Shown here in pieces: positions 1 to 64,000 of a stretch of 64,000 nt of DNA. This stretch comes from Schumannella luteola (GTDB lineage Bacteria; Actinomycetota; Actinomycetes; Actinomycetales; Microbacteriaceae). The notes below the pieces were generated by a model, which saw only the letters and a program-made list of their open reading frames with translations, was not told where the DNA came from and ran no database searches. The position numbers and the translations under genes are program-made. The stretch is taken from positions 3,286,001 to 3,350,000 of the forward strand of contig NZ_JACBZY010000001.1 of assembly GCF_013408685.1 (NCBI RefSeq), read 5' to 3'. The stretch's first letter is position 1. Every line of letters starts with the position of its first letter.

Positions 1-298
1 GCCCGGTGACGTGGATGTAGATGCGCGACGAGCCGCCGTCGGAGCTTGATGCTGCTGCGCCGTCGTCGTCGGCTCGTCCGGACCCGGATGCTCCCGCCCG
101 GGAGCCCGATCCCGTCGACGACCCCGTCGACGGCGACGCCGACGCCGACGCGGGCGCGAGCACGGTCGTCGCCCCACCCGGCGTCAGCGCGGCGGCCGCG
201 GCGGCGACACCACCCGCGATGAGGAGCAGCACGAGCCCGGCCCCGATCCCGAGCCGCACGCGGGCGCTGCGCGGGCGCGGGGTCAGGGCCGAGCTCAT
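1..298 (-). CDS. comEA: ComEA-like DNA-uptake protein, N-terminal part (runs off the window)
   Basis: The reading frame starts at an ATG at 298-296 and runs leftward out of the window without a stop. The 99 visible residues are a short basic N-terminus, one membrane segment (about residues 16-36), a long Ser/Gly/Asp-rich linker, and then IYIHVTG, which looks like the first strand of an SLBB domain. That is the usual build of actinobacterial ComEA: one membrane anchor, an SLBB domain and a C-terminal helix-hairpin-helix domain that binds incoming DNA. The leuS-comEA-comEC order is common in Microbacteriaceae and supports the call. The helix-hairpin-helix part lies outside the window, so identity rests on context and the first third of the protein. 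Confidence 0.7.
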   Translation of the reverse strand, partial: MSSALTPRPRSARVRLGIGAGLVLLLIAGGVAAAAAALTPGGATTVLAPASASASPSTGSSTGSGSRAGASGSGRADDDGAAASSSDGGSSRIYIHVTG

Positions 299-330
299 GC
301 TCCGACGCTAGGCATCGCCCGGATACGGCA

Positions 331-370
331 GACGGCCGCCGCCCGATCTGTGGATCAGGCGACGGCCGTC
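331..370. terminator. Hairpin in the leuS-comEA spacer
   Basis: GACGGCCGCCGCC (331-343) pairs with GGCGACGGCCGTC (358-370), 12 of 13 bases matching, with a 14-base loop. It lies just downstream of leuS on its transcribed strand. There is no clear U-run, so it may be a weak terminator or a processing hairpin; comEA could still be co-transcribed with leuS. Confidence 0.4.
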
Positions 371-413
371 GACGCTGGGGAGGAGAGGCGCGGGCGGGCC
401 CGCGCCCCCACGC

Positions 414-2975
414 TCAGCCCTTCGTCGCGATGTTGACCACGCGCGGGGCGCGCACGATCACGTTGACGATCTCGCGATCGCCGACCGCGCGCTGCACGCC
501 GGCGGAGGCGCGGGCGAGCTTCTCGAGCTCGTCCGAGGCGATCGTCGGGGCGACCTCGATGCGGTCGCGCACCTTGCCGTCGACCTGGATGATCGAGGTC
601 ACCGACTCCTCGATCAGCAGGTCGGGGTCGGCCTTGCGGAAGCCGGCGAAGGCGACCGTGTCGGTGTAGCCCAGGCGGTGCCACATGTCCTCGGCCGTGT
701 ACGGCGCGAACAGGCTCAGCACGACCGCGACCGCCTCGGTCGCCTCGCGCACGGCCGGGTCGCCGCCGCCGGGACCCTGGTCGATCGTCTTGCGGATCTG
801 GTTCACCAGCTCCATCAGGCGCGCGACCACGACGTTGAACTTGAACGCCTCGACCAGACCCGGCACGTCGTTCAGCAGACGGTGCGTAGCGCGGCGCAGC
901 GCCGCATCCCCGCCCTTCCAGTCGACGTCGGGCGCGGTCGTGACCTCGCCGGCGAGACGCCAGGCGCGGGCCAGGAACTTCGCCGAGCCGGTGGGCGAGA
1001 CATCCGCCCAGTCGATGTCGTCCTCCGGCGGTCCGGCGAAGGCCATGGTGAGGCGGATCGCGTCGCTGCCGTACTGGTCGAGCTGCTCCGAGAGGCGCAC
1101 GATGTTGCCGCGGCTCTTCGACATCGCCGAGCCCTCCATGATCACCATGCCCTGGTTCAGCAGCGCGCTGAACGGCTCGGTGAAGCTCACGTAGCCCAGG
1201 TCGAAGAGCACCTTGGTGATGAAGCGCGCGTAGAGCAGGTGCAGGATCGCGTGCGTCACGCCGCCGACGTACTGGTCGACGGGAGCCCACTTCTCGGCCT
1301 CGGCCGGGTCGAAGGCCTGCGTGTCGTCGTTCGGCGACAGGAAGCGCAACGGATACCACGACGAGTCGACGAAGGTGTCCATCGTGTCGGGGTCGCGGCG
1401 CGCGGGCGAGCCGTCGCGCGGGTCGGGCACGTTCACCCAGTCCTCGGCGGCGCCGAGCGGCGAGGTGCCCTTCGGCTGCAGGTCGAGGCCCTCGGTCGAC
1501 GGCAGACGCACGGGCAGCTGCTCGAACGGCACAGGGATCAGCTCGCCGTCCTCGCCGTGGATGATCGGGATGGGCGTGCCCCAGTAGCGCTGACGCGAGA
1601 TCAGCCAGTCGCGCAGACGGTAGGTCTTCGCGGCGCGGCCGGTGCCGGCGCTCTCGAGCAGCTGGATCATGCGCCCGATCGCGTTCGACTTGCTCAGCCC
1701 GTCGAGCGGCCCCGAGTTCATCAGGCGGCCCTCGCCGGCCAGCGCGACGCCGGTCGACGCGGGATCGAGCGCGGGGATGTCGCCCGACTCGAGCATCTCC
1801 TCGGTGATGACGGGGATCGCGCCCGTGACCGGGGCGTTCGTGTCGACGACGACGCGCACCGGCAGGCCGAACTTGATCGCGAAGTCGAGGTCGCGCTGGT
1901 CGTGCGCGGGCACGGCCATGACGGCTCCGTGGCCGTAGTCGGCCAGCACGTAGTCGGCGGCCCAGATCGGGATGCGCTCGCCGTTGACGGGGTTGATCGC
2001 GTACCGGTTCAGCGGCACGCCGGTCTTCTCGCGCGTCGCGTCCTGACGGTCGATCTCGCTCGTGCGCTGGGTCTGCTCCAGGTAGTCCTGGAAGCGCATC
2101 CGCGTCTCGGCGTCCGCGCCGGCGGCCAGCTCGGCGGCCAGGTCGGTGTCGGGCGCGATGACCATGAAGGTCGCGCCGAACAGGGTGTCGGGACGGGTCG
2201 TGAAGACGGTCACCTTGGCGTCGCGGCCCTCGACAGTGAAGTCGACCTCGGCGCCCTTCGAGCGGCCGATCCAGTTGCGCTGCATCGCCAGCACCTTCGA
2301 CGGCCACGAACCCTCGAGCTGGTTCAGGTCATCGAGCAGACGGTCGGCGTAGTCGGTGATCTTCAGGTACCACTGCGTCAGCTGCTTCTTGACGACGACG
2401 TTGTCGCAGCGCTCGCAGCGGCCGTCGACGACCTGCTCGTTCGCCAGCACGGTCTGGTCGAAGGGGCACCAGTTGACCCAGCTCGCCTTGCGGTAGGCCA
2501 GGCCCTTCTCGAACATCTTCAGGAACAGCCACTGGTTCCACTTGTAGTACTCGGGGTCGCTCGTGTGCAGCACGCGATCCCAGTCGAAGCTCGCGCCGAG
2601 GCGCTTCATCGACTGCTTCTGCTGCTCGATGTTGGCGTAGGTCCACTCGCGCGGGTCGATGCCGCGCTTGATCGCGGCGCCCTCGGCGGGCAGGCCGAAA
2701 CTGTCCCAGCCGATCGGGTGCAGCACGCGGAAGCCCTGCTGACGCCAGTAGCGCGCGATCACGTCGCCGAAGGTGTACGCCTCGGCGTGACCCATGTGCA
2801 GGTCGCCCGAGGGGTAGGGGAACATGTCGAGCACGTACTTGCGCGGACGCTTGTCGTCGGGGTCGTCCGTGCGGAACGGCCGCTTCTCCTCCCACACCGG
2901 AAGCCAGGTGGCCTCGATGCGGGCGAAGTCGTAGTCGTTCTCGTCGGGCTCGGTCGCGCGGTCGTGCTGGGTCAC
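414..2975 (-). CDS. leuS: Leucine-tRNA ligase
   Basis: This class I aminoacyl-tRNA synthetase charges tRNA-Leu in the cytosol. With the chosen GTG start it has 853 residues, normal for LeuS. The HIGH-type signature is HMGH at residues 60-63 inside [15 protein letters not shown], and the KMSKS-type signature is MSKS near residue 620. The region between them holds the CP1 editing domain. The frame is open 29 codons further upstream (ATG at 3062), but that extension is low-complexity. The GTG at 2975 has a GAGAG ribosome-binding sequence just before it and begins the conserved part ([13 protein letters not shown]). The pabB stop is 114 bases upstream on the same strand. Confidence 0.97.
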
Positions 2976-3089
2976 GGAACTCTCATTCGGTGGGGAAGAC
3001 GAGGATGCGAGAACGGCGCGCCGGGCACCGGCATCCCCCGCTACAGAGTAGCCGTCAACCACCGACCGGCCGTTTCTGTTCCCGTCCGG

Positions 3090-4580
3090 TCAGCGCACGC
3101 CGAGCGCGGCGATCAGCGGCGCGGCCTTCACCCGCGTCTCCTCGAGCTCCTCGTCGGGAACCGAGAGCGCCGTGATGCCGCCGCCCGTGCCGATGCGGGC
3201 GCCGCCGCGGCCCCCGGTGGATGCGTCGAGCACGATCGTGCGGATCGTCATCGCGAGGTCGGCGGCGCCGTCGACGCCGAGGTACCCGAAGCAGCCGGCG
3301 TAGGGACCGCGGGCGCGGTTCTCGAGCGCGTCGAGGATCTCGGTCGCGCGCCGCTTGGGCGCCCCCGTCATCGAGCCGGCGGGGAAGCAGCTCGCGATCG
3401 CATCCACCGCATCCAGTCCCGGGCGCAGCCGCGCGCGCACGGTGCTGACCAGCTGGTGCACCTGGGCGTAGCTCTCGACCTCGAGCAGCTGCGTCACCTC
3501 GACGCTGCCGGGGTCGCCGATGCGCGTGAGGTCGTTGCGCATGAGGTCGACGATCATGAGGTTCTCGGCGCGCTCCTTGTCGCTCGCGAGCAGCTCGGCG
3601 GCGAGGCGTGCGTCGTCGCCCGGGTCGGCGGAGCGCGGGCGCGTGCCCTTGATCGGGCTGGTCTCGACCGTGCCGTCGGGCGTGACCGTGAGGAAGCGCT
3701 CGGGCGAGGCGCTGACGAGCGCGGTGCCGCCGATGCTCAGCAGCGCGCCGTGGTGGGTCGGGCTCGCGGCGCGCACCCGGCGGTGGAGTTCGAGCGGGTC
3801 GGGGTGCGCATCCACCCGCACCTCGGTCGTCAGGCACAGCTGGTAGGCCTCGCCGTCGCGGATCGCGGCCTGGCAGGCGCGCACCTGGGCGAGGTAGTCG
3901 GCGTCGCTCGTGACGCGCACGGCGGTCGCAGGGCCCGGGGTGATCGGGCCGGGCAGCGGATGGGCGGATGCGGTGTCGCGGTCGGCTCGGAGACGCGCCG
4001 CGAGGTCGTCGCGCCAGTCGGCGAGGTCCGAGGGCCAGTCGGTCTGGTCGGCGGACCAGGACGCGGATGCCGCGTCGACGCCCATGTCGTCGCGATCGTC
4101 GGCGCCGAGCGCGATCAGCTCAGCGGAGCCGTCGGGGTGCACGACCGCGGCGCGATCGACCGCGAGGAAGGCGGCCGGATCGCCCGCATCCGCGTCGTGC
4201 GCGTGCGGCACAACGGCTCCGGTCGTCTCACCGCGCAGCTCGTACCCGAACCAGCCGACCAGCCCGAGACGGAAGGCGAGCGGCGGGACGGTGTCGGTCG
4301 CGTCATCCTCTCGACCGACGCCGACACCAGCATTGGCGTCCGCGTCCGCCTCAGCCCGAAGCCTGTCGAGCCCGGCCGCGAGCTGCGGCAGCACATCCTC
4401 GCCCTCGCGCAGCACGACCCGCTCCCCCGTGCCGATGTAGGCCGGGCCGTCGACGCCGCTGTCGAGCCAGAACCCGTCGGGGCGGGCGTCGACCGGCAGC
4501 GCCTCGCCGAGCACGAGCGACGCCACCCGCTCCGCCGAGAATCCGTCTCCGAGCGGATGCCGCAGGAGTCGGTCGCGCAT
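3090..4580 (-). CDS. pabB: Aminodeoxychorismate synthase component I
   Basis: This is a chorismate-binding enzyme of 496 residues. The core motifs are GEAYQLCLTTEV (about 243-254), SASPERF (290-296), PIKGT with Lys311, and FPAGSMTGAPKRRA followed by GCFGYLGVDG near the C-terminus. The lysine in PIKGT distinguishes PabB (4-amino-4-deoxychorismate synthase) from anthranilate synthase TrpE, which has a different residue there. The N-terminal 200 residues are more variable, with an Ala/Asp-rich stretch around 78-96. The divergent neighbour 95 bases away is a PabC-type lyase, which supports a p-aminobenzoate (folate) role rather than tryptophan synthesis. No glutamine amidotransferase (PabA) gene is visible here, so it must lie elsewhere. 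Confidence 0.88.
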   Translation of the reverse strand: MRDRLLRHPLGDGFSAERVASLVLGEALPVDARPDGFWLDSGVDGPAYIGTGERVVLREGEDVLPQLAAGLDRLRAEADADANAGVGVGREDDATDTVPPLAFRLGLVGWFGYELRGETTGAVVPHAHDADAGDPAAFLAVDRAAVVHPDGSAELIALGADDRDDMGVDAASASWSADQTDWPSDLADWRDDLAARLRADRDTASAHPLPGPITPGPATAVRVTSDADYLAQVRACQAAIRDGEAYQLCLTTEVRVDAHPDPLELHRRVRAASPTHHGALLSIGGTALVSASPERFLTVTPDGTVETSPIKGTRPRSADPGDDARLAAELLASDKERAENLMIVDLMRNDLTRIGDPGSVEVTQLLEVESYAQVHQLVSTVRARLRPGLDAVDAIASCFPAGSMTGAPKRRATEILDALENRARGPYAGCFGYLGVDGAADLAMTIRTIVLDASTGGRGGARIGTGGGITALSVPDEELEETRVKAAPLIAALGVR

Positions 4581-4675
4581 ACCGTGATCCTAGGGTCGCG
4601 CCGCGCCCGCGGATCCGCTCCGCATGCACGGCCGCCCTCCGCCTCCTCCCCGCTTCCTCCCCTACGGTGAACCGC

Positions 4676-5515
4676 ATGACGACGACCTTCCGCTGGCAGA
4701 ACCGCGAGCTGGTCGCGGCCGACGACTGCGAGGTCGTGCCGGCTCGGGTGGATGCGGCCGACTCCTGGCTGGTGGCTGACGGCCGCGCGCGCGGACTCGG
4801 CCTGCACCGCCAGCGCTTCCTCGACGCCCTGCCCGAGGAGTTCTGGGCGCTCGACCCGGAGGGCTTCTGGGACGCCGCGCTCGCGCTGCTGCCCCGCGAG
4901 GGCGACTGGTTCCCCCGGGTGGATGCGCGCACAGCCCGTGCGCCCGAGCTGATCTTCCGGCTGCGGCCGGCTCCCGAGCGTCGCGCGTCGATCCGCCTCG
5001 TCACGGCCGAGCGCGACCCGCGCACCGCTCCGCGCGCGAAGGGCCCTGATCTCGCCGCGATGACCGCGCTGCGCACCGCCGCGCAGGGGCTCGGCGCCGA
5101 CGAGGCCGTCGTGCTCGACGCCGACGGCTCCGTCGCCGAGGGCTCGACGACCTGCCTGCTCTGGTGGCGGGGCGACATGCTCTGTGTTCCCGAGGAGGCG
5201 ATCGAGCGGATCGACAGCGTGACCCTGCGCAGCATCCTCGCCCTCGCGACCGCACTCGGCATCGACGTGCTGCACGAGCGCGCCACGCCCGATGACCTCG
5301 ACGGGCTGGAGATCTGGGCGGTCAACGCGCTGCACGGCGTGCGCATCGTGACCGAGTGGGTCGGCGGCCCGGCTCCGGCGGAGCTGCCCGGACGCCGCGC
5401 CGCCTGGCAGACGCGCCTCGACGCCCTGCGCCGCCCGCTGCCGCTGCACGCGGTGCCGAGCGCTGTCGCCTCCCCCGCTTCGCCGGCGACGCCCGAGACC
5501 GGCGGGGCCGACTGA
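4676..5515 (+). CDS. pabC: Aminodeoxychorismate lyase (class IV aminotransferase fold)
   Basis: PabC releases pyruvate from aminodeoxychorismate to give p-aminobenzoate, using pyridoxal phosphate. The 279-residue product has the fold-type IV features: the likely cofactor lysine at 122 (RAKGPD), then GADEAVVLDADGSVAEGSTTCLLWW with Glu155 in the phosphate/cofactor region, and a C-terminal ALHGVRIV segment. The ATG at 4676 matches the start of conserved sequence; the much longer open frame upstream is antisense to pabB. It is divergent from pabB, and its TGA overlaps the ATG of the next gene by one base, so the two are probably co-transcribed. A D-amino-acid or branched-chain aminotransferase is possible but less likely next to pabB. 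Confidence 0.82.
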   Translation: MTTTFRWQNRELVAADDCEVVPARVDAADSWLVADGRARGLGLHRQRFLDALPEEFWALDPEGFWDAALALLPREGDWFPRVDARTARAPELIFRLRPAPERRASIRLVTAERDPRTAPRAKGPDLAAMTALRTAAQGLGADEAVVLDADGSVAEGSTTCLLWWRGDMLCVPEEAIERIDSVTLRSILALATALGIDVLHERATPDDLDGLEIWAVNALHGVRIVTEWVGGPAPAELPGRRAAWQTRLDALRRPLPLHAVPSAVASPASPATPETGGAD

Positions 5516-6210
5516 TGCTCCCGCACCTCGTCGAGACCACGGCCACAGTGGTCGCGACGGCCGGCACCGGCGGATTCGACCCGCTCGGCTGGCTGCTCGA
5601 CGTGGTGCAGTCGGTCGACCCGGTGCTGCGCATCCTGCTCTCGGCGGTCGCGATCTTCTGCGAGACGTCGATCCTGATCGGGCTCGTCGTGCCCGGCGAC
5701 ACGATCGTGCTCGTCTCGAGCACCGCGACCGCGAACGTCGCCGAGTACATCGGCCTGCTCGTCGCCGTCATCGTCGGCTCGCTCGGCGGCGAGAGCGTCG
5801 GGTTCCTGCTCGGCCGGCTGTTCGGGCCGAAGCTGCGGCACTCGCGACTCGGCCGCCGCATCGGCGAGAAGAACTGGATGCGCGCCGAGCGCTACCTCGA
5901 GCGCCGCGGCGGCCCCGCGGTGTTCCTGTCGCGCTTCCTGCCGGTGCTGCACTCGCTCGTGCCCGTCACGGTCGGCACGAGCGAGATGAGCTACCGCCGC
6001 TTCCTCGCCTGGACGACCCCGGCGTGCGTGCTCTGGGCGGGCGCCTACGTGACGGTCGGCTGGCTCGCCGCCGGCAGCTACCGTGAGCTCTCGACCCAGC
6101 TGCACTGGGCGGGTTACCTCTTCGTCGCCGTGATCGTGGTCTTCGTGATCGTCGTCGCAGTGGTGAAGAAGCTCATCGAGCGGGCCGAGCGCCGCCACCT
6201 CGACGACTGA
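5515..6210 (+). CDS. DedA-family membrane protein
   Basis: This 231-residue integral membrane protein has the DedA/SNARE-associated (VTT) domain. Visible signs are the re-entrant-type segment LIGLVVPGDTIVLVSS, the GGESVGFLLGRLFG motif, and RFLPVLHSLVPVTVGTSEMSYRRFLAWT, followed by two membrane helices and a basic tail. Members of this family act as proton-dependent lipid-carrier (undecaprenyl-phosphate or phospholipid) flippases or affect membrane homeostasis; the substrate here cannot be read from sequence. The ATG shares one base with the pabC stop (TGATG), which suggests translational coupling although no functional link is obvious. Confidence 0.88.
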   Translation: MLPHLVETTATVVATAGTGGFDPLGWLLDVVQSVDPVLRILLSAVAIFCETSILIGLVVPGDTIVLVSSTATANVAEYIGLLVAVIVGSLGGESVGFLLGRLFGPKLRHSRLGRRIGEKNWMRAERYLERRGGPAVFLSRFLPVLHSLVPVTVGTSEMSYRRFLAWTTPACVLWAGAYVTVGWLAAGSYRELSTQLHWAGYLFVAVIVVFVIVVAVVKKLIERAERRHLDD

Positions 6211-6270
6211 CCGCGAACGCGACGCCGGCGCGCGGCGCCGCCTCTGTGGGCGCGCGAGCCATCGACGCGA

Positions 6271-6302
6271 AACGGCCGCACCCCCGAGAGGATGCGGCCG
6301 TT
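6271..6302. terminator. Bidirectional hairpin terminator between convergent genes
   Basis: AACGGCCGCA (6271-6280) and TGCGGCCGTT (6293-6302) form a perfect 10-bp stem with a 12-base loop. It lies between the stop of the DedA gene and the stop of the convergent substrate-binding protein, so it can serve both strands. The flanking T-rich tail is short. Confidence 0.7.
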
Positions 6303-6318
6303 CTGTCGGCGGGATCTC

Positions 6319-7230
6319 CTACTTGAGGAACCCGTTGTCGGTCAGCCACTTGGTGGCGATCTTGTCGGCGCGGTCCTTGTCGTCGACGCTCTGCACGTTG
6401 AGCGCGACGAGGCCCTCCGGCGTCAGCTTGGCGCTGATCGGGTCGATGACCTTCTTGATCTTGTCCGCCTTCTTGGCGTTGACGATCGGTACGACATTCG
6501 AGGAGAGGAACAGGCCCTCCGGGTCCTCGAGGGTGACGAGCTTCTTCGACTTGATCGAGGGGTCGGCGCTGTAGATGTCGGCCACGTTGACCGTGCCGGC
6601 CACGAGCGAGTCGACGGTGGTGTCACCGGTCGGCTGGAACGCGACGTCCACGCCGTAGACCGACTTCAGCCCCTCGGGACCGTACGGGCGCTTCTCGAGC
6701 TCCGGCGCACCGCCGAGTTTGAGGTCGCTGACGCCCTTGAGGTCGGCGATCGACTTCAGGTTGTTCGCCTTCGCGAACTCCTCGGTCACGTTGTAGGAGT
6801 CCTGGTCGGTCGCGGGCGAGTACTGCAGCGCCTCGAGGTTCTTGGGCAGCGCCTTCTGCAGCGCCGCGAACACCTCGTCGGGCTTGGTGACGGTCGCGTC
6901 CTTGTCGTAGTACTGCAGCAGGTTGCCGCTGTACTCCGGGAACAGGTCGAGCTCGCCGCTCTCGAGCGAGGGCAGATACGCGTCGCGCTGACCGATCTGG
7001 AACTTGCGAGTGACCTTGAAGCCGGCCTTCTCGAGAGCCTGGGCGTAGATCTCGGCGATGATCTCGTTCGAGTAGTAGGCCTGCGACCCGATCGTCACCG
7101 ATTGGGTGTCGTCCGAGCCCGATCCCGAGGAGAGCGGGTCGCTCGATGCGCACCCTGCCAGGGCCAATGCCGCCCCGACCGCGACTGCCGCGATCGCGGT
7201 GAGCCGGCCCTTCTTCCGTGCTGTGAACAT
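6319..7230 (-). CDS. Osmoprotectant ABC transporter, substrate-binding lipoprotein (OpuCC/ProX type)
   Basis: This 303-residue lipoprotein captures quaternary-amine solutes such as glycine betaine, choline or carnitine outside the membrane. It has a basic N-terminus (MFTARKKGR), a hydrophobic signal and the lipobox LAGC, then the OpuAC/ProX-type fold with SQAYYSNEIIAEIYAQAL and GELDLFPEYSGNLLQYY. The ATG at 7230 follows AGAAGGA at good spacing; the longer frame to 7362 is inside the permease gene. It is the last gene of a four-gene operon, 19 bases after the permease. Substrate choice within the family cannot be settled by eye. Confidence 0.88.
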   Translation of the reverse strand: MFTARKKGRLTAIAAVAVGAALALAGCASSDPLSSGSGSDDTQSVTIGSQAYYSNEIIAEIYAQALEKAGFKVTRKFQIGQRDAYLPSLESGELDLFPEYSGNLLQYYDKDATVTKPDEVFAALQKALPKNLEALQYSPATDQDSYNVTEEFAKANNLKSIADLKGVSDLKLGGAPELEKRPYGPEGLKSVYGVDVAFQPTGDTTVDSLVAGTVNVADIYSADPSIKSKKLVTLEDPEGLFLSSNVVPIVNAKKADKIKKVIDPISAKLTPEGLVALNVQSVDDKDRADKIATKWLTDNGFLK

Positions 7231-7249
7231 GTCGATTCCTTCTGGTGAT

Positions 7250-7975
7250 TCAGGTGGTGGGGGATTCCACCGCCGCGCCGGGACGAGGCGTCCGGGCGCG
7301 GGTCCTGCGGGAGTCGATGCCCTTCGGCCGCACCGCCGCGGCGAGCAGGCCGAACACGGCATCGAGGAGGAAGGCGAGCACGACGATGAGGATCGCGCCG
7401 CCGAGGATCTGCGAGTAGTCGCGTAGCGGGATGCCCTGCACGACGTAGAAGCCGAGCCCGCCGAGATTCACGTAGCCGGCGAGAGCCACGGTCGCGACGA
7501 TCTGCAGCACCGCGCTGCGCAGGCCGCCGACGAGCAGCGGCAGACCGAGCGGGATCTCGACCTTGGTCAGGATCTGCCACTCGCTCATGCCGACCGAGCG
7601 CGCGGCGTCGATCGTGCGGCGGTCGATCGCCTGCAGACCCGAGTAGGCGCCGGCGAGGATCGAGGGGATGCCGAGGATCACGAAGGCGATGAAGGCGCCG
7701 ACCGCGGTGCGGGTCACGCCGAGCACGAGCACCAGCAGCAGGATCAGGCCGAACGACGGCAGCGCCCGCGCGGCACCCGAGATCGCGACCGCGATCTCGC
7801 GACCCTTGCCGGTGTGCCCGATCAGGTAGCCGAGCGGGATCGCGATGACGGCCGCCACGAGAACCGAGACGAAGGTGTAGTAGAGGTGTAGCCCGATCGC
7901 CTGTCCGATCGGGAAGCCGCCGCTCCAGTTCGCGGGGTCGAAGATCCAGCCGAAGGCGTCGCCGAAGAGGTTCAT
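7250..7975 (-). CDS. Osmoprotectant ABC transporter permease (OpuCD-like)
   Basis: This 241-residue inner-membrane permease has the binding-protein-dependent transport (BPD_transp_1) fold. About five to six membrane segments are visible. The coupling-loop region is AIDRRTIDAARSVGMSEWQILTKVEIPLGLPLL, which contacts the ATPase. The start ATG at 7975 overlaps the stop of the upstream permease by four bases (ATGA), a strong sign of one operon. The C-terminus is a basic, proline-rich tail. The second permease of the same system is the upstream gene; the two probably form a heterodimer. Confidence 0.9.
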   Translation of the reverse strand: MNLFGDAFGWIFDPANWSGGFPIGQAIGLHLYYTFVSVLVAAVIAIPLGYLIGHTGKGREIAVAISGAARALPSFGLILLLVLVLGVTRTAVGAFIAFVILGIPSILAGAYSGLQAIDRRTIDAARSVGMSEWQILTKVEIPLGLPLLVGGLRSAVLQIVATVALAGYVNLGGLGFYVVQGIPLRDYSQILGGAILIVVLAFLLDAVFGLLAAAVRPKGIDSRRTRARTPRPGAAVESPTT

Positions 7976-8658
7976 GCGGCACCTCCGACGGCGGCGACCG
8001 CCACCTGCCGCGACTGCTTCGCCGGCTTCTGCCGCGACCACGGCATGACGGCCCGGCCGACGAGCACGAGCAGGCCGTCGATCACGAGCGCGACGAGCAT
8101 CGTCATCACGACGCCCGACAGGATCTCTTCGACGATCTTGCGCTGGTAGCCGTCGGTGAAGAGATAGCCGAGGCTGCTGATGCCGAGCAGCGCACCGACC
8201 GTGACCAGCGCGATCGTGCTGACCGCGACAACTCGCAGACCCGCGAGCAGCACGGGGCCCGCGAGCGGGAACTCGACGCCCCAGAACCGGCGCCAGGTGG
8301 AGTAGCCCATCGCGGTGGCCGACTGCCGTACGCCCGGATCGACCGAGCCGAAGGCGTCCGCCGCCGAGCGCGCCATGACGGCGACGGCGTAGATCGTGAG
8401 CGCGATCGTGACGTTCGCCTCGCTGAGGAAGCTGGTGCCGATCAGCGGAGGCAGCAGCGCGAACAGGGCGAGCGAGGGGATCGTGTAGAGCAGGCCGGTG
8501 ACGGTCAGGATGATGCCGCGCGTCAGCTTGAAGCGCCAGGCGAGCCAGCCGAGCGGGATCGCCACCACGAAGCCGACGACGATCGGCAGCACGCTGAGCC
8601 GCAGATGCTCGAGCGTGAGTCTCCCGATCAGATCGAGGTTGTCGACGACCCAGTTCAC
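7972..8658 (-). CDS. Osmoprotectant ABC transporter permease (OpuCB-like)
   Basis: This 228-residue permease belongs to the same family as its downstream partner. It has a short N-terminal stretch (VNWVVDNLDLIGRLTLEHLRLS), several membrane helices and the coupling motif GSVDPGVRQSATAMGYSTWRRFWGVEFPLAGP. The GTG at 8658 overlaps the ATPase stop by four bases (GTGA), and its own stop overlaps the next permease start. That fixes the start and points to tight translational coupling across the operon. The basic C-terminus (WSRQKPAKQSRQ) is cytoplasmic. Confidence 0.9.
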   Translation of the reverse strand: MNWVVDNLDLIGRLTLEHLRLSVLPIVVGFVVAIPLGWLAWRFKLTRGIILTVTGLLYTIPSLALFALLPPLIGTSFLSEANVTIALTIYAVAVMARSAADAFGSVDPGVRQSATAMGYSTWRRFWGVEFPLAGPVLLAGLRVVAVSTIALVTVGALLGISSLGYLFTDGYQRKIVEEILSGVVMTMLVALVIDGLLVLVGRAVMPWSRQKPAKQSRQVAVAAVGGAA

Positions 8659-9515
8659 GACCCGGCCGCCGCTCCCGTGCTCGCCGCCGCTCCCGCGCCG
8701 CCGCTCTCGTCGAGCACGCCGGCGGGGTGGCCGTCGGCATCCACCACGATGCGCTTGCCGTCGACGTCGCGCACGCTGAGCTTGCGCTTGCCGCGGTCGG
8801 CGCCGACGAAGGTGCGCACGAAGTCGTTGGCGGGGTGCGCGAGGATCTGCTCCGGCTCGCCGACCTGCACGATCTTGCCGCCGGGTTCGAGGATGACGAC
8901 GCGGTCGCCGAGCAGGAAGGCCTCGTCGATGTCGTGGGTGACGAACACGATGGTCTTGCCGAGCTCGCGCTGCAGACGCAGCACCTCCTGCTGCAGCTCG
9001 TCGCGCACGATCGGGTCGACCGCGCCGAAGGGCTCGTCCATGAGCAGGATGTTGGGGTCGACCGCGAGGCCGCGGGCGACGCCGACGCGCTGCTGCTGTC
9101 CGCCGGAGAGCTGCGAGGGATAGCGCTCGGCCATCGCGCGGTCGAGGCCCACCGTGTCCATCAGCTCGAGCGCGCGCTGACGCGCGTCCTTCTTCGAGAC
9201 CCCGTTGAGCAGCGGGACGGTGGCGATGTTGTCGACGACCCTGCGGTGCGGCAGCAGACCCGAGTTCTGCATGACGTAGCCGATGCTGCGACGCAGCTTG
9301 ACCGGCTCGATCGTCGACACGTCCTGACCGTCGATCTCGATCACGCCGGAGGTCGGGTCGACCATGCGGTTGATCATGCGCATGAGCGTCGTCTTGCCGG
9401 AGCCGCTCGAGCCGACCAGCACCGTGACCTCGCGGGCAGGGATCTGCAGCGAGAAGCCGTCGACGGCGACCGTGCCGTCGGGGAACTGCTTCACGACGTC
9501 GCGGAACTCGATCAT
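8655..9515 (-). CDS. Osmoprotectant ABC transporter ATP-binding protein (OpuCA-like)
   Basis: This 286-residue ATPase energises solute import. Walker A is GSSGSGKTT (35-43), the signature is LSGGQQQRV (136-144), Walker B is LLMDEP (157-162), and the H-loop is VTHDIDEA. Classical OpuCA proteins are longer and end in two CBS domains that sense ionic strength. Here only about 50 residues follow the ATPase core (RKLSVRDVDGKRIVVDADG, then an Ala/Gly tail), so the ionic-strength sensor is missing or reduced. It is the first gene of the operon. GTCAA (9594-9598) and TTGAC (9605-9609) form a small inverted repeat upstream that could be part of its promoter or operator. Confidence 0.9.
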   Translation of the reverse strand: MIEFRDVVKQFPDGTVAVDGFSLQIPAREVTVLVGSSGSGKTTLMRMINRMVDPTSGVIEIDGQDVSTIEPVKLRRSIGYVMQNSGLLPHRRVVDNIATVPLLNGVSKKDARQRALELMDTVGLDRAMAERYPSQLSGGQQQRVGVARGLAVDPNILLMDEPFGAVDPIVRDELQQEVLRLQRELGKTIVFVTHDIDEAFLLGDRVVILEPGGKIVQVGEPEQILAHPANDFVRTFVGADRGKRKLSVRDVDGKRIVVDADGHPAGVLDESGGAGAAASTGAAAGS

Positions 9516-9653
9516 CGGGTCTCTCCTCGCGCCGTGCGTCCGGCTTGTGGTGGCGTGTCGAACGCACCTCGTCAGAAGGCGAGTCCGATTTCAGTCAAAC
9601 ACTATTGACGACCACCGTCATGGCCCGGAGGCGGCGACGCATGGCGAAACACA

Positions 9654-9689
9654 GCGAACGCGCAGGCGCCGGAGCGCCTGCGCGTTCGC
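9654..9689 (-). terminator. Strong hairpin terminator after the TetR gene
   Basis: GCGAACGCGCAGGCGC (9654-9669) and GCGCCTGCGCGTTCGC (9674-9689) make a perfect 16-bp stem with a 4-base loop. On the minus strand it is followed by TGTGTTTCG. It lies between the TetR stop and the OpuC-type ATPase start and should keep the two transcripts apart. Confidence 0.75.
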
Positions 9690-9731
9690 AGGTTCTGCGG
9701 GCCTCGACGGCCCGTCACAGGAGCGCAGAGC

Positions 9732-10364
9732 TCAGTGGCGACCGGGCACGACGATGTCATGCAGCAGCTGACGCGCGCGCGACAGCAGCTCGGCGTCGCC
9801 GGCCGGGTCGACCGCGAAGGCGCGGGCGACCAGCGCGTCGGCGACCTCGTAGCCGATCTGCACACGCAGGCGGGTCTCGTCGCCGCCGTCGATCTCGAAC
9901 TTCGCGACCAGCGCATCGACCAGGTGGTCGGCGACGACGGCGTTGAAGGGCTCGCCCTCGGCCGGGCGCAGGTCGATCACGTCGCCCACGCGCAGCGAGG
10001 CGAAACCGGGCTCGGTGCGCACCGCGTCAACGAGGGTGTCGAAGATGGCTCCGACGGCCGCGATCGAGTCGCTCGACGACTCCACGGCGCTGTCGATGCG
10101 CTCGACGACGCGCTCGAAGTTGCGGGCCGAGAGGCTCTGCAGCACGGCGATGCGGTCAGGGAAGTAGCGGTAGACGGTGCCGATCGAAGCGCCGGCGCGC
10201 TCGGCGACCATGGCGGTCGTGAGGCGCTCGTAGCCGATCTCGTCGATGACGGCGGCGGCGGCGTCGAGCAGGGCGGCCAGACGGGCCGTGCTGCGAGCCT
10301 GAACGGGCTCGTTGCGGATGAGCGCTGCGGTCGACCGCGCGGAGGTGACGCTCGTCTGTGACAT
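9732..10364 (-). CDS. TetR/AcrR-family transcriptional regulator
   Basis: This 210-residue regulator has a TetR-type N-terminal helix-turn-helix (about residues 30-75, including ERLTTAMVAERAGASIGTVY and the following YRYFPDR) and a C-terminal ligand/dimer domain that I cannot assign to a subfamily. The frame is open to 10520, but the ATG at 10364 is preceded by TTTAGGAGTTCCGTC, an ideal AGGAG at 7 bases. It ends at a strong terminator, so it is probably monocistronic. Nothing in the sequence names its effector. Candidate targets are its own promoter region, which carries a 24-bp-period tandem repeat, and the adjacent transporter operon. Confidence 0.88.
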   Translation of the reverse strand: MSQTSVTSARSTAALIRNEPVQARSTARLAALLDAAAAVIDEIGYERLTTAMVAERAGASIGTVYRYFPDRIAVLQSLSARNFERVVERIDSAVESSSDSIAAVGAIFDTLVDAVRTEPGFASLRVGDVIDLRPAEGEPFNAVVADHLVDALVAKFEIDGGDETRLRVQIGYEVADALVARAFAVDPAGDAELLSRARQLLHDIVVPGRH

Positions 10365-10371
10365 GACGGAA

Positions 10372-10417
10372 CTCCTAAACTGAATCGGAGTCATGCTCCT
10401 AAGCTGAATCGAGGTCA
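10372..10417 (-). repeat. Tandem repeat carrying a duplicated Shine-Dalgarno region upstream of the TetR gene
   Basis: Two 22-base units, at 10372-10393 and 10396-10417, differ at three positions and repeat with a 24-base period. On the minus strand each unit reads GATTCAG(C/T)TTAGGAG. The unit nearer the gene supplies the AGGAG used by the ATG at 10364; the farther one is a second AGGAG 24 bases upstream. GGAG/CTCC half-sites also sit around the centre at 10387-10399. It could be an operator for the adjacent regulator, or a simple duplication. Confidence 0.65.
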
Positions 10418-10474
10418 GTGTATCCACTGATGTGCGGAGAAAGCTCGACTTGTAGAGAGTGACACACTGGGAAT

Positions 10475-11509
10475 ATGCCCGAACCGACGCACCAGTCCGG
10501 GGGTGCCCGCAGCGTTCCACACCTCGCGGCGCGGGCAGAAGACGCGTTCCACGCCTTCCGTGAGCGCTGGGGTCGCCGTCGGGGCCTCGTTCCCCGCGTC
10601 ATCCCCTTCTCCGGCTACGGCAGCGCCGGCTGGGTGCGGGTGCTCGCCCGGGTCGTGCTCGCCAAGCCGGGTCGCCCGCGCGGCGACCGGGTGCAGGGCG
10701 CGCGCGGCTGGCGCAGTTTCACCGCGATCCCGCTGACCCACGGAACCGTCACGGTCACCGTCGGCGGCGTCGATCACCGGCTCACCGCCGACCGCGGCGG
10801 GGTGGTGGATGCGCGCCTCACCCTCGACCTGCCGCCCGGCTGGAACAGCATCCAGATCTCCGCCGAGGGCGAGGAGCCCATCGAAGCCGAGGTCTTCGTG
10901 ATCGATCCGGCCGCCCGGTTCGGCATCGTGTCGGACGTCGACGACACCGTCATGGTCACCGCACTCCCCCGCCCCTTCCTCGCGGCGTGGAACACCTTCG
11001 TGCTCAACGAGCACGCACGACGCCCGGTGCCCGGCATGCCGGTGCTCTACGAGCGGCTGACCCGGCAGCATCCGGGCACTCCCGTCATCTACCTCTCCAC
11101 CGGCGCCTGGAACGTGGCGCCCACCCTGACCCGCTTCCTCGGCCGCAACCTCTATCCCCGCGGCGCGCTGCTGCTGACCGACTGGGGTCCGACGCACGAC
11201 CGCTGGTTCCGCAGCGGGCAGGCGCACAAGCGCGGCTCGCTGCGCCGCCTCGCGGAGGAGCTGCCGAACGTGCGCTGGCTGCTCGTCGGCGACGACGGCC
11301 AGCACGACGAAGAGCTCTACGCGGAGTTCGCGCGCGAGCACCCGGAGTCGGTGGCGGCGATCGCGATCCGTCAGCTGACGCCCGGCGAGGCGGTGCTCGC
11401 GGGAGGTCGCAGCACGGCCGAGGAGCGCGGCACCGCCGCGCAGTGGCGCTACGCCCCCGATGGCGCCGGGCTCAGCGAGCAGCTCGGCGAGCTCGGGCTG
11501 CTGCGCTGA
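10475..11509 (+). CDS. App1-type phosphatase-domain protein (DUF2183)
   Basis: This 344-residue soluble protein has an N-terminal beta-rich region (about residues 75-145) and a C-terminal HAD-like domain of the App1/DUF2183 family. The catalytic motif is DVDDT (154-158), followed by STGAWNVAP and LLTDWGPT, a conserved lysine (HKRGSL) and LLVGDDGQHDEELY, where the acidic residues would bind magnesium. The founding member, yeast App1, is a phosphatidate phosphatase; bacterial members have no settled substrate, so phospholipid dephosphorylation is an inference. The ATG at 10475 is the first start after the TetR promoter region, and the two genes are divergent. Confidence 0.85.
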   Translation: MPEPTHQSGGARSVPHLAARAEDAFHAFRERWGRRRGLVPRVIPFSGYGSAGWVRVLARVVLAKPGRPRGDRVQGARGWRSFTAIPLTHGTVTVTVGGVDHRLTADRGGVVDARLTLDLPPGWNSIQISAEGEEPIEAEVFVIDPAARFGIVSDVDDTVMVTALPRPFLAAWNTFVLNEHARRPVPGMPVLYERLTRQHPGTPVIYLSTGAWNVAPTLTRFLGRNLYPRGALLLTDWGPTHDRWFRSGQAHKRGSLRRLAEELPNVRWLLVGDDGQHDEELYAEFAREHPESVAAIAIRQLTPGEAVLAGGRSTAEERGTAAQWRYAPDGAGLSEQLGELGLLR

Positions 11510-11599
11510 CAGCGGCGCGCGCATCCCCGTGCGGCGCGCGATCCGCATACCCGGCGACATCCCAGCCCCGGGCGACGCGCTCGCGGATAGCGTGAGCGC

Positions 11600-12370
11600 G
11601 TGCCCCGTTACTCCGACGGCTCCGCCGGCGACGCCGACTACGGCGTGATCGGATCCGGCTACGCCACCCAGCGCCGACCCGACCCGCGCATCGAGGCGCT
11701 CATCTGGGATGCGCTGGGCGACGCCCGCACGGTCATCAACGTCGGAGCCGGCGCCGGCAGCTACGAACCGCACGACCGCTACGTGGCCGCGGTCGAGCCC
11801 TCCGCATCCATGCGCGCCGAGCGCCCCGCGAGCCGGGTGCCCGCGATCGACGGCACCGCCGACGCGCTCCCCTTCGACGACGACGCCTTCGACGCGGCCA
11901 TGGCGACCGTCACGATCCACCAGTGGCCCGACCTCGAGGCCGGCCTCGCCGAGCTGCGCCGGGTCGCGCGCGGGCCGGTCGTGCTGCTGACCTTCACCCC
12001 CGAGGTGCCCGAGCGATGGTGGATGCCGCAGTACGTGCCCGAGCTGTTCGCCGTCGAGGCGGGCCGCATGCCGCCGATCGAGCGCATCGTCACCGCGCTC
12101 GGGCCGGGCAGCCGCGCGGAGGTCGTGCCGGTGCCCGCCGACTGCATCGACGGCTTCGGCCAGGCGTTCTTCGCCCGCCCGGAGCGCACGCTCGACCGCG
12201 AGGTGCGGCGCGCGATGTCGGCTTGGAGCTTCCTGCCGCCCGAGGTCGTCGAGCGCTACGAGACCGAGCTCGCCCGCGATCTGGAGAGCGGCGCGTGGGA
12301 CCGGGAGTGGGGCGCCTTCCGCTCCTTCCCGGCCTTCGACGTAGGGCTGCGCCTCGTCGTGGCCCGCTGA
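11600..12370 (+). CDS. Class I SAM-dependent methyltransferase
   Basis: The 256-residue product begins at a GTG (11600). It carries a class I methyltransferase core: motif I is TVINVGAGAGSYEP (about 44-57), the acidic end of strand 2 is AAVEPSASM, and motif post-I contains DGTADALPFDDDAFDAAMATVTIHQWPD, which resembles UbiE/Methyltransf_11 proteins. The N-terminal YGVIGSGYATQRRPDPRI stretch is typical of small actinobacterial members. The acceptor substrate is unknown. It follows the App1 gene on the same strand after 90 bases. Confidence 0.85.
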   Translation: MPRYSDGSAGDADYGVIGSGYATQRRPDPRIEALIWDALGDARTVINVGAGAGSYEPHDRYVAAVEPSASMRAERPASRVPAIDGTADALPFDDDAFDAAMATVTIHQWPDLEAGLAELRRVARGPVVLLTFTPEVPERWWMPQYVPELFAVEAGRMPPIERIVTALGPGSRAEVVPVPADCIDGFGQAFFARPERTLDREVRRAMSAWSFLPPEVVERYETELARDLESGAWDREWGAFRSFPAFDVGLRLVVAR

Positions 12371-12787
12371 GCGGAACTCGGTTCGGGCGGGCCGGACGAC
12401 GCGGTCCGGCTCCATGCGAGAACCCTGATCGGCTCCAGGTAGACGCCCTTGTCCTCCTTGACGCCACCGTCTCGCACGGGTTGAGATGATCCGGTTCCGC
12501 GGATCCCCCCGTCGGCGGAACAGGCGCCGGGCGCGAGTCCGGTCGCTGCTCCTTCCCCCGAGAGGATCAGCCGTGATTCACTCCGTGACGCCCGCACGCC
12601 GGCCTCGAGCCGACGTGCCGCGAGCGCGCGGAGACGTGGAATTCCTCGATGGAGCTCAGCTCCGCGAAGGGTAGGACTCCTGTCCCGGGCGCCAATCCCC
12701 CCAACGGCCCCGGGACAGGAGGCAGGGGCGGCACCCCCGGCGCCGGTCGCCTCCCGGCGCGTCGGTGGCGGATGGGATGCTGACCGC
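12371..12787. other. Gene-free stretch with inverted repeats
   Basis: Between the methyltransferase and the broken winged-helix gene I find no convincing reading frame. It contains a perfect long hairpin (see 12677-12721) and a moderately AT-richer part around 12560-12670. A minus-strand frame near 12425-12490 reads VRDGGVKEDKGVYLEPIRVLAW, which looks more protein-like than its surroundings but has no start context or continuation. It may be the remnant of a lost gene. Confidence 0.4.
12677..12721. terminator. Perfect 13-bp hairpin upstream of the winged-helix pseudogene
   Basis: CTCCTGTCCCGGG (12677-12689) pairs perfectly with CCCGGGACAGGAG (12709-12721). An inner GCC/GGC (12691-12693 with 12706-12708) extends the stem past a one-base bulge. 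There is no U-run on either side. It may terminate methyltransferase transcription or be an end of a lost element. Confidence 0.5.
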
Positions 12788-13884
12788 ATGCCCGCCGCGT
12801 CCGTCACCGCCGATCGCCGCCGCGTCGCCCAGCTGCGCGAGACCGCGCTCGGCTTGGCGCATCCTCGTGACGGCATCGCCGCCGCCGAGGTCGCCCGCGA
12901 CCTGCTCGCGCTGCAGGCGCAGGATCTGCCGGGCGCGCTCTGGTCGCTCGGCCAGCGCGGCGGACTGACCGCCGAGCAGGTGCTCGACGCCCAGCGCTCG
13001 GGCGCACTCGTGCGCAGCTGGCCGATGCGCGGCACGCTGCATCTGCTGCACCGTGACGACCTGCGCTGGACGCTGCACCTCACGGGTGAGCGGCAGCACG
13101 CCTCGGCCGCGGCGCGGCACCGCGAGCTGGACCTCGACGAGCCGCAGTTCGCCCGCGCCGCCGCCATCGTGCGCGACCGGACGGGCGGCGGCGCTCGTCT
13201 CGACCGCGCCGAGCTGCTGACCGCGCTGGTGGAGGGCGGGGTGCCGACCGACGGGCAGCGCGGCGGCATCTGATCGGCGCGCTCGCGCGGCGGCTCGTCG
13301 TGGTGCTGACCGGACCGACGGAGTTCGCGCTCGTCGACGATGTGGCGCCGGCCGAGGAGCCCCTCGAGAAGCCGGCGGCGCTCGCGCGGCTGGCCGAGCG
13401 CTACTTCGACGGGCACGGCCCCGCCGACGAGCGCGACCTCGCCTGGTGGGCGGGCGTGACGCTCGGCGACGCGCGCGCCGGGATCGCGGCGGTGCGCGAG
13501 CGACTGGAGGAGCACGAGATCGGCGGGCGCATCCTCTTCTCCCGGCCCGGACTCGAGGCGGCCGCGCCCGCCGTGCGCCTGCTGCCCGGATTCGACGAGC
13601 TGCTGCTCGGCTACACCGATCGCACCGCGACGCTGCATGAGCTGCCGCTGGAGGCAGTGGTGCCCGGGAAGAACGGGATGTTCCTGCCGACCGTCGTCGT
13701 CGACGGCCGCATCGTCGCGACCTGGAAGCGCACGGTCGGCGCGAAGCGCGTGAGCATCGCGGTCACACCGTTCGCCCGCATCCCCGTCGCCAGGCAGCCC
13801 GCGCTGCGGCGGGCCGCGCGGGAGTACGTCGCGCACCTCGGGCGTCCGGTCGATCAGCTGGAGCTGACGATCGCCGACGCCTGA
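12788..13884 (+). pseudogene. Winged-helix DNA-binding domain protein (HTH_42/AlkZ-like family), frameshifted
   Basis: Two adjacent frames together make one protein of the HTH_42 family. The first (12788-13273) starts at an ATG and contains the family hallmark RSWPMRGTLHLLHRDDLRW. It stops early at a TGA at 13271-13273, right after VPTDGQRGGI. The second frame (from 13261 to 13884) continues with HLIGALARRLVVVLTGPTEFALVDD and ends with the family C-terminus (VDGRIVATWKRTV, then PALRRAAREYVAHLG). Adding one C to the GGCGGC run near 13262-13267 would restore GGHLIGAL and give a normal length of about 365 residues. Members bind DNA, and the AlkZ/YcaQ branch excises DNA crosslinks. The catalytic motif of true AlkZ is not evident here. 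It is either a recent pseudogene or a sequencing error. Confidence 0.8.
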
Positions 13885-13932
13885 TCGTCACGGCCGCGAG
13901 GGACCGCCCCGGCGCTGCGGGCGCCGCCCGGA

Positions 13933-14415
13933 TCAGGCGGGGATGTGGTCGAGCCAGCTCAGGCTCGCGAACTCCTCGATCGTGATGCCGAGCTTGTCGA
14001 GGTCGGCCGCCACCTCGCGACGCAGCTCGGCGATCTCGACCCCCTCGCGCACGAGAAGGTCGACGCCGGCGGGCGTGACCGCCGAGCGCTCGAAGCGCAG
14101 GGCGAGGATGTCGCCGTCGATTCCGGTGACGGACCAGCGGCTGCTGAGCAGGCCGAGCAGCCCCTTGCCGCGCCACACGAATCCCTCGCCGCGGGCGCGG
14201 TCGGTGCCGTTGATCGTGCGCGCGACATCCTTTCCCGCGTCGCGGTAGTGCACGGTGTCGCGGAAGCGCAGCGGTTCGCTCGACAGCAGCTCGTACTCGA
14301 AGACCGGATCCTGATTCTCGGCCTTGAGCCACATCGGGAAGTTGGTGGCGCGGAGCGTCCAGCGCCCGGGCAGGGCGTCCGCCAGCTCGGCGGCGGTGGG
14401 CGCGTCGGTCGTCAT
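13933..14415 (-). CDS. Small protein of unknown function
   Basis: A 160-residue soluble protein that I cannot assign. It starts MTTDAPTAAELADALPGRW and ends SLSWLDHIPA. The middle alternates short hydrophobic strands with charged turns (FEYELLSSEPLRFRDTVHYR, then DVARTINGTDRA, GLLSSRWSVTGIDGDILAL), suggesting a small beta-barrel such as a lipocalin/calycin-like fold; this is only an impression. There are no cysteines, signal peptide or membrane segments. The ATG at 14415 is chosen because the longer frame upstream runs antisense into the prenyltransferase. It is divergent from that gene and convergent with the winged-helix pseudogene. Confidence 0.7.
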   Translation of the reverse strand: MTTDAPTAAELADALPGRWTLRATNFPMWLKAENQDPVFEYELLSSEPLRFRDTVHYRDAGKDVARTINGTDRARGEGFVWRGKGLLGLLSSRWSVTGIDGDILALRFERSAVTPAGVDLLVREGVEIAELRREVAADLDKLGITIEEFASLSWLDHIPA

Positions 14416-14568
14416 CGGGTTCAGCGTAGTGGGGGCTGCCTGTGCGACAGGTGAAGTCGCGCTCCGGGCGCGCCGACCGCCGGCTGAATCCGGCGACGGC
14501 CTCCGAGCCGACCGATCGGCGACCGCCTCGGCCCGTGTCCGGTCACGGCGCCCGCCTACCCTGGCGAG

Positions 14569-15384
14569 GTGAACCCCGTCGTCGCGCTGCTGCGCTCGAG
14601 CCATCCGGGCCCGACCCTCGTGGTGACAGCGCTCGGCACCGGGCTCGCCGTCGCCGCCGGAGCGACCCCGGCGGCAGTGCTGCTCGTCGCTGCTGCGGTG
14701 CTGACGAACCAGCTGTCGATCGGCATCGCGAACGACATGGTGGATGCGCCGCGCGACCTCGCCGCCGGTCGCCGTGACAAGCCGATCGCCGCCGGCCTCG
14801 TGGCTCGTCGCACCGCGCTGATCGCCGCCCTCGCGCTCGCCGTCGCGTCGCTCGCGATCGCCGCGGCGCTCTCCCCCGTCGCACTGATCGCCGACGCCCT
14901 GCTGCTCGTCGGCGGCTGGCTCTACGACCTGGCGCTCAAGGCGACCCCGGCATCCGCCCTCTGCTACCTCGTGGGCTTCGCGGCGCTGCCGAGCATCGCG
15001 ACCGGCGCCCTCGCCGAGCCGAGGATCGCGGGTCTCGGCGCGACGGTCGCGGCGGCGCTGCTCGGGCTGGCCGCTCATCTGGCGAACGTGCTGCCCGACC
15101 TCGACGACGACCGGGCGGCCGGCGTGCGCGGGCTCCCCCAGCGGCTCGGACGCGCGGGCTGCCTGGTGGGATGCGCCGTGCTGCTGCCGGCGACCGGCGT
15201 CGCCCTCGCGCTCGGGGCGGGCGGGCATCCGCTCGCTCTCGTGGCGGCGGCCGTCGCGGCGCTCGCGGCGCCCGCGGTCGTGCTCGTGGGACGGCGCAGC
15301 GGGCGCGGGGCCTTCCGGATCGTGATGAGCGTCGCGCTCGTGCTGGTGCTCGCCCTCGTGCTCGCCGGCGGCGCGCTGCTCTGA
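14569..15384 (+). CDS. UbiA-family prenyltransferase
   Basis: This 271-residue integral membrane enzyme has eight or nine hydrophobic segments. The first aspartate-rich motif is NDMVDAPRD (about residues 55-63), followed by the AGRRDKPIAAG loop. The second is NVLPDLDDDRAAG (about 172-184). These two motifs bind the Mg-diphosphate of the prenyl donor in the UbiA superfamily. The acceptor could be an aromatic quinone precursor, a heme or a lipid; no menaquinone gene lies nearby, so menA is not supported. GTG at 14569 is the start. It converges on the EmrB-type transporter; GC-rich repeats of GCCGGC occupy the 46-base gap. Confidence 0.82.
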   Translation: MNPVVALLRSSHPGPTLVVTALGTGLAVAAGATPAAVLLVAAAVLTNQLSIGIANDMVDAPRDLAAGRRDKPIAAGLVARRTALIAALALAVASLAIAAALSPVALIADALLLVGGWLYDLALKATPASALCYLVGFAALPSIATGALAEPRIAGLGATVAAALLGLAAHLANVLPDLDDDRAAGVRGLPQRLGRAGCLVGCAVLLPATGVALALGAGGHPLALVAAAVAALAAPAVVLVGRRSGRGAFRIVMSVALVLVLALVLAGGALL

Positions 15385-15430
15385 CCAGCCCGCGGCGCCG
15401 CCCGGCCGGCTCGGCCGGCTGATCGGCGAC

Positions 15431-16825
15431 TCAGCCCTTCTCGGGCGGCGCCGCGATGTCGACCGCGACCGGCCGGTGGTCGCGGATGCCGATGAACGAC
15501 ACGATGCCGCCGATCACGAGCAGCACCGCCGAGACGATCACCCCGCGCCGGAAGCCGTCGTAGTCGAGCTCGCCGCCGATGATGGCCGCGAGCATCGCGA
15601 TCACCACCAGCCCGGCGACGCGCGAGATCGCGTTGTTGACGGCGGAGGCGATGCCCGAGCGCGCCGGCTCGATCGCGCCGAGCACGGCGGAGGTGAGCGG
15701 CGAGACGGTCAGGGTGAGTCCGATGCCGAAGACGAGCACGCCGGGCAGCAGCTGCAGCCAGTAGTCGCGGCCGAACTCGAAGTCGCGGCCGAGCATGAGA
15801 TAGAGCAGCACGCCGATGCCCATGACGATCGGGCCGATCGTCATGAACAGCCGGGAGCCCCATCTGCCGGCGAGCGCTCCGACGCGCGAGCTCAGCCCGA
15901 TCATCACGAAGGTCGCGGGCAGCGAGGCGAGACCGGCGAGCGTCGCCGCGACGCCGGCGCCCTGCTGCAGGTAGACGCCCAGCACGAAGCCGCTCAGCGA
16001 CAGCGCCGCGTAGATGAAGACCGTGGCGATGTTGCCCCAGGCGAAGTCGCGCACCCGGAACAGCGCCGGCGGCAGCATCGGCTCGCGGGCGCGCAGCTGG
16101 TGCACGAGGAACACGACCGAGGCGACCACGCCGACGCCGCCGGTGATCCAGATGACCGGGCTGCCCCATCCCAGATTCGGCTGCTCGATCAGGGCGTAGA
16201 CGAGCCCGGCGAGGCCGACCGTGCCCAGCACGGCGCCCGCGATGTCGATGTGGGCGTCGGGTCGGCGCTCGTCGCGGTGATGCAGCCGGGCGATGAGCAC
16301 GAGCACCACCGTGATCGGCAGCACGTTGATGAGGAAGGCGAAGCGCCAGCTGAGCAGGTCGACGAAGACACCGCCGACGACCGGGCCGGCGATGGAGGCG
16401 ACGGTCGTGAGGCCGGTCCAGATGCCGATCGCGCGCGCCTGCAGCGCGCCGCTGAAGTTCGAGGTGATGAGCGCCAGCGAGCTCGGCACCAGCAGCGCCC
16501 CGCCGACGCCCTGCACGGCACGCGCGACGATGAGGAACTCGGGGCTCGGCGCCGCCGCGATGCCGACCGAGGAGGCGCCGAAGACGATGAGACCGACCAC
16601 GAGCACGCGGATGCGGCCGTAGACGTCGCTGACCGAGCCGGCGACGAGGATGAGCGCGCCGAGCGTGATCAGGTACGCGTCGACCATCCACTGCTGGGTC
16701 GCGAGACCGCCGCCGAGCTCGCGCTGGATCGCGGGCAGCGCGACATTGACGACGGTCGCGTCGAGGAACGACACGAACGAGGCGAGAGCCGCGATGGCGA
16801 GGATCAGCCGCTGCTCGCGGGTCAT
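15431..16825 (-). CDS. MFS transporter, DHA2 (EmrB/QacA) family
   Basis: This 464-residue proton-coupled drug or metabolite exporter has the family signatures FLDATVVNVALPAIQREL near the N-terminus, SDVYGRIRV in the first cytoplasmic loop, ARAVQGVGGALLVPSSLALI, and the antiporter motif region IAGPVVGGVFVDLLSWRFAF. About 13-14 membrane segments are visible. The ATG at 16825 overlaps the stop of the upstream hydrolase by four bases, so it is the last gene of a three-gene operon. Its substrate is unknown; a link with the two hydrolases (lipid or ester metabolism) is only contextual. Confidence 0.9.
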   Translation of the reverse strand: MTREQRLILAIAALASFVSFLDATVVNVALPAIQRELGGGLATQQWMVDAYLITLGALILVAGSVSDVYGRIRVLVVGLIVFGASSVGIAAAPSPEFLIVARAVQGVGGALLVPSSLALITSNFSGALQARAIGIWTGLTTVASIAGPVVGGVFVDLLSWRFAFLINVLPITVVLVLIARLHHRDERRPDAHIDIAGAVLGTVGLAGLVYALIEQPNLGWGSPVIWITGGVGVVASVVFLVHQLRAREPMLPPALFRVRDFAWGNIATVFIYAALSLSGFVLGVYLQQGAGVAATLAGLASLPATFVMIGLSSRVGALAGRWGSRLFMTIGPIVMGIGVLLYLMLGRDFEFGRDYWLQLLPGVLVFGIGLTLTVSPLTSAVLGAIEPARSGIASAVNNAISRVAGLVVIAMLAAIIGGELDYDGFRRGVIVSAVLLVIGGIVSFIGIRDHRPVAVDIAAPPEKG

Positions 16826-17577
16826 GGTGTCGCGCCTTCCGGCGTCGTCGCGTCGGCCGCCGGCGCGTCCACCGCCTCCACCACGGCGCGGATGCCGCGC
16901 TCGTCGTAGAGCGGCTGGAAGTGCCCCGCCAGCCGCAGCGGAACGTTGACGGCGCCCTCGAGGTAGCTGCCGTCGGGCACATGCGGGTCGACGATCGGGT
17001 AGATCGAGGTGATGCGGGCGTTCACGCGGGATTCCGCGGCGAGCGCGGTCAGCAGCGGATGCCCGATGCGGAACTCGCGCAGCGCCCGGTTGGGCAGCAG
17101 GCGCGCCATCCGCGATCCCCCGAAGGGACTCGCCACGGTCACCAGCCGGTCGATGCGCTGCTCGGTGTCGTCGATCGCGAGCAGGTGCTTGCCGATGATG
17201 CCGCCCTTCGAGTGGGCGACGAGGATGACGTCGCGCAGGTCGCGCTCGACGATCTCGTGCCAGACCTGCGCGGCCGTCGCCGGGATCGGCCCCGCGTTGT
17301 CGCGCAGCGCGGCGAGCGCGACGATCGGGTGCCCGGCGCGCGACAGCCGTTCGGCGATCGGCTTCATGTACGCCCAGGTCTCGTAGACGCCCGGGATGAG
17401 CACGACCGGCGCCCTGTCGCCGGCGCTCCACGACTCCGGGATGACGGCGCGGCGGCCGGTCACGAGCAGGCGCAGTGCCCAGGGGTAGTCGCGCAGCAGG
17501 AAGCGCACGCGGCGGCCGGTCGACGCGTCGACGGGGTGCAGCGGGGCCGGGATGCTCGGCTCCGCCTGCTCGGTCAC
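16822..17577 (-). CDS. Alpha/beta hydrolase (lipase-like)
   Basis: This 251-residue alpha/beta-hydrolase has the oxyanion region VVLIPGVYETWAYMKPIAERL and a nucleophile elbow AHSKGG with its serine near residue 130. A late acid and histidine are probably in IVDPHVPDGSYLEG and LAGHFQPLYDERG. The AHSKGG elbow resembles triacylglycerol lipase/esterase-like (PGAP1-type) members rather than epoxide hydrolases. No signal peptide is visible, so it is probably cytoplasmic. Its GTG start overlaps the stop of the previous hydrolase by four bases (GTGA), and its own stop overlaps the MFS start. Confidence 0.82.
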   Translation of the reverse strand: MTEQAEPSIPAPLHPVDASTGRRVRFLLRDYPWALRLLVTGRRAVIPESWSAGDRAPVVLIPGVYETWAYMKPIAERLSRAGHPIVALAALRDNAGPIPATAAQVWHEIVERDLRDVILVAHSKGGIIGKHLLAIDDTEQRIDRLVTVASPFGGSRMARLLPNRALREFRIGHPLLTALAAESRVNARITSIYPIVDPHVPDGSYLEGAVNVPLRLAGHFQPLYDERGIRAVVEAVDAPAADATTPEGATP

Positions 17578-18545
17578 TCGGCCCACTCCGCGATGTGCAC
17601 CGCGATCCGCTTCGGATCGGAGTGCATGATGACGTGCGGCCCGCGCACGCTGCGGAACTCGCCGTCGCGCAGCCCCTCGGCGAACTTCTGGCCCCACTCC
17701 TCGCTGACGATCACATCCTTGTCGCCGCAGATCACGAGCACCCTCGCCTGCAGCTCGGGCATGCGGATCTCGGGCTCGTCGGAGAGCAGGTGCGGCGCCT
17801 GGGCGAGCATGTAGCGCAGGCCGCAGCGCAGCAGGTAGTCGGTGAAGGCGATGCCGAACACGACCGGACCCTCGAGCGGGGCGTCGGCCATCAGGCTGCC
17901 GGCGGCGCGCAGGAAGCGGCGGCGCGTCGGCTCGAGGGTGGGCGCCATGAGCACGATGCGCTCGGCGACGTCGGGATGCCGCTGCGCCAGCAGCGCGACC
18001 ACGTTCGAGCCCATCGAGTGCCCGACCACGATCGGCGGACCGGCGGCGGGCCAGCGCTCGGCGACCTCGGCGATCACGGTGCCCAGTGCATCCGCGTGGT
18101 CCGCGAGCCCGACGTCGCGCCGCGGGTTCGGCGAGGCGCCGTAGCCGGGCAGGTCGACGAGGTAGACGCGGCCGATCTTCGCGAGCTCGGCGGCGAGCGG
18201 CTGGTAGTAGCGCGACGAGACGCCGAGGCCGTGCACGAGCACGAACACCGGCGCCGTGGCGTCGTCGACGCCCTCCTTGACCGGGAAGCGCTTGAGCACG
18301 ACCGTGAGGTCGGCGTGGGCGATGCGGCTCGTGAAGAAGGTGGCGCCGTGGTAGCGGCGGGTGCGGTAGAGCGACTCCTCGGCGGCCCCGCGGCGTCCGC
18401 GGCGCTTCCACCGTCGGGGCCGGCGGGTCGGCGACGGGCTCTGCGCCGGCTGCGTCGACTGGGGCTGCACGGGGTGCTGCTCCGGCGCGAGCTGCGATTC
18501 GGGGAGCGGCTGCTGATCCCGCTCCTCGGGCGCCGACGTGGTCAT
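17574..18545 (-). CDS. Alpha/beta hydrolase
   Basis: This 323-residue protein has a long Pro/Gln-rich and then very basic N-terminus (residues 1-55, RRPRRWKRRGRRG) before an alpha/beta-hydrolase domain. The oxyanion motif is LVHGLGVSSRYY, the strand/turn DLPGYGASPNP is typical, and the nucleophile elbow is VVGHSMGSN. The acid is probably in VICGDKDVIV and the catalytic histidine in RGPHVIMHSDP. The basic N-terminus may hold it near the membrane or nucleic acid. It is the first gene of the overlapping hydrolase-hydrolase-MFS operon and is divergent from the alditol-oxidase gene. Confidence 0.85.
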   Translation of the reverse strand: MTTSAPEERDQQPLPESQLAPEQHPVQPQSTQPAQSPSPTRRPRRWKRRGRRGAAEESLYRTRRYHGATFFTSRIAHADLTVVLKRFPVKEGVDDATAPVFVLVHGLGVSSRYYQPLAAELAKIGRVYLVDLPGYGASPNPRRDVGLADHADALGTVIAEVAERWPAAGPPIVVGHSMGSNVVALLAQRHPDVAERIVLMAPTLEPTRRRFLRAAGSLMADAPLEGPVVFGIAFTDYLLRCGLRYMLAQAPHLLSDEPEIRMPELQARVLVICGDKDVIVSEEWGQKFAEGLRDGEFRSVRGPHVIMHSDPKRIAVHIAEWAE

Positions 18546-18642
18546 GGATTCACTGTAGGGCGGCAGGCGGATGCGGCGCGGGCGACGGCGTCCCCGGCGA
18601 GCGCCGCGGCGCGCCTCGAAGCCGGTTGCCTACGCTGGGCCC

Positions 18643-19875
18643 GTGGCAGATGAACTGAACTGGGGACGCAACCTCGTCTACTCCGCCCGGGAGCTGCACC
18701 GCCCGACCTCGGTCGAGCAGCTGCGCGGCATCGTCGCCGCGAGCCGCGGACTGCGCCCGCTCGGCACGCGGCACAGCTTCAGCGCGATCGCCGACACGAC
18801 CGGAGACCTGGTCGACATGACGCACCTGCCGCGCGTCTTCGAGCTCGACCCCGATGCGCAGACGGTGACCGTGGATGCAGGCATCCGCTACGGCGAGCTG
18901 GCGCCGCGCCTGCACGACGAGGGCTTCGCCCTGCAGAACCTGGGCTCGCTGCCGCACATCTCGGTGGGCGGGGCCACGGCGACCGGCACGCACGGCTCGG
19001 GGGATGCGAACCCGCCGCTGTCGGCATCGGTGAGCGCCGTCGAGCTCGTGACCGCCGACGGCGGCACCGCGCGGCTCGCCCGCGGCGACGACGGCTTCGA
19101 CGGCGCGGTCGTCTCACTCGGCGCCCTCGGCCTCGTGACGCGGCTGACCCTCGACCTCGTGCCGACCTTCGAGGTGCGGCAGGACCGCTACGCCACGCTC
19201 GCCTGGGGTGATGTGCTCGACCGTCTCGACGAGCTGTTCGGCGCCGCGTACAGCGTGTGCGGCTTCACGACCTGGGCGGGCGACGACTTCGGCGAGGTGC
19301 TGCTGAAGTCGACCGAGCGCGAACTGCCCGAAGAGCTGCTCGGCGCCCGTCGGGTGCCCGTCGTCGCGGCGAAGCCGGGCGAGGACCCGGGCAAGTCGAC
19401 CGAGGTCGGCGGCGTGCCCGGGCCGTGGCACCTGCGGCTGCCGCACTTCCGGCTGGATGCGGTGCCGAGCGTCGGCGACGAGCTGCAGTCGGAGTGGTTC
19501 GTGCCGCGCGCGCGGGCCCGTGAGGCGCTCGAGCTGCTGCGCGAGCTGGCCGACGACATCCAGCCCCACCTGCACGCGACCGAGCTGCGCACGACCGCCG
19601 CCGAGACGCAGTGGCTGAGCGGCGCCTCCGACGCCGAGACACTGACGATCGGCTTCACCTGGAAGCACCACCCGGCCGAGGTCGGTCGCCTCATCCCGCG
19701 CGTGGAGGAGCGCCTGGTGTCGCTCGGCGGCCGCCCGCACTGGGGCAAGCTGACCGCCGAGCGGAACCTCGAGCCGCTCTATCCGCACCTCGACGACTGG
19801 CGCGCGCTCGCCGACCGCTTCGACCCGCGCGGCAAGCTGCGCAATCGCTGGCTCGACGAGCGCCTGTTCAGCTGA
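18643..19875 (+). CDS. Alditol oxidase-like FAD-dependent oxidoreductase
   Basis: The 410-residue product resembles actinobacterial alditol oxidase (AldO) and xylitol oxidase, which oxidise the terminal hydroxyl of polyols to aldoses and release hydrogen peroxide. The FAD domain begins at about residue 20; His44 in LGTRHSF matches the histidine that binds FAD covalently in AldO. SLPHISVGGATATGTHGSG, VPGPWHLRLPHFR and the C-terminal RPHWGKL motif are also family features. The start is GTG 18643. No polyol transporter or sugar kinase is adjacent, so the physiological substrate is uncertain. Confidence 0.87.
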   Translation: MADELNWGRNLVYSARELHRPTSVEQLRGIVAASRGLRPLGTRHSFSAIADTTGDLVDMTHLPRVFELDPDAQTVTVDAGIRYGELAPRLHDEGFALQNLGSLPHISVGGATATGTHGSGDANPPLSASVSAVELVTADGGTARLARGDDGFDGAVVSLGALGLVTRLTLDLVPTFEVRQDRYATLAWGDVLDRLDELFGAAYSVCGFTTWAGDDFGEVLLKSTERELPEELLGARRVPVVAAKPGEDPGKSTEVGGVPGPWHLRLPHFRLDAVPSVGDELQSEWFVPRARAREALELLRELADDIQPHLHATELRTTAAETQWLSGASDAETLTIGFTWKHHPAEVGRLIPRVEERLVSLGGRPHWGKLTAERNLEPLYPHLDDWRALADRFDPRGKLRNRWLDERLFS

Positions 19876-19876
19876 A

Positions 19877-19902
19877 CCGGCGCGCGTGACGCACGGCGCC
19901 GG
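19877..19902. terminator. Short hairpin between convergent genes
   Basis: CCGGCGC (19877-19883) and GCGCCGG (19896-19902) can pair across a 12-base loop. They fill the 30-base gap between the stops of the alditol-oxidase gene and the luciferase-like gene. There is no U-run. Confidence 0.4.
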
Positions 19903-19905
19903 GCG

Positions 19906-21051
19906 TCAGGACGCGGCGGGCGCCTCGCCGAGGATCGCCCGCACGCGCGGCACGACCTCCTCGCCGTAGAGGCGCACGGCCTCGAGCAGGTGGCGGTTCG
20001 GGATCGGACCCGAGGTGTACTTCAGATCGAAGCGCTGGATGCCGAGGCCCTGCACGGTCGCCGCGATCTTCGTCGCGACGGTCTCGGGCGATCCGACGTA
20101 GAGCGATCCGCCCTCGATCTCGCCCTCGAAGTGCTCGCGGGTGATCGGCGGCCAGCCGCGCTCGGCGCCGATGCGCGCGTTCATGACCTGGTAGTGCGGC
20201 CAGAAGATCTCCCGCGCCTGGTCGTCGGTCTCGGCGATGAAGCCGGGCGAGTGCACACCGATCGGCAGGGCCGGCACCTCGAGCTGCGTCTGTGCGCGGC
20301 GGTAGAGGTCGGCGTAGGGCTTGAAGCGCAGCGGCTCGCCGCCGATGATCGCGAGCATGAGCGGCAGGTTGTAGCGGGCCGCGCGCACGACCGATTCCGG
20401 GCTGCCGCCGACGCCGATCCAGGTGGGGATGCGGCCGCTCTCGGTCTTGGGGAAGACCTCCTGGTCGGCGAGCGGCGGGCGCACGGTGCCGCTCCAGGTG
20501 ACGGGGCCCTCCTCGAGCAGGTGGGCGAAGAGGTCGAGCTTCTCCTCGAACAGCACGTTGTAGTCGCTGAGCGGGAAGCCGAAGAGCGGGAACGACTCGG
20601 TGAAGGAGCCGCGACCCAGCTGCACCTCGGCGCGGCCGTTCGACAGCGCATCCACCGTCGCGAAGCGCTCGAAGACGCGCACCGGCTCGTCGGAGCTCAG
20701 CACGGTCACCCCGCTCGCCAGGGTGATGCGCTCGGTGCGCGCGGCGATCGCGGCGAGCACGACCTCGGGCGCGGTGACCGCGAAGTCGTCGCGGTGGTGC
20801 TCGCCGATCGCGATCGCGTCGACGCCGACCCGGTCGGCGAGCACGGCCTGCTCGACGACGTCGCGGATCACCTGCGCGTGCGGCACCGGGTTGCCGTCGT
20901 CGTCGCTCGAGACGTCGCCGAAGGTGCCGAGGCCGAAGCGCACGGGGCCGAGACCCTCCGTGCCCGAGTCGGCGGCGGTTGCGGCGGCGGTCGCGGCCGG
21001 GTCGGTCGAGGCGGGGGTGCTGGGGCTGCTGTCGGCGGTGCTGTCGCTCAT
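19906..21051 (-). CDS. Luciferase-like (LLM class) flavin-dependent oxidoreductase
   Basis: This 381-residue protein has an N-terminal Ala/Thr/Ser-rich tail (residues 1-35) and then a bacterial-luciferase-like TIM barrel. Family marks are VRFGLGTFGD, AIAIGEHHRDDFAVTAPEVVLAAIAARTERI, FERFATVDALSNGRAEVQLGRG, and PTWIGVGGSPESVVRAARYNL. Such enzymes oxidise small molecules using reduced FMN or F420; the substrate cannot be named. The ATG at 21051 follows GGAG at five bases (GGAGTCATCATG), which decides it over the longer frame. It is divergent from the DUF1353 gene. Confidence 0.88.
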   Translation of the reverse strand: MSDSTADSSPSTPASTDPAATAAATAADSGTEGLGPVRFGLGTFGDVSSDDDGNPVPHAQVIRDVVEQAVLADRVGVDAIAIGEHHRDDFAVTAPEVVLAAIAARTERITLASGVTVLSSDEPVRVFERFATVDALSNGRAEVQLGRGSFTESFPLFGFPLSDYNVLFEEKLDLFAHLLEEGPVTWSGTVRPPLADQEVFPKTESGRIPTWIGVGGSPESVVRAARYNLPLMLAIIGGEPLRFKPYADLYRRAQTQLEVPALPIGVHSPGFIAETDDQAREIFWPHYQVMNARIGAERGWPPITREHFEGEIEGGSLYVGSPETVATKIAATVQGLGIQRFDLKYTSGPIPNRHLLEAVRLYGEEVVPRVRAILGEAPAAS

Positions 21052-21172
21052 GATGACTCCATCTTCATGCGTTTGCATTGATCGGCACAACCCGGATCCG
21101 GGCGACGTCATTCCCGCCTCCGCGTCGTCGGCATCCGCTAGAACGGAGACGCCCGCACGAACGGAGTGTGCC

Positions 21173-21928
21173 ATGCCCTTCGTCGATCTCGACGGCCGAC
21201 CGCTCGACCGCGTGCCGCTGCTCTACCGCGGCGGCCGCGACTTCCAGCTCGAGGCGGGCTTCGCCTGGATCGATCCGCAGGACGGCACACGCCACGAGGT
21301 CGCGCCGCACGACACGAGCCGCCCGGCGAGCGATCCGCAGAACGGCACCGACCTCGCGTCCGTGCCCCCGTTCCTCTGGGGCCTTGTCGCGAGCTACGGC
21401 CGGCAGACGCTCCCCGCGATCCTGCACGACCGGCTCGTGGATGCCGTCGACACCGCCGTCGACACCGCCGGCCGCCCGGCGAGTCCTGTCGAGCGGATGC
21501 GGCGTCGCGACCGCGCCGACGGCGTCTTCCGCCGCGCGCTCGAGGAGGCCGGGCTGCCGCGGTCGAGGGCGACCGTCATGTGGAGCGCGGTGCGGGTCGA
21601 AGGCTACTGGCGGCATCGCCGCGGTCTCGGCGCGCTGCTGGTCGCGCAGCTCGTGCTCGGCGTCGTCGCGGTCGTGGCCGGCGTCGTGCTCGGCGTGGTC
21701 GCACATCCGCTCGCCCTCCTCCTGCTGCTCGCACCGGCGCCGTTCGCGCTCGCCTGGCGTCGGCAGGCGCGGTTCGTGCTGCCCGCCGCCTACCTCGCTG
21801 CGCTCTACTCGCCGCTCGTGATCGCCGCGGCCGCCGCCTCGGCCGTCGAGTACCTCGTCGCGCTGCTGCTCTGGCTCGCCGGCGGCCGCACCGGCTCCAC
21901 GCCACGCCCGGGCCCGACCCTGCGCTGA
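21173..21928 (+). CDS. DUF1353 domain protein with C-terminal membrane helices
   Basis: The first 145 residues form a DUF1353 domain: FQLEAGFAWIDPQDG, GTDLASVPPFLWGLVASYGRQTLPAILHDRL and DRADGVFRRALEEAGLPRSRATVMWSAVR. The conserved Asp/Ser (TDLASVP) and His (ILHD) suggest an enzyme-like or phage-derived hydrolase-like fold, but the family has no proven activity. The last 80 residues form two or three hydrophobic helices (LVAQLVLGVVAVVAGVVLGV and others), unlike the phage members, so this version is membrane-bound. ATG 21173 follows ACGGAGTGTGCC, a good ribosome-binding site. Confidence 0.85.
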   Translation: MPFVDLDGRPLDRVPLLYRGGRDFQLEAGFAWIDPQDGTRHEVAPHDTSRPASDPQNGTDLASVPPFLWGLVASYGRQTLPAILHDRLVDAVDTAVDTAGRPASPVERMRRRDRADGVFRRALEEAGLPRSRATVMWSAVRVEGYWRHRRGLGALLVAQLVLGVVAVVAGVVLGVVAHPLALLLLLAPAPFALAWRRQARFVLPAAYLAALYSPLVIAAAAASAVEYLVALLLWLAGGRTGSTPRPGPTLR

Positions 21929-22128
21929 GACGACGGCCGCCCCTGAGATCCCGCTATGCCCGGGCGGTCAACCGCCTGGACGCCGCATGGGACTCCCCCT
22001 CGCTCGCGGGTACGCGGTCTAGCGTCGAAACACGACAGAATGAACCGAGCTTCCGGCCACGGGACTCCGAACCCCTGGGGTGCTCCCCCGGTTCCCCCGC
22101 GACCGCCACCGATCGAAAGAGCCTCTCC

Positions 22129-22818
22129 GTGCCGTCTGAACTGCGCATCGGCAGCTACAACCTCTGGAAGAACGCCGCCGCCCACGAGCTCGAGCAGCTC
22201 GCGATCGAGCACGAGCTCGACGTGCTCTGCCTGCAGGAGTGCGACAGCACCAAGTTGCCGGTCACGATCGGCCCGCTGCAGCGGGCCGCCTCGACCGAGC
22301 GCAACCGTCTCGGCCTCGCGATCTACCACCGCGAGGAGGCGTTCTCGGCCCTCGAGACCGCGGTCTTCACCCTGCCGAAGTCGTTCCACGACTACCTCAT
22401 GTCGCCCGGCGAGGAGCGCCTCCTGGCGATCAAGCTCGTCGACCGCGCGACCGACGAGGAGGTCGTGGTCGCCTCGTTCCACGCGGCGCCGCTGACGACC
22501 ATGAACTCGGCCCGCCGCCGCCAGATCAAGCTGTCGCACCAGCTGCTCGCCGAGTGGGCGCCCGAGATCCCGATGCTCATGGTCGGCGACTACAACTACC
22601 CGCTGTTCCACGGCGGACTGCAGAAGCAGATCGACCGCTCGGGTCACGAGCTCACCTTCAGCGACTCGCACACCTACAAGCGCTACCGCTACATCCGCGG
22701 TCACTTCGACTTCGTCACCTCGCTCAAGATGACGATCGCGAGCGTCGCGACGCTCCCGAAGGGCGCGAGCGACCACATGCCGATCCTGGTGAAGGCGACG
22801 GCGCTCGGCGCCGTCTGA
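22129..22818 (+). CDS. Endonuclease/exonuclease/phosphatase-family protein
   Basis: This 229-residue metal-dependent phosphohydrolase fold carries the EEP motifs in order: SYNLWKNA, DVLCLQECD (metal-binding Glu), ASFHAAPL, VGDYNYPLF (the Asp/Asn pair) and SDHMPIL (catalytic His). Members cut DNA, RNA, phospholipid head groups or inositol phosphates; the substrate is unknown here. No signal peptide is visible. Start is GTG 22129, the first start before conserved sequence. The preceding 200 bases (21929-22128) contain no gene. Confidence 0.85.
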   Translation: MPSELRIGSYNLWKNAAAHELEQLAIEHELDVLCLQECDSTKLPVTIGPLQRAASTERNRLGLAIYHREEAFSALETAVFTLPKSFHDYLMSPGEERLLAIKLVDRATDEEVVVASFHAAPLTTMNSARRRQIKLSHQLLAEWAPEIPMLMVGDYNYPLFHGGLQKQIDRSGHELTFSDSHTYKRYRYIRGHFDFVTSLKMTIASVATLPKGASDHMPILVKATALGAV

Positions 22819-22851
22819 CGCCAGCGGGTCGGATCGGACCGGATCGCGCCG

Positions 22852-23331
22852 ATGAAGAGCGCCGGGCTCCTGCTGCACCGCGATCGCGGCGCGGCAGCGG
22901 GTGCGGGGCTCGAGGTCTGGATCGCGCACATGGGCGGGCCGTTCTGGGCTCGCAAACAGCAGCACGCGTGGTCGATCCCCAAGGGCGAGTTCGGCGACGA
23001 CGAGGAGCCGCTCGTCGCGGCGCTGCGCGAGTTCGCCGAGGAGGTCGGGGTGCCCGCCCCGACCGCTGACTACGTGCTGCTCGGTGAGTTCCGGCAGCGC
23101 TCGGGCAAGGTCGTCACGGTGTTCGCCGGCGACGCGCCGGAGTTCGAGGTGGATGCGGTGCGCAGCAACACCTTCGAACTGGAGTGGCCGCCGCACTCGG
23201 GTCGGATGCAGCGGTTCCCCGAGATCGACGAGGGCCACTGGATGCCGATCGACGCGGCACGACCGCTGCTCGTCACCGGCCAGGTGGCGGCGCTCGACGC
23301 CCTTGTGGAGCGCCTCTCCGCCTCCGCCTAG
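22852..23331 (+). CDS. NUDIX hydrolase
   Basis: A 159-residue NUDIX protein. The NUDIX box is the stretch GEFGDDEEPLVAALREF with AEEVGV, at about residues 45-68, matching GX5EX7REUXEEXGU. The N-terminus SAGLLLHRDRG and VWIAHMGGPFW resemble the ADP-ribose/diadenosine-type NUDIX proteins with a WSIPKGE motif, often called MutT-like. It likely hydrolyses a nucleoside diphosphate linked to another moiety. It follows the EEP gene after 33 bases on the same strand and converges with the DUF1801 gene, leaving only 5 bases between stops. Confidence 0.9.
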   Translation: MKSAGLLLHRDRGAAAGAGLEVWIAHMGGPFWARKQQHAWSIPKGEFGDDEEPLVAALREFAEEVGVPAPTADYVLLGEFRQRSGKVVTVFAGDAPEFEVDAVRSNTFELEWPPHSGRMQRFPEIDEGHWMPIDAARPLLVTGQVAALDALVERLSASA

Positions 23332-23336
23332 CCCTC

Positions 23337-23693
23337 TCAGCTCTTCTGACGGGCGGCGACCAGCGCGGCGATGCGGTCGACGAGCTCCCACGGCATCGGC
23401 TCGCGGAACGGGAACCGCACCGTGTCCTTCGCGTGCCGGTAGGGCCCGACCTCCGCCTCGAAGTCGTCGTCGCCGCGCGGCACCGGGTAGATGCCGACGT
23501 GCTTCGCCCAGGCCCCGAAGTACATCCGGTAGCCGTTCGGCAGCTCGAAGGTCGGCATGCCGTACTTGATCGTCTCCCCCGCGCCGGGCACGGCCGCGTG
23601 GATGCGCTCGCGCAGCTGCTGCAGCAGCGGGCGCACCTCCGCCGGGCGCTCGGCGATGTAGGCGTCGATGTCGGGCTTCGCTGCCGCGGTCAT
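23337..23693 (-). CDS. DUF1801 (YdhG-like) protein
   Basis: The 118-residue protein has the compact DUF1801 fold: DIDAYIAERPAEVRPLLQQL, HAAVPGAGETIKYGMPTFEL, and MYFGAWAKHVGIYP, followed by KDTVRFPFREPMPWELVDRIAALVAAR. The YGMPTF and KHVGIYP motifs are diagnostic. Distant relatives include eukaryotic frataxin-like iron chaperone folds, and bacterial members have been proposed to bind iron, but no function is proven. ATG at 23693 is taken as the start because the longer frame upstream lacks family sequence. Confidence 0.87.
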   Translation of the reverse strand: MTAAAKPDIDAYIAERPAEVRPLLQQLRERIHAAVPGAGETIKYGMPTFELPNGYRMYFGAWAKHVGIYPVPRGDDDFEAEVGPYRHAKDTVRFPFREPMPWELVDRIAALVAARQKS

Positions 23694-23721
23694 GCCCGCA
23701 GTGTAGGCGGCGTCGGCGAGA

Positions 23722-25041
23722 TCAGCACCCCCGCACATCCTCGGCGTACTCGAACCAGCCGGGCAGCGCTTTCCGGAACGCGGAGCGGGTCGCCGTGCTG
23801 CTCGCCGCACGCCAGTCGACCCTGTCGTCGATCTCGACCTCGACCTTGCTCCACTCGAACCAGTTGATCATCTTGAGCTGTGGGAAGCGGGTCGGGATGT
23901 CGGCGGCGAACACCTGATCCCACCAGGCGCTCTTCACGGCGATCTCGCTCGAGCTGCCGGGCTCGTCGCGGCGCGAGGGCGTGTAGATCGCGGCCGTCTC
24001 GGGGATCGCGACCGGGTGCCCGTGATCGACGCCGTACTCCTGGTAGAAGTCGGGCACGGCCGAGTCGTCGCCGGCGGTGCCGACGTAGGTGCCGGTCAGC
24101 ATGTCCTCGAACTTGTGCGGCTCGGCGATGTCGTTGTCACCCCACGGCCGCTGGTTGCCCCAGTGGTAGAGCGAGATGCCGACCCAGTCGACCGCGGCAT
24201 CCCCTGGGTAGTAGGGGGCGTAGCTGTCGTCGGCCATCGTGAGCGCGCCGTCGCCGTCGGTGTCGAGGTCGGCGAAGTCCGCCGTGCCGGGCTCGGCGGC
24301 GAACTGACCGCCGGTGAAGGGGTAGCCGCCGCCGTAGTTCGGGGCCCACATCATCGAGCTCAGCGGAGCCCGCTCGTGCACGGCCTGCGCGACGCGGCGG
24401 AAGGTCTCGATGTAGAGCTCGGGCTGCTGCCCCCAGGCGTACCAGGAGCCGTTCATCTCGTGGGCGAAGCGCACGATCACGGGCACGCCCTCGGCGTTGA
24501 TGTCGCGCAGATCTTTCGCGAGGCGCTGGATGACCGTGTCGCTCAGCGTCGACAGCCCGCCGTGCGGCTCGAGCGTCAGCAGCAGGATGCCGCCGTTGGC
24601 CTTGACCTGCTCGACCGCGCCGAGGGTGTGACTCCAGGTCTCGCGGTCGTAGGGGATGTCGCTGAACTGCACCGACACCGCCGCATTGTGGCCGATGTTC
24701 TCCGCGTGCTCGGCGAGCGTCTCGCTGTCCCAGTCGAGGTTGACGCCGAACAGCACTCCCTTCTTCGGCACCAGCGCCTCGCGATCGCCGACCAGGCACG
24801 AGCCGATGCTCGAGGCGGGCGCGACGGCCTGCGAGGCGATCTGGTTCGAGCCGACCGCGACGCCGCCGGCGACCAGCGCCATGATCACGAGCGGCACCAG
24901 CAGGCTGGGGCGTCGTCGGCGCTTCGGGTGCCCGACGAATCCCTGGTCGAATGCCTGCTGGGGGTCGGATGACGCGTCGACCTCCGACTGCTCGATGTTC
25001 ACCGGCTGCTCGTCGCCGGTGGCGTCGCGGCCTCTCGACAC
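23722..25041 (-). CDS. Membrane-anchored glycoside hydrolase family 26 (beta-mannanase-like)
   Basis: This 439-residue protein has a cytoplasmic acidic/basic N-terminus, one anchor helix (about residues 46-66, after KRRRRPS), and an extracellular GH26 domain. The acid/base glutamate is Glu195 in RFAHEMNGSWYAW; the nucleophile is Glu348 in VAIPETAAIY. GH26 enzymes cleave beta-mannans or mixed-linkage glucans. An insertion in the barrel contains DLDTDGDGALTM (about 259-270), an EF-hand-like calcium loop. GTG 25041 is preferred because GGAG lies 9 bases upstream and it lies just after the STAS stop; ATG 25080 would overlap that gene by 23 bases and has no clear ribosome-binding site. It is third in the operon with a family 2 glycosyltransferase. 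Confidence 0.85.
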   Translation of the reverse strand: MSRGRDATGDEQPVNIEQSEVDASSDPQQAFDQGFVGHPKRRRRPSLLVPLVIMALVAGGVAVGSNQIASQAVAPASSIGSCLVGDREALVPKKGVLFGVNLDWDSETLAEHAENIGHNAAVSVQFSDIPYDRETWSHTLGAVEQVKANGGILLLTLEPHGGLSTLSDTVIQRLAKDLRDINAEGVPVIVRFAHEMNGSWYAWGQQPELYIETFRRVAQAVHERAPLSSMMWAPNYGGGYPFTGGQFAAEPGTADFADLDTDGDGALTMADDSYAPYYPGDAAVDWVGISLYHWGNQRPWGDNDIAEPHKFEDMLTGTYVGTAGDDSAVPDFYQEYGVDHGHPVAIPETAAIYTPSRRDEPGSSSEIAVKSAWWDQVFAADIPTRFPQLKMINWFEWSKVEVEIDDRVDWRAASSTATRSAFRKALPGWFEYAEDVRGC

Positions 25042-25057
25042 GTCCGTCGGCTCCGGC

Positions 25058-25405
25058 TCAGGCGAGGCCGGCGAGGGCATGGGCCCGGCCGCGGTAGACG
25101 GCGACGATCGTGGTGAGCTGCAGGGCGGCACGGGCCGTCGCGAGGCCGGCGGAGTCGCCGATCACGCGCAGGTCGCCGCCGGCGACGCGGGCGATGCGCA
25201 GCAGCTCGAGCAGGCCGGCGATGCCGGCGGCGGTGACGCGCTCAGCGGCGGTCACGTCGATGAGCACGACGGCGGGGCCGTCCTGCTGGGCGGCGATCAC
25301 GTGAGAGCGCAGCCGCAGCACGGCGGCGGCGTCGAGCGGGCCGGTGACCTCGAGGTCGATGGCGGCGGGAGCGATGGTCGGCGCGGGGACGGTGAGCAGC
25401 GACAC
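25058..25405 (-). CDS. STAS-domain protein
   Basis: This 115-residue protein is a single STAS domain, as in SpoIIAA-type anti-sigma-factor antagonists: IDLEVTGPLDAAAVLRLRSHV, AVVLIDVTAAERVTAAGIAGLLELL and GDLRVIGDSAGL. In classical antagonists a serine or threonine before the Gly of this loop is phosphorylated by a kinase/anti-sigma partner; here that loop reads TAAG (58-61), so the usual site is not clearly kept. It sits between a glycosyltransferase and GH26 gene, suggesting a regulatory or scaffold role in polysaccharide synthesis. No anti-sigma kinase is visible in the window. Confidence 0.82.
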   Translation of the reverse strand: MSLLTVPAPTIAPAAIDLEVTGPLDAAAVLRLRSHVIAAQQDGPAVVLIDVTAAERVTAAGIAGLLELLRIARVAGGDLRVIGDSAGLATARAALQLTTIVAVYRGRAHALAGLA

Positions 25406-25569
25406 GGGGTTCTCCTGGGGGTTCGGCGGTGCGGGGGTAGTGCCGTGGAGGGAGTGCGGGGGTGCGGTGGATCGGGAGGCGGTCTGCGGTTCGGGAGGTG
25501 CGGGACCGGGTGAAGCGGGATCGGATGAAACGGGTTCAGGAGGCGCAGGTTCGAGCGGGACGTGCGAGG

Positions 25570-27492
25570 TCAGTCGGAGGCGACCGGCAGGGCGGGAGTC
25601 CGACGCGCATCATCGCCGGCGACGAGAGCGACGACGCGACGCAGCTCGTCCCCCGGCGGCAGCGGGTCGACGACCGCGGGCGAGGGTCCGCGGTAGCGGG
25701 CGGCCCGGACCAGCGCGCCGAGCAGGGCGAAGTCGAGGCCGACCCAGAGCAGGGTCAGCCCGGTCGCGATGAGCGGCGCCTCGCCGGTCGCCGCCCGCAC
25801 CACGCCGATCACCGTGGCGATCGCGAGCAGCGCCATCGCGGCGAGCTGCGGCCAGATCGCCCGGTAGTCGGCGCCGCCGTCGCCCTGCTTCTCTTTCGCC
25901 GTGACCGAGAAGGAGAGGTGCTTGCCCAGCAGCGAGGCGGCGGCGCCCGAGAGCGTGGCCGAGATCCAGGTCGGGAACAGCGCGAACGACATCTGCTGAC
26001 CCCGCCACAGCCCGCCGGCGCCGCGCCCGGCGACCTGGAACAGCAGCTGGCAGAGCAGGAACATCGGCGCGAAGTAGAGCACGAAGACGCCGGCGTCGGC
26101 GGCGAGCGGGAACACGCCCGTCGTGAGGAACACGATCGGCGCCGCGAGGTAGACGAGGGCCGCGACGCCGCCCAGGTAGCTCGTCATCGTCGCCAGGTAC
26201 ATGAGTCGCTGCGCGAAGCTCAGCCCGCGCAGCAGCAGCGGGTTCTCGGCGAAGAAGACCTGCATCGAGCCGGATGCCCAGCGCTTGCGCTGGGTGAGCA
26301 TCGTGCGCACGTCCTCGGGCGCGAGCCCGTGCACGAGCACCTCGTGGTGGTAGACGCTCGTCCAGCCCATCGCGTGCAGGTGCATCGCGGTCGCCATGTC
26401 CTCGGTGATGCTCGAGGTGTCGAGCGCGTGCACGGCGATCGCCTGATCGGTGCGGGCGACCTCGACCGACTCGACCACCGCATCCAGCTCGCTGATCACT
26501 GCCGGCATCGCCTCGGTGTCGCTGTCGATGACAGCCGAGCGGATGCCGCGCTGCAGCTCCCATGAGATCTCGCTGAGCACCTCGCCGGTGCGGTGCTGGC
26601 GTTCGGCGACGGCGAGCGCGTCGAGCGCGGACTCGAGGATCGGCAGCTGGGCGGGGTCGCGCAGCGCGAGTCGGCTCTGCAGGTCGATCAGGCGCGAGCG
26701 GGCGCGGCGCAGCGCCTGGCGCATGCGGCCGCGGGCCCCGCGCGAGAAGCGGGTGAGCCCGAGCGCCATGATCGCCTCGCGGCGCAGCACGGCGTTCGAT
26801 CCGCAGAAGAAGGCCGCGCCCCAGCCGTCTTTGCCCTGCTGGATCGGACCGTAGAACAGCTCGGCGCGGCTGCCGAGCGGGTCGGCGGGGTCGACGTTCC
26901 AGAAGCTCTGCGGCGTCTGCACGAAGGCGACGGCCTCGTCGTCGAAGTAGCCGAGCACCCGATCGAGGAACCGCGGCTCGGGCACCTGGTCGGCATCGAG
27001 GATCGCGATGAAGTCGCCCGCCGTGCCGTACAGGGCGTTGTTGATGTTGCCGGCCTTGGCGAAGCGCTGCCGCCCCTGCCACTCGGGTCCGCGCGTGATG
27101 TACCCGACGCCGATCTCGGCCGCCGCCCGCCGGAAGTCAGGCCGGTCGCCGTCGTCGAGGATGTAGGTCTCGTGCGGGTAGTCGAGGTCGCGGGCGTGGA
27201 TGGCCGTGTTGAGCACGAGTTCGAGCGGCTCGTTGTAGGTCGTGATGAACACGTCGACGCTGAGGCCGGGCCGGGCCGGCGGCGCGGTCGGACGGCGCTT
27301 CGCGTTCCACATCGTGAGCGCGTAGAGCACCGACTCGCCGAGGCTGTAGGTCTCGGCGACCACGAGCGGCACGCCGATCCACCACACCGGCCACGGCACG
27401 GTCGCGCCCCAGCGCCAGCCGAGGTAGACGAGGCCGAAGGCGACGACGAGCACGGCGAGGATGCGCACCGCGACGAGGTGCCGCGGGCTCAT
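25570..27492 (-). CDS. Cellulose-synthase-like family 2 glycosyltransferase
   Basis: The 640-residue membrane protein resembles BcsA/processive GT2 enzymes that polymerise and export beta-glycans from UDP- or GDP-sugars. Two N-terminal helices are followed by the catalytic domain: DDG (113-115), DAD (166-168), FFCGSNAVLRR (228-238), TED (363-365) and QRKRW (401-405). Several membrane helices follow. There is no C-terminal PilZ domain, so no direct cyclic-di-GMP switch. Between SNAVLRR and TED lies an insert of about 110 residues (roughly 250-355), mostly helical and charged; BcsA has only a short link here. It is the first gene of an operon with STAS and GH26 genes; the 164-base gap to STAS is G-rich and gene-free. 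Confidence 0.88.
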   Translation of the reverse strand: MSPRHLVAVRILAVLVVAFGLVYLGWRWGATVPWPVWWIGVPLVVAETYSLGESVLYALTMWNAKRRPTAPPARPGLSVDVFITTYNEPLELVLNTAIHARDLDYPHETYILDDGDRPDFRRAAAEIGVGYITRGPEWQGRQRFAKAGNINNALYGTAGDFIAILDADQVPEPRFLDRVLGYFDDEAVAFVQTPQSFWNVDPADPLGSRAELFYGPIQQGKDGWGAAFFCGSNAVLRREAIMALGLTRFSRGARGRMRQALRRARSRLIDLQSRLALRDPAQLPILESALDALAVAERQHRTGEVLSEISWELQRGIRSAVIDSDTEAMPAVISELDAVVESVEVARTDQAIAVHALDTSSITEDMATAMHLHAMGWTSVYHHEVLVHGLAPEDVRTMLTQRKRWASGSMQVFFAENPLLLRGLSFAQRLMYLATMTSYLGGVAALVYLAAPIVFLTTGVFPLAADAGVFVLYFAPMFLLCQLLFQVAGRGAGGLWRGQQMSFALFPTWISATLSGAAASLLGKHLSFSVTAKEKQGDGGADYRAIWPQLAAMALLAIATVIGVVRAATGEAPLIATGLTLLWVGLDFALLGALVRAARYRGPSPAVVDPLPPGDELRRVVALVAGDDARRTPALPVASD

Positions 27493-27855
27493 CGGAGGGC
27501 TCCGGGCGTCGGTCGGACACTGCCGATGACGTCATCGTCGGCCGCGTCAGCATCGGCCTGACGGGGTCGGTGCGGGTCGTCCGGGTACGCGGGAATGCAG
27601 GGCGTCGCGGGCATGGGGGTATCCGCTCGAGCGTGGGGAGACTCGGGGTGCGCGAGGTTCGGGTTGCGCGGGCACGGCGTCGTCGGCGCGACGGCCCGGG
27701 GAGAGGCCGACGTGGGTAGCGTGCGTGCAGTGTAGGCAGACGCGAGCATCCTGCAGGTTTCCGTGACGTAAAACGTCGGCGACGATATGCACTCGACGGA
27801 AACACGAAAGCCCCGCTCGAGGCGGGGCTTCGGGTGGTGCTTTCGGCTGTTTCGG
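27493..27855. other. Spacer between the glycosyltransferase gene and tRNA-Ala
   Basis: No real gene is seen in this 363-base stretch apart from the tRNA terminator at its right end. GTTTCCGT (27757-27764) and ACGGAAAC (27796-27803) are perfect inverted copies 31 bases apart, upstream of the glycosyltransferase operon on the minus strand. GACG(TAAAA)CGTC-like symmetry lies between them. These could belong to the operon promoter or operator. Confidence 0.4.
27808..27830 (-). terminator. Rho-independent terminator of tRNA-Ala
   Basis: AAGCCCCGC (27808-27816) and GCGGGGCTT (27822-27830) form a perfect 9-bp stem with a 5-base loop. On the minus strand it is followed by TCGTGTTTCC. It lies 26 bases after the tRNA 3' end. 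Confidence 0.85.
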
Positions 27856-27928
27856 TGGACCTGAGGGGATTCGAACCCCTGACCCCCTGCATGCCATGCA
27901 GGTGCGCTACCAACTGCGCCACAGGCCC
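27856..27928 (-). tRNA. tRNA-Ala (anticodon GGC)
   Basis: The minus strand folds into a full 73-base cloverleaf. The acceptor GGGCCTG pairs with CAGGTCC (one G-T pair). The D-loop contains AGTTGGTAGCGC, the anticodon arm is CCTGC-ATGGCAT-GCAGG with anticodon GGC, and the T arm contains GGTTCGAATCC. The discriminator is A. The CCA tail is not encoded (ACCG follows). Confidence 0.97.
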
Positions 27929-28062
27929 GTGGCCCCGTGCGGGGCAACCCTTGAAGCTTACAACAGATCTGAGCGGGCGATGACCACCCCGTGAACAGGA
28001 CGCGGGTGGATGCGACGCCATCGGCGCATCCACCCGGCCCTGATCAGGGGCTTCGCCGGCGC

Positions 28063-28440
28063 TCAGTCGTCGAAGAGCTCGGAGAGCCAGTTCTTCTTCT
28101 TGCGCTGCGGCTGCTGGCCGCCGTAGCGCGGGTCGTAGCCGCGGTTGTCATAGCGACGATCGTCGCGTCGATCGTCGTAGCGTCGGTCATAGCCGGCGTC
28201 GTAGCGCGGATCGTAGGCGGGCTGAGCCACCGGGATCTGCTGCACCGGCGCCACCGGAGTGACGGGTGCGACCGGAGTCGCTGCCGCGGGCGTGGCGGGC
28301 GCCTCGGGTGTGGCGCGCTCGATGATCTTGTCGAGCTCGCCGCGATCGAGCCAGACACCGCGACAGTCGGGGCAGTAGTCGATCTCGATCCCGTTGCGCT
28401 CGCTCATCACGAGCGTGGTCTCGTCGTTCGGGCATCTCAT
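28063..28440 (-). CDS. Zinc-ribbon (zf-TFIIB) protein
   Basis: This 125-residue protein starts with a zinc ribbon: MRCPNDETTLVMSERNGIEI, then DYCPDCRGVWLDRGELDKII. This is the typical zf-TFIIB domain with one CxN and one CxxC half. A Pro/Ala/Thr/Val-rich linker follows, then a tail of Tyr-Asp-Arg repeats (YDPRYD, YDRRYDDRRDDRRYD), and the C-terminus KKKNWLSELFDD. The repeats are rich in alternating Arg and Asp and probably disordered. ATG 28440 is selected because GAGGGTGAGGGC precedes it; the 12-codon upstream extension adds nothing conserved. The function is unknown. Confidence 0.85.
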   Translation of the reverse strand: MRCPNDETTLVMSERNGIEIDYCPDCRGVWLDRGELDKIIERATPEAPATPAAATPVAPVTPVAPVQQIPVAQPAYDPRYDAGYDRRYDDRRDDRRYDNRGYDPRYGGQQPQRKKKNWLSELFDD

Positions 28441-28537
28441 GCCCTCACCCTCGCCGATCCGCTTGTGGATCGGCACAGTTACTGCAGTGGGTGCAGTTCG
28501 CGCGGCGTGCTCGCGCGAACCAGGAGCACCGCGCGGC

Positions 28538-28918
28538 TCAGGCCGTGCGCTCGCCGTGCTCCGGCAGATCGAGCGCGATCGCCGGGCAGTCCTTCCACAG
28601 GCGCTCGAGCGAGTAGTACGAGCGGTCCTCCTCGTGAAAGACGTGCACGACCAGATCGCCGAAGTCGATCAGCACCCAGCGGCCCTCGGAGCGACCCTCG
28701 CGGCGCAGCGGCTTCGCGCCCGCCTCGATGAGCTTGTCTTCGACCTCGGAGGCGATCGCGAGCACGTTGCGCTCGTTGCGCCCGGTCGCGAGCAGGAACA
28801 CGTCGGTCAGCGGCAGCGGGCCGGTGACATCCAGCGCGACCAGATCTTCAGCCTGCTTGTCGTCGGCCGCGAGGGCGGCGATGCGCAGAAGCTCGAGGGC
28901 ACGGTCGGATGCGGTCAC
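28538..28918 (-). CDS. rsfS: Ribosome silencing factor
   Basis: RsfS binds ribosomal protein uL14 and blocks joining of the subunits when nutrients are scarce. The 126-residue product shows the family hallmarks AADDKQAEDLVALDVTGPLPLTDVFLLATG, RNERNVLAIASEVEDKL and GRWVLIDFGDLVVHVFHEEDRSYYSLERLW. The start is GTG 28918. It lies downstream of nadD and the large acidic protein on the same strand, the usual location next to nadD in actinobacteria. Confidence 0.95.
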   Translation of the reverse strand: MTASDRALELLRIAALAADDKQAEDLVALDVTGPLPLTDVFLLATGRNERNVLAIASEVEDKLIEAGAKPLRREGRSEGRWVLIDFGDLVVHVFHEEDRSYYSLERLWKDCPAIALDLPEHGERTA

Positions 28919-28979
28919 GGATACCTCAGGGTGGTGGTGGATGTGCGGGGTGCGAGCGCGCAGCGGGTCACGCGCGAGC

Positions 28980-31400
28980 TCAGAACTGGCCCGTGACGAG
29001 GCTGAAGACCAGCACGCCGGCGACGAGCACGGCGAGCGAGGCGCTCGCGATGATCAGCACCGTCAGCGTGCGGTTGCCGCGGGGCTTCGGGTTCGACATC
29101 ATGCCGCGCGTCGACGTGTGCGTGCTGACCGCGCGGATCGCGCGCACCGGCTGCGAGTCGGTCGACGCGACCTGGTGGTCGCCCGGGTCGAGCTCGTGGT
29201 CGAGCGCCGACTCGTCGAGCTGAGTGGGGTGCGCCCCGGTCGACGAGAGGCTGCGGGGCAGGTCGATCGACCCTGTGATGATGATCTCGCCGGTGGTCGT
29301 GAGCGGACCCGCGAGCTCCGGCTGCGGGATCGACGGCAGCACGAGCGCGTTGGTCGTGACCACGCCGTGGCCGCCGATGACGTCGCGGCTCGCGACGAAG
29401 TCGCCGTGCGCATCCTGATCGGTGTCCGACCAGTGCGTCGCCGTCGAGGGCTCGTCGACCGGCGGAAGCGGCTCGGCCCGCAGCGGCGTGACGTCGACGA
29501 CGACCGGGTGGGCCTCGACCGGAGCGTCGGCCGGTGCGGGCTCGACGATGATCTCATCGGCGTCGTCGGCCTCGCCCTGCTGCGGAGGCTCGGGCGCACG
29601 CCAGGCCGAGGGGGCCGGCATATCGACGCGGTCGGAGACCGACGGCGCGGCGCCGAGGTACGACGCGGGATCGCCGTTCGGCTCCGCGGGTGCGGCACCG
29701 GGAGGCGGCAGGTCGCTGAGCGAGGGCAGCTGCGGCTCGTCGCCGGCAGGCTCGGATTCCTCGGCGGCGGCGATCTCGTCGGTGACGGAGGGCACGTCGG
29801 CGGGAGTCTCGTCGACCTCCGCGTCGGCAGCGTCGTCGGTTTCGGCGGGAGCGTCGGCCTCGGCGGGAGCGTCGTCGGCGACGATCCGCTCGGGAGCGTC
29901 GTCGGCGGCGGGCTCGGCATCCTCGGCGGCGAGCTCGGCGTCGGCGTCGTTCGAATCGGCCTCAGCCTCACGCCCGACAGCGGTCTCGTCGGCAGCATCG
30001 GCGTCAGCGGTGTCGGCGCCATCGGCCCGGCTCGACTCGTCGGAGGCAGCCTCATCGCTCGGGGCGGACTCCGCCTCGGCCTCGGAATCGGGAGTCTCGA
30101 CGGCTTCCGACTCGTCCGTGACGGCGGCGGTCTCGTCCGCCGGCGCATCCTCGGCGGCGTCCTCGCTCGCGGCGGGCGGCGGCGTCGGGGCGCCGAACAG
30201 CAGCTCGTCGATGCTCGGGGCTGCGGGGGCGGCCGGGGCGTCGGAGCCGCTGAGCAGCTGGTCGAAGACCGAGCCCTCTCCGGCGGCATCCGGGCTCCAG
30301 CGCGCCGGTGCCGGCGGCTCGACGAGCTCGACCGGCTCCGGCGGAGCGGAGATGAACGGGGTGGACGGCGCGGTCGGCTCGACCGACTCCGCCGCGGCGG
30401 CGTGGGTCTCGGCCTCATCCGTCGACAGGTCGACGGCGGCATCCGCCTCGTCGGCCTCCGTGGACTCGGGGGCAGCGGCGTCGTCCGCGACCGGGGTCTC
30501 AGGCGCGGCGTCGGCGGATTCGACCGACTCGGCCGGAGTGCCGACCTCGGCATCCACCGCACCCTCGGCGAGGAAGGACTCCTCTTCGGCGAGCTCGTCG
30601 GCATCCGCCTCGGCCGGCTCGTCCGAGGCGGGCGACACCGCATCCGGAACGTCCGTGAAGACGGGAGCCCACTCGGGGCGCTCGGTCGCGGGACGGTCGA
30701 TCGGCGCGGGCTCGTCGACCGACTCGGCCGGGGGCGCCTCAGCGGGCTCGCCCTTGCCCGGGCGCTCCTGCGGGAGCCCGGTGATCGAGGTCACGAAGAT
30801 GTCGGGCGCCGGCACACCGGTCTTCGCGGCCTCGGCGGCGCGGGCCTCGCGCAGGGCGCGCAGCTCACGGCGCGTCATCGTGCGCTCGCCGTTGAAGATC
30901 GGGATCGACTCCGTGATGGGCGGCGGCTCGTTCACGCCCGACTCGGCGGCCGGCGGGATGACCTCGTCGCGACGCGCGGTCTGGTAGTCGAGCTCGCCGT
31001 GCTCATCGGCCTGACCCTGCGCGGCCTGGTCGGCGGTCGAGGAGAAGGGATTACGCGTCTGCGTGTAGGCGGGCGCCCACGACGGCACTCCGGTGCGCCC
31101 CTCGGGGCTGAAGTCGCGCGGGCGGTAGCCCGGGCCATCCACCTGCTCGATCGCCTCGGTCGGCGGCAGCTGGTCGTCGTCGCGACGGGGGCGGAAGGCG
31201 CCGCCGTCGGAGCCGCCGCGCTCCTGCGTGATGTAGCTGAGCGGCTCGGCCGGTCCGCGAGGCGACAGCGGGGTCGCGCGCGGGGCGTCAGCGGAGTCGT
31301 CGTTCTGGCCGTCGCCGGAGTCGGCACGGCTCGGGTCGGCACCGTGCGCCTCGTTGCGGAGACGCCGACGCGACCACTGCTGGTCGTCGGGTTCGGTCAT
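28980..31400 (-). CDS. Large acidic, low-complexity protein with one C-terminal membrane helix
   Basis: The product has 806 residues. Residues 1-200 contain mixed charged sequence including [18 protein letters not shown]; about 220-640 are almost entirely Ala, Glu, Asp, Pro, Ser and Thr; and a more ordered part near 640-760 ([42 protein letters not shown]) precedes a single membrane helix at the end ([18 protein letters not shown]). The C-terminus is about 10 residues beyond it, so the bulk is presumably on one side as a tail-anchored protein. The ATG overlaps the nadD stop by four bases. Orthologs between nadD and rsfS occur in related genera, but I know of no function. The low-complexity middle is acidic and probably disordered. 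Confidence 0.8.
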
Positions 31401-31999
31401 GTCTCACTCCGGTAGAGATGGTGCTTGGAGATGTACTGGACGACCCCGTCGGGAACCAGATACCAGACGGGGTGTCCCCGCCCCACTCGTGCGCGGCAGT
31501 CCGTCGACGAGATGGCCAGCGCCGGTATTTCCAGAGAGCTTACGCCGTGCTTCGGCAATCCGCGAATGCTCAGCTGGTGCCCCGGGCGCGAGACGGCGAC
31601 GAAATGCGCCAGCTCCCACAGCTCGTCGTGGTCCTTCCACTCGAGGATCTGCGCGACCGCGTCAGCCCCCGTGATGAAGAAGAGATCGGCGTCGGGGTGC
31701 TCGTCGCGCACGTCCCGCAGGGTGTCGATCGTGTAGGTCGGACCGTGCCGGTCGATGTCGACGCGGCTGACCGTGAAGTCGGGGTTGGATGCGGTGGCGA
31801 CCACCGTCATCAGGTAGCGGTCCTCGGCGCGCGAGACCTCGCTCTTCATCCACGGCTGTCCGGTCGGCACGAAGACGACCTCGTCGAGATCGAAGTGCTG
31901 CTTGACCTCGCTCGCCGCCACGAGGTGACCGTGATGGATCGGGTCGAAGGTGCCGCCCATCACGCCGATCCGCCGGCGCCGCGGCTCGGATGCCGTCAT
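31397..31999 (-). CDS. nadD: Nicotinate-nucleotide adenylyltransferase
   Basis: NadD makes nicotinate adenine dinucleotide from nicotinate mononucleotide and ATP in NAD synthesis. The 200-residue product has the nucleotidyltransferase motif [17 protein letters not shown], a central [12 protein letters not shown], and the C-terminal [10 protein letters not shown] (ISSTxxR) motif. ATG 31999 begins the conserved part; the longer frame overlaps the next gene. It overlaps the following acidic-protein gene by four bases, so its expression is coupled to that gene. Confidence 0.96.
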
Positions 32000-32009
32000 G
32001 CGGGGAGGC

Positions 32010-32243
32010 TCAGTGAGCGCCCTGTCCGTGCGAGTGGCCGGTCGACCCCTCGTCCATGCCCGAGGTGTGCTCGACGGCGTCGCCGACCTTGTCGCTGTGG
32101 CGGTTCGCGACGTCGCGGTAGCTCCACACCACGAACGCGGCGCCGATGAAGATGACGGCCGCGATGAGCGGGAACACCCAGGTCGGGGCGAAGATCGGGT
32201 GGTGCTCCTCCGCTTCGGCGAGGACCAGGGCAAGCGTCGTCAT
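32010..32243 (-). CDS. Small single-helix membrane protein
   Basis: This 77-residue protein has a short hydrophobic and acidic N-terminus ([21 protein letters not shown]), one membrane helix ([21 protein letters not shown]) and a soluble His/Gly-rich tail ending [12 protein letters not shown]. It lies between proA and nadD on the same strand, with 10 bases to nadD, so it is probably part of that operon. Similar small proteins occur at this position in related actinobacteria, without known function. Confidence 0.75.
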
Positions 32244-32268
32244 GAGGCCGAGTCTAGCGGTCGCGGGA

Positions 32269-33543
32269 TCAGCCGCGGACCTGCCCCGCGCCGCGCACGA
32301 GCCACTTGGTGCTGGTCAGCTCGGGCAGTCCCATCGGGCCGCGCGCGTGCAGCTTCTGCGTCGAGATGCCGACCTCGGCGCCGAAGCCGAACTGCCCGCC
32401 GTCGGTGAAGCGCGTCGAGGCGTTCACCATCACCGCGGCGGAGTCGACCTCAGCGAGGAAGCGCTCAGCGCGGGCGAGGTCGTTCGTCACGATCGTCTCG
32501 GTGTGATGGGTCGAGTGGCGGCGGATGTGGTCGAGCGCCGCATCCAGGTCGTCGACGACCGCGACCGACAGGTCGAGGCTCATGTACTCGGTGTCCCAGT
32601 CCTCGTCGGTGGCCGGCTCCGCGTCGGCGACGATCGCGCGGGCGCGCTCGTCGGCGTGCAGCGTGACCCCCTGCTCGCGCAGCGCCGCGGCGAGCGGAGG
32701 CAGCAGACGCTCGACGTCGCCCGCATCCACCAGCAGCGTCTCGAGCGCGTTGCAGACGCTGGGGCGGTGCACCTTCGAGTTGACGACGATGTCGACGGCC
32801 ATGTCGAGGTCGGCGCCGCGGTCGACGAAGGCGTGCACGACGCCGGCGCCGGTCTCGATGACGGGAACGGTCGACTCCTCGACGACGGTGCGGATGAGCC
32901 CGGCGCTGCCGCGCGGGATGAGCACGTCGATGCCGCCGCGGGCCCGCATGAGCGCGGTGGCGCCCGCGCGGCCGAAGTCGTCGACGGTCTGCACCGCGTC
33001 GGCGGGGAGCCCGGCCGAGGCGAGCGCGTCGCGCAGCAGGCCGACGAGCACGCGGTTCGTGTTCTCGGCAGCCGATCCGCCGCGCAGCACGACGGCGTTG
33101 CCGCTCTTCAGCGCGAGGGCGGCGATGTCGACCGTGACGTTCGGGCGGGCCTCGTAGATCGCGCCGACGACGCCGAAGGGCACGCGCACCTGGCTGAGCT
33201 TGAGTCCGTTGGGGAGCGTGGATCCACGCACGATCTCGCCGACCGGGTCGGTGAGCGCGATCACCTCGCGCACGGCGCCGCCGAGGGCGCGCAGCCGGGC
33301 GTCGTCGAGCTGGAGACGGTCCTGCAGACCGACGCTCATGCCGTTCTCACGGCCGTTCGCGAGGTCGAGGTCGTTGGCCGGCGAGACCGCCTCGGCCGAT
33401 GACTCGACCGCCTGCGCGATGGCCTCGAGCGCCTGGTTCTTCTGGGCGGCCGTCGCGGTGGCGAGGATGCGGGCGGCGGCGCGGGCCGCGTCCAGTCGCT
33501 CGTCGATCGTGCGGGCGTCGGTGCCGGACAGCGTGTCGGTCAT
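32269..33543 (-). CDS. proA: Gamma-glutamyl phosphate reductase
   Basis: ProA reduces gamma-glutamyl phosphate to glutamate semialdehyde for proline synthesis. The 424-residue protein has the aldehyde-dehydrogenase-type cofactor domain and the catalytic Cys264 in VHRPSVCNALETLL. Other marks are GRENGMSVGLQDRLQLD, VPFGVVGAIYEARPNVT and LKSGNAVVLRGGSAAENTN. In most relatives proA follows proB directly; here a GntR gene and an MFS gene lie between them. The ATG at 33543 is the first start of the conserved region. Confidence 0.96.
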   Translation of the reverse strand: MTDTLSGTDARTIDERLDAARAAARILATATAAQKNQALEAIAQAVESSAEAVSPANDLDLANGRENGMSVGLQDRLQLDDARLRALGGAVREVIALTDPVGEIVRGSTLPNGLKLSQVRVPFGVVGAIYEARPNVTVDIAALALKSGNAVVLRGGSAAENTNRVLVGLLRDALASAGLPADAVQTVDDFGRAGATALMRARGGIDVLIPRGSAGLIRTVVEESTVPVIETGAGVVHAFVDRGADLDMAVDIVVNSKVHRPSVCNALETLLVDAGDVERLLPPLAAALREQGVTLHADERARAIVADAEPATDEDWDTEYMSLDLSVAVVDDLDAALDHIRRHSTHHTETIVTNDLARAERFLAEVDSAAVMVNASTRFTDGGQFGFGAEVGISTQKLHARGPMGLPELTSTKWLVRGAGQVRG

Positions 33544-33598
33544 GCCGGGATTCTAGGGCGTGTGCGTCGGGCGGTGCGGGCGGCACCGTACCCGCCGA

Positions 33599-34270
33599 TC
33601 AGGTGACGTGCAGTCCGCGGGTGCGGTCGGGGGCGAGCGCCGCGGCGGTGCGCTCGCGCGCCGCGCGGGCGTGGGCGCGCACGAGCCGCTCGGCCTCGTC
33701 GGCGTCGCCGGACTGCACCGCGGCGAGGATGGCGCGGTGCTCGGCCGCGCTGCGCTCGCGCGATCCGACGGTGCGCACCTCGAGCCAGCGCGCCCGCTCG
33801 AGCCGCGCGAGCGCCGCGGCGACGGCGTCGGCGAGGAAGCGGTTGCCCCCGGCCGCGGCCAGCCTGCTGTGGAAGCTGCGGCTCGCGCCGAGCAGCTCGT
33901 CGGGCTCCCCCGGCTCGCCGTCGACGAGGGCGTGCAGGGTCGCGAGCTCGGCGGCATCCACCCGTCCGACCGCGAGCCGCACCGCGGCGGCCTCGACGGC
34001 CTCGCGGAACTCCGCCGCCTGGTCGAGCTCGTGCCGGTCGAGCGGTGCGACGATCCAGCCGCGGCCGTCGCGGCGCAGCAGACCCTGCGCCTCGAGCCGC
34101 ACCATGGCGGCGCGCACGGGAGTGCGGGATGCCCCGGCGAGCGACTCGAGTCCGCGCTCGCTGACGCGATCCCCCGGACGCAGCTCGAGCTCGAGCACCG
34201 CGGAGCGCAGGCGCGCGTAGGCGGCGTCGGCCTGGCGCGGCGTCGTGTCGGATGCGGTGTCTCCGGTCAC
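33599..34270 (-). CDS. GntR-family regulator (FCD type)
   Basis: This 223-residue repressor-type protein has an N-terminal winged helix (about residues 14-80: AAYARLRSAVLELELRPGDRVSERGL with SRTPVRAAMVRLEAQGLL) and a C-terminal FCD all-helical domain that binds small carboxylic acids and often a metal. The histidine residues in FHSRLAAAGGN and AAEHRAILAAV fit FCD metal ligands. GTG 34270 follows AAGGGG at good spacing. It is divergent from an MFS gene with a perfect palindrome in between, so it probably represses that transporter in the absence of its substrate. Confidence 0.87.
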   Translation of the reverse strand: MTGDTASDTTPRQADAAYARLRSAVLELELRPGDRVSERGLESLAGASRTPVRAAMVRLEAQGLLRRDGRGWIVAPLDRHELDQAAEFREAVEAAAVRLAVGRVDAAELATLHALVDGEPGEPDELLGASRSFHSRLAAAGGNRFLADAVAAALARLERARWLEVRTVGSRERSAAEHRAILAAVQSGDADEAERLVRAHARAARERTAAALAPDRTRGLHVT

Positions 34271-34298
34271 GCGGGGCCCCTTCGTCTCGGCGATCGGT

Positions 34299-34310
34299 TT
34301 GGTATACCAA
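34299..34310. promoter_or_regulatory. Probable GntR operator palindrome
   Basis: TTGGTATACCAA (34299-34310) is a perfect 12-base palindrome lying between the divergent GntR and MFS genes. It fits the FadR/FCD consensus TNGT-Nx-ACNA. A partial second half, ACGGTAT, begins at 34312. Confidence 0.78.
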
Positions 34311-34334
34311 CACGGTATCCCATAACCTCGCTCC

Positions 34335-35561
34335 ATGACCACGGCACCCGCGCGCACCCGGCGACCGCTCCCCTGGCTCATGCTCGTGGTCAGCGTCTTC
34401 GCGCAGGCCGCCGGAACCGTCGTCGTCGCGACCCCCGCATTCCTCATCCCCCTGCTGCACGTGCAGCAGCACCTGCCGCTCGAGCAGGCCGGCCTGCTGG
34501 CGACCGCGCCCAACCTCGGGCTCGTCGCCACGCTGATCGCCTGGGGCGGGGCCGCCGACCGCTGGGGCGAGCGCAACGTGCTCGCGATCGGGCTCGCCCT
34601 CGCCGCCGTCGCGGCCTTCGCCGCCACCCTCACGCAGGGCCTCGTTCCGCTCGGCGCCCTGCTCGTGCTCGCCGGCGCCGGAACCGCGTCGGTCAACGCC
34701 GCCAGCGGCCGGGTCGTGGTCGGCTGGTTCCCTCCCGAGCGCCGCGGGCTCGCGATGGGCATCCGGCAGAGCTGCCAGCCCCTCGGCGTCGCGGCCGCGG
34801 CCCTCGCCGTGCCGGCCCTCGTGGCCGGCGGCGACATCGCCCCGGCGCTGATCTTCGGCGGCGTCCTCGTCGCCGTCTCCGCCGTGCTCTGCCTCATCGT
34901 CATCATCGACCCGCCGCGCCCGGGCCGCGCCGACGCGCCCGCGCACCACACCGTGAACCCGTACCGCCGCGACGGGCTGCTGTGGCGCATCCACGCCGTC
35001 TCGGTGCTGCTGGTCGCGCCGCAGTACGCGCTGTCGACCTTCGGGCTGGTCTGGCTGGAGGTGGATCAGGGCTGGTCGCCGCTGGCGGCCGGCATCCTCG
35101 TCGCCGTCGCGCAGTTCCTCGGCGCGCTCGGCCGCATCGCGGTCGGCTGGCTCAGCGACAGGGTCGGCAGCCGCCTGCGCCCGCTGCGCTGGGTCGCCCT
35201 CGCCGGCATCGTCGCGCTGCTGCTCACGGCCGCGGCCGGCGGCCTGCACCTGGCAGTCGCCGTCGCGATCACCTACGTGCTGGCGAGCTGCATCGCCGTC
35301 GCCGACAACGGCCTCGCCTTCACCTCCGTCGCCGAGATCGCCGGGCCGTTCTGGTCGGGGCGGGCGCTCGGCGCGCAGAACACGGGGCAGTTCCTCGGCG
35401 CGGCACTCGTCGGCCCGGGCGTCGGCGCGCTGATCGGCGTCGTCGGCTACCCGATCGCGTTCGCGCTGGTGGCGATCGCGCCGGCGGTCGCGACCCCGCT
35501 CATCCCGAAGGATGCGGCGGTCGCCCGACTGCGCGACACGCTCGAGGCGACGCGCAGCTAG
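34335..35561 (+). CDS. MFS transporter
   Basis: The 408-residue protein has 12 membrane helices and the MFS loop motif GGAADRWGERN between helices 2 and 3, with the repeated form GWLSDRVGSR in the second half. RRGLAMGIRQSCQPLGVAAAAL and AQNTGQFLGAALVGPGVGAL resemble the NarK/oxalate-formate-type or cyanate-like importers rather than drug exporters. The ATG at 34335 lies 25 bases after the palindrome. Control by the divergent FCD regulator suggests uptake of a small organic acid; this is inference. Confidence 0.85.
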   Translation: MTTAPARTRRPLPWLMLVVSVFAQAAGTVVVATPAFLIPLLHVQQHLPLEQAGLLATAPNLGLVATLIAWGGAADRWGERNVLAIGLALAAVAAFAATLTQGLVPLGALLVLAGAGTASVNAASGRVVVGWFPPERRGLAMGIRQSCQPLGVAAAALAVPALVAGGDIAPALIFGGVLVAVSAVLCLIVIIDPPRPGRADAPAHHTVNPYRRDGLLWRIHAVSVLLVAPQYALSTFGLVWLEVDQGWSPLAAGILVAVAQFLGALGRIAVGWLSDRVGSRLRPLRWVALAGIVALLLTAAAGGLHLAVAVAITYVLASCIAVADNGLAFTSVAEIAGPFWSGRALGAQNTGQFLGAALVGPGVGALIGVVGYPIAFALVAIAPAVATPLIPKDAAVARLRDTLEATRS

Positions 35562-35577
35562 CTGACGTGGCGGCGGC

Positions 35578-36444
35578 TCAGGTGCGGCCGGCCCGCGGCG
35601 CCCGCGGCGCGGCGTCGAACCAGGTGCCGACGACCTCACCAGCGAGCGCACGCCCCACGTTCGCCGTCGAGGTGAGCACGACCGGCGTGCCGCCACCGGC
35701 AGCGAGCTTCGCCGCCTGGATCTTCGTGCCGGCTCCCCCGGTGCCGACGCCGGCCGCGCCGATGTCGCCGAGCTCGACCCGCGCGAGGTCGTCGTCGGCC
35801 GCCACGGTGTCGATGCGCTCGGCGCCGGGCGCCTGCGGCGGGCGCGTGTAGAGCGCATCCACGTCACTGAGCAGCACGAGCAGGTCGGCATCCACCAGCT
35901 CGGCCACGAGCGCGGCGAGCCGATCGTTGTCACCGAAGCGGATCTCGTGCGTCGCGACCGTGTCGTTCTCGTTCACGATCGGCAGGATGCGCAGACCCAG
36001 CAGGCGCTCCATGGCGCGCTGCGCGTTGCCGCGCGGGGTCGCGTTCTCGAGGTCGCCCGCGGTCAGCAGCACCTGGCCGGCGAGGATGTCGTAGCGGTCG
36101 AGGCTGGTCTGGTAGCGCCACATGAGCACGTTCTGGCCGACCGCTGCGGCCGCCTGCTGCGTCGCCAGGTCGGTGGGCCGGCCGTGCAGTTCGAGGAACG
36201 GGATCGCCGTGGCGATCGCGCCCGACGACACGAGCACGACCTCGACGCCGCGGGCGTGCAGCGCCGCCAGCGCGTCGACCAACGGCTCGATCTGACCGGC
36301 GTTCTCGCCGCTCACCGACGACGAGCCGACCTTGACGATCACGCGACGGGCCGAGAGCACCGGCTCGCGCAGACCACCCGCATCGCCCTGCGGCGACGCG
36401 GCGCGCTCGGCGGCGGACGCGGTCTGCTCTGCGGTGTCGGTCAT
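35578..36444 (-). CDS. proB: Glutamate 5-kinase
   Basis: ProB phosphorylates glutamate as the first step of proline synthesis. The 288-residue product has an amino-acid-kinase fold: VIVKVGSSSVSGENAG, VVLVSSGAIATAI, TPRGNAQRAMERLLG, IVNENDTVATHEIRFGDNDRLAALVA and GAGTKIQAAKLA. It lacks the C-terminal PUA domain of longer ProB proteins, as in other short forms. The first 30 residues (MTDTAEQTASAAERAASPQG) are not conserved, and a later start is possible. It lies 59 bases downstream of obgE. Confidence 0.95.
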   Translation of the reverse strand: MTDTAEQTASAAERAASPQGDAGGLREPVLSARRVIVKVGSSSVSGENAGQIEPLVDALAALHARGVEVVLVSSGAIATAIPFLELHGRPTDLATQQAAAAVGQNVLMWRYQTSLDRYDILAGQVLLTAGDLENATPRGNAQRAMERLLGLRILPIVNENDTVATHEIRFGDNDRLAALVAELVDADLLVLLSDVDALYTRPPQAPGAERIDTVAADDDLARVELGDIGAAGVGTGGAGTKIQAAKLAAGGGTPVVLTSTANVGRALAGEVVGTWFDAAPRAPRAGRT

Positions 36445-36503
36445 CTCCGGCCCGCTCCTCTCGTGTGGAACTGACTCGTGGTTCGTCGGGCGACGCGGGC
36501 GCG

Positions 36504-38492
<1,989 letters not shown>

Positions 38493-38499
38493 TCAGCCC

Positions 38500-38805
38500 T
38501 TACTTGATGCCGGTGATCTTGACGCGGGTCAGGTCAGCGCGGAAACCCTGGCGCTTCTTGTACCCGGTCTTGTTCTTGAACTTCTGGATCACGATCTTCG
38601 GTCCACGCTCGTCGCGGATGACCTCGGCCGTGACGGTGACCTTCGCCAGCGCCTTCGCGTCGTGCGTGATCTTGTCACCGTCGACGAGGAGGACGGGGGC
38701 CAGTTCGATCTTGCCGTTCTCGGCCTGGACGCGATCGAGGACGACGATCGAGCCGACCTCGACCTTCTCCTGACGGCCGCCGGCGCGCACAATTGCGTAA
38801 ACCAC
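38500..38805 (-). CDS. rplU: 50S ribosomal protein L21 (bL21)
   Basis: The 101-residue protein begins [19 protein letters not shown] and ends with the bL21 signature [21 protein letters not shown]. The GTG at 38805 follows AAGAAGGAATCCC, a strong ribosome-binding site; the longer frame upstream runs through the leader. It is the first gene of the rplU-rpmA unit, with its own promoter about 110 bases upstream and hairpins in the leader. Confidence 0.98.
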
Positions 38806-38838
38806 GGGATTCCTTCTTGTCGAAAACTTGCGTGCGGA

Positions 38839-38949
38839 GCCAGCTGGCCCTGCGAGCATCGGGGCCTCGAAAACCCGAGGCACGGTGCGTGGGCTCAGCC
38901 CAGCTAGCACCAAGGGTCAAGAGTACGCGAGAAACGGGGATGCGGTCAA
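38839..38949 (-). promoter_or_regulatory. rplU promoter and structured leader
   Basis: On the minus strand TTGACC (38944-38949) and TACTCT (38920-38925) are separated by 18 bases, a good match to the primary sigma factor consensus. The resulting leader of about 105 bases has two hairpins: GCCTCG/CGAGGC (38864-38869 with 38876-38881) and the palindrome GCCAGCTGGC (38839-38848). The hairpins could serve feedback control by a ribosomal protein, but that is inference. Confidence 0.65.
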
Positions 38950-38993
38950 ACCCGCTTCGCGCAGTCGGCGCGTCGCCGCGACCGACACCATTC

Positions 38994-39590
38994 TCACACC
39001 TCGTCGAGCGCCCCGCGCACCTCGTGCCGACGCGGGTGACGCTGCAGCCAGCCCCACAGCAGCACGGCGCCGAGCATGACGACGGCGAGCTGGTTGATCA
39101 TGTTCTGCGCGGCCCCGAGCACGCCGCGCGCGGTGTTCTGCCCGAAGCGGTCGAACAGGCTCGTGAGATTCTCCCGGCCGCCGAAGAGATCGGGCACGCC
39201 GGCGAGCGCGGCGATGAACGACACCAGCACGACGATCACCACCACGGCGACCGCGCCGACGACGGTCGCGAGCACGGCGCGACTCAGCACATGGCCGAGC
39301 CGCAGCTGCGCATCCACCGGAGCGATCTGCCACAAGCAGAGGAACACGCCCGCGGCGAAGGGCAGAGAGCCGGTGAGCGAGACGGCGAGCTGCGCCGTCC
39401 ACGCCGAGTCGGCGAAGCGCGACCAGTCGCCGCCGAGGGTGCCGACCGTGTAGGCGCTCGCGATGACGCCGGAGAGGAAACCCTGCACGAGCACGGCGCC
39501 GAAGATCGCGACGGCCGTCACCAGCGCGGGCACGAAGCCCCGGCGGGTGACCGTCGCGGCGACGCGGGAGCTCACGGTCTTGTCGGCCAT
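38994..39590 (-). CDS. Four-helix membrane protein of unknown function
   Basis: This 198-residue integral membrane protein has helices at about 16-42, 58-82, 95-125 and 160-180. It starts MADKTVSSRVAATVTRRGF and ends WLQRHPRRHEVRGALDEV. No family motif is recognised. The ATG at 39590 is the first start inside the hydrophobic, conserved-looking part; the frame upstream runs antisense to the DUF4031 gene. It lies upstream of rplU on the same strand and divergent from the DUF4031 gene. Confidence 0.72.
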   Translation of the reverse strand: MADKTVSSRVAATVTRRGFVPALVTAVAIFGAVLVQGFLSGVIASAYTVGTLGGDWSRFADSAWTAQLAVSLTGSLPFAAGVFLCLWQIAPVDAQLRLGHVLSRAVLATVVGAVAVVVIVVLVSFIAALAGVPDLFGGRENLTSLFDRFGQNTARGVLGAAQNMINQLAVVMLGAVLLWGWLQRHPRRHEVRGALDEV

Positions 39591-39632
39591 CGAAGCCAGC
39601 CTTCCTCGGTCGCGAATCCCTAGACTCGGCGC

Positions 39633-39908
39633 GTGACGGTGCTGATCGACGAGCCTATCTGGCCGGCTCACGGCACCCTCTGGGCGCACCTGGTGAGCGA
39701 CAGCGGGCTGGATGAGCTGCACGCCTTCGCGAGCGCCGCCGGGGTTCCGCGCCGCGCCTTCGACAACGACCACTACGACGTGCCGCAGGAGCGCTGGCAG
39801 GAGTTCGTCGACCGCGGCGCCGAAGCGGTGACCGGGCGCGAGCTGCTGCGCCGACTGCAGGCCGCCGGCCTCCGCGTGCGGCAGAAGGACAAGGGCGCGC
39901 GCGGCTGA
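39633..39908 (+). CDS. DUF4031 domain protein
   Basis: The 91-residue protein has the DUF4031 pattern: TVLIDEPIWPAHGTLWAHLVSD, GLDELHAFASAAGVPRRAFDNDHYDVP and ERWQEFVDRGAEAVTGRELLRRLQAAGLR. Conserved His, Trp and Asp residues (PAHGTLWAHL, FDNDHYDVP) suggest a metal or nucleotide site, but no function is known. The start is GTG 39633. It converges with the RNase E gene; only 39 bases separate the stops. Confidence 0.82.
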   Translation: MTVLIDEPIWPAHGTLWAHLVSDSGLDELHAFASAAGVPRRAFDNDHYDVPQERWQEFVDRGAEAVTGRELLRRLQAAGLRVRQKDKGARG

Positions 39909-39947
39909 GACCAGCCGCACGCGCCCTCGCACGTCACGTCAGCGCGA

Positions 39948-42671
39948 TCACTCGCTCGGCGGAGTCACCACCGTGCCCGCGGAGCCCGCACGACGCGAGC
40001 CGCGCGTCGCGCGTCCCTCGCCGGGGAGCTTGGGCTCGGGCAGCGCGTCGAGCACCGAGTCGAGGATGTCCTCGGCGTCCTTCGTGCTGATGCGGCGGGC
40101 GTTGCGCTTCGCCTTCACGACCGGCAGATCGAGGATCTTCACTGCGGCCTCGGCCGCCGCTCCCGCCGCCTGCTGAGCGAGCTCGGCCTTCGGCTGCGCC
40201 GGCTCGGTCTTCTCGCTCGTGCCGCCGGCACGGCCGGTCGCGGCCACCGCCGGGGCGGCCGTCTCGGCGGTGCCGCCCTCGGCGTGCTCGTCGCCCGCGT
40301 GCGCCGCGGCGCTGCTCTTCGCGATGAGGCCGAGCGCGTTGCGCACGTCGTCGGTGATGGCGTGGGTGCCGCCGTTGGCCTTGCCGTTGCCGTTGGCGCC
40401 GCCGCCGCCGTTGCCGGAGCCGTTCGAGCCCCCGCCGTTCTGAGCGCCGTTGCCGCCGTTCGAGCCGCCGCTGCCGCCGCGACCGCGACGACTGCGACCG
40501 GAGCCGCTCTCGCCGCCGCCGTTCTGACCGCCGTTGCCGCCGTTCGAGCCGCCGCCGTTGCCGCGGTGCTTCGTGACCGGGTCGTGGTAGACCACGACGC
40601 CGCGGCCGGCGCAGTGCTCGCACGGCTCGCTGAAGGTCTCGAGCAGGCCGAGGCCGAGCTTCTTGCGGGTCATCTGCACGAGACCGAGCGAGGTCACCTC
40701 GGCCACCTGGTGCTTGGTGCGGTCGCGCGACAGGCACTCGACCAGACGGCGCAGCACGAGATCGCGGTTCGACTCGAGCACCATGTCGATGAAGTCGATG
40801 ACGATGATGCCGCCGATGTCACGCAGACGCAGCTGGCGCACGACCTCCTCGGCCGCCTCCAGGTTGTTCTTCGTGACGGTCTCCTCGAGGTTGCCGCCCG
40901 AGCCGACGAACTTGCCGGTGTTGACATCCACGACCGTCATCGCCTCGGTGCGGTCGATGATGAGCGAGCCGCCCGAGGGCAGCCAGACCTTGCGGTCGAG
41001 CGCCTTCTCGATCTGCTCCGTCACCCGGAACTGATCGAAGGCATCCTTCTCGCCCTCGTAGCGCTCGACCCGGTCGACCAGGTCGGGGGCGACGGAGCCG
41101 AGGTACTTGTCGATCGCCTGCTGCGCGTCGTCACCGGCGATGACCATGCGCTGGAAGTCCTCGTTGAAGACGTCGCGCACGATCTTGATCAGCAGGTCGG
41201 GCTCGCTGTGCAGCAGAGCCGGCGCCTGGCCGATCTCGACGGCGCGCTCGATCTCGGCCCACTGCTGGGTGAGACGCTGCACGTCGATCGTGAGCTGCTC
41301 CTCGGTGGCGCCCTCGGCGGCCGTGCGCACGATCACGCCGGCGTCGTCGGGCAGCACCTCCTTGAGGATCTTCTTCAGGCGTGCGCGCTCGGTGTCGGGC
41401 AGCTTGCGGCTGATGCCGTTCATCGAGCCGCCGGGCACGTACACGAGGTAACGGCCGGGCAGGCTGATCTGGCTGGTCAGGCGGGCGCCCTTGTGGCCCA
41501 CCGGGTCCTTCGTGACCTGCACGAGCACGCGGTCGCCGGGCTTGAGCGCGAGCTCGATGCGGCGGGGCTGGTTCTTCAGCTCGGGATCCTGCTGCACGGC
41601 ATCCCAGTCGACCTCGCCCGAGTAGAGCACGGCGTTGCGGCCGCGGCCGATGTCGACGAAGGCGGCCTCCATGCTCGGCAGCACGTTCTGCACGCGGCCG
41701 AGGTAGACGTTGCCGATCAGACCGGAGTCCTGCGCGCGGGCGACGTAGTGCTCGACAAGCACGCCGTCTTCGAGCACGGCGATCTGCGTGCGGTTGTTGG
41801 CCTCGCGCACGACCATCGCGCGGTCGACGCTCTCGCGGCGGGCGAGGAACTCGGCCTCGGTGATGACCGAGCGGCGGCGACCGGCGTCGCGGCCGTCACG
41901 GCGGCGCTGCTTCTTCGCCTCGAGGCGAGTCGAGCCCTTGATGCGCTGCGGCTCGGTGATCGGAGCCGGGGGCTGCTTGGGCTGACGCTGCTGCGGCTGG
42001 CGCTGCTCGCGGGGCTCGTCGGTGACGTCCTCTCCCCCGCGGCGACGGCTGCGGCGGCGGCTCGTCGAGGAACCCTGCTCGGCGTCGCCCTGACCGGACG
42101 ACTGGCCCGGCTGCTCGGCGCGGGCGCCGCGCTCCGGCGGCACCCAGGTCGGCAGATCGGGGGCGCGGAACAGCAGCGAGGTGCTGGTGATGGCGCCGGA
42201 GAAGAGCGACTGCGGGCCGGATGCGGCGGGAGCCTCCGCGGCGGGCTTCGTCTCGGCGGCAGCTTCGGCGGGCTGCGCGGATCCCTGCTCGCCGACGGTC
42301 TCGTCGGCGACGAGCGCCTCGGCGGCGGTCTCGACGGGCTCCGCGACGGGAGCGGCGGCGTCCTCGTCGGGGATGTCGAGCGCGGGCTGCTCGGTCGCCG
42401 TGGGAGCGGCCGGAGCCGACGCCTCGGGCTCTGCGGCCGGCTGCTCGACGGTCTTCTCGACCGAGCGGATGCTGTCGAGCGCGTCGTTCAGCTCGGCGAG
42501 CGCCGGCTGCGCGGTCTCGGCGACCGGCGTCTCGGGCTGCGCCGGCTGCTCGGACCGGGTGGTCTCGGGCTGCGTGGGCTCGGGGGTCGGTGCGGCGGCC
42601 TGAGCCGTCACGCGCCGCGATCGGCGCACGCCGAACAGGCCACGCCCCTTGGGCTTGTCTTCATCCACCAT
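39948..42671 (-). CDS. rne: Ribonuclease E/G family protein
   Basis: This 907-residue endoribonuclease is the actinobacterial RNase E/G type, with the catalytic core in the middle. The N-terminal 280 residues are Ala/Glu/Pro-rich and followed by basic tracts (SRRRSRRRGGEDV, KKQRRRDGRDAGRRR). The S1 domain includes NVYLGRVQNVLPSMEAAFVDIGRG. The DNase-I-like catalytic site has VDVNTGKF (near 580) and IDFIDM (near 625), which carry the metal-binding aspartates, and the Zn-link CEHCAGRG is near 684. The C-terminus has Gly/Asn repeats (GGNGGQNGGG) and then basic and Ala/Glu-rich parts. ATG 42671 follows GAGGAG. RNase E cuts rRNA, tRNA precursors and mRNA. Confidence 0.94.
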   Translation of the reverse strand: MVDEDKPKGRGLFGVRRSRRVTAQAAAPTPEPTQPETTRSEQPAQPETPVAETAQPALAELNDALDSIRSVEKTVEQPAAEPEASAPAAPTATEQPALDIPDEDAAAPVAEPVETAAEALVADETVGEQGSAQPAEAAAETKPAAEAPAASGPQSLFSGAITSTSLLFRAPDLPTWVPPERGARAEQPGQSSGQGDAEQGSSTSRRRSRRRGGEDVTDEPREQRQPQQRQPKQPPAPITEPQRIKGSTRLEAKKQRRRDGRDAGRRRSVITEAEFLARRESVDRAMVVREANNRTQIAVLEDGVLVEHYVARAQDSGLIGNVYLGRVQNVLPSMEAAFVDIGRGRNAVLYSGEVDWDAVQQDPELKNQPRRIELALKPGDRVLVQVTKDPVGHKGARLTSQISLPGRYLVYVPGGSMNGISRKLPDTERARLKKILKEVLPDDAGVIVRTAAEGATEEQLTIDVQRLTQQWAEIERAVEIGQAPALLHSEPDLLIKIVRDVFNEDFQRMVIAGDDAQQAIDKYLGSVAPDLVDRVERYEGEKDAFDQFRVTEQIEKALDRKVWLPSGGSLIIDRTEAMTVVDVNTGKFVGSGGNLEETVTKNNLEAAEEVVRQLRLRDIGGIIVIDFIDMVLESNRDLVLRRLVECLSRDRTKHQVAEVTSLGLVQMTRKKLGLGLLETFSEPCEHCAGRGVVVYHDPVTKHRGNGGGSNGGNGGQNGGGESGSGRSRRGRGGSGGSNGGNGAQNGGGSNGSGNGGGGANGNGKANGGTHAITDDVRNALGLIAKSSAAAHAGDEHAEGGTAETAAPAVAATGRAGGTSEKTEPAQPKAELAQQAAGAAAEAAVKILDLPVVKAKRNARRISTKDAEDILDSVLDALPEPKLPGEGRATRGSRRAGSAGTVVTPPSE

Positions 42672-43150
42672 CGCTGGTGTCTCCTCGTCCGGAGGGGCGA
42701 CCGCGCCACCCGTCCGGGTGCTCTTGTCCGACGGACCCGCAAGCCCGTCGCAATCCTGTCGGTGGGATCCGGTGAGGCGGCACGCGGGGCGCGGCCTCGC
42801 CGGCGGCGCTCTCTCACAACGCCTCGGAACTGGCATCCGACGCGGTGCGGTCATCGCACTCGCGGCCCGGTTCGGTCTGGTGCTGCGCTCGGGGGCGCGG
42901 CCCCGGGACCCTGCCCGGTAAGCATTCAGCGTCGTCGAGCGCGGCCCGACGACACGGCCACAGTATCCCAGTTCGTCCACCCGATCGGGCAGGCGCCTCG
43001 GTGCGCACCCGGAAAAAGCGACATCCGACGGTCAGAACGCCGCGCCGAGGGCGGTCGCACCGTGCGACGAGCAGGGCGCGAACGGCGGGGCGGACCGCAG
43101 TCGCGCCGGCTCCCGGCATCCCCGGCGCACCCGCGTGCGAGGATGCCAGC
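42672..43150. other. Divergent rne-VKOR spacer
   Basis: This 479-base stretch holds no credible gene; the frames that cross it lack start context and family sequence. On the minus strand GATACT (42962-42967) resembles a -10 element, which would give rne a leader of about 280 bases; the -35 is weak. Long rne leaders act in autoregulation in other bacteria, so this deserves a check. Confidence 0.35.
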
Positions 43151-43762
43151 GTGACCGACACCGTCGCAGAGGCGCCGACCTCCCGCCGCCCCTGGATCCT
43201 CGCCGCGTTCTTCATCGTCGCGGGCGCCCTCGGCTGGTGGGCCGCGTTCAGCCTGACGCTCGACAAGATCGCGGTGCTCGAGGATCCGGACGCGGCGCTC
43301 TCGTGCAACCTCAGCGCCTTCGTGCAGTGCGGCAAGAACCTCGGCTCGTGGCAGGGCTCGGTGTTCGGGTTCCCGAACCCGCTGCTCGGGCTCGGCGGCT
43401 TCGTCGCCCCGATCGCGGTCGGAGTCGCGATCCTCGCCGGGGCCCGCTTCGCCCGCTGGTTCTGGATCGCCTTCAACGTCGGCATCGTCGGCGCTCTCGC
43501 CTTCGTGATCTGGCTGATCACGCAGAGCTTCTTCTCGCTCGGCACGCTCTGCCCGTGGTGCGCTCTCGTGTGGAGCGTGACGATCCCGCTGTTCTGGACC
43601 ACGACGCTGCGCAACGCCAAGGAGGGCGTCTTCGGTGACGCGCCTCGCCGCATCGGGCGCCTGCTGACACCGTGGATCGTGCCGATCACCGTGCTCTGCT
43701 ACCTGATCGTGATCGTGATCGGGCAGACCCGCATCCCGATCATCCAGTCGCTGTTCCTGTAG
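43151..43762 (+). CDS. Vitamin K epoxide reductase (VKOR) family protein
   Basis: Actinobacterial VKOR reoxidises DsbA-like proteins by passing electrons to menaquinone. The 203-residue membrane protein starts at GTG 43151 and has five or so helices. The external loop cysteines are Cys52 and Cys60 (SCNLSAFVQC), and the active CxxC is Cys134-Pro-Trp-Cys137 (TLCPWCALVW) at the membrane surface. FGFPNPLLGLGGF is also typical. The next gene encodes a DsbA-like protein on the same strand, 65 bases downstream, so the two form a disulfide-making pair. Confidence 0.92.
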   Translation: MTDTVAEAPTSRRPWILAAFFIVAGALGWWAAFSLTLDKIAVLEDPDAALSCNLSAFVQCGKNLGSWQGSVFGFPNPLLGLGGFVAPIAVGVAILAGARFARWFWIAFNVGIVGALAFVIWLITQSFFSLGTLCPWCALVWSVTIPLFWTTTLRNAKEGVFGDAPRRIGRLLTPWIVPITVLCYLIVIVIGQTRIPIIQSLFL

Positions 43763-43827
43763 ACCGGTTCGCGCGCCTGTCGGCGCGTTCCCAGCAAGCC
43801 GACACCGCCCTCCCCTAGTTTTGCCGC

Positions 43828-44679
43828 GTGCCGGAACGTCAGACCAAGAAGCAGCGCATCGAAGAGGCCCGCGAGGCCGCCCGTCAGGCCCGCGAGCAGC
43901 GCGAGAAGCGCCAGCGGCTGCTGAAGGTGCTCGTGCCGATCATCGCGACCGTCGTCGTGCTCGGCATCGGAGCCCTCATCGCGGTCGTCGTGATCGCCAC
44001 GATCCCGAAGCCGGCCTTCCCCGGCGGCCCGAAGAACATGGCCAGCGACGGCATCCTCTACACGGGTGACGGCACCAAGGCCGCGGTCGCCGAGACCGCC
44101 GCCACGAAGAAGGGCGAGAAGCCGAAGGCCACCGAGTGGCCCGACTCCGACGGCAAGGCCCACATCGTCACCTACATCGACTGGTCGTGCCCCGTGTGCA
44201 AGACCTTCGAGACGACCTACGCCGAGCAGATCAACCAGATCGTCGCCGCGGGCCAGGCGACCCTCGAGATCCACCCGGTCGCGATCCTCGATCGCGCCTA
44301 CCTCAGCTCGCGCTTCTCGAGCCGCGCCGCGAACGCCGCCGCCTGCGTCGCGAACTTCGAGCCCGAGAAGTTCGAGGCCGTGCAGACCGCGATGTACGAC
44401 GAGCAGCCCGAAGAGAACACCAACGGTTTGACGAACGCGAAGATCAAGCAGATCGTGCAGAAGGCCGGCGCGAAGAGCGACGACGTCGCCACCTGCATCG
44501 ACAGCGAGCGGTTCAAGAACTGGGTCAAGGCCGCCACCGACCGCGCCACGAGCGACAAGGCCCTGCAGGGCGCTCAGGGCTTCGGCACCCCGACCGTCGT
44601 CGTCAACGGCCAGCGCTGGGACTCGAGCGCGCAGCCCGACTTCGGCGCGTTCCTGACCTCGGCCGTCAGCGGCGAGTAA
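43828..44679 (+). CDS. DsbA-like membrane-anchored thiol-disulfide oxidoreductase
   Basis: This 283-residue protein has a highly charged cytoplasmic N-terminus (residues 1-32, KKQRIEEAREAARQAREQRE), one membrane anchor (33-58) and an extracellular thioredoxin-like domain. The active site is Cys121-Pro-Val-Cys124 (YIDWSCPVCKTFE); the cis-proline motif is GTPTVVVNG. Two extra cysteines, in ACVANF and ATCIDSE, could form a structural disulfide. It would oxidise secreted proteins and be reoxidised by the adjacent VKOR. The start is GTG 43828; a hairpin terminator follows. Confidence 0.92.
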   Translation: MPERQTKKQRIEEAREAARQAREQREKRQRLLKVLVPIIATVVVLGIGALIAVVVIATIPKPAFPGGPKNMASDGILYTGDGTKAAVAETAATKKGEKPKATEWPDSDGKAHIVTYIDWSCPVCKTFETTYAEQINQIVAAGQATLEIHPVAILDRAYLSSRFSSRAANAAACVANFEPEKFEAVQTAMYDEQPEENTNGLTNAKIKQIVQKAGAKSDDVATCIDSERFKNWVKAATDRATSDKALQGAQGFGTPTVVVNGQRWDSSAQPDFGAFLTSAVSGE

Positions 44680-44702
44680 GCACCGGTCGTCCCGACCGAC
44701 AG

Positions 44703-44743
44703 AGAAGGGGCCCGCCGCGATCGAATCGCGACGGGCCCCTTCT
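44703..44743. terminator. Bidirectional terminator between the DsbA-like gene and ndk
   Basis: AGAAGGGGCCCG (44703-44714) pairs with CGGGCCCCTTCT (44732-44743), and CGCGAT (44716-44721) with ATCGCG (44725-44730), with a single mismatch between them and a 3-base loop. The stem of about 18 bp lies between convergent genes. Confidence 0.85.
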
Positions 44744-44787
44744 GCGTGTGCGGCGCCGGGAGGCGCTGGGCGGCTGGTCGGCCGGGC

Positions 44788-45210
44788 TCAGCCGAACCAG
44801 AGGCCGAGCTCGCGCTGCGCCGACTCGGGCGAGTCGGAGCCGTGCACGAGGTTCTGCTGCACCTTGAGGCCCCAGTCGCGGCCGAGGTCGCCGCGGATGG
44901 TGCCGGGGGCGGCGCCGGTCGGGTCGGTCGTGCCGGCGAGCGAGCGGAAGCCCTCGATCACGCGGTTGCCGGCGATGCGGATCGCGACCACAGGTCCCGA
45001 CTGCATGAACTCGACGAGGGGCTCGTAGAAGGGCTTGCCCTGGTGCTCCTCGTAGTGCGCGGCGAGCAGCTCGAGGCTGGGCTCGACGAGCTTGATGTCG
45101 ACCAGCTGGTAGCCCTTCGCCTCGATGCGGCGCAGGATCTCTCCGGTCAGGTTGCGGGCGACGCCGTCGGGCTTGATCAGCACGAGGGTCTCTTCGACAG
45201 GGGCGGTCAT
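44788..45210 (-). CDS. ndk: Nucleoside diphosphate kinase
   Basis: Ndk transfers the gamma phosphate from ATP to other nucleoside diphosphates. The 140-residue product has ETLVLIKPDGVARNLTGEIL at the start and the catalytic His123 in NLVHGSDS, with the actinobacterial GAAPGTIRGDLG motif. It lies about 100 bases downstream of the DUF4233 gene on the same strand, as the last gene of the ileS-folC-DUF4233-ndk block seen in many actinobacteria. Confidence 0.97.
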   Translation of the reverse strand: MTAPVEETLVLIKPDGVARNLTGEILRRIEAKGYQLVDIKLVEPSLELLAAHYEEHQGKPFYEPLVEFMQSGPVVAIRIAGNRVIEGFRSLAGTTDPTGAAPGTIRGDLGRDWGLKVQQNLVHGSDSPESAQRELGLWFG

Positions 45211-45313
45211 GCGGTCGTGTCCTTCCGTTGGGGGTGGTCTTCGCGGAACGGGCGACGCTGGATGCGCCGGGTCTGAAGTCGGTGGGGTGCTGCCGCTGCG
45301 AGGCGGATGCGGC

Positions 45314-45706
45314 TCAGCGCCGCGCCGCGCGCTGCTGCCTCTCGATGCGGCCGGCCTTGACGACGCACCAGATCCAGATGCCGACGAAGATCGCGCCGAC
45401 GATGAACATCGACGGGTCGACGAAGCCGCAGGCGAGCAGCGCGAACTGCAGCACCCATCCCAGGATCTGGGCCCAGCGGTGCCGGGTCTGCGAGGCGGTG
45501 ATGAGCAGCACGACGATGAACGCCGCTCCCCCGCCGAGGGCGGCGCCCGGAGGCAGCGAGCGCAGGCCGAACAGGGCCAGCGAGGCGAAGATCAGCATGA
45601 TCGCCTCGAGCACGAGCGCGACGGAGAGCAGCGACTCGCGCACGCCCCGTTCGCGGCGCGGGCGTCGGCCCGACCCGGAGGCGGCGGCCTGGTTCGCGCC
45701 GCTCAC
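45314..45706 (-). CDS. DUF4233 membrane protein
   Basis: This 130-residue protein has four hydrophobic helices (SLLSVALVLEAIMLIFASLALFG and others) and an intact DUF4233 pattern, including RGVRESLLSVALVLEA and GWVLQFALLACGFVDPSMFIVGAIFVGIWIW. DUF4233 genes are usually next to folC in actinobacteria, but no function is established. The GTG at 45706 overlaps the folC stop by four bases (GTGA), which fixes the start and shows translational coupling. Confidence 0.88.
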   Translation of the reverse strand: MSGANQAAASGSGRRPRRERGVRESLLSVALVLEAIMLIFASLALFGLRSLPPGAALGGGAAFIVVLLITASQTRHRWAQILGWVLQFALLACGFVDPSMFIVGAIFVGIWIWCVVKAGRIERQQRAARR

Positions 45707-47088
45707 TGCTGCTTCCAGTCCTCGGCGTCGGCGAGCGCGATGACGTCGCCGACGAGCGTGATCGAGCCGGCGACGACGACCGCGCGACGCGGCGACTCGG
45801 CGGCCCAGCCGCGGGCCTCGCGCAGCGCATCCTCGACGTCGTCGACGACGGTGTGCGGCACGCCCAGCTCGGCGACGGTCTCGTCGAGCTCGTCGGCGGC
45901 GATCGCCCGCTCGGAGCTCGAGCGGGTCACGATGAAGCGCGCGGCGACCGGGGCGAGCTCGGCGAGGATGCCGTGCGCGTCCTTGTCGGCGAGGATGCCG
46001 ACCACGAGCGCCAGCTCGTCGAAGTCGAAGTACTCCTGCAGCGCGCTGGCGAGCGCGCGGGCGCCGTGCGGGTTGTGGGCGGCGTCGACGAGCACGGTCG
46101 GCTCGATGCCGACGAGCTGCAGCCGGCCGGGCGAGGTCGCCTGCCCGAGGCCCTCGGCGAGCACGTCGGCGTCGAGCGGGCGGGTGCCGTCGCCGAGGAA
46201 GGTCTCGACGGCGGCGACCGCGACGATCGCGTTCTGCGCCTGGTGGTCGCCGTAGAGCGGCAGGAACACGCCCTCGTAGCGGGCGGCGCGCCCGCGGATG
46301 TCGAGCAGCTGCCCGCCGACCGCGACCGTCGTCGACTCGAGCGCGAAGTCCTGCATCTCGATCGCGACCTCGGCCTCGAACTGCCCCGCACGGGCGCGGA
46401 TCTCGTCCAGCGCCTCGATCGTCTGCATCGCCGTGACGACGCTCGCGCCGGGCTTGATGATGCCCGACTTGGTGCGGGCGATCTCGGCGATCGTGTTGCC
46501 GAGGCGCGCCTGGTGATCGAGGTCGATCGGGCAGAAGACGGCGACCTGCGCGTCGGCGACGTTGGTGGAGTCCCACTCGCCGCCCATGCCCACCTCGAGC
46601 ACGATCACGTCCACCGGCGCGTCGGCGAAGCAGGCGAAGGCCAGCACCGTCAGCGCCTCGAAGAAGGTCAGCGGCGGCTCGCTGTTCGCGGTGAGCTCCG
46701 CATCCACCATGAGCAGGTAGGGGCGGATGTCGTCGCCGCCGGCCACGAGGGCGGCGTCGCTGATCGGCTCCCCGTCGATCATGATGCGCTCGTTGACCCG
46801 CACGAGGTGCGGGCTCGTGAGCAGACCGGGCTTGAGCCCGCTCGCCCGCAGCAGCGACTCGATCATGCGGCTGGTCGAGGTCTTGCCGTTCGTGCCCGCG
46901 ATCGTGATGACCGGGGCCGAGTTCTGCGGGTCGCCGAGCAGCTCGAGCGCCCGACGGGTCGGCTCGAGACGCGGCTGCGGGTTCGACTCGCCGATGCGGT
47001 CGAGCAGCTCGCGGTAGAGCGCGTCGGCCGCGGCGCGGTCGTCGTCCTCGCCGCCGGATGCGGCGGTCGGGTTCAGCTCGTCGGTCAC
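45703..47088 (-). CDS. folC: Folylpolyglutamate synthase / dihydrofolate synthase
   Basis: FolC adds glutamates to folate or joins glutamate to dihydropteroate. The 461-residue product has the Mur-ligase-type ATP site [11 protein letters not shown] (65-75) and then [27 protein letters not shown], and [17 protein letters not shown]. The DHFS/FPGS distinction is not clear by eye, and single-gene bacteria usually do both. The GTG at 47088 overlaps the ileS stop by four bases. It fits the p-aminobenzoate genes at the start of the window functionally, but it is in a different operon. Confidence 0.95.
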
Positions 47089-50000
47089 GCTCGGGCCACC
47101 TGGATGCTCACAGTCCGATTGTCGCCCACCTTGGCCTCCGAGACCGCCGCGCCCTCGATCACGGCCGCCTGCTCGGGCAGGGCGGTCAGGTCGAGCGCGA
47201 GCGTCTCGCCGCGGATCAGGTCGGCGTGCGCGAGCACGGCGCGCGCCACGTCGGGGTCGCCGGCGACGACGAGGCGGATGCGGTCGCTCACCTCGAACCC
47301 GGCGTCCTTGCGGGCCTGCTGCACGGCGCGCACGACGTCGCGCGCGGTGCCCTCGGCCTCGAGCTCGGGCGTGAGCGCGGTGTCGAGCACGAGGAAGGCG
47401 TCGCCGTCGAGCGCGGCGTAGGCGCGGTCGTCGCCGCCCTCCGGCAGCTCGAGCACGAGCTCGAACTCGCCCGCCTCGAGCGGCGTGCCGTCGACGACGA
47501 CGGTGCCGTCGGCCTCCGCCCAGTCGCCGGCCTTGGCGGCCTTGATGATGCGCTGCACGTCCTTGCCGAGGCGCGGGCCCAGGGCGCGCGCGTTCACGGT
47601 CAGACGACGGGCGACGCTCGCACCGGGCAGCTTGGCGACGAAGCTCACGCTCTTCACGTTGAGCTCGTCGCGCAGCACCTCGGCGAAGCCGTCGAGCCCC
47701 TCGCCGGCGCCCACGACGGTCAGTCCGGCGAGCGGCAGGCGCACGCGCAGCCCGCTGGCCTTGCGCAGCGCGAGACCCGACGAGGCGACGGCGCGGACGC
47801 GGTCCATCGCGCTGACGAGGGCGTCGTCGGCGGGGAAGGCCGACGCATCCGGCCAGTCCTCGAGGTGCACGCTGCGGCCGCCGGTGAGGCCCTTCCAGAT
47901 CTCCTCGGTCACGAGCGGCAGCAGCGGGGCGGCCACGCGGGTGACCGTCTCGAGCACGGTGTAGAGCGTGTCGAAGGCGTCGCGATCCTCACCCGACCAG
48001 AAGCGGTCGCGGCTGCGGCGCACATACCAGTTGGTCAGCACGTCGCCGAAGTCGCGCAGCGCCTGGGCCGCGAGCGGGCTGTCGAGCGCGTCGAGGTGAC
48101 CGGTGACCTGCTCGACGAGCACGCGGGTCTTCGCGAGCAGGTAGCGGTCGAGCTCGTTGGCCGAGTCGGTGCGCCACTGCGCCTCGTACCCGCTCTCCCC
48201 CGCCGTGTTCGCGTAGAGGGTGAAGAAGTAGTAGGTGCTCCACAGCGGCAGCAGGAACTCGCGCACGCCCTGGCGGATGCCCTCCTCGGTGACGATGAGG
48301 TTGCCGCCGCGGATGACGCTCGACGCCATGAGGAACCAGCGCATCGCATCCGCGCCGTCGCGGTCGAAGACCTCGCTGACGTCCGGGTAGTTGCGCAGGC
48401 TCTTCGACATCTTCTGACCGTCGCTGCCGAGCACGATGCCGTGGCTGATCACGTTCGAGAACGCGGGGCGGTCGAACAGCGCCGTCGCGAGCACGTGCAT
48501 GACGTAGAACCAGCCGCGGGTCTGCCCGATGTACTCGACGATGAAGTCGGCCGGGTTGTGCCCGTTCGCGGTGTCGGTCCCGTCGAACCACTCGCGGTTC
48601 TCGAAGGGGTAGTGCACCTGCGCGTAGGGCATCGAGCCGGAGTCGAACCACACGTCGAAGACGTCGGAGATGCGGCGCATGGTCGACTGACCCGTCGGGT
48701 CGTCGGGGTTCGGACGGGTGAGTTCGTCGATGAACGGCCGGTGCAGGTCGACCTCGCCGGCGTCGTTGAGCGGCAGGCGGCCGAAGTCGCGCTGCAGCTC
48801 GTCGAGCGAGCCGTAGACGTCGAGGCGCGGGTAACGAGAGTCGTCGCTCTTCCACACCGGGATGGGCGAGCCCCAGAAGCGGTTGCGGCTCACCGACCAG
48901 TCGCGGGCGTTCGCGACCCACTTGCCGAACTGGCCCTCCTTGACGTTCTCGGGCACCCAGGTGATCTGCTGGTTGAGCTCGCCCATGCGGTCGCGGAACT
49001 CGGTCACGCGCACGAACCAGCTCGACACGGCGCGGTAGATGAGAGGATTGCGGCAGCGCCAGCAGTGCGGGTAGCTGTGCTCGTAGCTGCGCTCCTGCAG
49101 CAGTCGGCCCTCGGCGCGCAGCAGGCGGATGAGCGGCGTGTTCGCCTCGAACCAGTGCTGCCCGGCGACCTCGGTGACGGCGGGCAGGAAGCGGCCCGCG
49201 TCATCCAGCGACAGGATGACCGGGATGCCGGCCTCGGCGCAGACGACCTGGTCGTCCTCGCCGTAGGCGGGCGCCTGGTGCACGACACCGGTGCCCTCGC
49301 CGGTCGCGACGTAGTCGGCGACGAGCACGCGCCAGGCGTTCTCGTTGCCGGGGGCGTCGGCGTAGTGGTCCCACAGACGGTCGTAGTGCACGTCGCGCAG
49401 CTCCTCGCCGACGACGGTGCGCTGAACGGCGGCCTGAGCAGCCTTGGCATCGGCGTAGCCGAGCGCTTTGGCGTAGGCGGCGACGGTGTCGGCGGCGAGC
49501 AGGTAGAGCGACTGGCCCTCGGCCGCGCCGTCGGCGGCGCCATCCGGTCCGGCGGGCAGCACGGCATACTCGATCGCCGGCCCCACGGCGAGCGCCGCGT
49601 TGGTCGGCAGGGTCCACGGGGTCGTCGTCCAGGCGAGCGCCTTCACGGCGGTCAGGCCGAGCGCCTCGGCCTTCTCGCCGACGAGCGGGAAGGTCACCGT
49701 GACCGAGGGATCCTGGCGCACCTTGTAGACGTCGTCGTCCATGCGCAGCTCGTGGTTCGACAGCGGCGTCTCGTCGTTCCAGCAGTAAGGCAGCACGCGG
49801 AAGCCCTCATAGGCGAGGCCCTTGTCCCAGAGTCGCTTGAAGGCCCAGAGCACGCTCTCCATGAAGTTCGTGTCGAGCGTCTTGTAGTCGTTCTCGAAGT
49901 CGACCCAGCGCGCCTGACGGGTGACGTAGTCCTTCCACTCCTGCGTGTAACGCAGCACACTCGCGCGGGCGGCGGCGTTGAAGGCGCCGACGCCCATCTC

Positions 50001-50396
50001 CTCGATCTCGTCCTTCGTCGTGATGCCGAGCTGGCGCATCGCCTCGAGCTCGGCCGGCAGGCCGTGAGTGTCCCAGCCGAAGCGGCGGTGCACCTGCTTG
50101 CCGCGCATGGTCTGGTACCGCGGGAAGAGGTCCTTGGCGTAGCCGGTCAGCAGGTGGCCGTAGTGCGGCAGGCCGTTCGCGAAGGGCGGGCCGTCGTAGA
50201 AGACCCACTCGTCGCATCCCTCGCGGTTCTCGACCGACGCGCGGAAGGTGTCGTCGCCCTTCCAGAAGGCGAGGATGCCCGACTCGATCTCGGGGAAGCG
50301 CGGGCTGGCGGGCACGCCGGTCGGCGTCGTGGCGCCGGTCGCGGCGCTGTCGCCGATCGCGTTCGCGCCGGAGGCGGAGGAAGTGCGGGGGTACAT
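47085..50396 (-). CDS. ileS: Isoleucine-tRNA ligase, eukaryote-like type (IleS2)
   Basis: This 1103-residue class I synthetase has HYGH (78-81) in [25 protein letters not shown] near residue 662 ([12 protein letters not shown]), and a zinc-type knuckle [14 protein letters not shown]. The sequence [14 protein letters not shown] and [21 protein letters not shown], and the long C-terminal part, match the eukaryote-like IleS found in actinobacteria, which is naturally much less sensitive to mupirocin than the bacterial type. ATG 50396 follows GAAGGACCGCGC; the longer frame runs into the T-box leader. Translation is probably controlled by that leader. Confidence 0.96.
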
Positions 50397-50401
50397 GCGC
50401 G

Positions 50402-50608
50402 GTCCTTCGTGCTGTCGATCCGGATGAGTGATCTGTCTCGCACGAGGACGACTTGCGCCGCGGTACCACCTCGCTTGCCGCATCCCTGCGACCGCTCTTC
50501 TCGGCTGTGACGGGCCGCCCGCTCGGGTCTAGTGGATGCGCGGCCGCTCGCGCGGCCGTGCACCGTTCTTCCGAGGACTCCCCGGTGATGGCCGGATCGA
50601 CGTCTGTG
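50402..50608 (-). ncRNA. ileS T-box riboswitch, translational, with ultrashort Stem I
   Basis: The leader carries the invariant T-box sequence GGTGGTACCGCG (50459-50470). Its Stem I is minimal: CCGG (50592-50595) and CCGG (50582-50585) close a loop CCATCA, whose ATC (50587-50589) is the isoleucine specifier codon. CGGCCGC/GCGGCCG (50541-50547 with 50552-50558) is a further stem. GTCCTCGTGC (50440-50449) can pair with GCACGAAGGAC (50402-50412), hiding the ribosome-binding AAGGA of ileS. There is no U-run, so control is translational. TAGAAT (50615-50620) is a good -10. When uncharged tRNA-Ile binds, the ribosome-binding site should be freed. Confidence 0.92.
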
Positions 50609-50666
50609 ACGAAGATTCTAGCCGCCGCTCGGGAATACCGCGGCGCGCCAGTAGGCTCCGTTTCTC

Positions 50667-52058
50667 GTGACCGATATCCACGGCGGCAAAGTGCCCACCG
50701 CCGAACTCGACCAGAACCCGTCGGGACCCTCGGGTCCCACCGATCCCGCCGTTCCGACGGCCGTGACCGGCTCCCCCGACCGCCGACCCGCTCGCCGGGC
50801 CGTGTGGGCGGCCTTCCTCGGCAGCTCCCTCGAGAGCTTCGACTTCTACCTCTTCGCCTACTTCAGCGCCTTCTTCTCGGCGAGCGTGTTCTTCCCGAAC
50901 GACGATCCCTTCGTCGGCCGGCTCGAGGCCTTCGCGCTGTTCGCCCTGAGCTACGTGGTGCGCCCGATCGGCGCGATCATCTTCGGCTGGGTGGGCGACC
51001 GCCTCGGCCGCCGCCAGACGCTGCTCATCACGATCACCCTGATGGGCGTCGCGACCGGCGCGATCGGCCTGCTGCCCGGCTACGACACGATCGGCGTCGC
51101 GGCTCCGCTGCTGCTCGTCGTGATCCGCCTGCTGCAGGGGCTCTCCCTCGGAGGCGAGTGGGGCGGCGGCATCCTCGTCGCGGTCGAGCACGCCGAGCCG
51201 AAGCGCCGCGGCCTCTACGCCGCGCTGCCCCAGCTCGGCTCGCCCGTCGGAACCGGCATCGTCGCGACGCTCGTGATCGTGCTGTCGGCCGTCATGCCGC
51301 CCGAGGATCTCGCGGCGTGGGGATGGCGCATCCCGTTCCTGCTCGCCTTCCCGCTGCTGCTCGTGTCGCTGTGGCTTCGGCTGCGCATCGACGAGACGCC
51401 GCTGTTCAAGGCCCTCGTGGCCGAAGACCGCCTCGAGCGCGTGCCCGTGCTGTCGGCCTTCGCGAAGCACCCGCTCGCGATGATCGTCGCGATCGGCGCC
51501 GCGCTGCTCGGCATCGGCTCGTACTCGCTCATGAACACCTACACGCTGAGCTACGGCGTCGCGGTGCTCGGCTTCAAGTACGAGGAGCTCTCGCTCGCGA
51601 CCCTGATCGGCAGCGCGCTGCAGCTCGTGACGATCCCGCTGTTCGGCGTGTGGGCGAACCGCATCGGCTCGGCGCGCGTCGTGCTGATCGGCGCGATCGG
51701 CACGCTGATCATCACGTTCCCGATGTACTTCCTGCTGCAGTTCGCGACCTTCCCGATCCTCGTCGGCACGATGATCATCGGCGGCATCCTGCCCACCCTC
51801 GCGTGGGCGGGACTCGGCGGACTGATGGCGGATGTGTTCGGCGGGCCCATCCGCTACAGCGCCCTGTCGATCGCCTACGCGGTCGCCGCGACGATCTCGG
51901 GCTTCATCCCGCTGATCACGACCGCGATCGGCGCCGCGAGCGGCAACGCGTGGTGGCATCCCGGCATCGTGCTGGCGGTGCTCTCGGCGCTGACGCTCGT
52001 CTCGGCGATCTTCGCGGCGCGCTGGCGCCGCCCCGTCGACAGCCTGCTCGAGGCCTGA
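50667..52058 (+). CDS. MHS-family MFS metabolite:proton symporter
   Basis: The 463-residue protein has 12 helices and the MHS signatures: SSLESFDFYLFAYFSAFF, VVRPIGAIIFGWVGDRLGRRQTLL, LLQGLSLGGEWGGGILVAVEHAEPKRRGLY and an RIPFLLAFPLLLVSLWLR. Family members import alpha-ketoglutarate, shikimate, proline/betaine or citrate with protons. The first 45 residues are a Pro/Gly/Thr-rich, hydrophilic extension. Start is GTG 50667, 46 bases from the T-box promoter region, so the two promoters are divergent. Which metabolite it carries cannot be read here. Confidence 0.88.
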   Translation: MTDIHGGKVPTAELDQNPSGPSGPTDPAVPTAVTGSPDRRPARRAVWAAFLGSSLESFDFYLFAYFSAFFSASVFFPNDDPFVGRLEAFALFALSYVVRPIGAIIFGWVGDRLGRRQTLLITITLMGVATGAIGLLPGYDTIGVAAPLLLVVIRLLQGLSLGGEWGGGILVAVEHAEPKRRGLYAALPQLGSPVGTGIVATLVIVLSAVMPPEDLAAWGWRIPFLLAFPLLLVSLWLRLRIDETPLFKALVAEDRLERVPVLSAFAKHPLAMIVAIGAALLGIGSYSLMNTYTLSYGVAVLGFKYEELSLATLIGSALQLVTIPLFGVWANRIGSARVVLIGAIGTLIITFPMYFLLQFATFPILVGTMIIGGILPTLAWAGLGGLMADVFGGPIRYSALSIAYAVAATISGFIPLITTAIGAASGNAWWHPGIVLAVLSALTLVSAIFAARWRRPVDSLLEA

Positions 52059-52074
52059 GCCGTCGTCGACGGGC

Positions 52075-52144
52075 GCGAGCGCGCGGTCCCGTTCCGAGCG
52101 CGGGGTGACGGCACCCCGCGCTCGGAACGGTGACCCGCGCTCGC
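52075..52144. repeat. Dispersed palindromic repeat, copy 1
   Basis: A 70-base element with a perfect 19-bp inner stem (52089-52107 with 52112-52130, 4-base loop) inside imperfect GCGAGCGCG/CGCGCTCGC outer arms. A homologous element is at 61364-61431; both contain CCGAGCGCGGGGTGACG. This copy is after the MHS gene and before a surface-protein gene on the same strand, so it may also act as a terminator. Confidence 0.8.
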
Positions 52145-52215
52145 GCCTGAGCCGTCGGCGCGCCGACGACTCGTAGGCTGTCGGCGACCTGCCGTCGGCG
52201 GGGAATGGAGACACC

Positions 52216-53316
52216 ATGAGCGACGGACGCACGCCGCACGACGACGAGGATCCGCTGGGCCTGGGCTTCGGCGAGAACTCCCCAGCCGGCGCCGCGCACG
52301 GCTCCGCCGAGGAGCCGCCGCCGACCGAGCCGCTCTCCGCCGGCGACCGCCCCTGGACTCCGGCCGATGGCACGCCCGCCGCGGATGCCGCCGGCGACGC
52401 TCCGACGACGGCCGATCCCTTCCCCTGGCTGAACGACCCGACGGGCGGCGCCGGAGCAGCGGGAGCGAACGCCGGCGCGGATGCCGCGCCGCCGGCGAAC
52501 GACGACGTCACCCAGGTCTTCGGCGCCGTGCCGCCGGCAGCACCGCCGTCGCAGGCGGCGACCACCGTCTACCCGACCGGCTACGCGACGCCCGGCGCCG
52601 CGCCGGCCGCCAAGACGACGGCGACCCGCTTCGACCCGAACCTCTTCACCCCGCTCGCGAGTACCGGCGGCGACGACGAGCCCGAGGAGGACGAGGGGCC
52701 GTCGAAGAAGCCGCTCATCATCCTCGGCAGCATCGGCGGCGTGCTCGTGATCGGCATCGCGATCCTGCTGATCGTGCTGTTCACCCGCGGCGGGGGTGAC
52801 GCCGAGAAGGACAGCGCGGCCGGCGAGGTGTCGTCGAAGCCGTCGACCTCGACCTCCGCGTCGCCGTCGAAGAGCGCCTCGCCCTCGGCGAGTGCGACGC
52901 CCAGCGCGACGCCGAGCGCCCCGGCGTCGAGTGCTCCGCCGGTCGCACCGCCCGCCCAGATCCCCGCCCCGGTCATTAACTCGTTCACGTCGAATCAGGC
53001 GACCGTGACGTGCCCGGCCGCGACCGGCTACGTCGATGTGCACCTGAGCTGGTCGGTGAAGAACGCCGACTACGTGTCGGTCGACGGCGCGAGCCCCGAA
53101 CCGTCATCGACCGGTGGGAAGGATGTTGGATTCAACTGCGCCCAGGATTCCCAGACGTTCACGCTCACGGCCTTCGCCAACGGCGGCACGGCAAGTGTCC
53201 AGAAGACCGTGCAGGTGAAGCGCAGCATCGTCGCTCCGCCGACGGATCCCCCCACCGACCCCGGTACCGGCACCGGCACCGGCACCGGCACCGGTGGAAC
53301 GACCACCGGCGGCTGA
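52216..53316 (+). CDS. Membrane-anchored surface protein of unknown function
   Basis: The 366-residue protein has a long Pro/Ala/Asp-rich cytoplasmic N-terminus (1-165), a membrane helix (about 168-195: LIILGSIGGVLVIGIAILLIVLF), a Ser/Pro/Ala linker (205-245), and an extracellular beta-sandwich-like domain (about 250-340: PAPVINSFTSNQATVTCPAATG, SWSVKNADYVSVDG) with two cysteines. This domain resembles small Ig-like folds. The C-terminus is a Gly-Thr repeat encoded by five 6-base units (53266-53295). ATG 52216 follows GGAGACACC. No enzyme motif is seen. Confidence 0.8.
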   Translation: MSDGRTPHDDEDPLGLGFGENSPAGAAHGSAEEPPPTEPLSAGDRPWTPADGTPAADAAGDAPTTADPFPWLNDPTGGAGAAGANAGADAAPPANDDVTQVFGAVPPAAPPSQAATTVYPTGYATPGAAPAAKTTATRFDPNLFTPLASTGGDDEPEEDEGPSKKPLIILGSIGGVLVIGIAILLIVLFTRGGGDAEKDSAAGEVSSKPSTSTSASPSKSASPSASATPSATPSAPASSAPPVAPPAQIPAPVINSFTSNQATVTCPAATGYVDVHLSWSVKNADYVSVDGASPEPSSTGGKDVGFNCAQDSQTFTLTAFANGGTASVQKTVQVKRSIVAPPTDPPTDPGTGTGTGTGTGGTTTGG

Positions 53317-53352
53317 TTCCGCATACAGCGCGGCCGTTCACGACGCACACGA

Positions 53353-53386
53353 AAGGGCGCCCCGGGGAATCCCCCGGGGCGCCCTT
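53353..53386. terminator. Bidirectional terminator between convergent genes
   Basis: AAGGGCGCCCCGGGG (53353-53367) and CCCCGGGGCGCCCTT (53372-53386) form a perfect 15-bp stem with a 4-base loop. It lies between the surface-protein and protease stops, with CCTTCC on the right and CGTGTGCG-like sequence on the left. Confidence 0.85.
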
Positions 53387-53415
53387 CCTTCCCCCGCTGA
53401 CGCGGCGCGGCCCTC

Positions 53416-54372
53416 TTACGCCGCCGAGGCCGCCTGGTAGGCGCTCTGGATGGCCGAGCCCCAGTACGGTCCGAACATCGTGTTCGCGACGCCGTCGTAG
53501 CCGAAGCTGTTGACCGAGTTCTGGGTGCCGCCGGAGCCGCTGCCGATGAACCAGGGTCCGCCCGACGATCCGCCGGTCATGTCGCAGTCGATGCCCTGCG
53601 ACTCCGACTGGCCGAAGGGGTCGTCGCTCGACGAGCTGTCGGTGCACGACTTCAGCGTCTCGCCGTTGAACGGCGATCCGGCCGGGTAGCCGAAGGCGGC
53701 GTATCCGAGGCCGCGGTCCTGGTTGAACGAGACGGGCGACGCGCCGACCTCATCCGCCAGGTTGCCGTCGCCGCTCACCACCGCGAATCCGGTGTCGTAG
53801 GTGATGTCGCCGTCGTTCTTCCACTGGTTCGTGGTGAAGAGGTCGGTCGCGGCGAACTGCCCGTAGGGTGCGCTGCCGTTGTCGTAGGCCGGCACGAAGA
53901 CCCAGTTGGTGGCGAAGTCGCCGGGGCCCTCGTTGAGGCAGTGACCGGCGGTCGCGACGACGCTGCCGTTGCTCGAACTGATCGAGTTGCCCGAGCAGAC
54001 GTAGTCCTGCCCGCCGAGCGTGAAGAACACCTTGCCGATGTGCGACACCGGGGCCGGCGATCCGGCCTTCGGGCTGACCGCGTTGGCCGAGTAGGTCACA
54101 GCCTTCCCCTTCGCGGGGGCGGCGGTGGATGCGGTGCGCTCGCCCGCGCTGATGAGCGTGTCGGCGGGTGCCGCGGCGCGCATCCGGTCGGCCGACCAGT
54201 ACGTCGCGGCCGTGGCCGCCTTGGTGCTCGGCACGGCGTAGTGCGCGACCTGCGCGCTCGCGTCGGCCGCGGCGGGTGCCGCCTGCGCGCTGGTCGCGCC
54301 CGCGGCGAAGGCGGCGCCGCCGAGCAGCAGTGCCGCCGTCGTCGCTCCGATCCGGAACCTCGTCGTCGTCAT
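53416..54372 (-). CDS. Secreted trypsin-like serine protease (V8/glutamyl endopeptidase type)
   Basis: The 318-residue protein has a signal peptide (about 1-32: basic MTTTRFR, hydrophobic core, then ATSAQAA) and a chymotrypsin-fold domain. The catalytic triad is His144 (TAGHC), Asp193 (TYDTGFAV) and Ser270 (GGSSGGP). Four cysteines (CSGN, AGHC, KSCTD, IDCDM) could make two disulfides. The 100-residue Ala/Thr/Ser-rich pro-region suggests secretion as a zymogen. ATG 54372 follows GGGGAGAAC. It is divergent from valS across a 384-base spacer. Confidence 0.88.
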   Translation of the reverse strand: MTTTRFRIGATTAALLLGGAAFAAGATSAQAAPAAADASAQVAHYAVPSTKAATAATYWSADRMRAAAPADTLISAGERTASTAAPAKGKAVTYSANAVSPKAGSPAPVSHIGKVFFTLGGQDYVCSGNSISSSNGSVVATAGHCLNEGPGDFATNWVFVPAYDNGSAPYGQFAATDLFTTNQWKNDGDITYDTGFAVVSGDGNLADEVGASPVSFNQDRGLGYAAFGYPAGSPFNGETLKSCTDSSSSDDPFGQSESQGIDCDMTGGSSGGPWFIGSGSGGTQNSVNSFGYDGVANTMFGPYWGSAIQSAYQAASAA

Positions 54373-54756
54373 GTTCTCCCCAATCGATCGTTTCGGTTCT
54401 TCCCCCGTGCGGCGCTGTCGAGCGGAGGCGATCTGGTTGGGATCGCGTCCTGCGCCTCTGAGGTGCCTCTGAGCCTGTCGGCGGTGAGGGGATTCCCAGG
54501 GCGTTCCTCGGAGTCCGAAGCGACTCTTGTGGAGATCGAGAAAAGACCCCCCGAATGGGTGACACGTGATAGCTTTTCGCCGCTCAAGGACGAGCGGATC
54601 TCGACTCCGGGATCCGGACCGCTCGTCCCCCGGCCCGGCTCCCGGGGTCGCCCGCCCCGCCGCTCGACCCGGCGGTAGACTCGCGCGAGATCCCACACTC
54701 AGGCACCTCACCATCCGACTCGGTGCCGCCTAAATCGAAGCGAAAGCGGAGCCCTC
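54373..54756. other. Divergent protease-valS spacer
   Basis: No gene is supported in this stretch. On the plus strand TAGACT (54676-54681) resembles a -10 box for valS but lacks a clear -35. GTGACACGTGAT near 54559-54570 contains the palindrome CACGTG. There is no T-box: the conserved GGTGGTACCGCG of ileS does not recur here. Confidence 0.4.
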
Positions 54757-57375
54757 ATGTCCGACGCGCACGGCGACAGCACTCCCGACACCGGAAGCAG
54801 CCGCATCCCCGACCGTCCCGCCCTCGAGGGCCTCGAGCCGAAGTGGGATTCCGCCTGGGCCGAGCAGGGCACCTACTCCTTCGACCGCGCCGCGGCTCTC
54901 GCCGCCGGCAAGGAGAGCGTCTTCGCGATCGACACCCCGCCGCCGACCGCCTCGGGCAGCCTGCACATCGGCCACGTCTTCAGCTACACCCACATGGACC
55001 TCGCCGCGCGCTTCAACCGCATGCGCGGCAAGCACCTCTTCTATCCGATGGGCTGGGACGACAACGGCCTGCCGACCGAGCGCCGCGTGCAGAACTACTA
55101 CGGCGTGCGCTGCGACCCGACGCTGCCCTATGACCCCGACTTCACCCCGCCCCAGGAGGGCGGCGAGGGCAAGAGCACCAAGGCCGCCGACCAGCTGCCG
55201 ATCTCGCGCCGCAACTTCGTCGAGCTGTGCGAGCGTCTCACCGCCGAAGACGAGGTGCAGTTCGAGGAGCTGTGGCGCAAGCTCGGCCTCAGCGTCGACT
55301 GGACGCTGACCTACCGCACGATCGGCGACGAGGCGCAGCGCGCCGCCCAGCGCGCCTTCCTGCGCAACCTCGCCCGCGGCGAGGCGTACCAGGCGGATGC
55401 GCCCACCCTGTGGGATGTGACCTTCCGCACCGCGGTGGCGCAGGCCGAGCTCGAGGAGCGCGACCAGCCGAGCGCGTACCACGGTCTCGCCTTCCACCGT
55501 CCCGACGGCGGCGTGATCGACATCCAGACCACCCGTCCCGAGCTGCTGCCGGCGTGCGTGGCCCTCGTGGCGCACCCCGACGACGAGCGCTACCAGCACC
55601 TCTTCGGCACGACCGTGACGACGCCGCTGTTCGGCGTCGAGGTGCCCGTGCTCGCGCACCACCTCGCGCAGAAGGACAAGGGATCGGGCATCGCCATGAT
55701 CTGCACCTTCGGCGACACGACCGATGTCACCTGGTGGCGCGAGCTCGACCTGCCCAACCGCACCGTCGTCGGCTTCGACGGCCGCCTCGTGTCGGAGGCG
55801 CCCGCCGCCGAGCTGTTCACCGACGCGGGCCGCTCCGCCTACGCCGAACTGGCCGGCAAGACCGTGTTCAGCGCGAAGGCGCGCATCGTCGAGCTGCTGC
55901 AGGAGTCGGGCGAGCTGATCGGCGAGATCAAGAAGATCCAGCACCCGGTGAAGTTCTTCGAGAAGGGCGACCGCCCGCTCGAGATCGTGTCGACCCGCCA
56001 GTGGTACATCGCCAACGGCGCCCGCGACGAGGCGCTCAAGCAGCGCCTGCTCGAGGCCGGCAAGCAGATCGACTTCCACCCCGATTTCATGCGCGTGCGC
56101 TACGAGAACTGGGTCAACGGCCTCACCGGCGACTGGCTGATCTCGCGCCAGCGCTTCTTCGGCGTGCCGATCCCCGTCTGGTACCCGCTCGACGCCGACG
56201 GCAACCCCGTGCAGGGCTCGCCGATCGTGCCGAGCGAGGACGCGCTGCCGATCGACCCCTCGAGCGACACCGCCCCCGGCTACGACGAGTCGCAGCGCGG
56301 CGTGCCCGGCGGCTTCGTCGGCGAGCTCGACATCATGGACACCTGGGCGACCTCGTCGCTCACCCCGCAGATCGCGGCCGGCTGGGGCACCGACCCGGAG
56401 CTCTTCGACCTCGTGTTCCCCTACTCGCTGCGCTCGCAGGGGCAGGACATCATCCGCACCTGGCTGTTCTCGACCGTGCTGCGCGCCCAACTCGAAGAGG
56501 GCACCGTGCCGTGGACGAACGCCGGCATCTCGGGCTTCATCGTCGACCCCGACCGCAAGAAGATGTCGAAGTCGAAGGGCAACGTCGTCACCCCGGCGGG
56601 CATGCTCGACGACCACGGATCGGATGCGGTGCGCTACTGGGCGGCCTCGTCGCGCCTCGGCACCGACGCGGCCTTCGACCCGCAGAACCCGAAGCAGATC
56701 AAGATCGGCCGCCGCCTGGCGATCAAGGTGCTCAACGCGGCGAAGTTCGTCTACTCCTTCCCGTTCGACGAGGCCGCGGCCGCGGTGACCGAGCCGCTCG
56801 ACCTCGACATGCTGGCCGAGCTGGCCCGCGTGGTGGAGCTGTCGACCGCCGCCTACGAGCAGTTCGACCACGCCCGCGCGCTCGAGTTGAGCGAGCAGTT
56901 CTTCTGGACCTTCTGCGACGACTACCTCGAGCTCGTCAAGGAGCGCGCCTACACGGGATCCGGCGCCACGCAGGCGAGCGCCGTGACCGCGCTGCGCGCC
57001 GCCGTCGACGTGCTGCTGCGCCTGCTCGCGCCGGTCATCCCCTTCGCCACCGAGGAGGTGTGGTCGTGGACCCACGAGGGTTCCATCCACACCGCCGCCT
57101 GGCCGCAGGCCTCGGAGCTGCGCGAGCTCGGCGCCGCCGAGCCGAGCGGGCTGCTGCCGGCCGTCAGCGCGGCGCTCATCGGCATCCGCCGGGCGAAGAC
57201 GGATGCGAAGGCCTCGCAGAAGACGCCCGTCACCTCGGCGACGCTGGCCGGCCCGGCGATCCTCGCCGGCGCGCTCGACGACCTGCGCGCCGTGGGCCGC
57301 ATCGCCGACCTGACGCACGTCGAGGCCGACGAAGTCGCCGTGAGCGACATCGTGCTCGAGGAGCAGCAGGCGTGA
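54757..57375 (+). CDS. valS: Valine-tRNA ligase
   Basis: This 872-residue class I synthetase charges tRNA-Val. HIGH is at 70-73 (TASGSLHIGHVFSYTHMD), KMSKS near 601-605 (DRKKMSKSKGNVV), and the family's GWDDNGLPTERRVQNYYGVRC motif marks a valine-type enzyme. It is compact and lacks an obvious long C-terminal coiled coil. ATG 54757 follows GCGGAGCCCTC. Its TGA overlaps the next gene's GTG by four bases (GTGA), so an acetyltransferase is translated with it. Confidence 0.96.
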   Translation: MSDAHGDSTPDTGSSRIPDRPALEGLEPKWDSAWAEQGTYSFDRAAALAAGKESVFAIDTPPPTASGSLHIGHVFSYTHMDLAARFNRMRGKHLFYPMGWDDNGLPTERRVQNYYGVRCDPTLPYDPDFTPPQEGGEGKSTKAADQLPISRRNFVELCERLTAEDEVQFEELWRKLGLSVDWTLTYRTIGDEAQRAAQRAFLRNLARGEAYQADAPTLWDVTFRTAVAQAELEERDQPSAYHGLAFHRPDGGVIDIQTTRPELLPACVALVAHPDDERYQHLFGTTVTTPLFGVEVPVLAHHLAQKDKGSGIAMICTFGDTTDVTWWRELDLPNRTVVGFDGRLVSEAPAAELFTDAGRSAYAELAGKTVFSAKARIVELLQESGELIGEIKKIQHPVKFFEKGDRPLEIVSTRQWYIANGARDEALKQRLLEAGKQIDFHPDFMRVRYENWVNGLTGDWLISRQRFFGVPIPVWYPLDADGNPVQGSPIVPSEDALPIDPSSDTAPGYDESQRGVPGGFVGELDIMDTWATSSLTPQIAAGWGTDPELFDLVFPYSLRSQGQDIIRTWLFSTVLRAQLEEGTVPWTNAGISGFIVDPDRKKMSKSKGNVVTPAGMLDDHGSDAVRYWAASSRLGTDAAFDPQNPKQIKIGRRLAIKVLNAAKFVYSFPFDEAAAAVTEPLDLDMLAELARVVELSTAAYEQFDHARALELSEQFFWTFCDDYLELVKERAYTGSGATQASAVTALRAAVDVLLRLLAPVIPFATEEVWSWTHEGSIHTAAWPQASELRELGAAEPSGLLPAVSAALIGIRRAKTDAKASQKTPVTSATLAGPAILAGALDDLRAVGRIADLTHVEADEVAVSDIVLEEQQA

Positions 57376-57914
57376 GCGCCGGCGGCGACGTCACGGTCGG
57401 TCCCGACAGCGCGGACGACTCGGGTGCGCTCGCCCCCGTCACGACCGAGTCGGGGCTCGTGATCCGCGCGATCACGGCCGATGACGTCGCCGCCTGGCGC
57501 GAGCTCTTCCGCGCCTACGGCGAGTTCTACGAGACGGTCTTCGACGACGCGCACCTCGACCACGTGGGCGCACTGCTCGTCACCGCGGGCTCCGGTGTCG
57601 ACGCGCTCGTCGCCGTCGACCCGGCCGAGGGTGACGCGCTGGTCGGCTTCGCGCACTACCGCTCGCACCCCGACACCTTCAGCCGCCAGCGCGACTGGTA
57701 CCTCGACGACCTGTTCACCGCCCCAGCCGCCCGCGGCCGCGGTGCGGCGACGGCGCTCATCGCCCGCCTCGGCGAGATCGCCCGCGGCGGACGCGAGCAC
57801 GGGCACGGCGGCACGCTCCGCTGGATCACCGCCGCGTCGAACGAGCGCGCCCAGCGGGTCTACGACCGGATCGCGCAGCGCACGACCTGGCTGACCTACG
57901 AGCAGAAGCTCTAG
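57372..57914 (+). CDS. GNAT-family N-acetyltransferase
   Basis: The 180-residue protein has a GNAT fold: LVIRAITADDVAAWRELFRAYGEFY at the start, WYLDDLFTAPAARGRGAATALIARL with the acetyl-CoA-binding RGRGAA, and the C-terminal ASNERAQRVYDRIAQRTTWLTYE. The R-G-x-G-A loop is typical. The acceptor is unknown. The GTG start overlaps the valS stop (GTGA), which gives translational coupling to a tRNA synthetase; a role in detoxifying amino-acid analogues or in protein modification is only a guess. Confidence 0.88.
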   Translation: MSAGGDVTVGPDSADDSGALAPVTTESGLVIRAITADDVAAWRELFRAYGEFYETVFDDAHLDHVGALLVTAGSGVDALVAVDPAEGDALVGFAHYRSHPDTFSRQRDWYLDDLFTAPAARGRGAATALIARLGEIARGGREHGHGGTLRWITAASNERAQRVYDRIAQRTTWLTYEQKL

Positions 57915-57968
57915 GCCACGACGTCGGCGGCGCAACCGCGTCGTCGCGCATCCTCGAGAGGAGCAGTC

Positions 57969-58217
57969 ATGCAGCTCGGAACCCGGTGGAGCGTCGGGGC
58001 GGACACCCCGCCGCGCCTGCCCGAGGCGGTCGTGACGGCCGTGCGCCAGGTCGAGGCGGAGCTCGCCGCCGAAGGCGTCGACACCACGGTCAGGCGCTGG
58101 ACGCTCACCTGGCTCGAGGGCCGGCCGGTCGTCGAGCTGGATGACGGCACGACGATCCGGTACTCCCCCGCCGCAGACGAGGCCGTGATCGAGGCGCCGC
58201 AGCCCGAGGACGGCTGA
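57969..58217 (+). CDS. Small conserved-looking protein of unknown function
   Basis: An 82-residue protein starting MQLGTRWSVGADTPPRLPEAV. It has a helical part (AVVTAVRQVEAELAAEGV) and then short strands (TVRRWTLTWLEGRPVVELDDGTTIRYS). ATG 57969 is preceded by GAGAGGAGCAGTC, a strong ribosome-binding site, so it is likely real. It follows the acetyltransferase by 54 bases on the same strand. No domain is recognised. Confidence 0.7.
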   Translation: MQLGTRWSVGADTPPRLPEAVVTAVRQVEAELAAEGVDTTVRRWTLTWLEGRPVVELDDGTTIRYSPAADEAVIEAPQPEDG

Positions 58218-58270
58218 GCCCGGGCGCGGCCGGTGCGGCGGTCGCGACGGCGGCGCCCGGCTTCGCGGCC

Positions 58271-58504
58271 TCAGCGCGTGAGGAACGCGCGCTGCAGCTC
58301 GGCGCGGCGCTCGCGCTCGACGCGGGCGCGCGAGTTCTCGCGCAGCAGCGTCGCATCGGCGCGGGTTCGCGCATCGCGCTCGGCGGACTCCGCGGCGCGG
58401 CGACGCGCCCAGACGGTCAGCGCGACGCCGAGACGGTAGACGGCGAGGGTCGCGCCGCCGCTCGGGCGCACGCCCAGAGCCGGGGTGTGGATCGCGGCGG
58501 ACAT
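58271..58504 (-). CDS. Small basic protein translated with the helix-turn-helix gene
   Basis: A 77-residue protein starting MSAAIHTPALGVRPSG. One part is weakly hydrophobic (ATLAVYRLGVALTVWARRR); the rest is rich in Arg, Glu and Ala (AESAERDARTRADATLLRENSRARVERERRAEL) and likely helical. Two ATGs lie six bases apart: that at 58510 would overlap the preceding stop by four bases (ATGA) but its AAGGAGG is too close; the one at 58504 has AAGGAGG at about 7 bases and is chosen. It is in the same operon as the upstream regulator. The function is unknown. Confidence 0.68.
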   Translation of the reverse strand: MSAAIHTPALGVRPSGGATLAVYRLGVALTVWARRRAAESAERDARTRADATLLRENSRARVERERRAELQRAFLTR

Positions 58505-58506
58505 GG

Positions 58507-59226
58507 TCATCCCTCCTTCCGGTCGTGCTTCGATGCGGTCGTGGAGCCGGAAGCAGCGTCTCCGTCGGCGGCGTCCTCGCCGGCCTCGTCACCGGGAGTG
58601 ACGTCGCCGCCCATGACCGGGAAGACGTTGAGCTGCGCCTGCACGGGACGGGATCCGGGCTCGGTGCTGTCGCGGTAGGTGACGACGAACTCGTCGACGA
58701 CCTCCATGAGCCGCTTGCTCAGCTTCGCCAGCTGCGGCCCGGTGAGACGCAGGTTCGCGGTCGAGATCGTGGCGCGGTCGATCCACTTCTCGCCGAGCTC
58801 GTCGCCGTGCGCGAGGAACTCGTCGAGCTGACGGCGCCGGCGGTGCTCCCATTCGGCCTGGATGAGCTCGCTCGCGGCGCGCATCCCCCCGCCGGCCCGG
58901 AAGGCGCTCGGGTCGAGCGAGATGCCGCCCGGCACGCGCTCCCACCAGCGCTCACGGGCGGTTCCGCGGCCCTCGACCTCGCGCACGAAGCCGTGCTTCT
59001 CGAGCTGGCGCAGGTGGTAGCTGGTCGACCCGCTCGACTCCCCGAGCCGATCGCCGAGACCGCTCGCGGTGGCGGGGCCGAAGGTCGAGAGCGCGTCCAC
59101 GATCGCGACCCGCAGCGGGTGCGCGTAGGCCTTGAGCGCGGTCGCATCGAGGGTGCGGCCGAACGCGGCGTGCGCACCCGCGTCGTGAGCGGGGTCCGGA
59201 GCAGCGACCGGATCGGTGGAGGTCAT
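58507..59226 (-). CDS. ArsR-like winged helix-turn-helix regulator (HTH_20 type)
   Basis: This 239-residue protein has an N-terminal winged helix (about residues 30-110: LKAYAHPLRVAIVDALSTFG, TSYHLRQLEKHGFVREV, RERWWERVPGG) and a longer C-terminal helical domain that includes LDEFLAHGDELGEKWIDRATI and a low-complexity acidic tail. It resembles ArsR-type regulators that control an adjacent exporter or peptidase. The ATG 59226 has no strong ribosome-binding site; the repeat array upstream lies directly before it. The divergent neighbour is an M3 peptidase. Confidence 0.87.
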   Translation of the reverse strand: MTSTDPVAAPDPAHDAGAHAAFGRTLDATALKAYAHPLRVAIVDALSTFGPATASGLGDRLGESSGSTSYHLRQLEKHGFVREVEGRGTARERWWERVPGGISLDPSAFRAGGGMRAASELIQAEWEHRRRRQLDEFLAHGDELGEKWIDRATISTANLRLTGPQLAKLSKRLMEVVDEFVVTYRDSTEPGSRPVQAQLNVFPVMGGDVTPGDEAGEDAADGDAASGSTTASKHDRKEG

Positions 59227-59227
59227 G

Positions 59228-59290
59228 GTGCAAAGATACTTCTTGCAAACACTTCTTTGCAAGACTTTCTTTGCAACGCTTTCTCTGCAT
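59228..59290. promoter_or_regulatory. Phased TTGCAA operator-like array between the regulator and the M3 peptidase
   Basis: TTGCAA occurs at 59243, 59257 and 59271, exactly 14 bases apart; CTGCAT at 59285 keeps the phase, and GTGCAA at 59228 is a fifth, off-phase by one. The unit resembles CTTTCTTTGCAACG. It fills the gap between the divergent helix-turn-helix gene and the peptidase and is a good candidate for that regulator's binding sites. Confidence 0.78.
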
Positions 59291-59321
59291 CATCGCGCGG
59301 CTTCGTCCTAGGGTGGAGCGC

Positions 59322-61355
59322 ATGACCACCACCCCGTTCTCGCAGCCGAGCACCCTCCCCCACGGTCTCCCGCCCTTCGCCGACATCCGCGACGAGCACT
59401 TCGCCCCCGCCTTCGACGAGGGCATGGCCGAGCAGCGGGCGGAGGTGGCGAACATCACGCGCGTGCGGTCGATGCCGACCTTCGAGAACACGATGGAGCC
59501 GCTCGAGCGCTCCGGCCGCATCCTCGATCGGGCCCTGCACGTGTTCTTCAACAAGTCGTCGTCCGACTCGAACGACACCACGAACGCGCTCGAAGAGGAG
59601 TACGCACCGAAGTTCGCCGCGCACAACGATGCGATCCGCCTCGACAGCCAGCTCTACTGGCGCATCTCCACGCTCTGGGAGGGGCGCGAGAGCGCCGACT
59701 GGACGCCCGAGCAGCGCTACCTCGTCGAGCGCTGGCACACCGAGATGACCCTCGCGGGCGCCGGCCTCGACGACGAGGCCAAGACGAAGCTCAGCGAGCT
59801 CAACGCGCGGCTGTCGACGCTGACGACGCGCTTCGAGAAGAACCTGCTCGCCGACACGAACGAGCTGGCCGTCGTCATCCGCGACCGCGCCGAGCTGGAC
59901 GGGCTCGGCGACGGCGAGATCGCCTCGGCAGCCGGGGCCGCCCGCGAGCGCGGGATCGAGGACGCCTGGCTCGTCACGCTGCCGCTCTTCACCGGTCATC
60001 CGTGGCTGGCCTCGCTGACGAACCGCGAGGTGCGCGAGCGCATCATGACCGCGTCGCGCTCGCGCGGCATCCACGGCGGCGAGCACGACAACCGCGAGGT
60101 GCTGCTCGAGATCGTGCGGCTGCGCGCCGAGCGGGCCGAGCTGCTCGGCTTCGCCAGCCACGCCGCCGCCGTCACCGCCGACCAGACGGCGAAGACGCCC
60201 GAGGCGGTCGCCGGCATGCTCGAGCGCCTCGCGCCCGCCGCCGCGCGCAACGCCCGCGCCGAGCAGGAGGCCCTCGAGAAGCAGGCCGGTCAGCCGATCG
60301 CGGCGCACGACTGGGCGCTGTTCACCGAGAAGGTGCGCGCCGCCGAGTACGACGTCGACACCGCGGCCCTGCGCCCCTGGTTCGAGGCCGAGCAGGTGCT
60401 GCGCGACGGCGTCTTCTTCGCCGCCGGCCAGGTATACGGACTCACCTTCGAGGAGCGCCCCGAGCTGCAGGCATACCACCCGGAGGCGCGCGTGTTCGAG
60501 GTGTTCGAGGAGGACGGGAGCGCGCTCGGGCTCTACGTGCTCGACCTGTACACGCGCGACTCGAAGCGCGGCGGCGCGTGGATGAACCCGCTCATCTCCC
60601 AGTCGGAGCTGCTCGGCATCCCCACCTCGATCGTCGTCAACAACCTCAACGTGCCGAAGCCGCCGGCCGGATCCCCCACGCTGCTGACGCTCGACGAGGT
60701 CAACACGCTGTTCCACGAGTTCGGCCACGCGCTGCACGGTCTGCTCGCCCACGTGACCTATCCGCGCTTCTCGGGCACGAACGTCTACCGCGACTTCGTC
60801 GAGTTCCCCAGCCAGGTCAACGAGATGTGGATGCTGTGGCCCGAGGTGCTCGCGAACTACGCCAAGCATGTCGAGACCGGCGAGCCGCTCGACCAGGGCA
60901 TCGTCGACCGCCTGCACGCCTCCGAGCAGTTCAACGAGGGCTTCTCGACCAGCGAGTACCTCGCCGCGGCGCTGCTCGACCAGGCGTGGCACCGGCTCTC
61001 GGCGTCGGAGGCCGCATCCGTCACCGACGTCGCCGCCTTCGAGGCTGCGGCCCTGGCCGAGGTCGGCCTCGACAACCCCGCGGTGCCGACGCGCTACTCG
61101 TCGACCTACTTCGCGCACACCTTCTCGGGCGGCTACGACGCCGGCTACTACTCCTACATCTGGAGCGAGGTGCTCGACGCGGATGCGGTGGAGTGGTTCC
61201 GCGAGAGCGGCGGCATGACGCGCGCGAACGGGGACCGCTTCCGCGCGTTCGTGCTCGGCATCGGCGGCTCGCGTGACCCGCTGGAGTCGTACCGCGAGTT
61301 CCGCGGGCGCCCCGCCGAGCTCGCCCCGCTGCTGAAGCGCCGCGGCCTGGAGTAG
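59322..61355 (+). CDS. M3-family oligopeptidase (Dcp/oligopeptidase A-like)
   Basis: The 677-residue metallopeptidase has the zinc motif HEFGH at 465-469 (LFHEFGHALHG) and the third ligand region EFPSQVNEMW. Its N-terminus LPHGLPPFADIRDEHFAPAFDEGM matches the Dcp/OpdA subfamily, which removes C-terminal dipeptides or degrades short peptides in the cytosol. ATG 59322 follows GGTGGAGCGC; the frame that starts further upstream begins inside the repeat array. Regulation by the divergent winged helix protein is suggested by the shared repeats. Confidence 0.93.
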   Translation: MTTTPFSQPSTLPHGLPPFADIRDEHFAPAFDEGMAEQRAEVANITRVRSMPTFENTMEPLERSGRILDRALHVFFNKSSSDSNDTTNALEEEYAPKFAAHNDAIRLDSQLYWRISTLWEGRESADWTPEQRYLVERWHTEMTLAGAGLDDEAKTKLSELNARLSTLTTRFEKNLLADTNELAVVIRDRAELDGLGDGEIASAAGAARERGIEDAWLVTLPLFTGHPWLASLTNREVRERIMTASRSRGIHGGEHDNREVLLEIVRLRAERAELLGFASHAAAVTADQTAKTPEAVAGMLERLAPAAARNARAEQEALEKQAGQPIAAHDWALFTEKVRAAEYDVDTAALRPWFEAEQVLRDGVFFAAGQVYGLTFEERPELQAYHPEARVFEVFEEDGSALGLYVLDLYTRDSKRGGAWMNPLISQSELLGIPTSIVVNNLNVPKPPAGSPTLLTLDEVNTLFHEFGHALHGLLAHVTYPRFSGTNVYRDFVEFPSQVNEMWMLWPEVLANYAKHVETGEPLDQGIVDRLHASEQFNEGFSTSEYLAAALLDQAWHRLSASEAASVTDVAAFEAAALAEVGLDNPAVPTRYSSTYFAHTFSGGYDAGYYSYIWSEVLDADAVEWFRESGGMTRANGDRFRAFVLGIGGSRDPLESYREFRGRPAELAPLLKRRGLE

Positions 61356-61363
61356 GCCCGGCC

Positions 61364-61431
61364 GCGAGCGCGGGGTTCCGTCCGAGCGCGGGGTGACGAC
61401 GCCCCGCCGTCGGAAAGGGGACCCCGCTCGG
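61364..61431. repeat. Dispersed palindromic repeat, copy 2
   Basis: A 68-base element homologous to that at 52075-52144, sharing GCGAGCGCG, CCGAGCGCGGGGTGACG and a right-hand CCCCGC arm. The inner stem (GCGGGG with CCCCGC, flanked by TCCGA/TCGGA) is less perfect than in copy 1. It sits between the convergent M3 peptidase and luciferase-like genes, so it may also serve as their terminator. Confidence 0.78.
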
Positions 61432-61432
61432 C

Positions 61433-62461
61433 TCAGGCCGGGGTCGAGGTCGGGGTCGGGGTCGGGGCGAGCGCCCGCACGGTGTCGAGGCGGTCGCTGA
61501 GGCGTGAACCCTGCACGGCGAGCACGATCTCGTCGGCTCCGGTGCGGGCGGTGAGCGCGTCGAGGGCGGCCCGCACCGTCGCCTCCGAGCCGACGGCCTG
61601 CTGGGCGAGGCGCGCATCCACCCACTCGGTCTCGGCGGCGGTCCAGGGGTGCTGCTCCGCCTCCTCGATCGTCGGGATGCGCGCGGGCAGCCGCCCGGTG
61701 CGCATGCGCAGCTGCACGAGGGCCTGCGGCAGCGCGCGGCGGCGGGCATCCGCGTCGTCGTCGCCGACGACGGTCGCGACCGCGACGGCGGAGCGCGGCT
61801 CGCGCAGCACGACCGAGGGCGTGAACGCCCGGCGGTAGAGGTCGAAGACCACGTCGGTCATCTCGCCGCCCGCGAAGTGGTGCGCGAAGGCGAAGGGCAG
61901 GCCCATCATCCCGGCGAGGCGCGCACTGAAGTCGCTCGAGCCGAGCAGCCACAGCTCGGGCGAGTCGCCCATGCCGGGGATCGCGACGATGCGGCCACCC
62001 TGCCCGCTCTCGAGCGGCGGGATCGTGCCGAAGTAGGCGAGCAGCTCGATCACCTGGTTCGGGAAGTCGTCGACCGTCTCGGCGCCGACGTTGCGCCGGA
62101 TCGCCGCCGACACGGTCGGATCGGTGCCCGCGGCGCGGCCGAGGCCGAGGTCGATGCGGTCGCCGTGCAGGGCGACGAGGGTGCCGAACTGCTCGGCGAT
62201 CACGAGCGAGGAGTGGTTGGGCAGCATGACCCCGCCCGAGCCGACGCGGATGCGCTCCGTCGCCGCCGCGATCGCGCCGATGAGCACGGCGGGGGCCGAG
62301 CTGGCGATCGAGGGCATGCCGTGGTGCTCGGCGACCCAGAAGCGGGAGTAGCCCGCCGCATCCGCCGCCTGCGCGACCGCGATGGTCTCGGCGAGGGCGG
62401 AGGCGTGGTCGCCGCCGCTGACGATGGGGGCGAGGTCGAGGATCGAGAGAGGTGCGCTCAC
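61433..62461 (-). CDS. Luciferase-like (LLM class) flavin-dependent oxidoreductase, MsnO8-like
   Basis: This 342-residue protein has a TIM barrel with SILDLAPI at the start (an MsnO8-type pattern), [47 protein letters not shown] and [15 protein letters not shown]. It is a different branch from the luciferase-like protein at 19906. Substrate and flavin source are unknown. GTG 62461 is chosen because it begins the conserved sequence; its ribosome-binding site is weak. The C-terminus is [10 protein letters not shown], from a short repeat. The 5' region contains one half of a 264-base direct repeat. Confidence 0.87.
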
Positions 62462-62765
62462 CCGGTCTGCAACGCCGTCGCGCCGCTCAGGATTCCGCGG
62501 GTCAGTCGGCGGAGCGGCGGCGCCGACCCGCACTGGTGAGCGGACTCGTCGTCCTCCGCTCTCCCTCCGCAACCCGGGTGCTTCGCAATTCAGGATCGGT
62601 TTCGCAATTCAGGATCAGCGGCGGGATCCGCACGGATAACGGCCGGAATCCCGGTCGGATCCTGAATTGCGCGGCGACGGATCCTGAATTGCGATCGTGC
62701 CGGCGAACTCACCGCACGACGCGTCGGGGTCAGACGCCCGGATCCCGCGCTCAGGATTCCGCCGA
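62462..62765. repeat. Repeat-rich spacer: 40-bp direct repeat flanking four copies of a 14-bp motif
   Basis: GCTCAGGATTCCGC begins a 40-base unit at 62485-62524 that recurs at 62749-62788 (36 of 40 identical, 264 bases apart). The right copy overlaps the 3' end of the BenE-type gene. Between them CGCAATTCAGGATC occurs at 62584-62597 and 62603-62616, and its complement GATCCTGAATTGCG at 62658-62671 and 62680-62693. The layout is two forward and two inverted copies, so a long hairpin is possible. No gene is seen in the 304-base spacer. Confidence 0.8.
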
Positions 62766-63974
62766 TCAGTCAGCGGCGCGGCGGCGCCCGACGCGAAGCA
62801 CGAGCATGATCGCGCCGCCGGCGAGGAGCCCCCAGACGGCCGAGCCGATGCCCGCGATGCTGATGCCCGAGGCGACCACCAGGAAGGTCGCGATCGCGAC
62901 GATGCGGTTCGGCACATCCTCCAGTGCGCCGGTGATCGCCGTGATGAGAGCGCCGAGCAGGGCGAGGCCGGCGACCGACTCGATGAGGATGGGCGGGCTC
63001 GCCCGCACGAGGGCTCCCGCCGCACCGGCGCCGAAGGCCAGCAGCAGGTAGGCGGCGCCGCCCGTGACCGCTGCGATCCAGCGGCGCTCGTGCGGCGTGT
63101 GCGAGTCGGGGCCGGCCATGATCGCGGCGGTCAGGGCCGAGAGGTTCACCTGGAAGCCGCCGAGCGTCGACGTCGCCGCCGACACGATGCCGGTCGAGGC
63201 GAGAAGGGTGCGGGTCGGGGCGGCCTCGTAGCCGAAGGCGCGCAGCACCGTGAATCCGGGGATCTGCTGGCCGGCCATCGTGACGAGGTACAGCGGCACT
63301 CCGAGGCTGACGATCAGCACCGGGTCGAAGGTCGGGGCCGTGAACGTGACGACCGGCGCGAGCGAGAGCCCCTCGGCCCAGTCCGGCCCGGCGGCGACCA
63401 GCACGGCGACGGCCGTCGCGACGACAGCCGCGGGCACCGCCCAGCGCGGCGCGAGCCGGCTCAGCACGAGCCAGATCACAATCGGCGGCAGCGCCAGCCA
63501 CGGATGCTCCACGGTCGCGGTGACCGGCGACACGCAGATCGGGAACAGGATGCCGGCGAGCATCGCGCTCGCGATGGGCTTCGGGATGCTGGTCGCCATC
63601 CGCGCGAGCCACGGCCAGAACCCGGTGATCGCCATGAGCGCCGAGGCCACGAGGAACGCCCCGACCGCGCCGGTGTAGTCGTGTCCCTTCGATGCGGCGC
63701 CGGCGGCGACGAGCACCGCGGCGCCCGGCGTCGACCAGGCGAAGGAGAGCGGCAGGCGGAAGCGCAGGCTGAGCACGATCGCGAGCAGCGCCTGCCCGAG
63801 GCAGAGCGCGAGCAGCCCCGATGCGGCCTCGGCGGCGGTCGCGCCGACGGCGGTGAGCCCCGCGATCACGAGCGCGAACGAGCTCGCGAAGCCGGTCACG
63901 GCGCCGACGAGTCCAGCGGCGATCGGGGCGACGAGGGACGAGGGCGCGGAGGCGGGGCGATCACCGGCTGTCAT
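62766..63974 (-). CDS. benE: BenE-family benzoate/proton symporter-like transporter
   Basis: This 402-residue membrane protein has 11-12 helices and matches BenE: SLVAPIAAGLVGAVTGFASSFALVI, FAWSTPGAAVLVAAG, KPIASAMLAGILFPICVSPV and AGQQIPGFTVLRAFGYEAAP, followed by GGFQVNLSALTAAIMAGPDSHTPHERRW. Family members take up benzoate with protons or relate to xanthine-type permeases. No benzoate degradation genes lie nearby, so the substrate is uncertain. ATG 63974 is 26 bases from the window edge. Its 3' end overlaps the right-hand direct repeat. Confidence 0.88.
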   Translation of the reverse strand: MTAGDRPASAPSSLVAPIAAGLVGAVTGFASSFALVIAGLTAVGATAAEAASGLLALCLGQALLAIVLSLRFRLPLSFAWSTPGAAVLVAAGAASKGHDYTGAVGAFLVASALMAITGFWPWLARMATSIPKPIASAMLAGILFPICVSPVTATVEHPWLALPPIVIWLVLSRLAPRWAVPAAVVATAVAVLVAAGPDWAEGLSLAPVVTFTAPTFDPVLIVSLGVPLYLVTMAGQQIPGFTVLRAFGYEAAPTRTLLASTGIVSAATSTLGGFQVNLSALTAAIMAGPDSHTPHERRWIAAVTGGAAYLLLAFGAGAAGALVRASPPILIESVAGLALLGALITAITGALEDVPNRIVAIATFLVVASGISIAGIGSAVWGLLAGGAIMLVLRVGRRRAAD

Positions 63975-64000
63975 GGCCGCACCAGCCTAGTGAGCGGGCA

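Follow-up and report, generated by a model that had tools for sequence, protein, structure and literature searches.

The four repeated words in the spacer between an LLM-class and a BenE-type gene form one copy of a dispersed repeat, of which the source genome holds 18 elements, 12 in the same family (F1) and 6 in sister families. Our leading, still tentative reading is that this repeat is REPIN-like, that its arms are read by a protein, and that a winged-helix nuclease is its likely partner. Among the guesses of the first-pass annotation, that of a non-autonomous element is the best supported, given the 12 F1 and 6 sister-family loci, the presence and absence of copies between species, and copies in coding sequence; taken as a whole, that earlier interpretation is partly supported.

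In the window, by which we mean the whole stretch of 64,000 nucleotides (G000:C1:3286001-3350000 of the source genome G000, 3,754,750 bases), a sequence search recovered CGCAATTCAGGATC exactly on the plus strand at 62584-62597 and 62603-62616, and its exact complement at 62658-62671 and 62680-62693. The reported quartet is thus confirmed, together with its spacings of 19 (left pair) and 22 (right pair) around a 41-base centre at 62617-62657. Words common to all four arms extend to 16 nt (62582-62597, 62601-62616, 62656-62671 and 62678-62693). The motif had been described as AT-richer than its surroundings, and its G+C content is indeed 50% vs 71.9% for the window; the flanking genes are as annotated, matching Bac_luciferase and BenE, both on the minus strand. 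With up to three mismatches allowed, the 14-mer occurs six times in the window, which is not above shuffles (mean 3.78). The features of the locus are as follows.

62582-62695, no strand: whole element, an F1 copy (L1, L2, 41-nt centre, R1', R2'), delimited by arm matches; 117/120 surrounding positions identical to the orthologue in sister species G004
62584-62597, plus strand: L1 arm, CGCAATTCAGGATC, exact match
62603-62616, plus strand: L2 arm, at 19 bp from L1 (the distance is 22 bp in the 6 other F1 copies with both left arms at no more than 3 mismatches)
62617-62657, no strand: centre, 41 nt, equal in length in 11/12 F1 copies and 42 nt in the other
62658-62671, minus strand: R1' arm, exact match
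62680-62693, minus strand: R2' arm, at 22 bp from R1' (as in 9/10 F1 copies with both right arms, window included, and 21 in the other)
61433-62461, minus strand: flanking gene, LLM-class (Bac_luciferase) monooxygenase by Pfam; predicted start about 120 bp from the element, which lies upstream
62766-63974, minus strand: flanking gene, BenE transporter by Pfam; stop about 72 bp from the element, which lies downstream

A 41-bp direct repeat (90% identical) at 62484-62524 and 62748-62788 flanks the element almost symmetrically, its right copy containing the 3' end of benE. It is present also at the G004 orthologue and absent from the other F1 copies, and was rejected as a general insertion mark because it occurs only at these two places. 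No target-site duplication was seen at the 12 F1 copies of the source genome or at the G004 orthologue, and four IS21-type loci (L201, L215, L228 and L202) carry no paired arms at their ends.

The whole-genome search proposed earlier returned 24 exact matches to the 14-mer and 34 with at most one mismatch, against none for the reversed-pattern control; it is these exact matches that exceed chance. The 24 of them are confined to 10 loci and always sit inside copies of one dispersed design, and the addition of inexact matches and pattern searches yields 12 F1 loci: 89k, 528k, 568k, 577k, 718k, 851k, 937k, 1117k, 1465k, 1466k, 2155k and the window copy at 3348k. One isolated match, at 876069 with one mismatch, appears to be a chance hit. 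The full design reads L1, 22 bp, L2, a 41-nt centre, R1', 22 bp and R2'; with 3 mismatches in 15 allowed, four arms are kept in 5/12 copies and three in 7/12. The distance from L1 to L2 is 22 bp in 6/7 copies that have both left arms, the window's 19 being the exception, and the inner arms with the centre measure 69 nt in 11/12 copies and 70 in the other. The F1 copies are homologous along their length and either old or fast-drifting, with arms and length preserved, since BLAST aligns 568k with 528k at 80% over 122 bp and other near-full-length pairs at 69-78%, and the 11 equal-length centres average 43% identity vs 28% when shuffled, no pair exceeding 59%. As even the most similar of these centres are only 59% identical, the copies in G000 are not recent duplicates, which counts against our leading reading.

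Further scans concerned other sequence collections. Plasmid and phage collections gave no match to the repeat above noise. A 14-mer scan across wider genome contigs was unhelpful (among the matches listed, at least 80 contigs had one match each), and a tandem-motif scan of viral contigs gave 33 mostly A+T-rich stretches, none with nearby inverted partners, which were read as chance.

Two sister families occur in the genus of the source: F2, with arms ACTCAGGAGATC and a length of 60 nt, and F3, with arms that are mostly ACTCAGGAGAAT and a length of 61 nt. Although the F2/F3 pattern permitted 54-68 nt, its 23 forward matches in 5 genomes measure 60 nt (15), 61 nt (7) or 62 nt (1). The sister-family elements of the source genome lie at 324k, 570.7k, 687.6k, 842.6k and 999k (pattern) and at 901k (BLAST). 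Genome G003 carries the variant arms GCAACTCAGCA...TGCTGAATTGC (L294, 209-270; L308, 3003-3065); the arm motif varies between species of one genus. The search of related genomes and of their spacing, likewise proposed at the outset, found the F1-type inner pattern in 21/299 genomes of the source's taxonomic family, at more than one place in 15/21 (the single-match genomes may include chance matches), with a reversed control of 0. The centre keeps a fixed length even as its sequence drifts. A looser related pattern was present in 3/297 genomes of the order, all three in the source's family, and in 0/274 genomes of the order's other families. Arms appear as two or three tandem 21-22-bp units within long palindromes at L300 (G264, 738-820) and L190 (G106, near 1400-1600). 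At L304 of G002, near-identical copies (750-812 and 1289-1350) lie either side of a gene of 139 aa that has no clear Pfam assignment, a sign of recent local copying.

The elements of the source genome favour gaps between convergent genes, and here as in some relatives most copies lie downstream of a gene. As judged with a simple codon-usage gene caller (1465k and 1466k hand-corrected for the ORF between them), 9 of the 18 are convergent, 7 tandem, 1 divergent (2155k) and 1 in a coding tail (89k). As background, 126 gaps of 100 bp or more comprise 13 convergent, 36 divergent and 77 tandem ones, and the convergent enrichment (9/18 vs 13/126) is significant at p = 2e-4. Besides the window, 6/11 F1 loci occupy convergent gaps (528, 568, 577, 718, 1117 and 1466 kb). 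In G261, 0/13 elements lie between divergent genes, and the 22 loci analysed in other genomes divide into 12 convergent, 6 tandem and 4 divergent ones. The rule that elements never lie between divergent genes, which holds in G261 and nearly in G000 (1/18), was dropped on account of these 4/22 loci. A common function of the neighbours of the G000 elements was not recognised from sequence, the Pfam run covering the window's neighbours only.

The source-genome elements are also biased towards the replication origin. The IS21 search with PF01695 also yielded, in each genome, one further match that turned out to be DnaA and located the origin; in G000, rpmH, dnaA and dnaN, recognised from their own sequences, lie at 765-773 kb and mark oriC, with DnaA boxes and a parS site in the same interval. 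The coding strand is mostly minus on one side of it and mostly plus on the other, with noise. Of the elements, 16/18 lie within 700 kb of oriC, a radius picked after the data had been seen; the Kolmogorov-Smirnov (KS) test, which is independent of the radius, gives p = 2.6e-5, p = 3e-4 after neighbours are merged (n = 15), and p = 0.004 for F1 alone. Among the matches listed for G261, 10 of the 12 forward matches lie within 641 kb of oriC (p = 1.5e-4); a match at 3205 kb, outside these 10, is also near oriC, and in order of position no match falls between 641 and 2783 kb. All four matches in G002 lie within 265 kb of oriC, three of them being neighbours; of the two in G106, one is about 42 kb and the other about 737 kb away from dnaA. 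In G165, contig coordinates place 13/16 matches 677 kb or more from dnaA; because the match-rich segment is syntenic with the oriC flanks of G261 and oriC of G165 lies on a separate 468-kb contig (C4), this genome was counted neither for nor against the bias, and the idea of universal origin clustering was tempered. At about 820-830 kb, contig C1 of G165 (L416) joins points on opposite sides of oriC in G261, which would reflect either a rearrangement or a misjoin.

The bias in G000, G261 and G002, and the preservation of arms and geometry, would suit a chromosome-organising site, at which a resident nucleoid or segregation protein reads the palindromes of the origin-proximal third and the nuclease link is secondary. 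We consider this unlikely, since turnover is fast (4/14 located G000 sites shared with the sister species), one of the two G106 matches lies as far as 737 kb from dnaA and the other about 42 kb, and an origin bias could also gain from replication dosage or from higher turnover near the terminus.

The turnover is evident from the comparison with G004, in which 14 of the G000 sites could be located, 2155k being left out of the count. Four are shared (window, 570.7k, 687.6k and 999k); in three, G004 has a copy of another family, F2, elsewhere in the corresponding gap (568k, 718k and 937k); five are absent (89k, 528k, 577k, 851k and 842.6k), one is a remnant (324k) and one a possible remnant (901k). 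For 1117k, 1465k and 1466k, no counterpart turned up where colinearity would place it in G004. One G004 copy sits within an MFS gene, at a place where G000 and G003 have no copy. Palindromes of different sequence apparently occupy equivalent convergent gaps at L277 (G003, 568k gap) and L279 (G004, 577k gap). At the three shared F2/F3 sites the arms, scored over 15 nt with 5 nt of flank on each side, are identical at 112/120 positions and the centres at 66/98, without an indel (Fisher p = 9e-7), a comparison of arms with centres that is biased towards arm conservation because sites whose arms can no longer be recognised drop out of the shared set. Between the window copy and its orthologue, 117/120 positions are identical, centre included.

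This bias takes some weight from our leading reading and adds it to the view that the elements are inert REP or MITE relics, old palindromes spread by an enzyme since lost and tolerated at gene 3' ends, with the nuclease merely hitch-hiking between them. Presence and absence between species, remnants, copies in a coding tail (89k) and inside the G004 MFS gene, a 3'-end location as for REPs, and the lack of RAYT in 22/23 genomes all agree with it. It nevertheless seems improbable, as relics should collect indels, yet the centre length is fixed despite largely unlike sequence, and the arms are kept above the centres at shared sites, subject to the ascertainment just described.

A hairpin RNA had been among the first suggestions. 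Predicted folding is far better than that of shuffles in 10/12 F1 copies (z -4.2 to -12.6), and the remaining two fold weakly (z -1.2 and -2.4). Within-copy covariation of the inner pairs was not above that of permuted copies in 6/7 sets, and in the seventh, G227, the permutations were as good in 148/5000 cases; the rows comprised 11/12 F1 copies, 14 F2 and 6 F3 of the 23 forward matches, and 13/16 in G165, 9/12 in G261, 5/5 in G083 and 7/9 in G227. For the window copy, no T-tract terminator was found in 62400-62850, and the three Rfam matches in 62300-62900 are all far below the gathering score. A 3' structure acting at the RNA level, as a bidirectional terminator or a stabiliser of mRNA ends between convergent genes, is quite unlikely: the hairpins and the convergent enrichment speak for it, whereas the missing covariation, terminator and Rfam family, the two weak folds, and the copies in divergent gaps (2155k and 4/22 loci elsewhere) and within genes speak against it.

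The looping paired operator suggested earlier, if taken as a switch that serves LLM and benE alone, is very improbable. The four identical words at fixed spacing and the conservation of the window copy in G004 (117/120) would fit it, but it is largely refuted by the recurrence of the design at 11 further loci, of which 6 sit in convergent gaps, and by neighbours without a recognised common function. The preserved arms and geometry nevertheless make a DNA-binding protein likely.

For our leading reading, that of a REPIN-like repeat with a protein partner, the gene content of neighbouring copies provides a candidate. The RAYT transposase (PF01797) has no match in G000 and is missing from 22/23 genomes tested; the sole match, in G001, has an internal stop, and both element patterns find nothing in that genome. 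An element-nuclease-element layout occurs in four genomes of two genera: G000 (L175, with the nuclease gene at 5240-6151), G003 (L293), G165 (L298) and G103 (L464). Seven gene-holding gaps below 1.3 kb between neighbouring copies are known, of which 4 hold a member of one nuclease family of about 300 aa. The remaining three, two in G002 and one in G004, contain genes outside this family. The family was noticed after the fact, and its four cases, from two genera, are not fully independent. The G004 case is the LLM gene, which is bracketed by F2 and F1 copies owing to an extra F2 copy at G004:C8:102929 (L282); this copy occupies the gap that separates the M3 peptidase gene from the LLM gene, equivalent to window positions 61356-61432, a gap without a copy in G000. 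The bracketing copies themselves are imperfect: 1465k is without R2', the two in G000 are dissimilar in the centre (34%), and each of those in G103 has one degenerate arm (read by eye), the right one overlapping the gene's end. Two further homologues are not bracketed like the four: in G317 the gene lies about 700 bp from a copy, and in G225 it has a copy 1.2 kb upstream on one side and, on the other, an arm pair of wider spacing inside its own 3' part.

Domain searches covered the proteins of G000, G003 and G165. The N-terminus is AbiEi-like, with PF13338 above the cut-off in G003 and weak in G000, and PADLOC AbiEi models match it in all three tested proteins (E 0.003 to 1e-5). The C-terminus is of the DUF559/MTES_1575 Vsr type, PF04480 being above the cut-off in G003 and below it in the others, so that the family assignment for G000 and G165 is weak. 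Residues E185, D212, E222 and D224 are invariant among the three sequences. The nuclease has no NCBIfam match and no good match to a solved structure. A profile of the family found no further member in 312 family loci (2.05 Mb, overlaps included), which comprise 56 stretches (810 kb) picked irrespective of the nuclease as well as 400 kb of G261. Another 20 stretches, located around copies, contained the homologues of G103 and G317, already known, and that of G225, which was new. Plasmids gave four weak matches, two of them annotated as AbiEi-family antitoxin proteins. MTES_1575 has been described as a novel Vsr-type restriction endonuclease (PMC3710099). In the open-licence literature, as judged by titles and the beginnings of abstracts, no paper on these repeats or on a repeat-nuclease pairing was found.

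In our reading, each element consists of two inverted conserved arms, doubled in F1 as units of about 22 bp, which a drifting centre holds at a fixed distance. Most likely one protein binds the arms, and they do not act as a switch for neighbouring genes. The likely partner would be the protein of about 300 aa with its predicted AbiEi-like winged-helix N-terminus and Vsr/DUF559-type nuclease C-terminus, which we infer to bind the arms much as AbiEi recognises 23-bp repeats in pairs (PMC7319586). If RAYT and REPINs are a guide, the bracketed nuclease gene would be the source unit and the dispersed copies, the window's included, its non-autonomous derivatives. More speculatively, the nuclease might act on the palindromes and so copy or homogenise them, the role ascribed to RAYT for REPINs (PMC3116915). 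A bolder version, which we regard as doubtful, is that of a new REPIN-like class in which a bracketed protein with a winged helix and a Vsr-fold PD-(D/E)XK nuclease replaces the tyrosine (HUH) transposase, and whose repeats, spread around the origin in one family, are retained because arms and geometry serve the chromosome. The bracketed gene supplies a testable partner for the repeat family, and a link to it would show palindromic repeats tied to a nuclease other than RAYT; in at least two genomes, the family also offers sites grouped around the origin.

Several known systems resemble these elements in part. MITEs are short, non-autonomous, dispersed inverted-repeat elements. The present repeats are likewise short, dispersed, non-autonomous and built of inverted repeats; they differ in showing no target-site duplication, and the four IS21-type loci have no paired arms at their ends. 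The parS and Noc sites are palindromic and concentrated around oriC. Our elements share the palindromic form and the position around oriC, but their sequence is unrelated to that of the parS site at the G000 origin, and their design is two-armed and about 60-114 bp long.

REPs tagged GTAG or CGTC lie mainly downstream of genes, between convergent or unidirectional genes, with some inside ORFs; they are units of 20-40 bp with an unpaired tag, the CGTC families having stems of 8-9 bp and no dedicated transposase (PMC3733652). The main text of that paper contains no terms for Clavibacter, Leifsonia, Microbacter- or Actinobacter-. The present elements are similar in their gene-end location and, as in CGTC REPs, in the missing dedicated transposase, but they are not tagged short-stem units of 20-40 bp: F2 often starts with GACG and ends with CGTC, and its stem is far longer.

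REPINs are described as extragenic, hairpin-forming REP doublets in which two highly conserved inverted 16-bp words stand at a fixed distance, separated by a less conserved spacer whose length is important (PMC3116915). Conserved inverted words, a spacer of constant length and a hairpin-forming strand (10/12 F1 copies at z of -4 or below) are shared by the window-type elements. The differences are the lack of RAYT in 22/23 tested genomes, the 18 elements counted as against hundreds of REPINs, the doubled F1 arms, the compensatory spacer changes, which were not detected, and the origin-proximal bias in G000, G261 and G002.

Finally, AbiEi binds two 23-bp inverted repeats and Rv2827c binds four, the latter arranged as inverted pairs within about 131 bp, with gaps of 3, 13 and 4 bp, in the promoter of one toxin-antitoxin operon (PMC7319586). 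The unit length (23 bp vs about 22 here), the inverted pairs and the AbiEi-like N-terminus of the candidate reader are common to both systems, whereas the present units are scattered over many loci and their candidate reader carries a fused nuclease domain.
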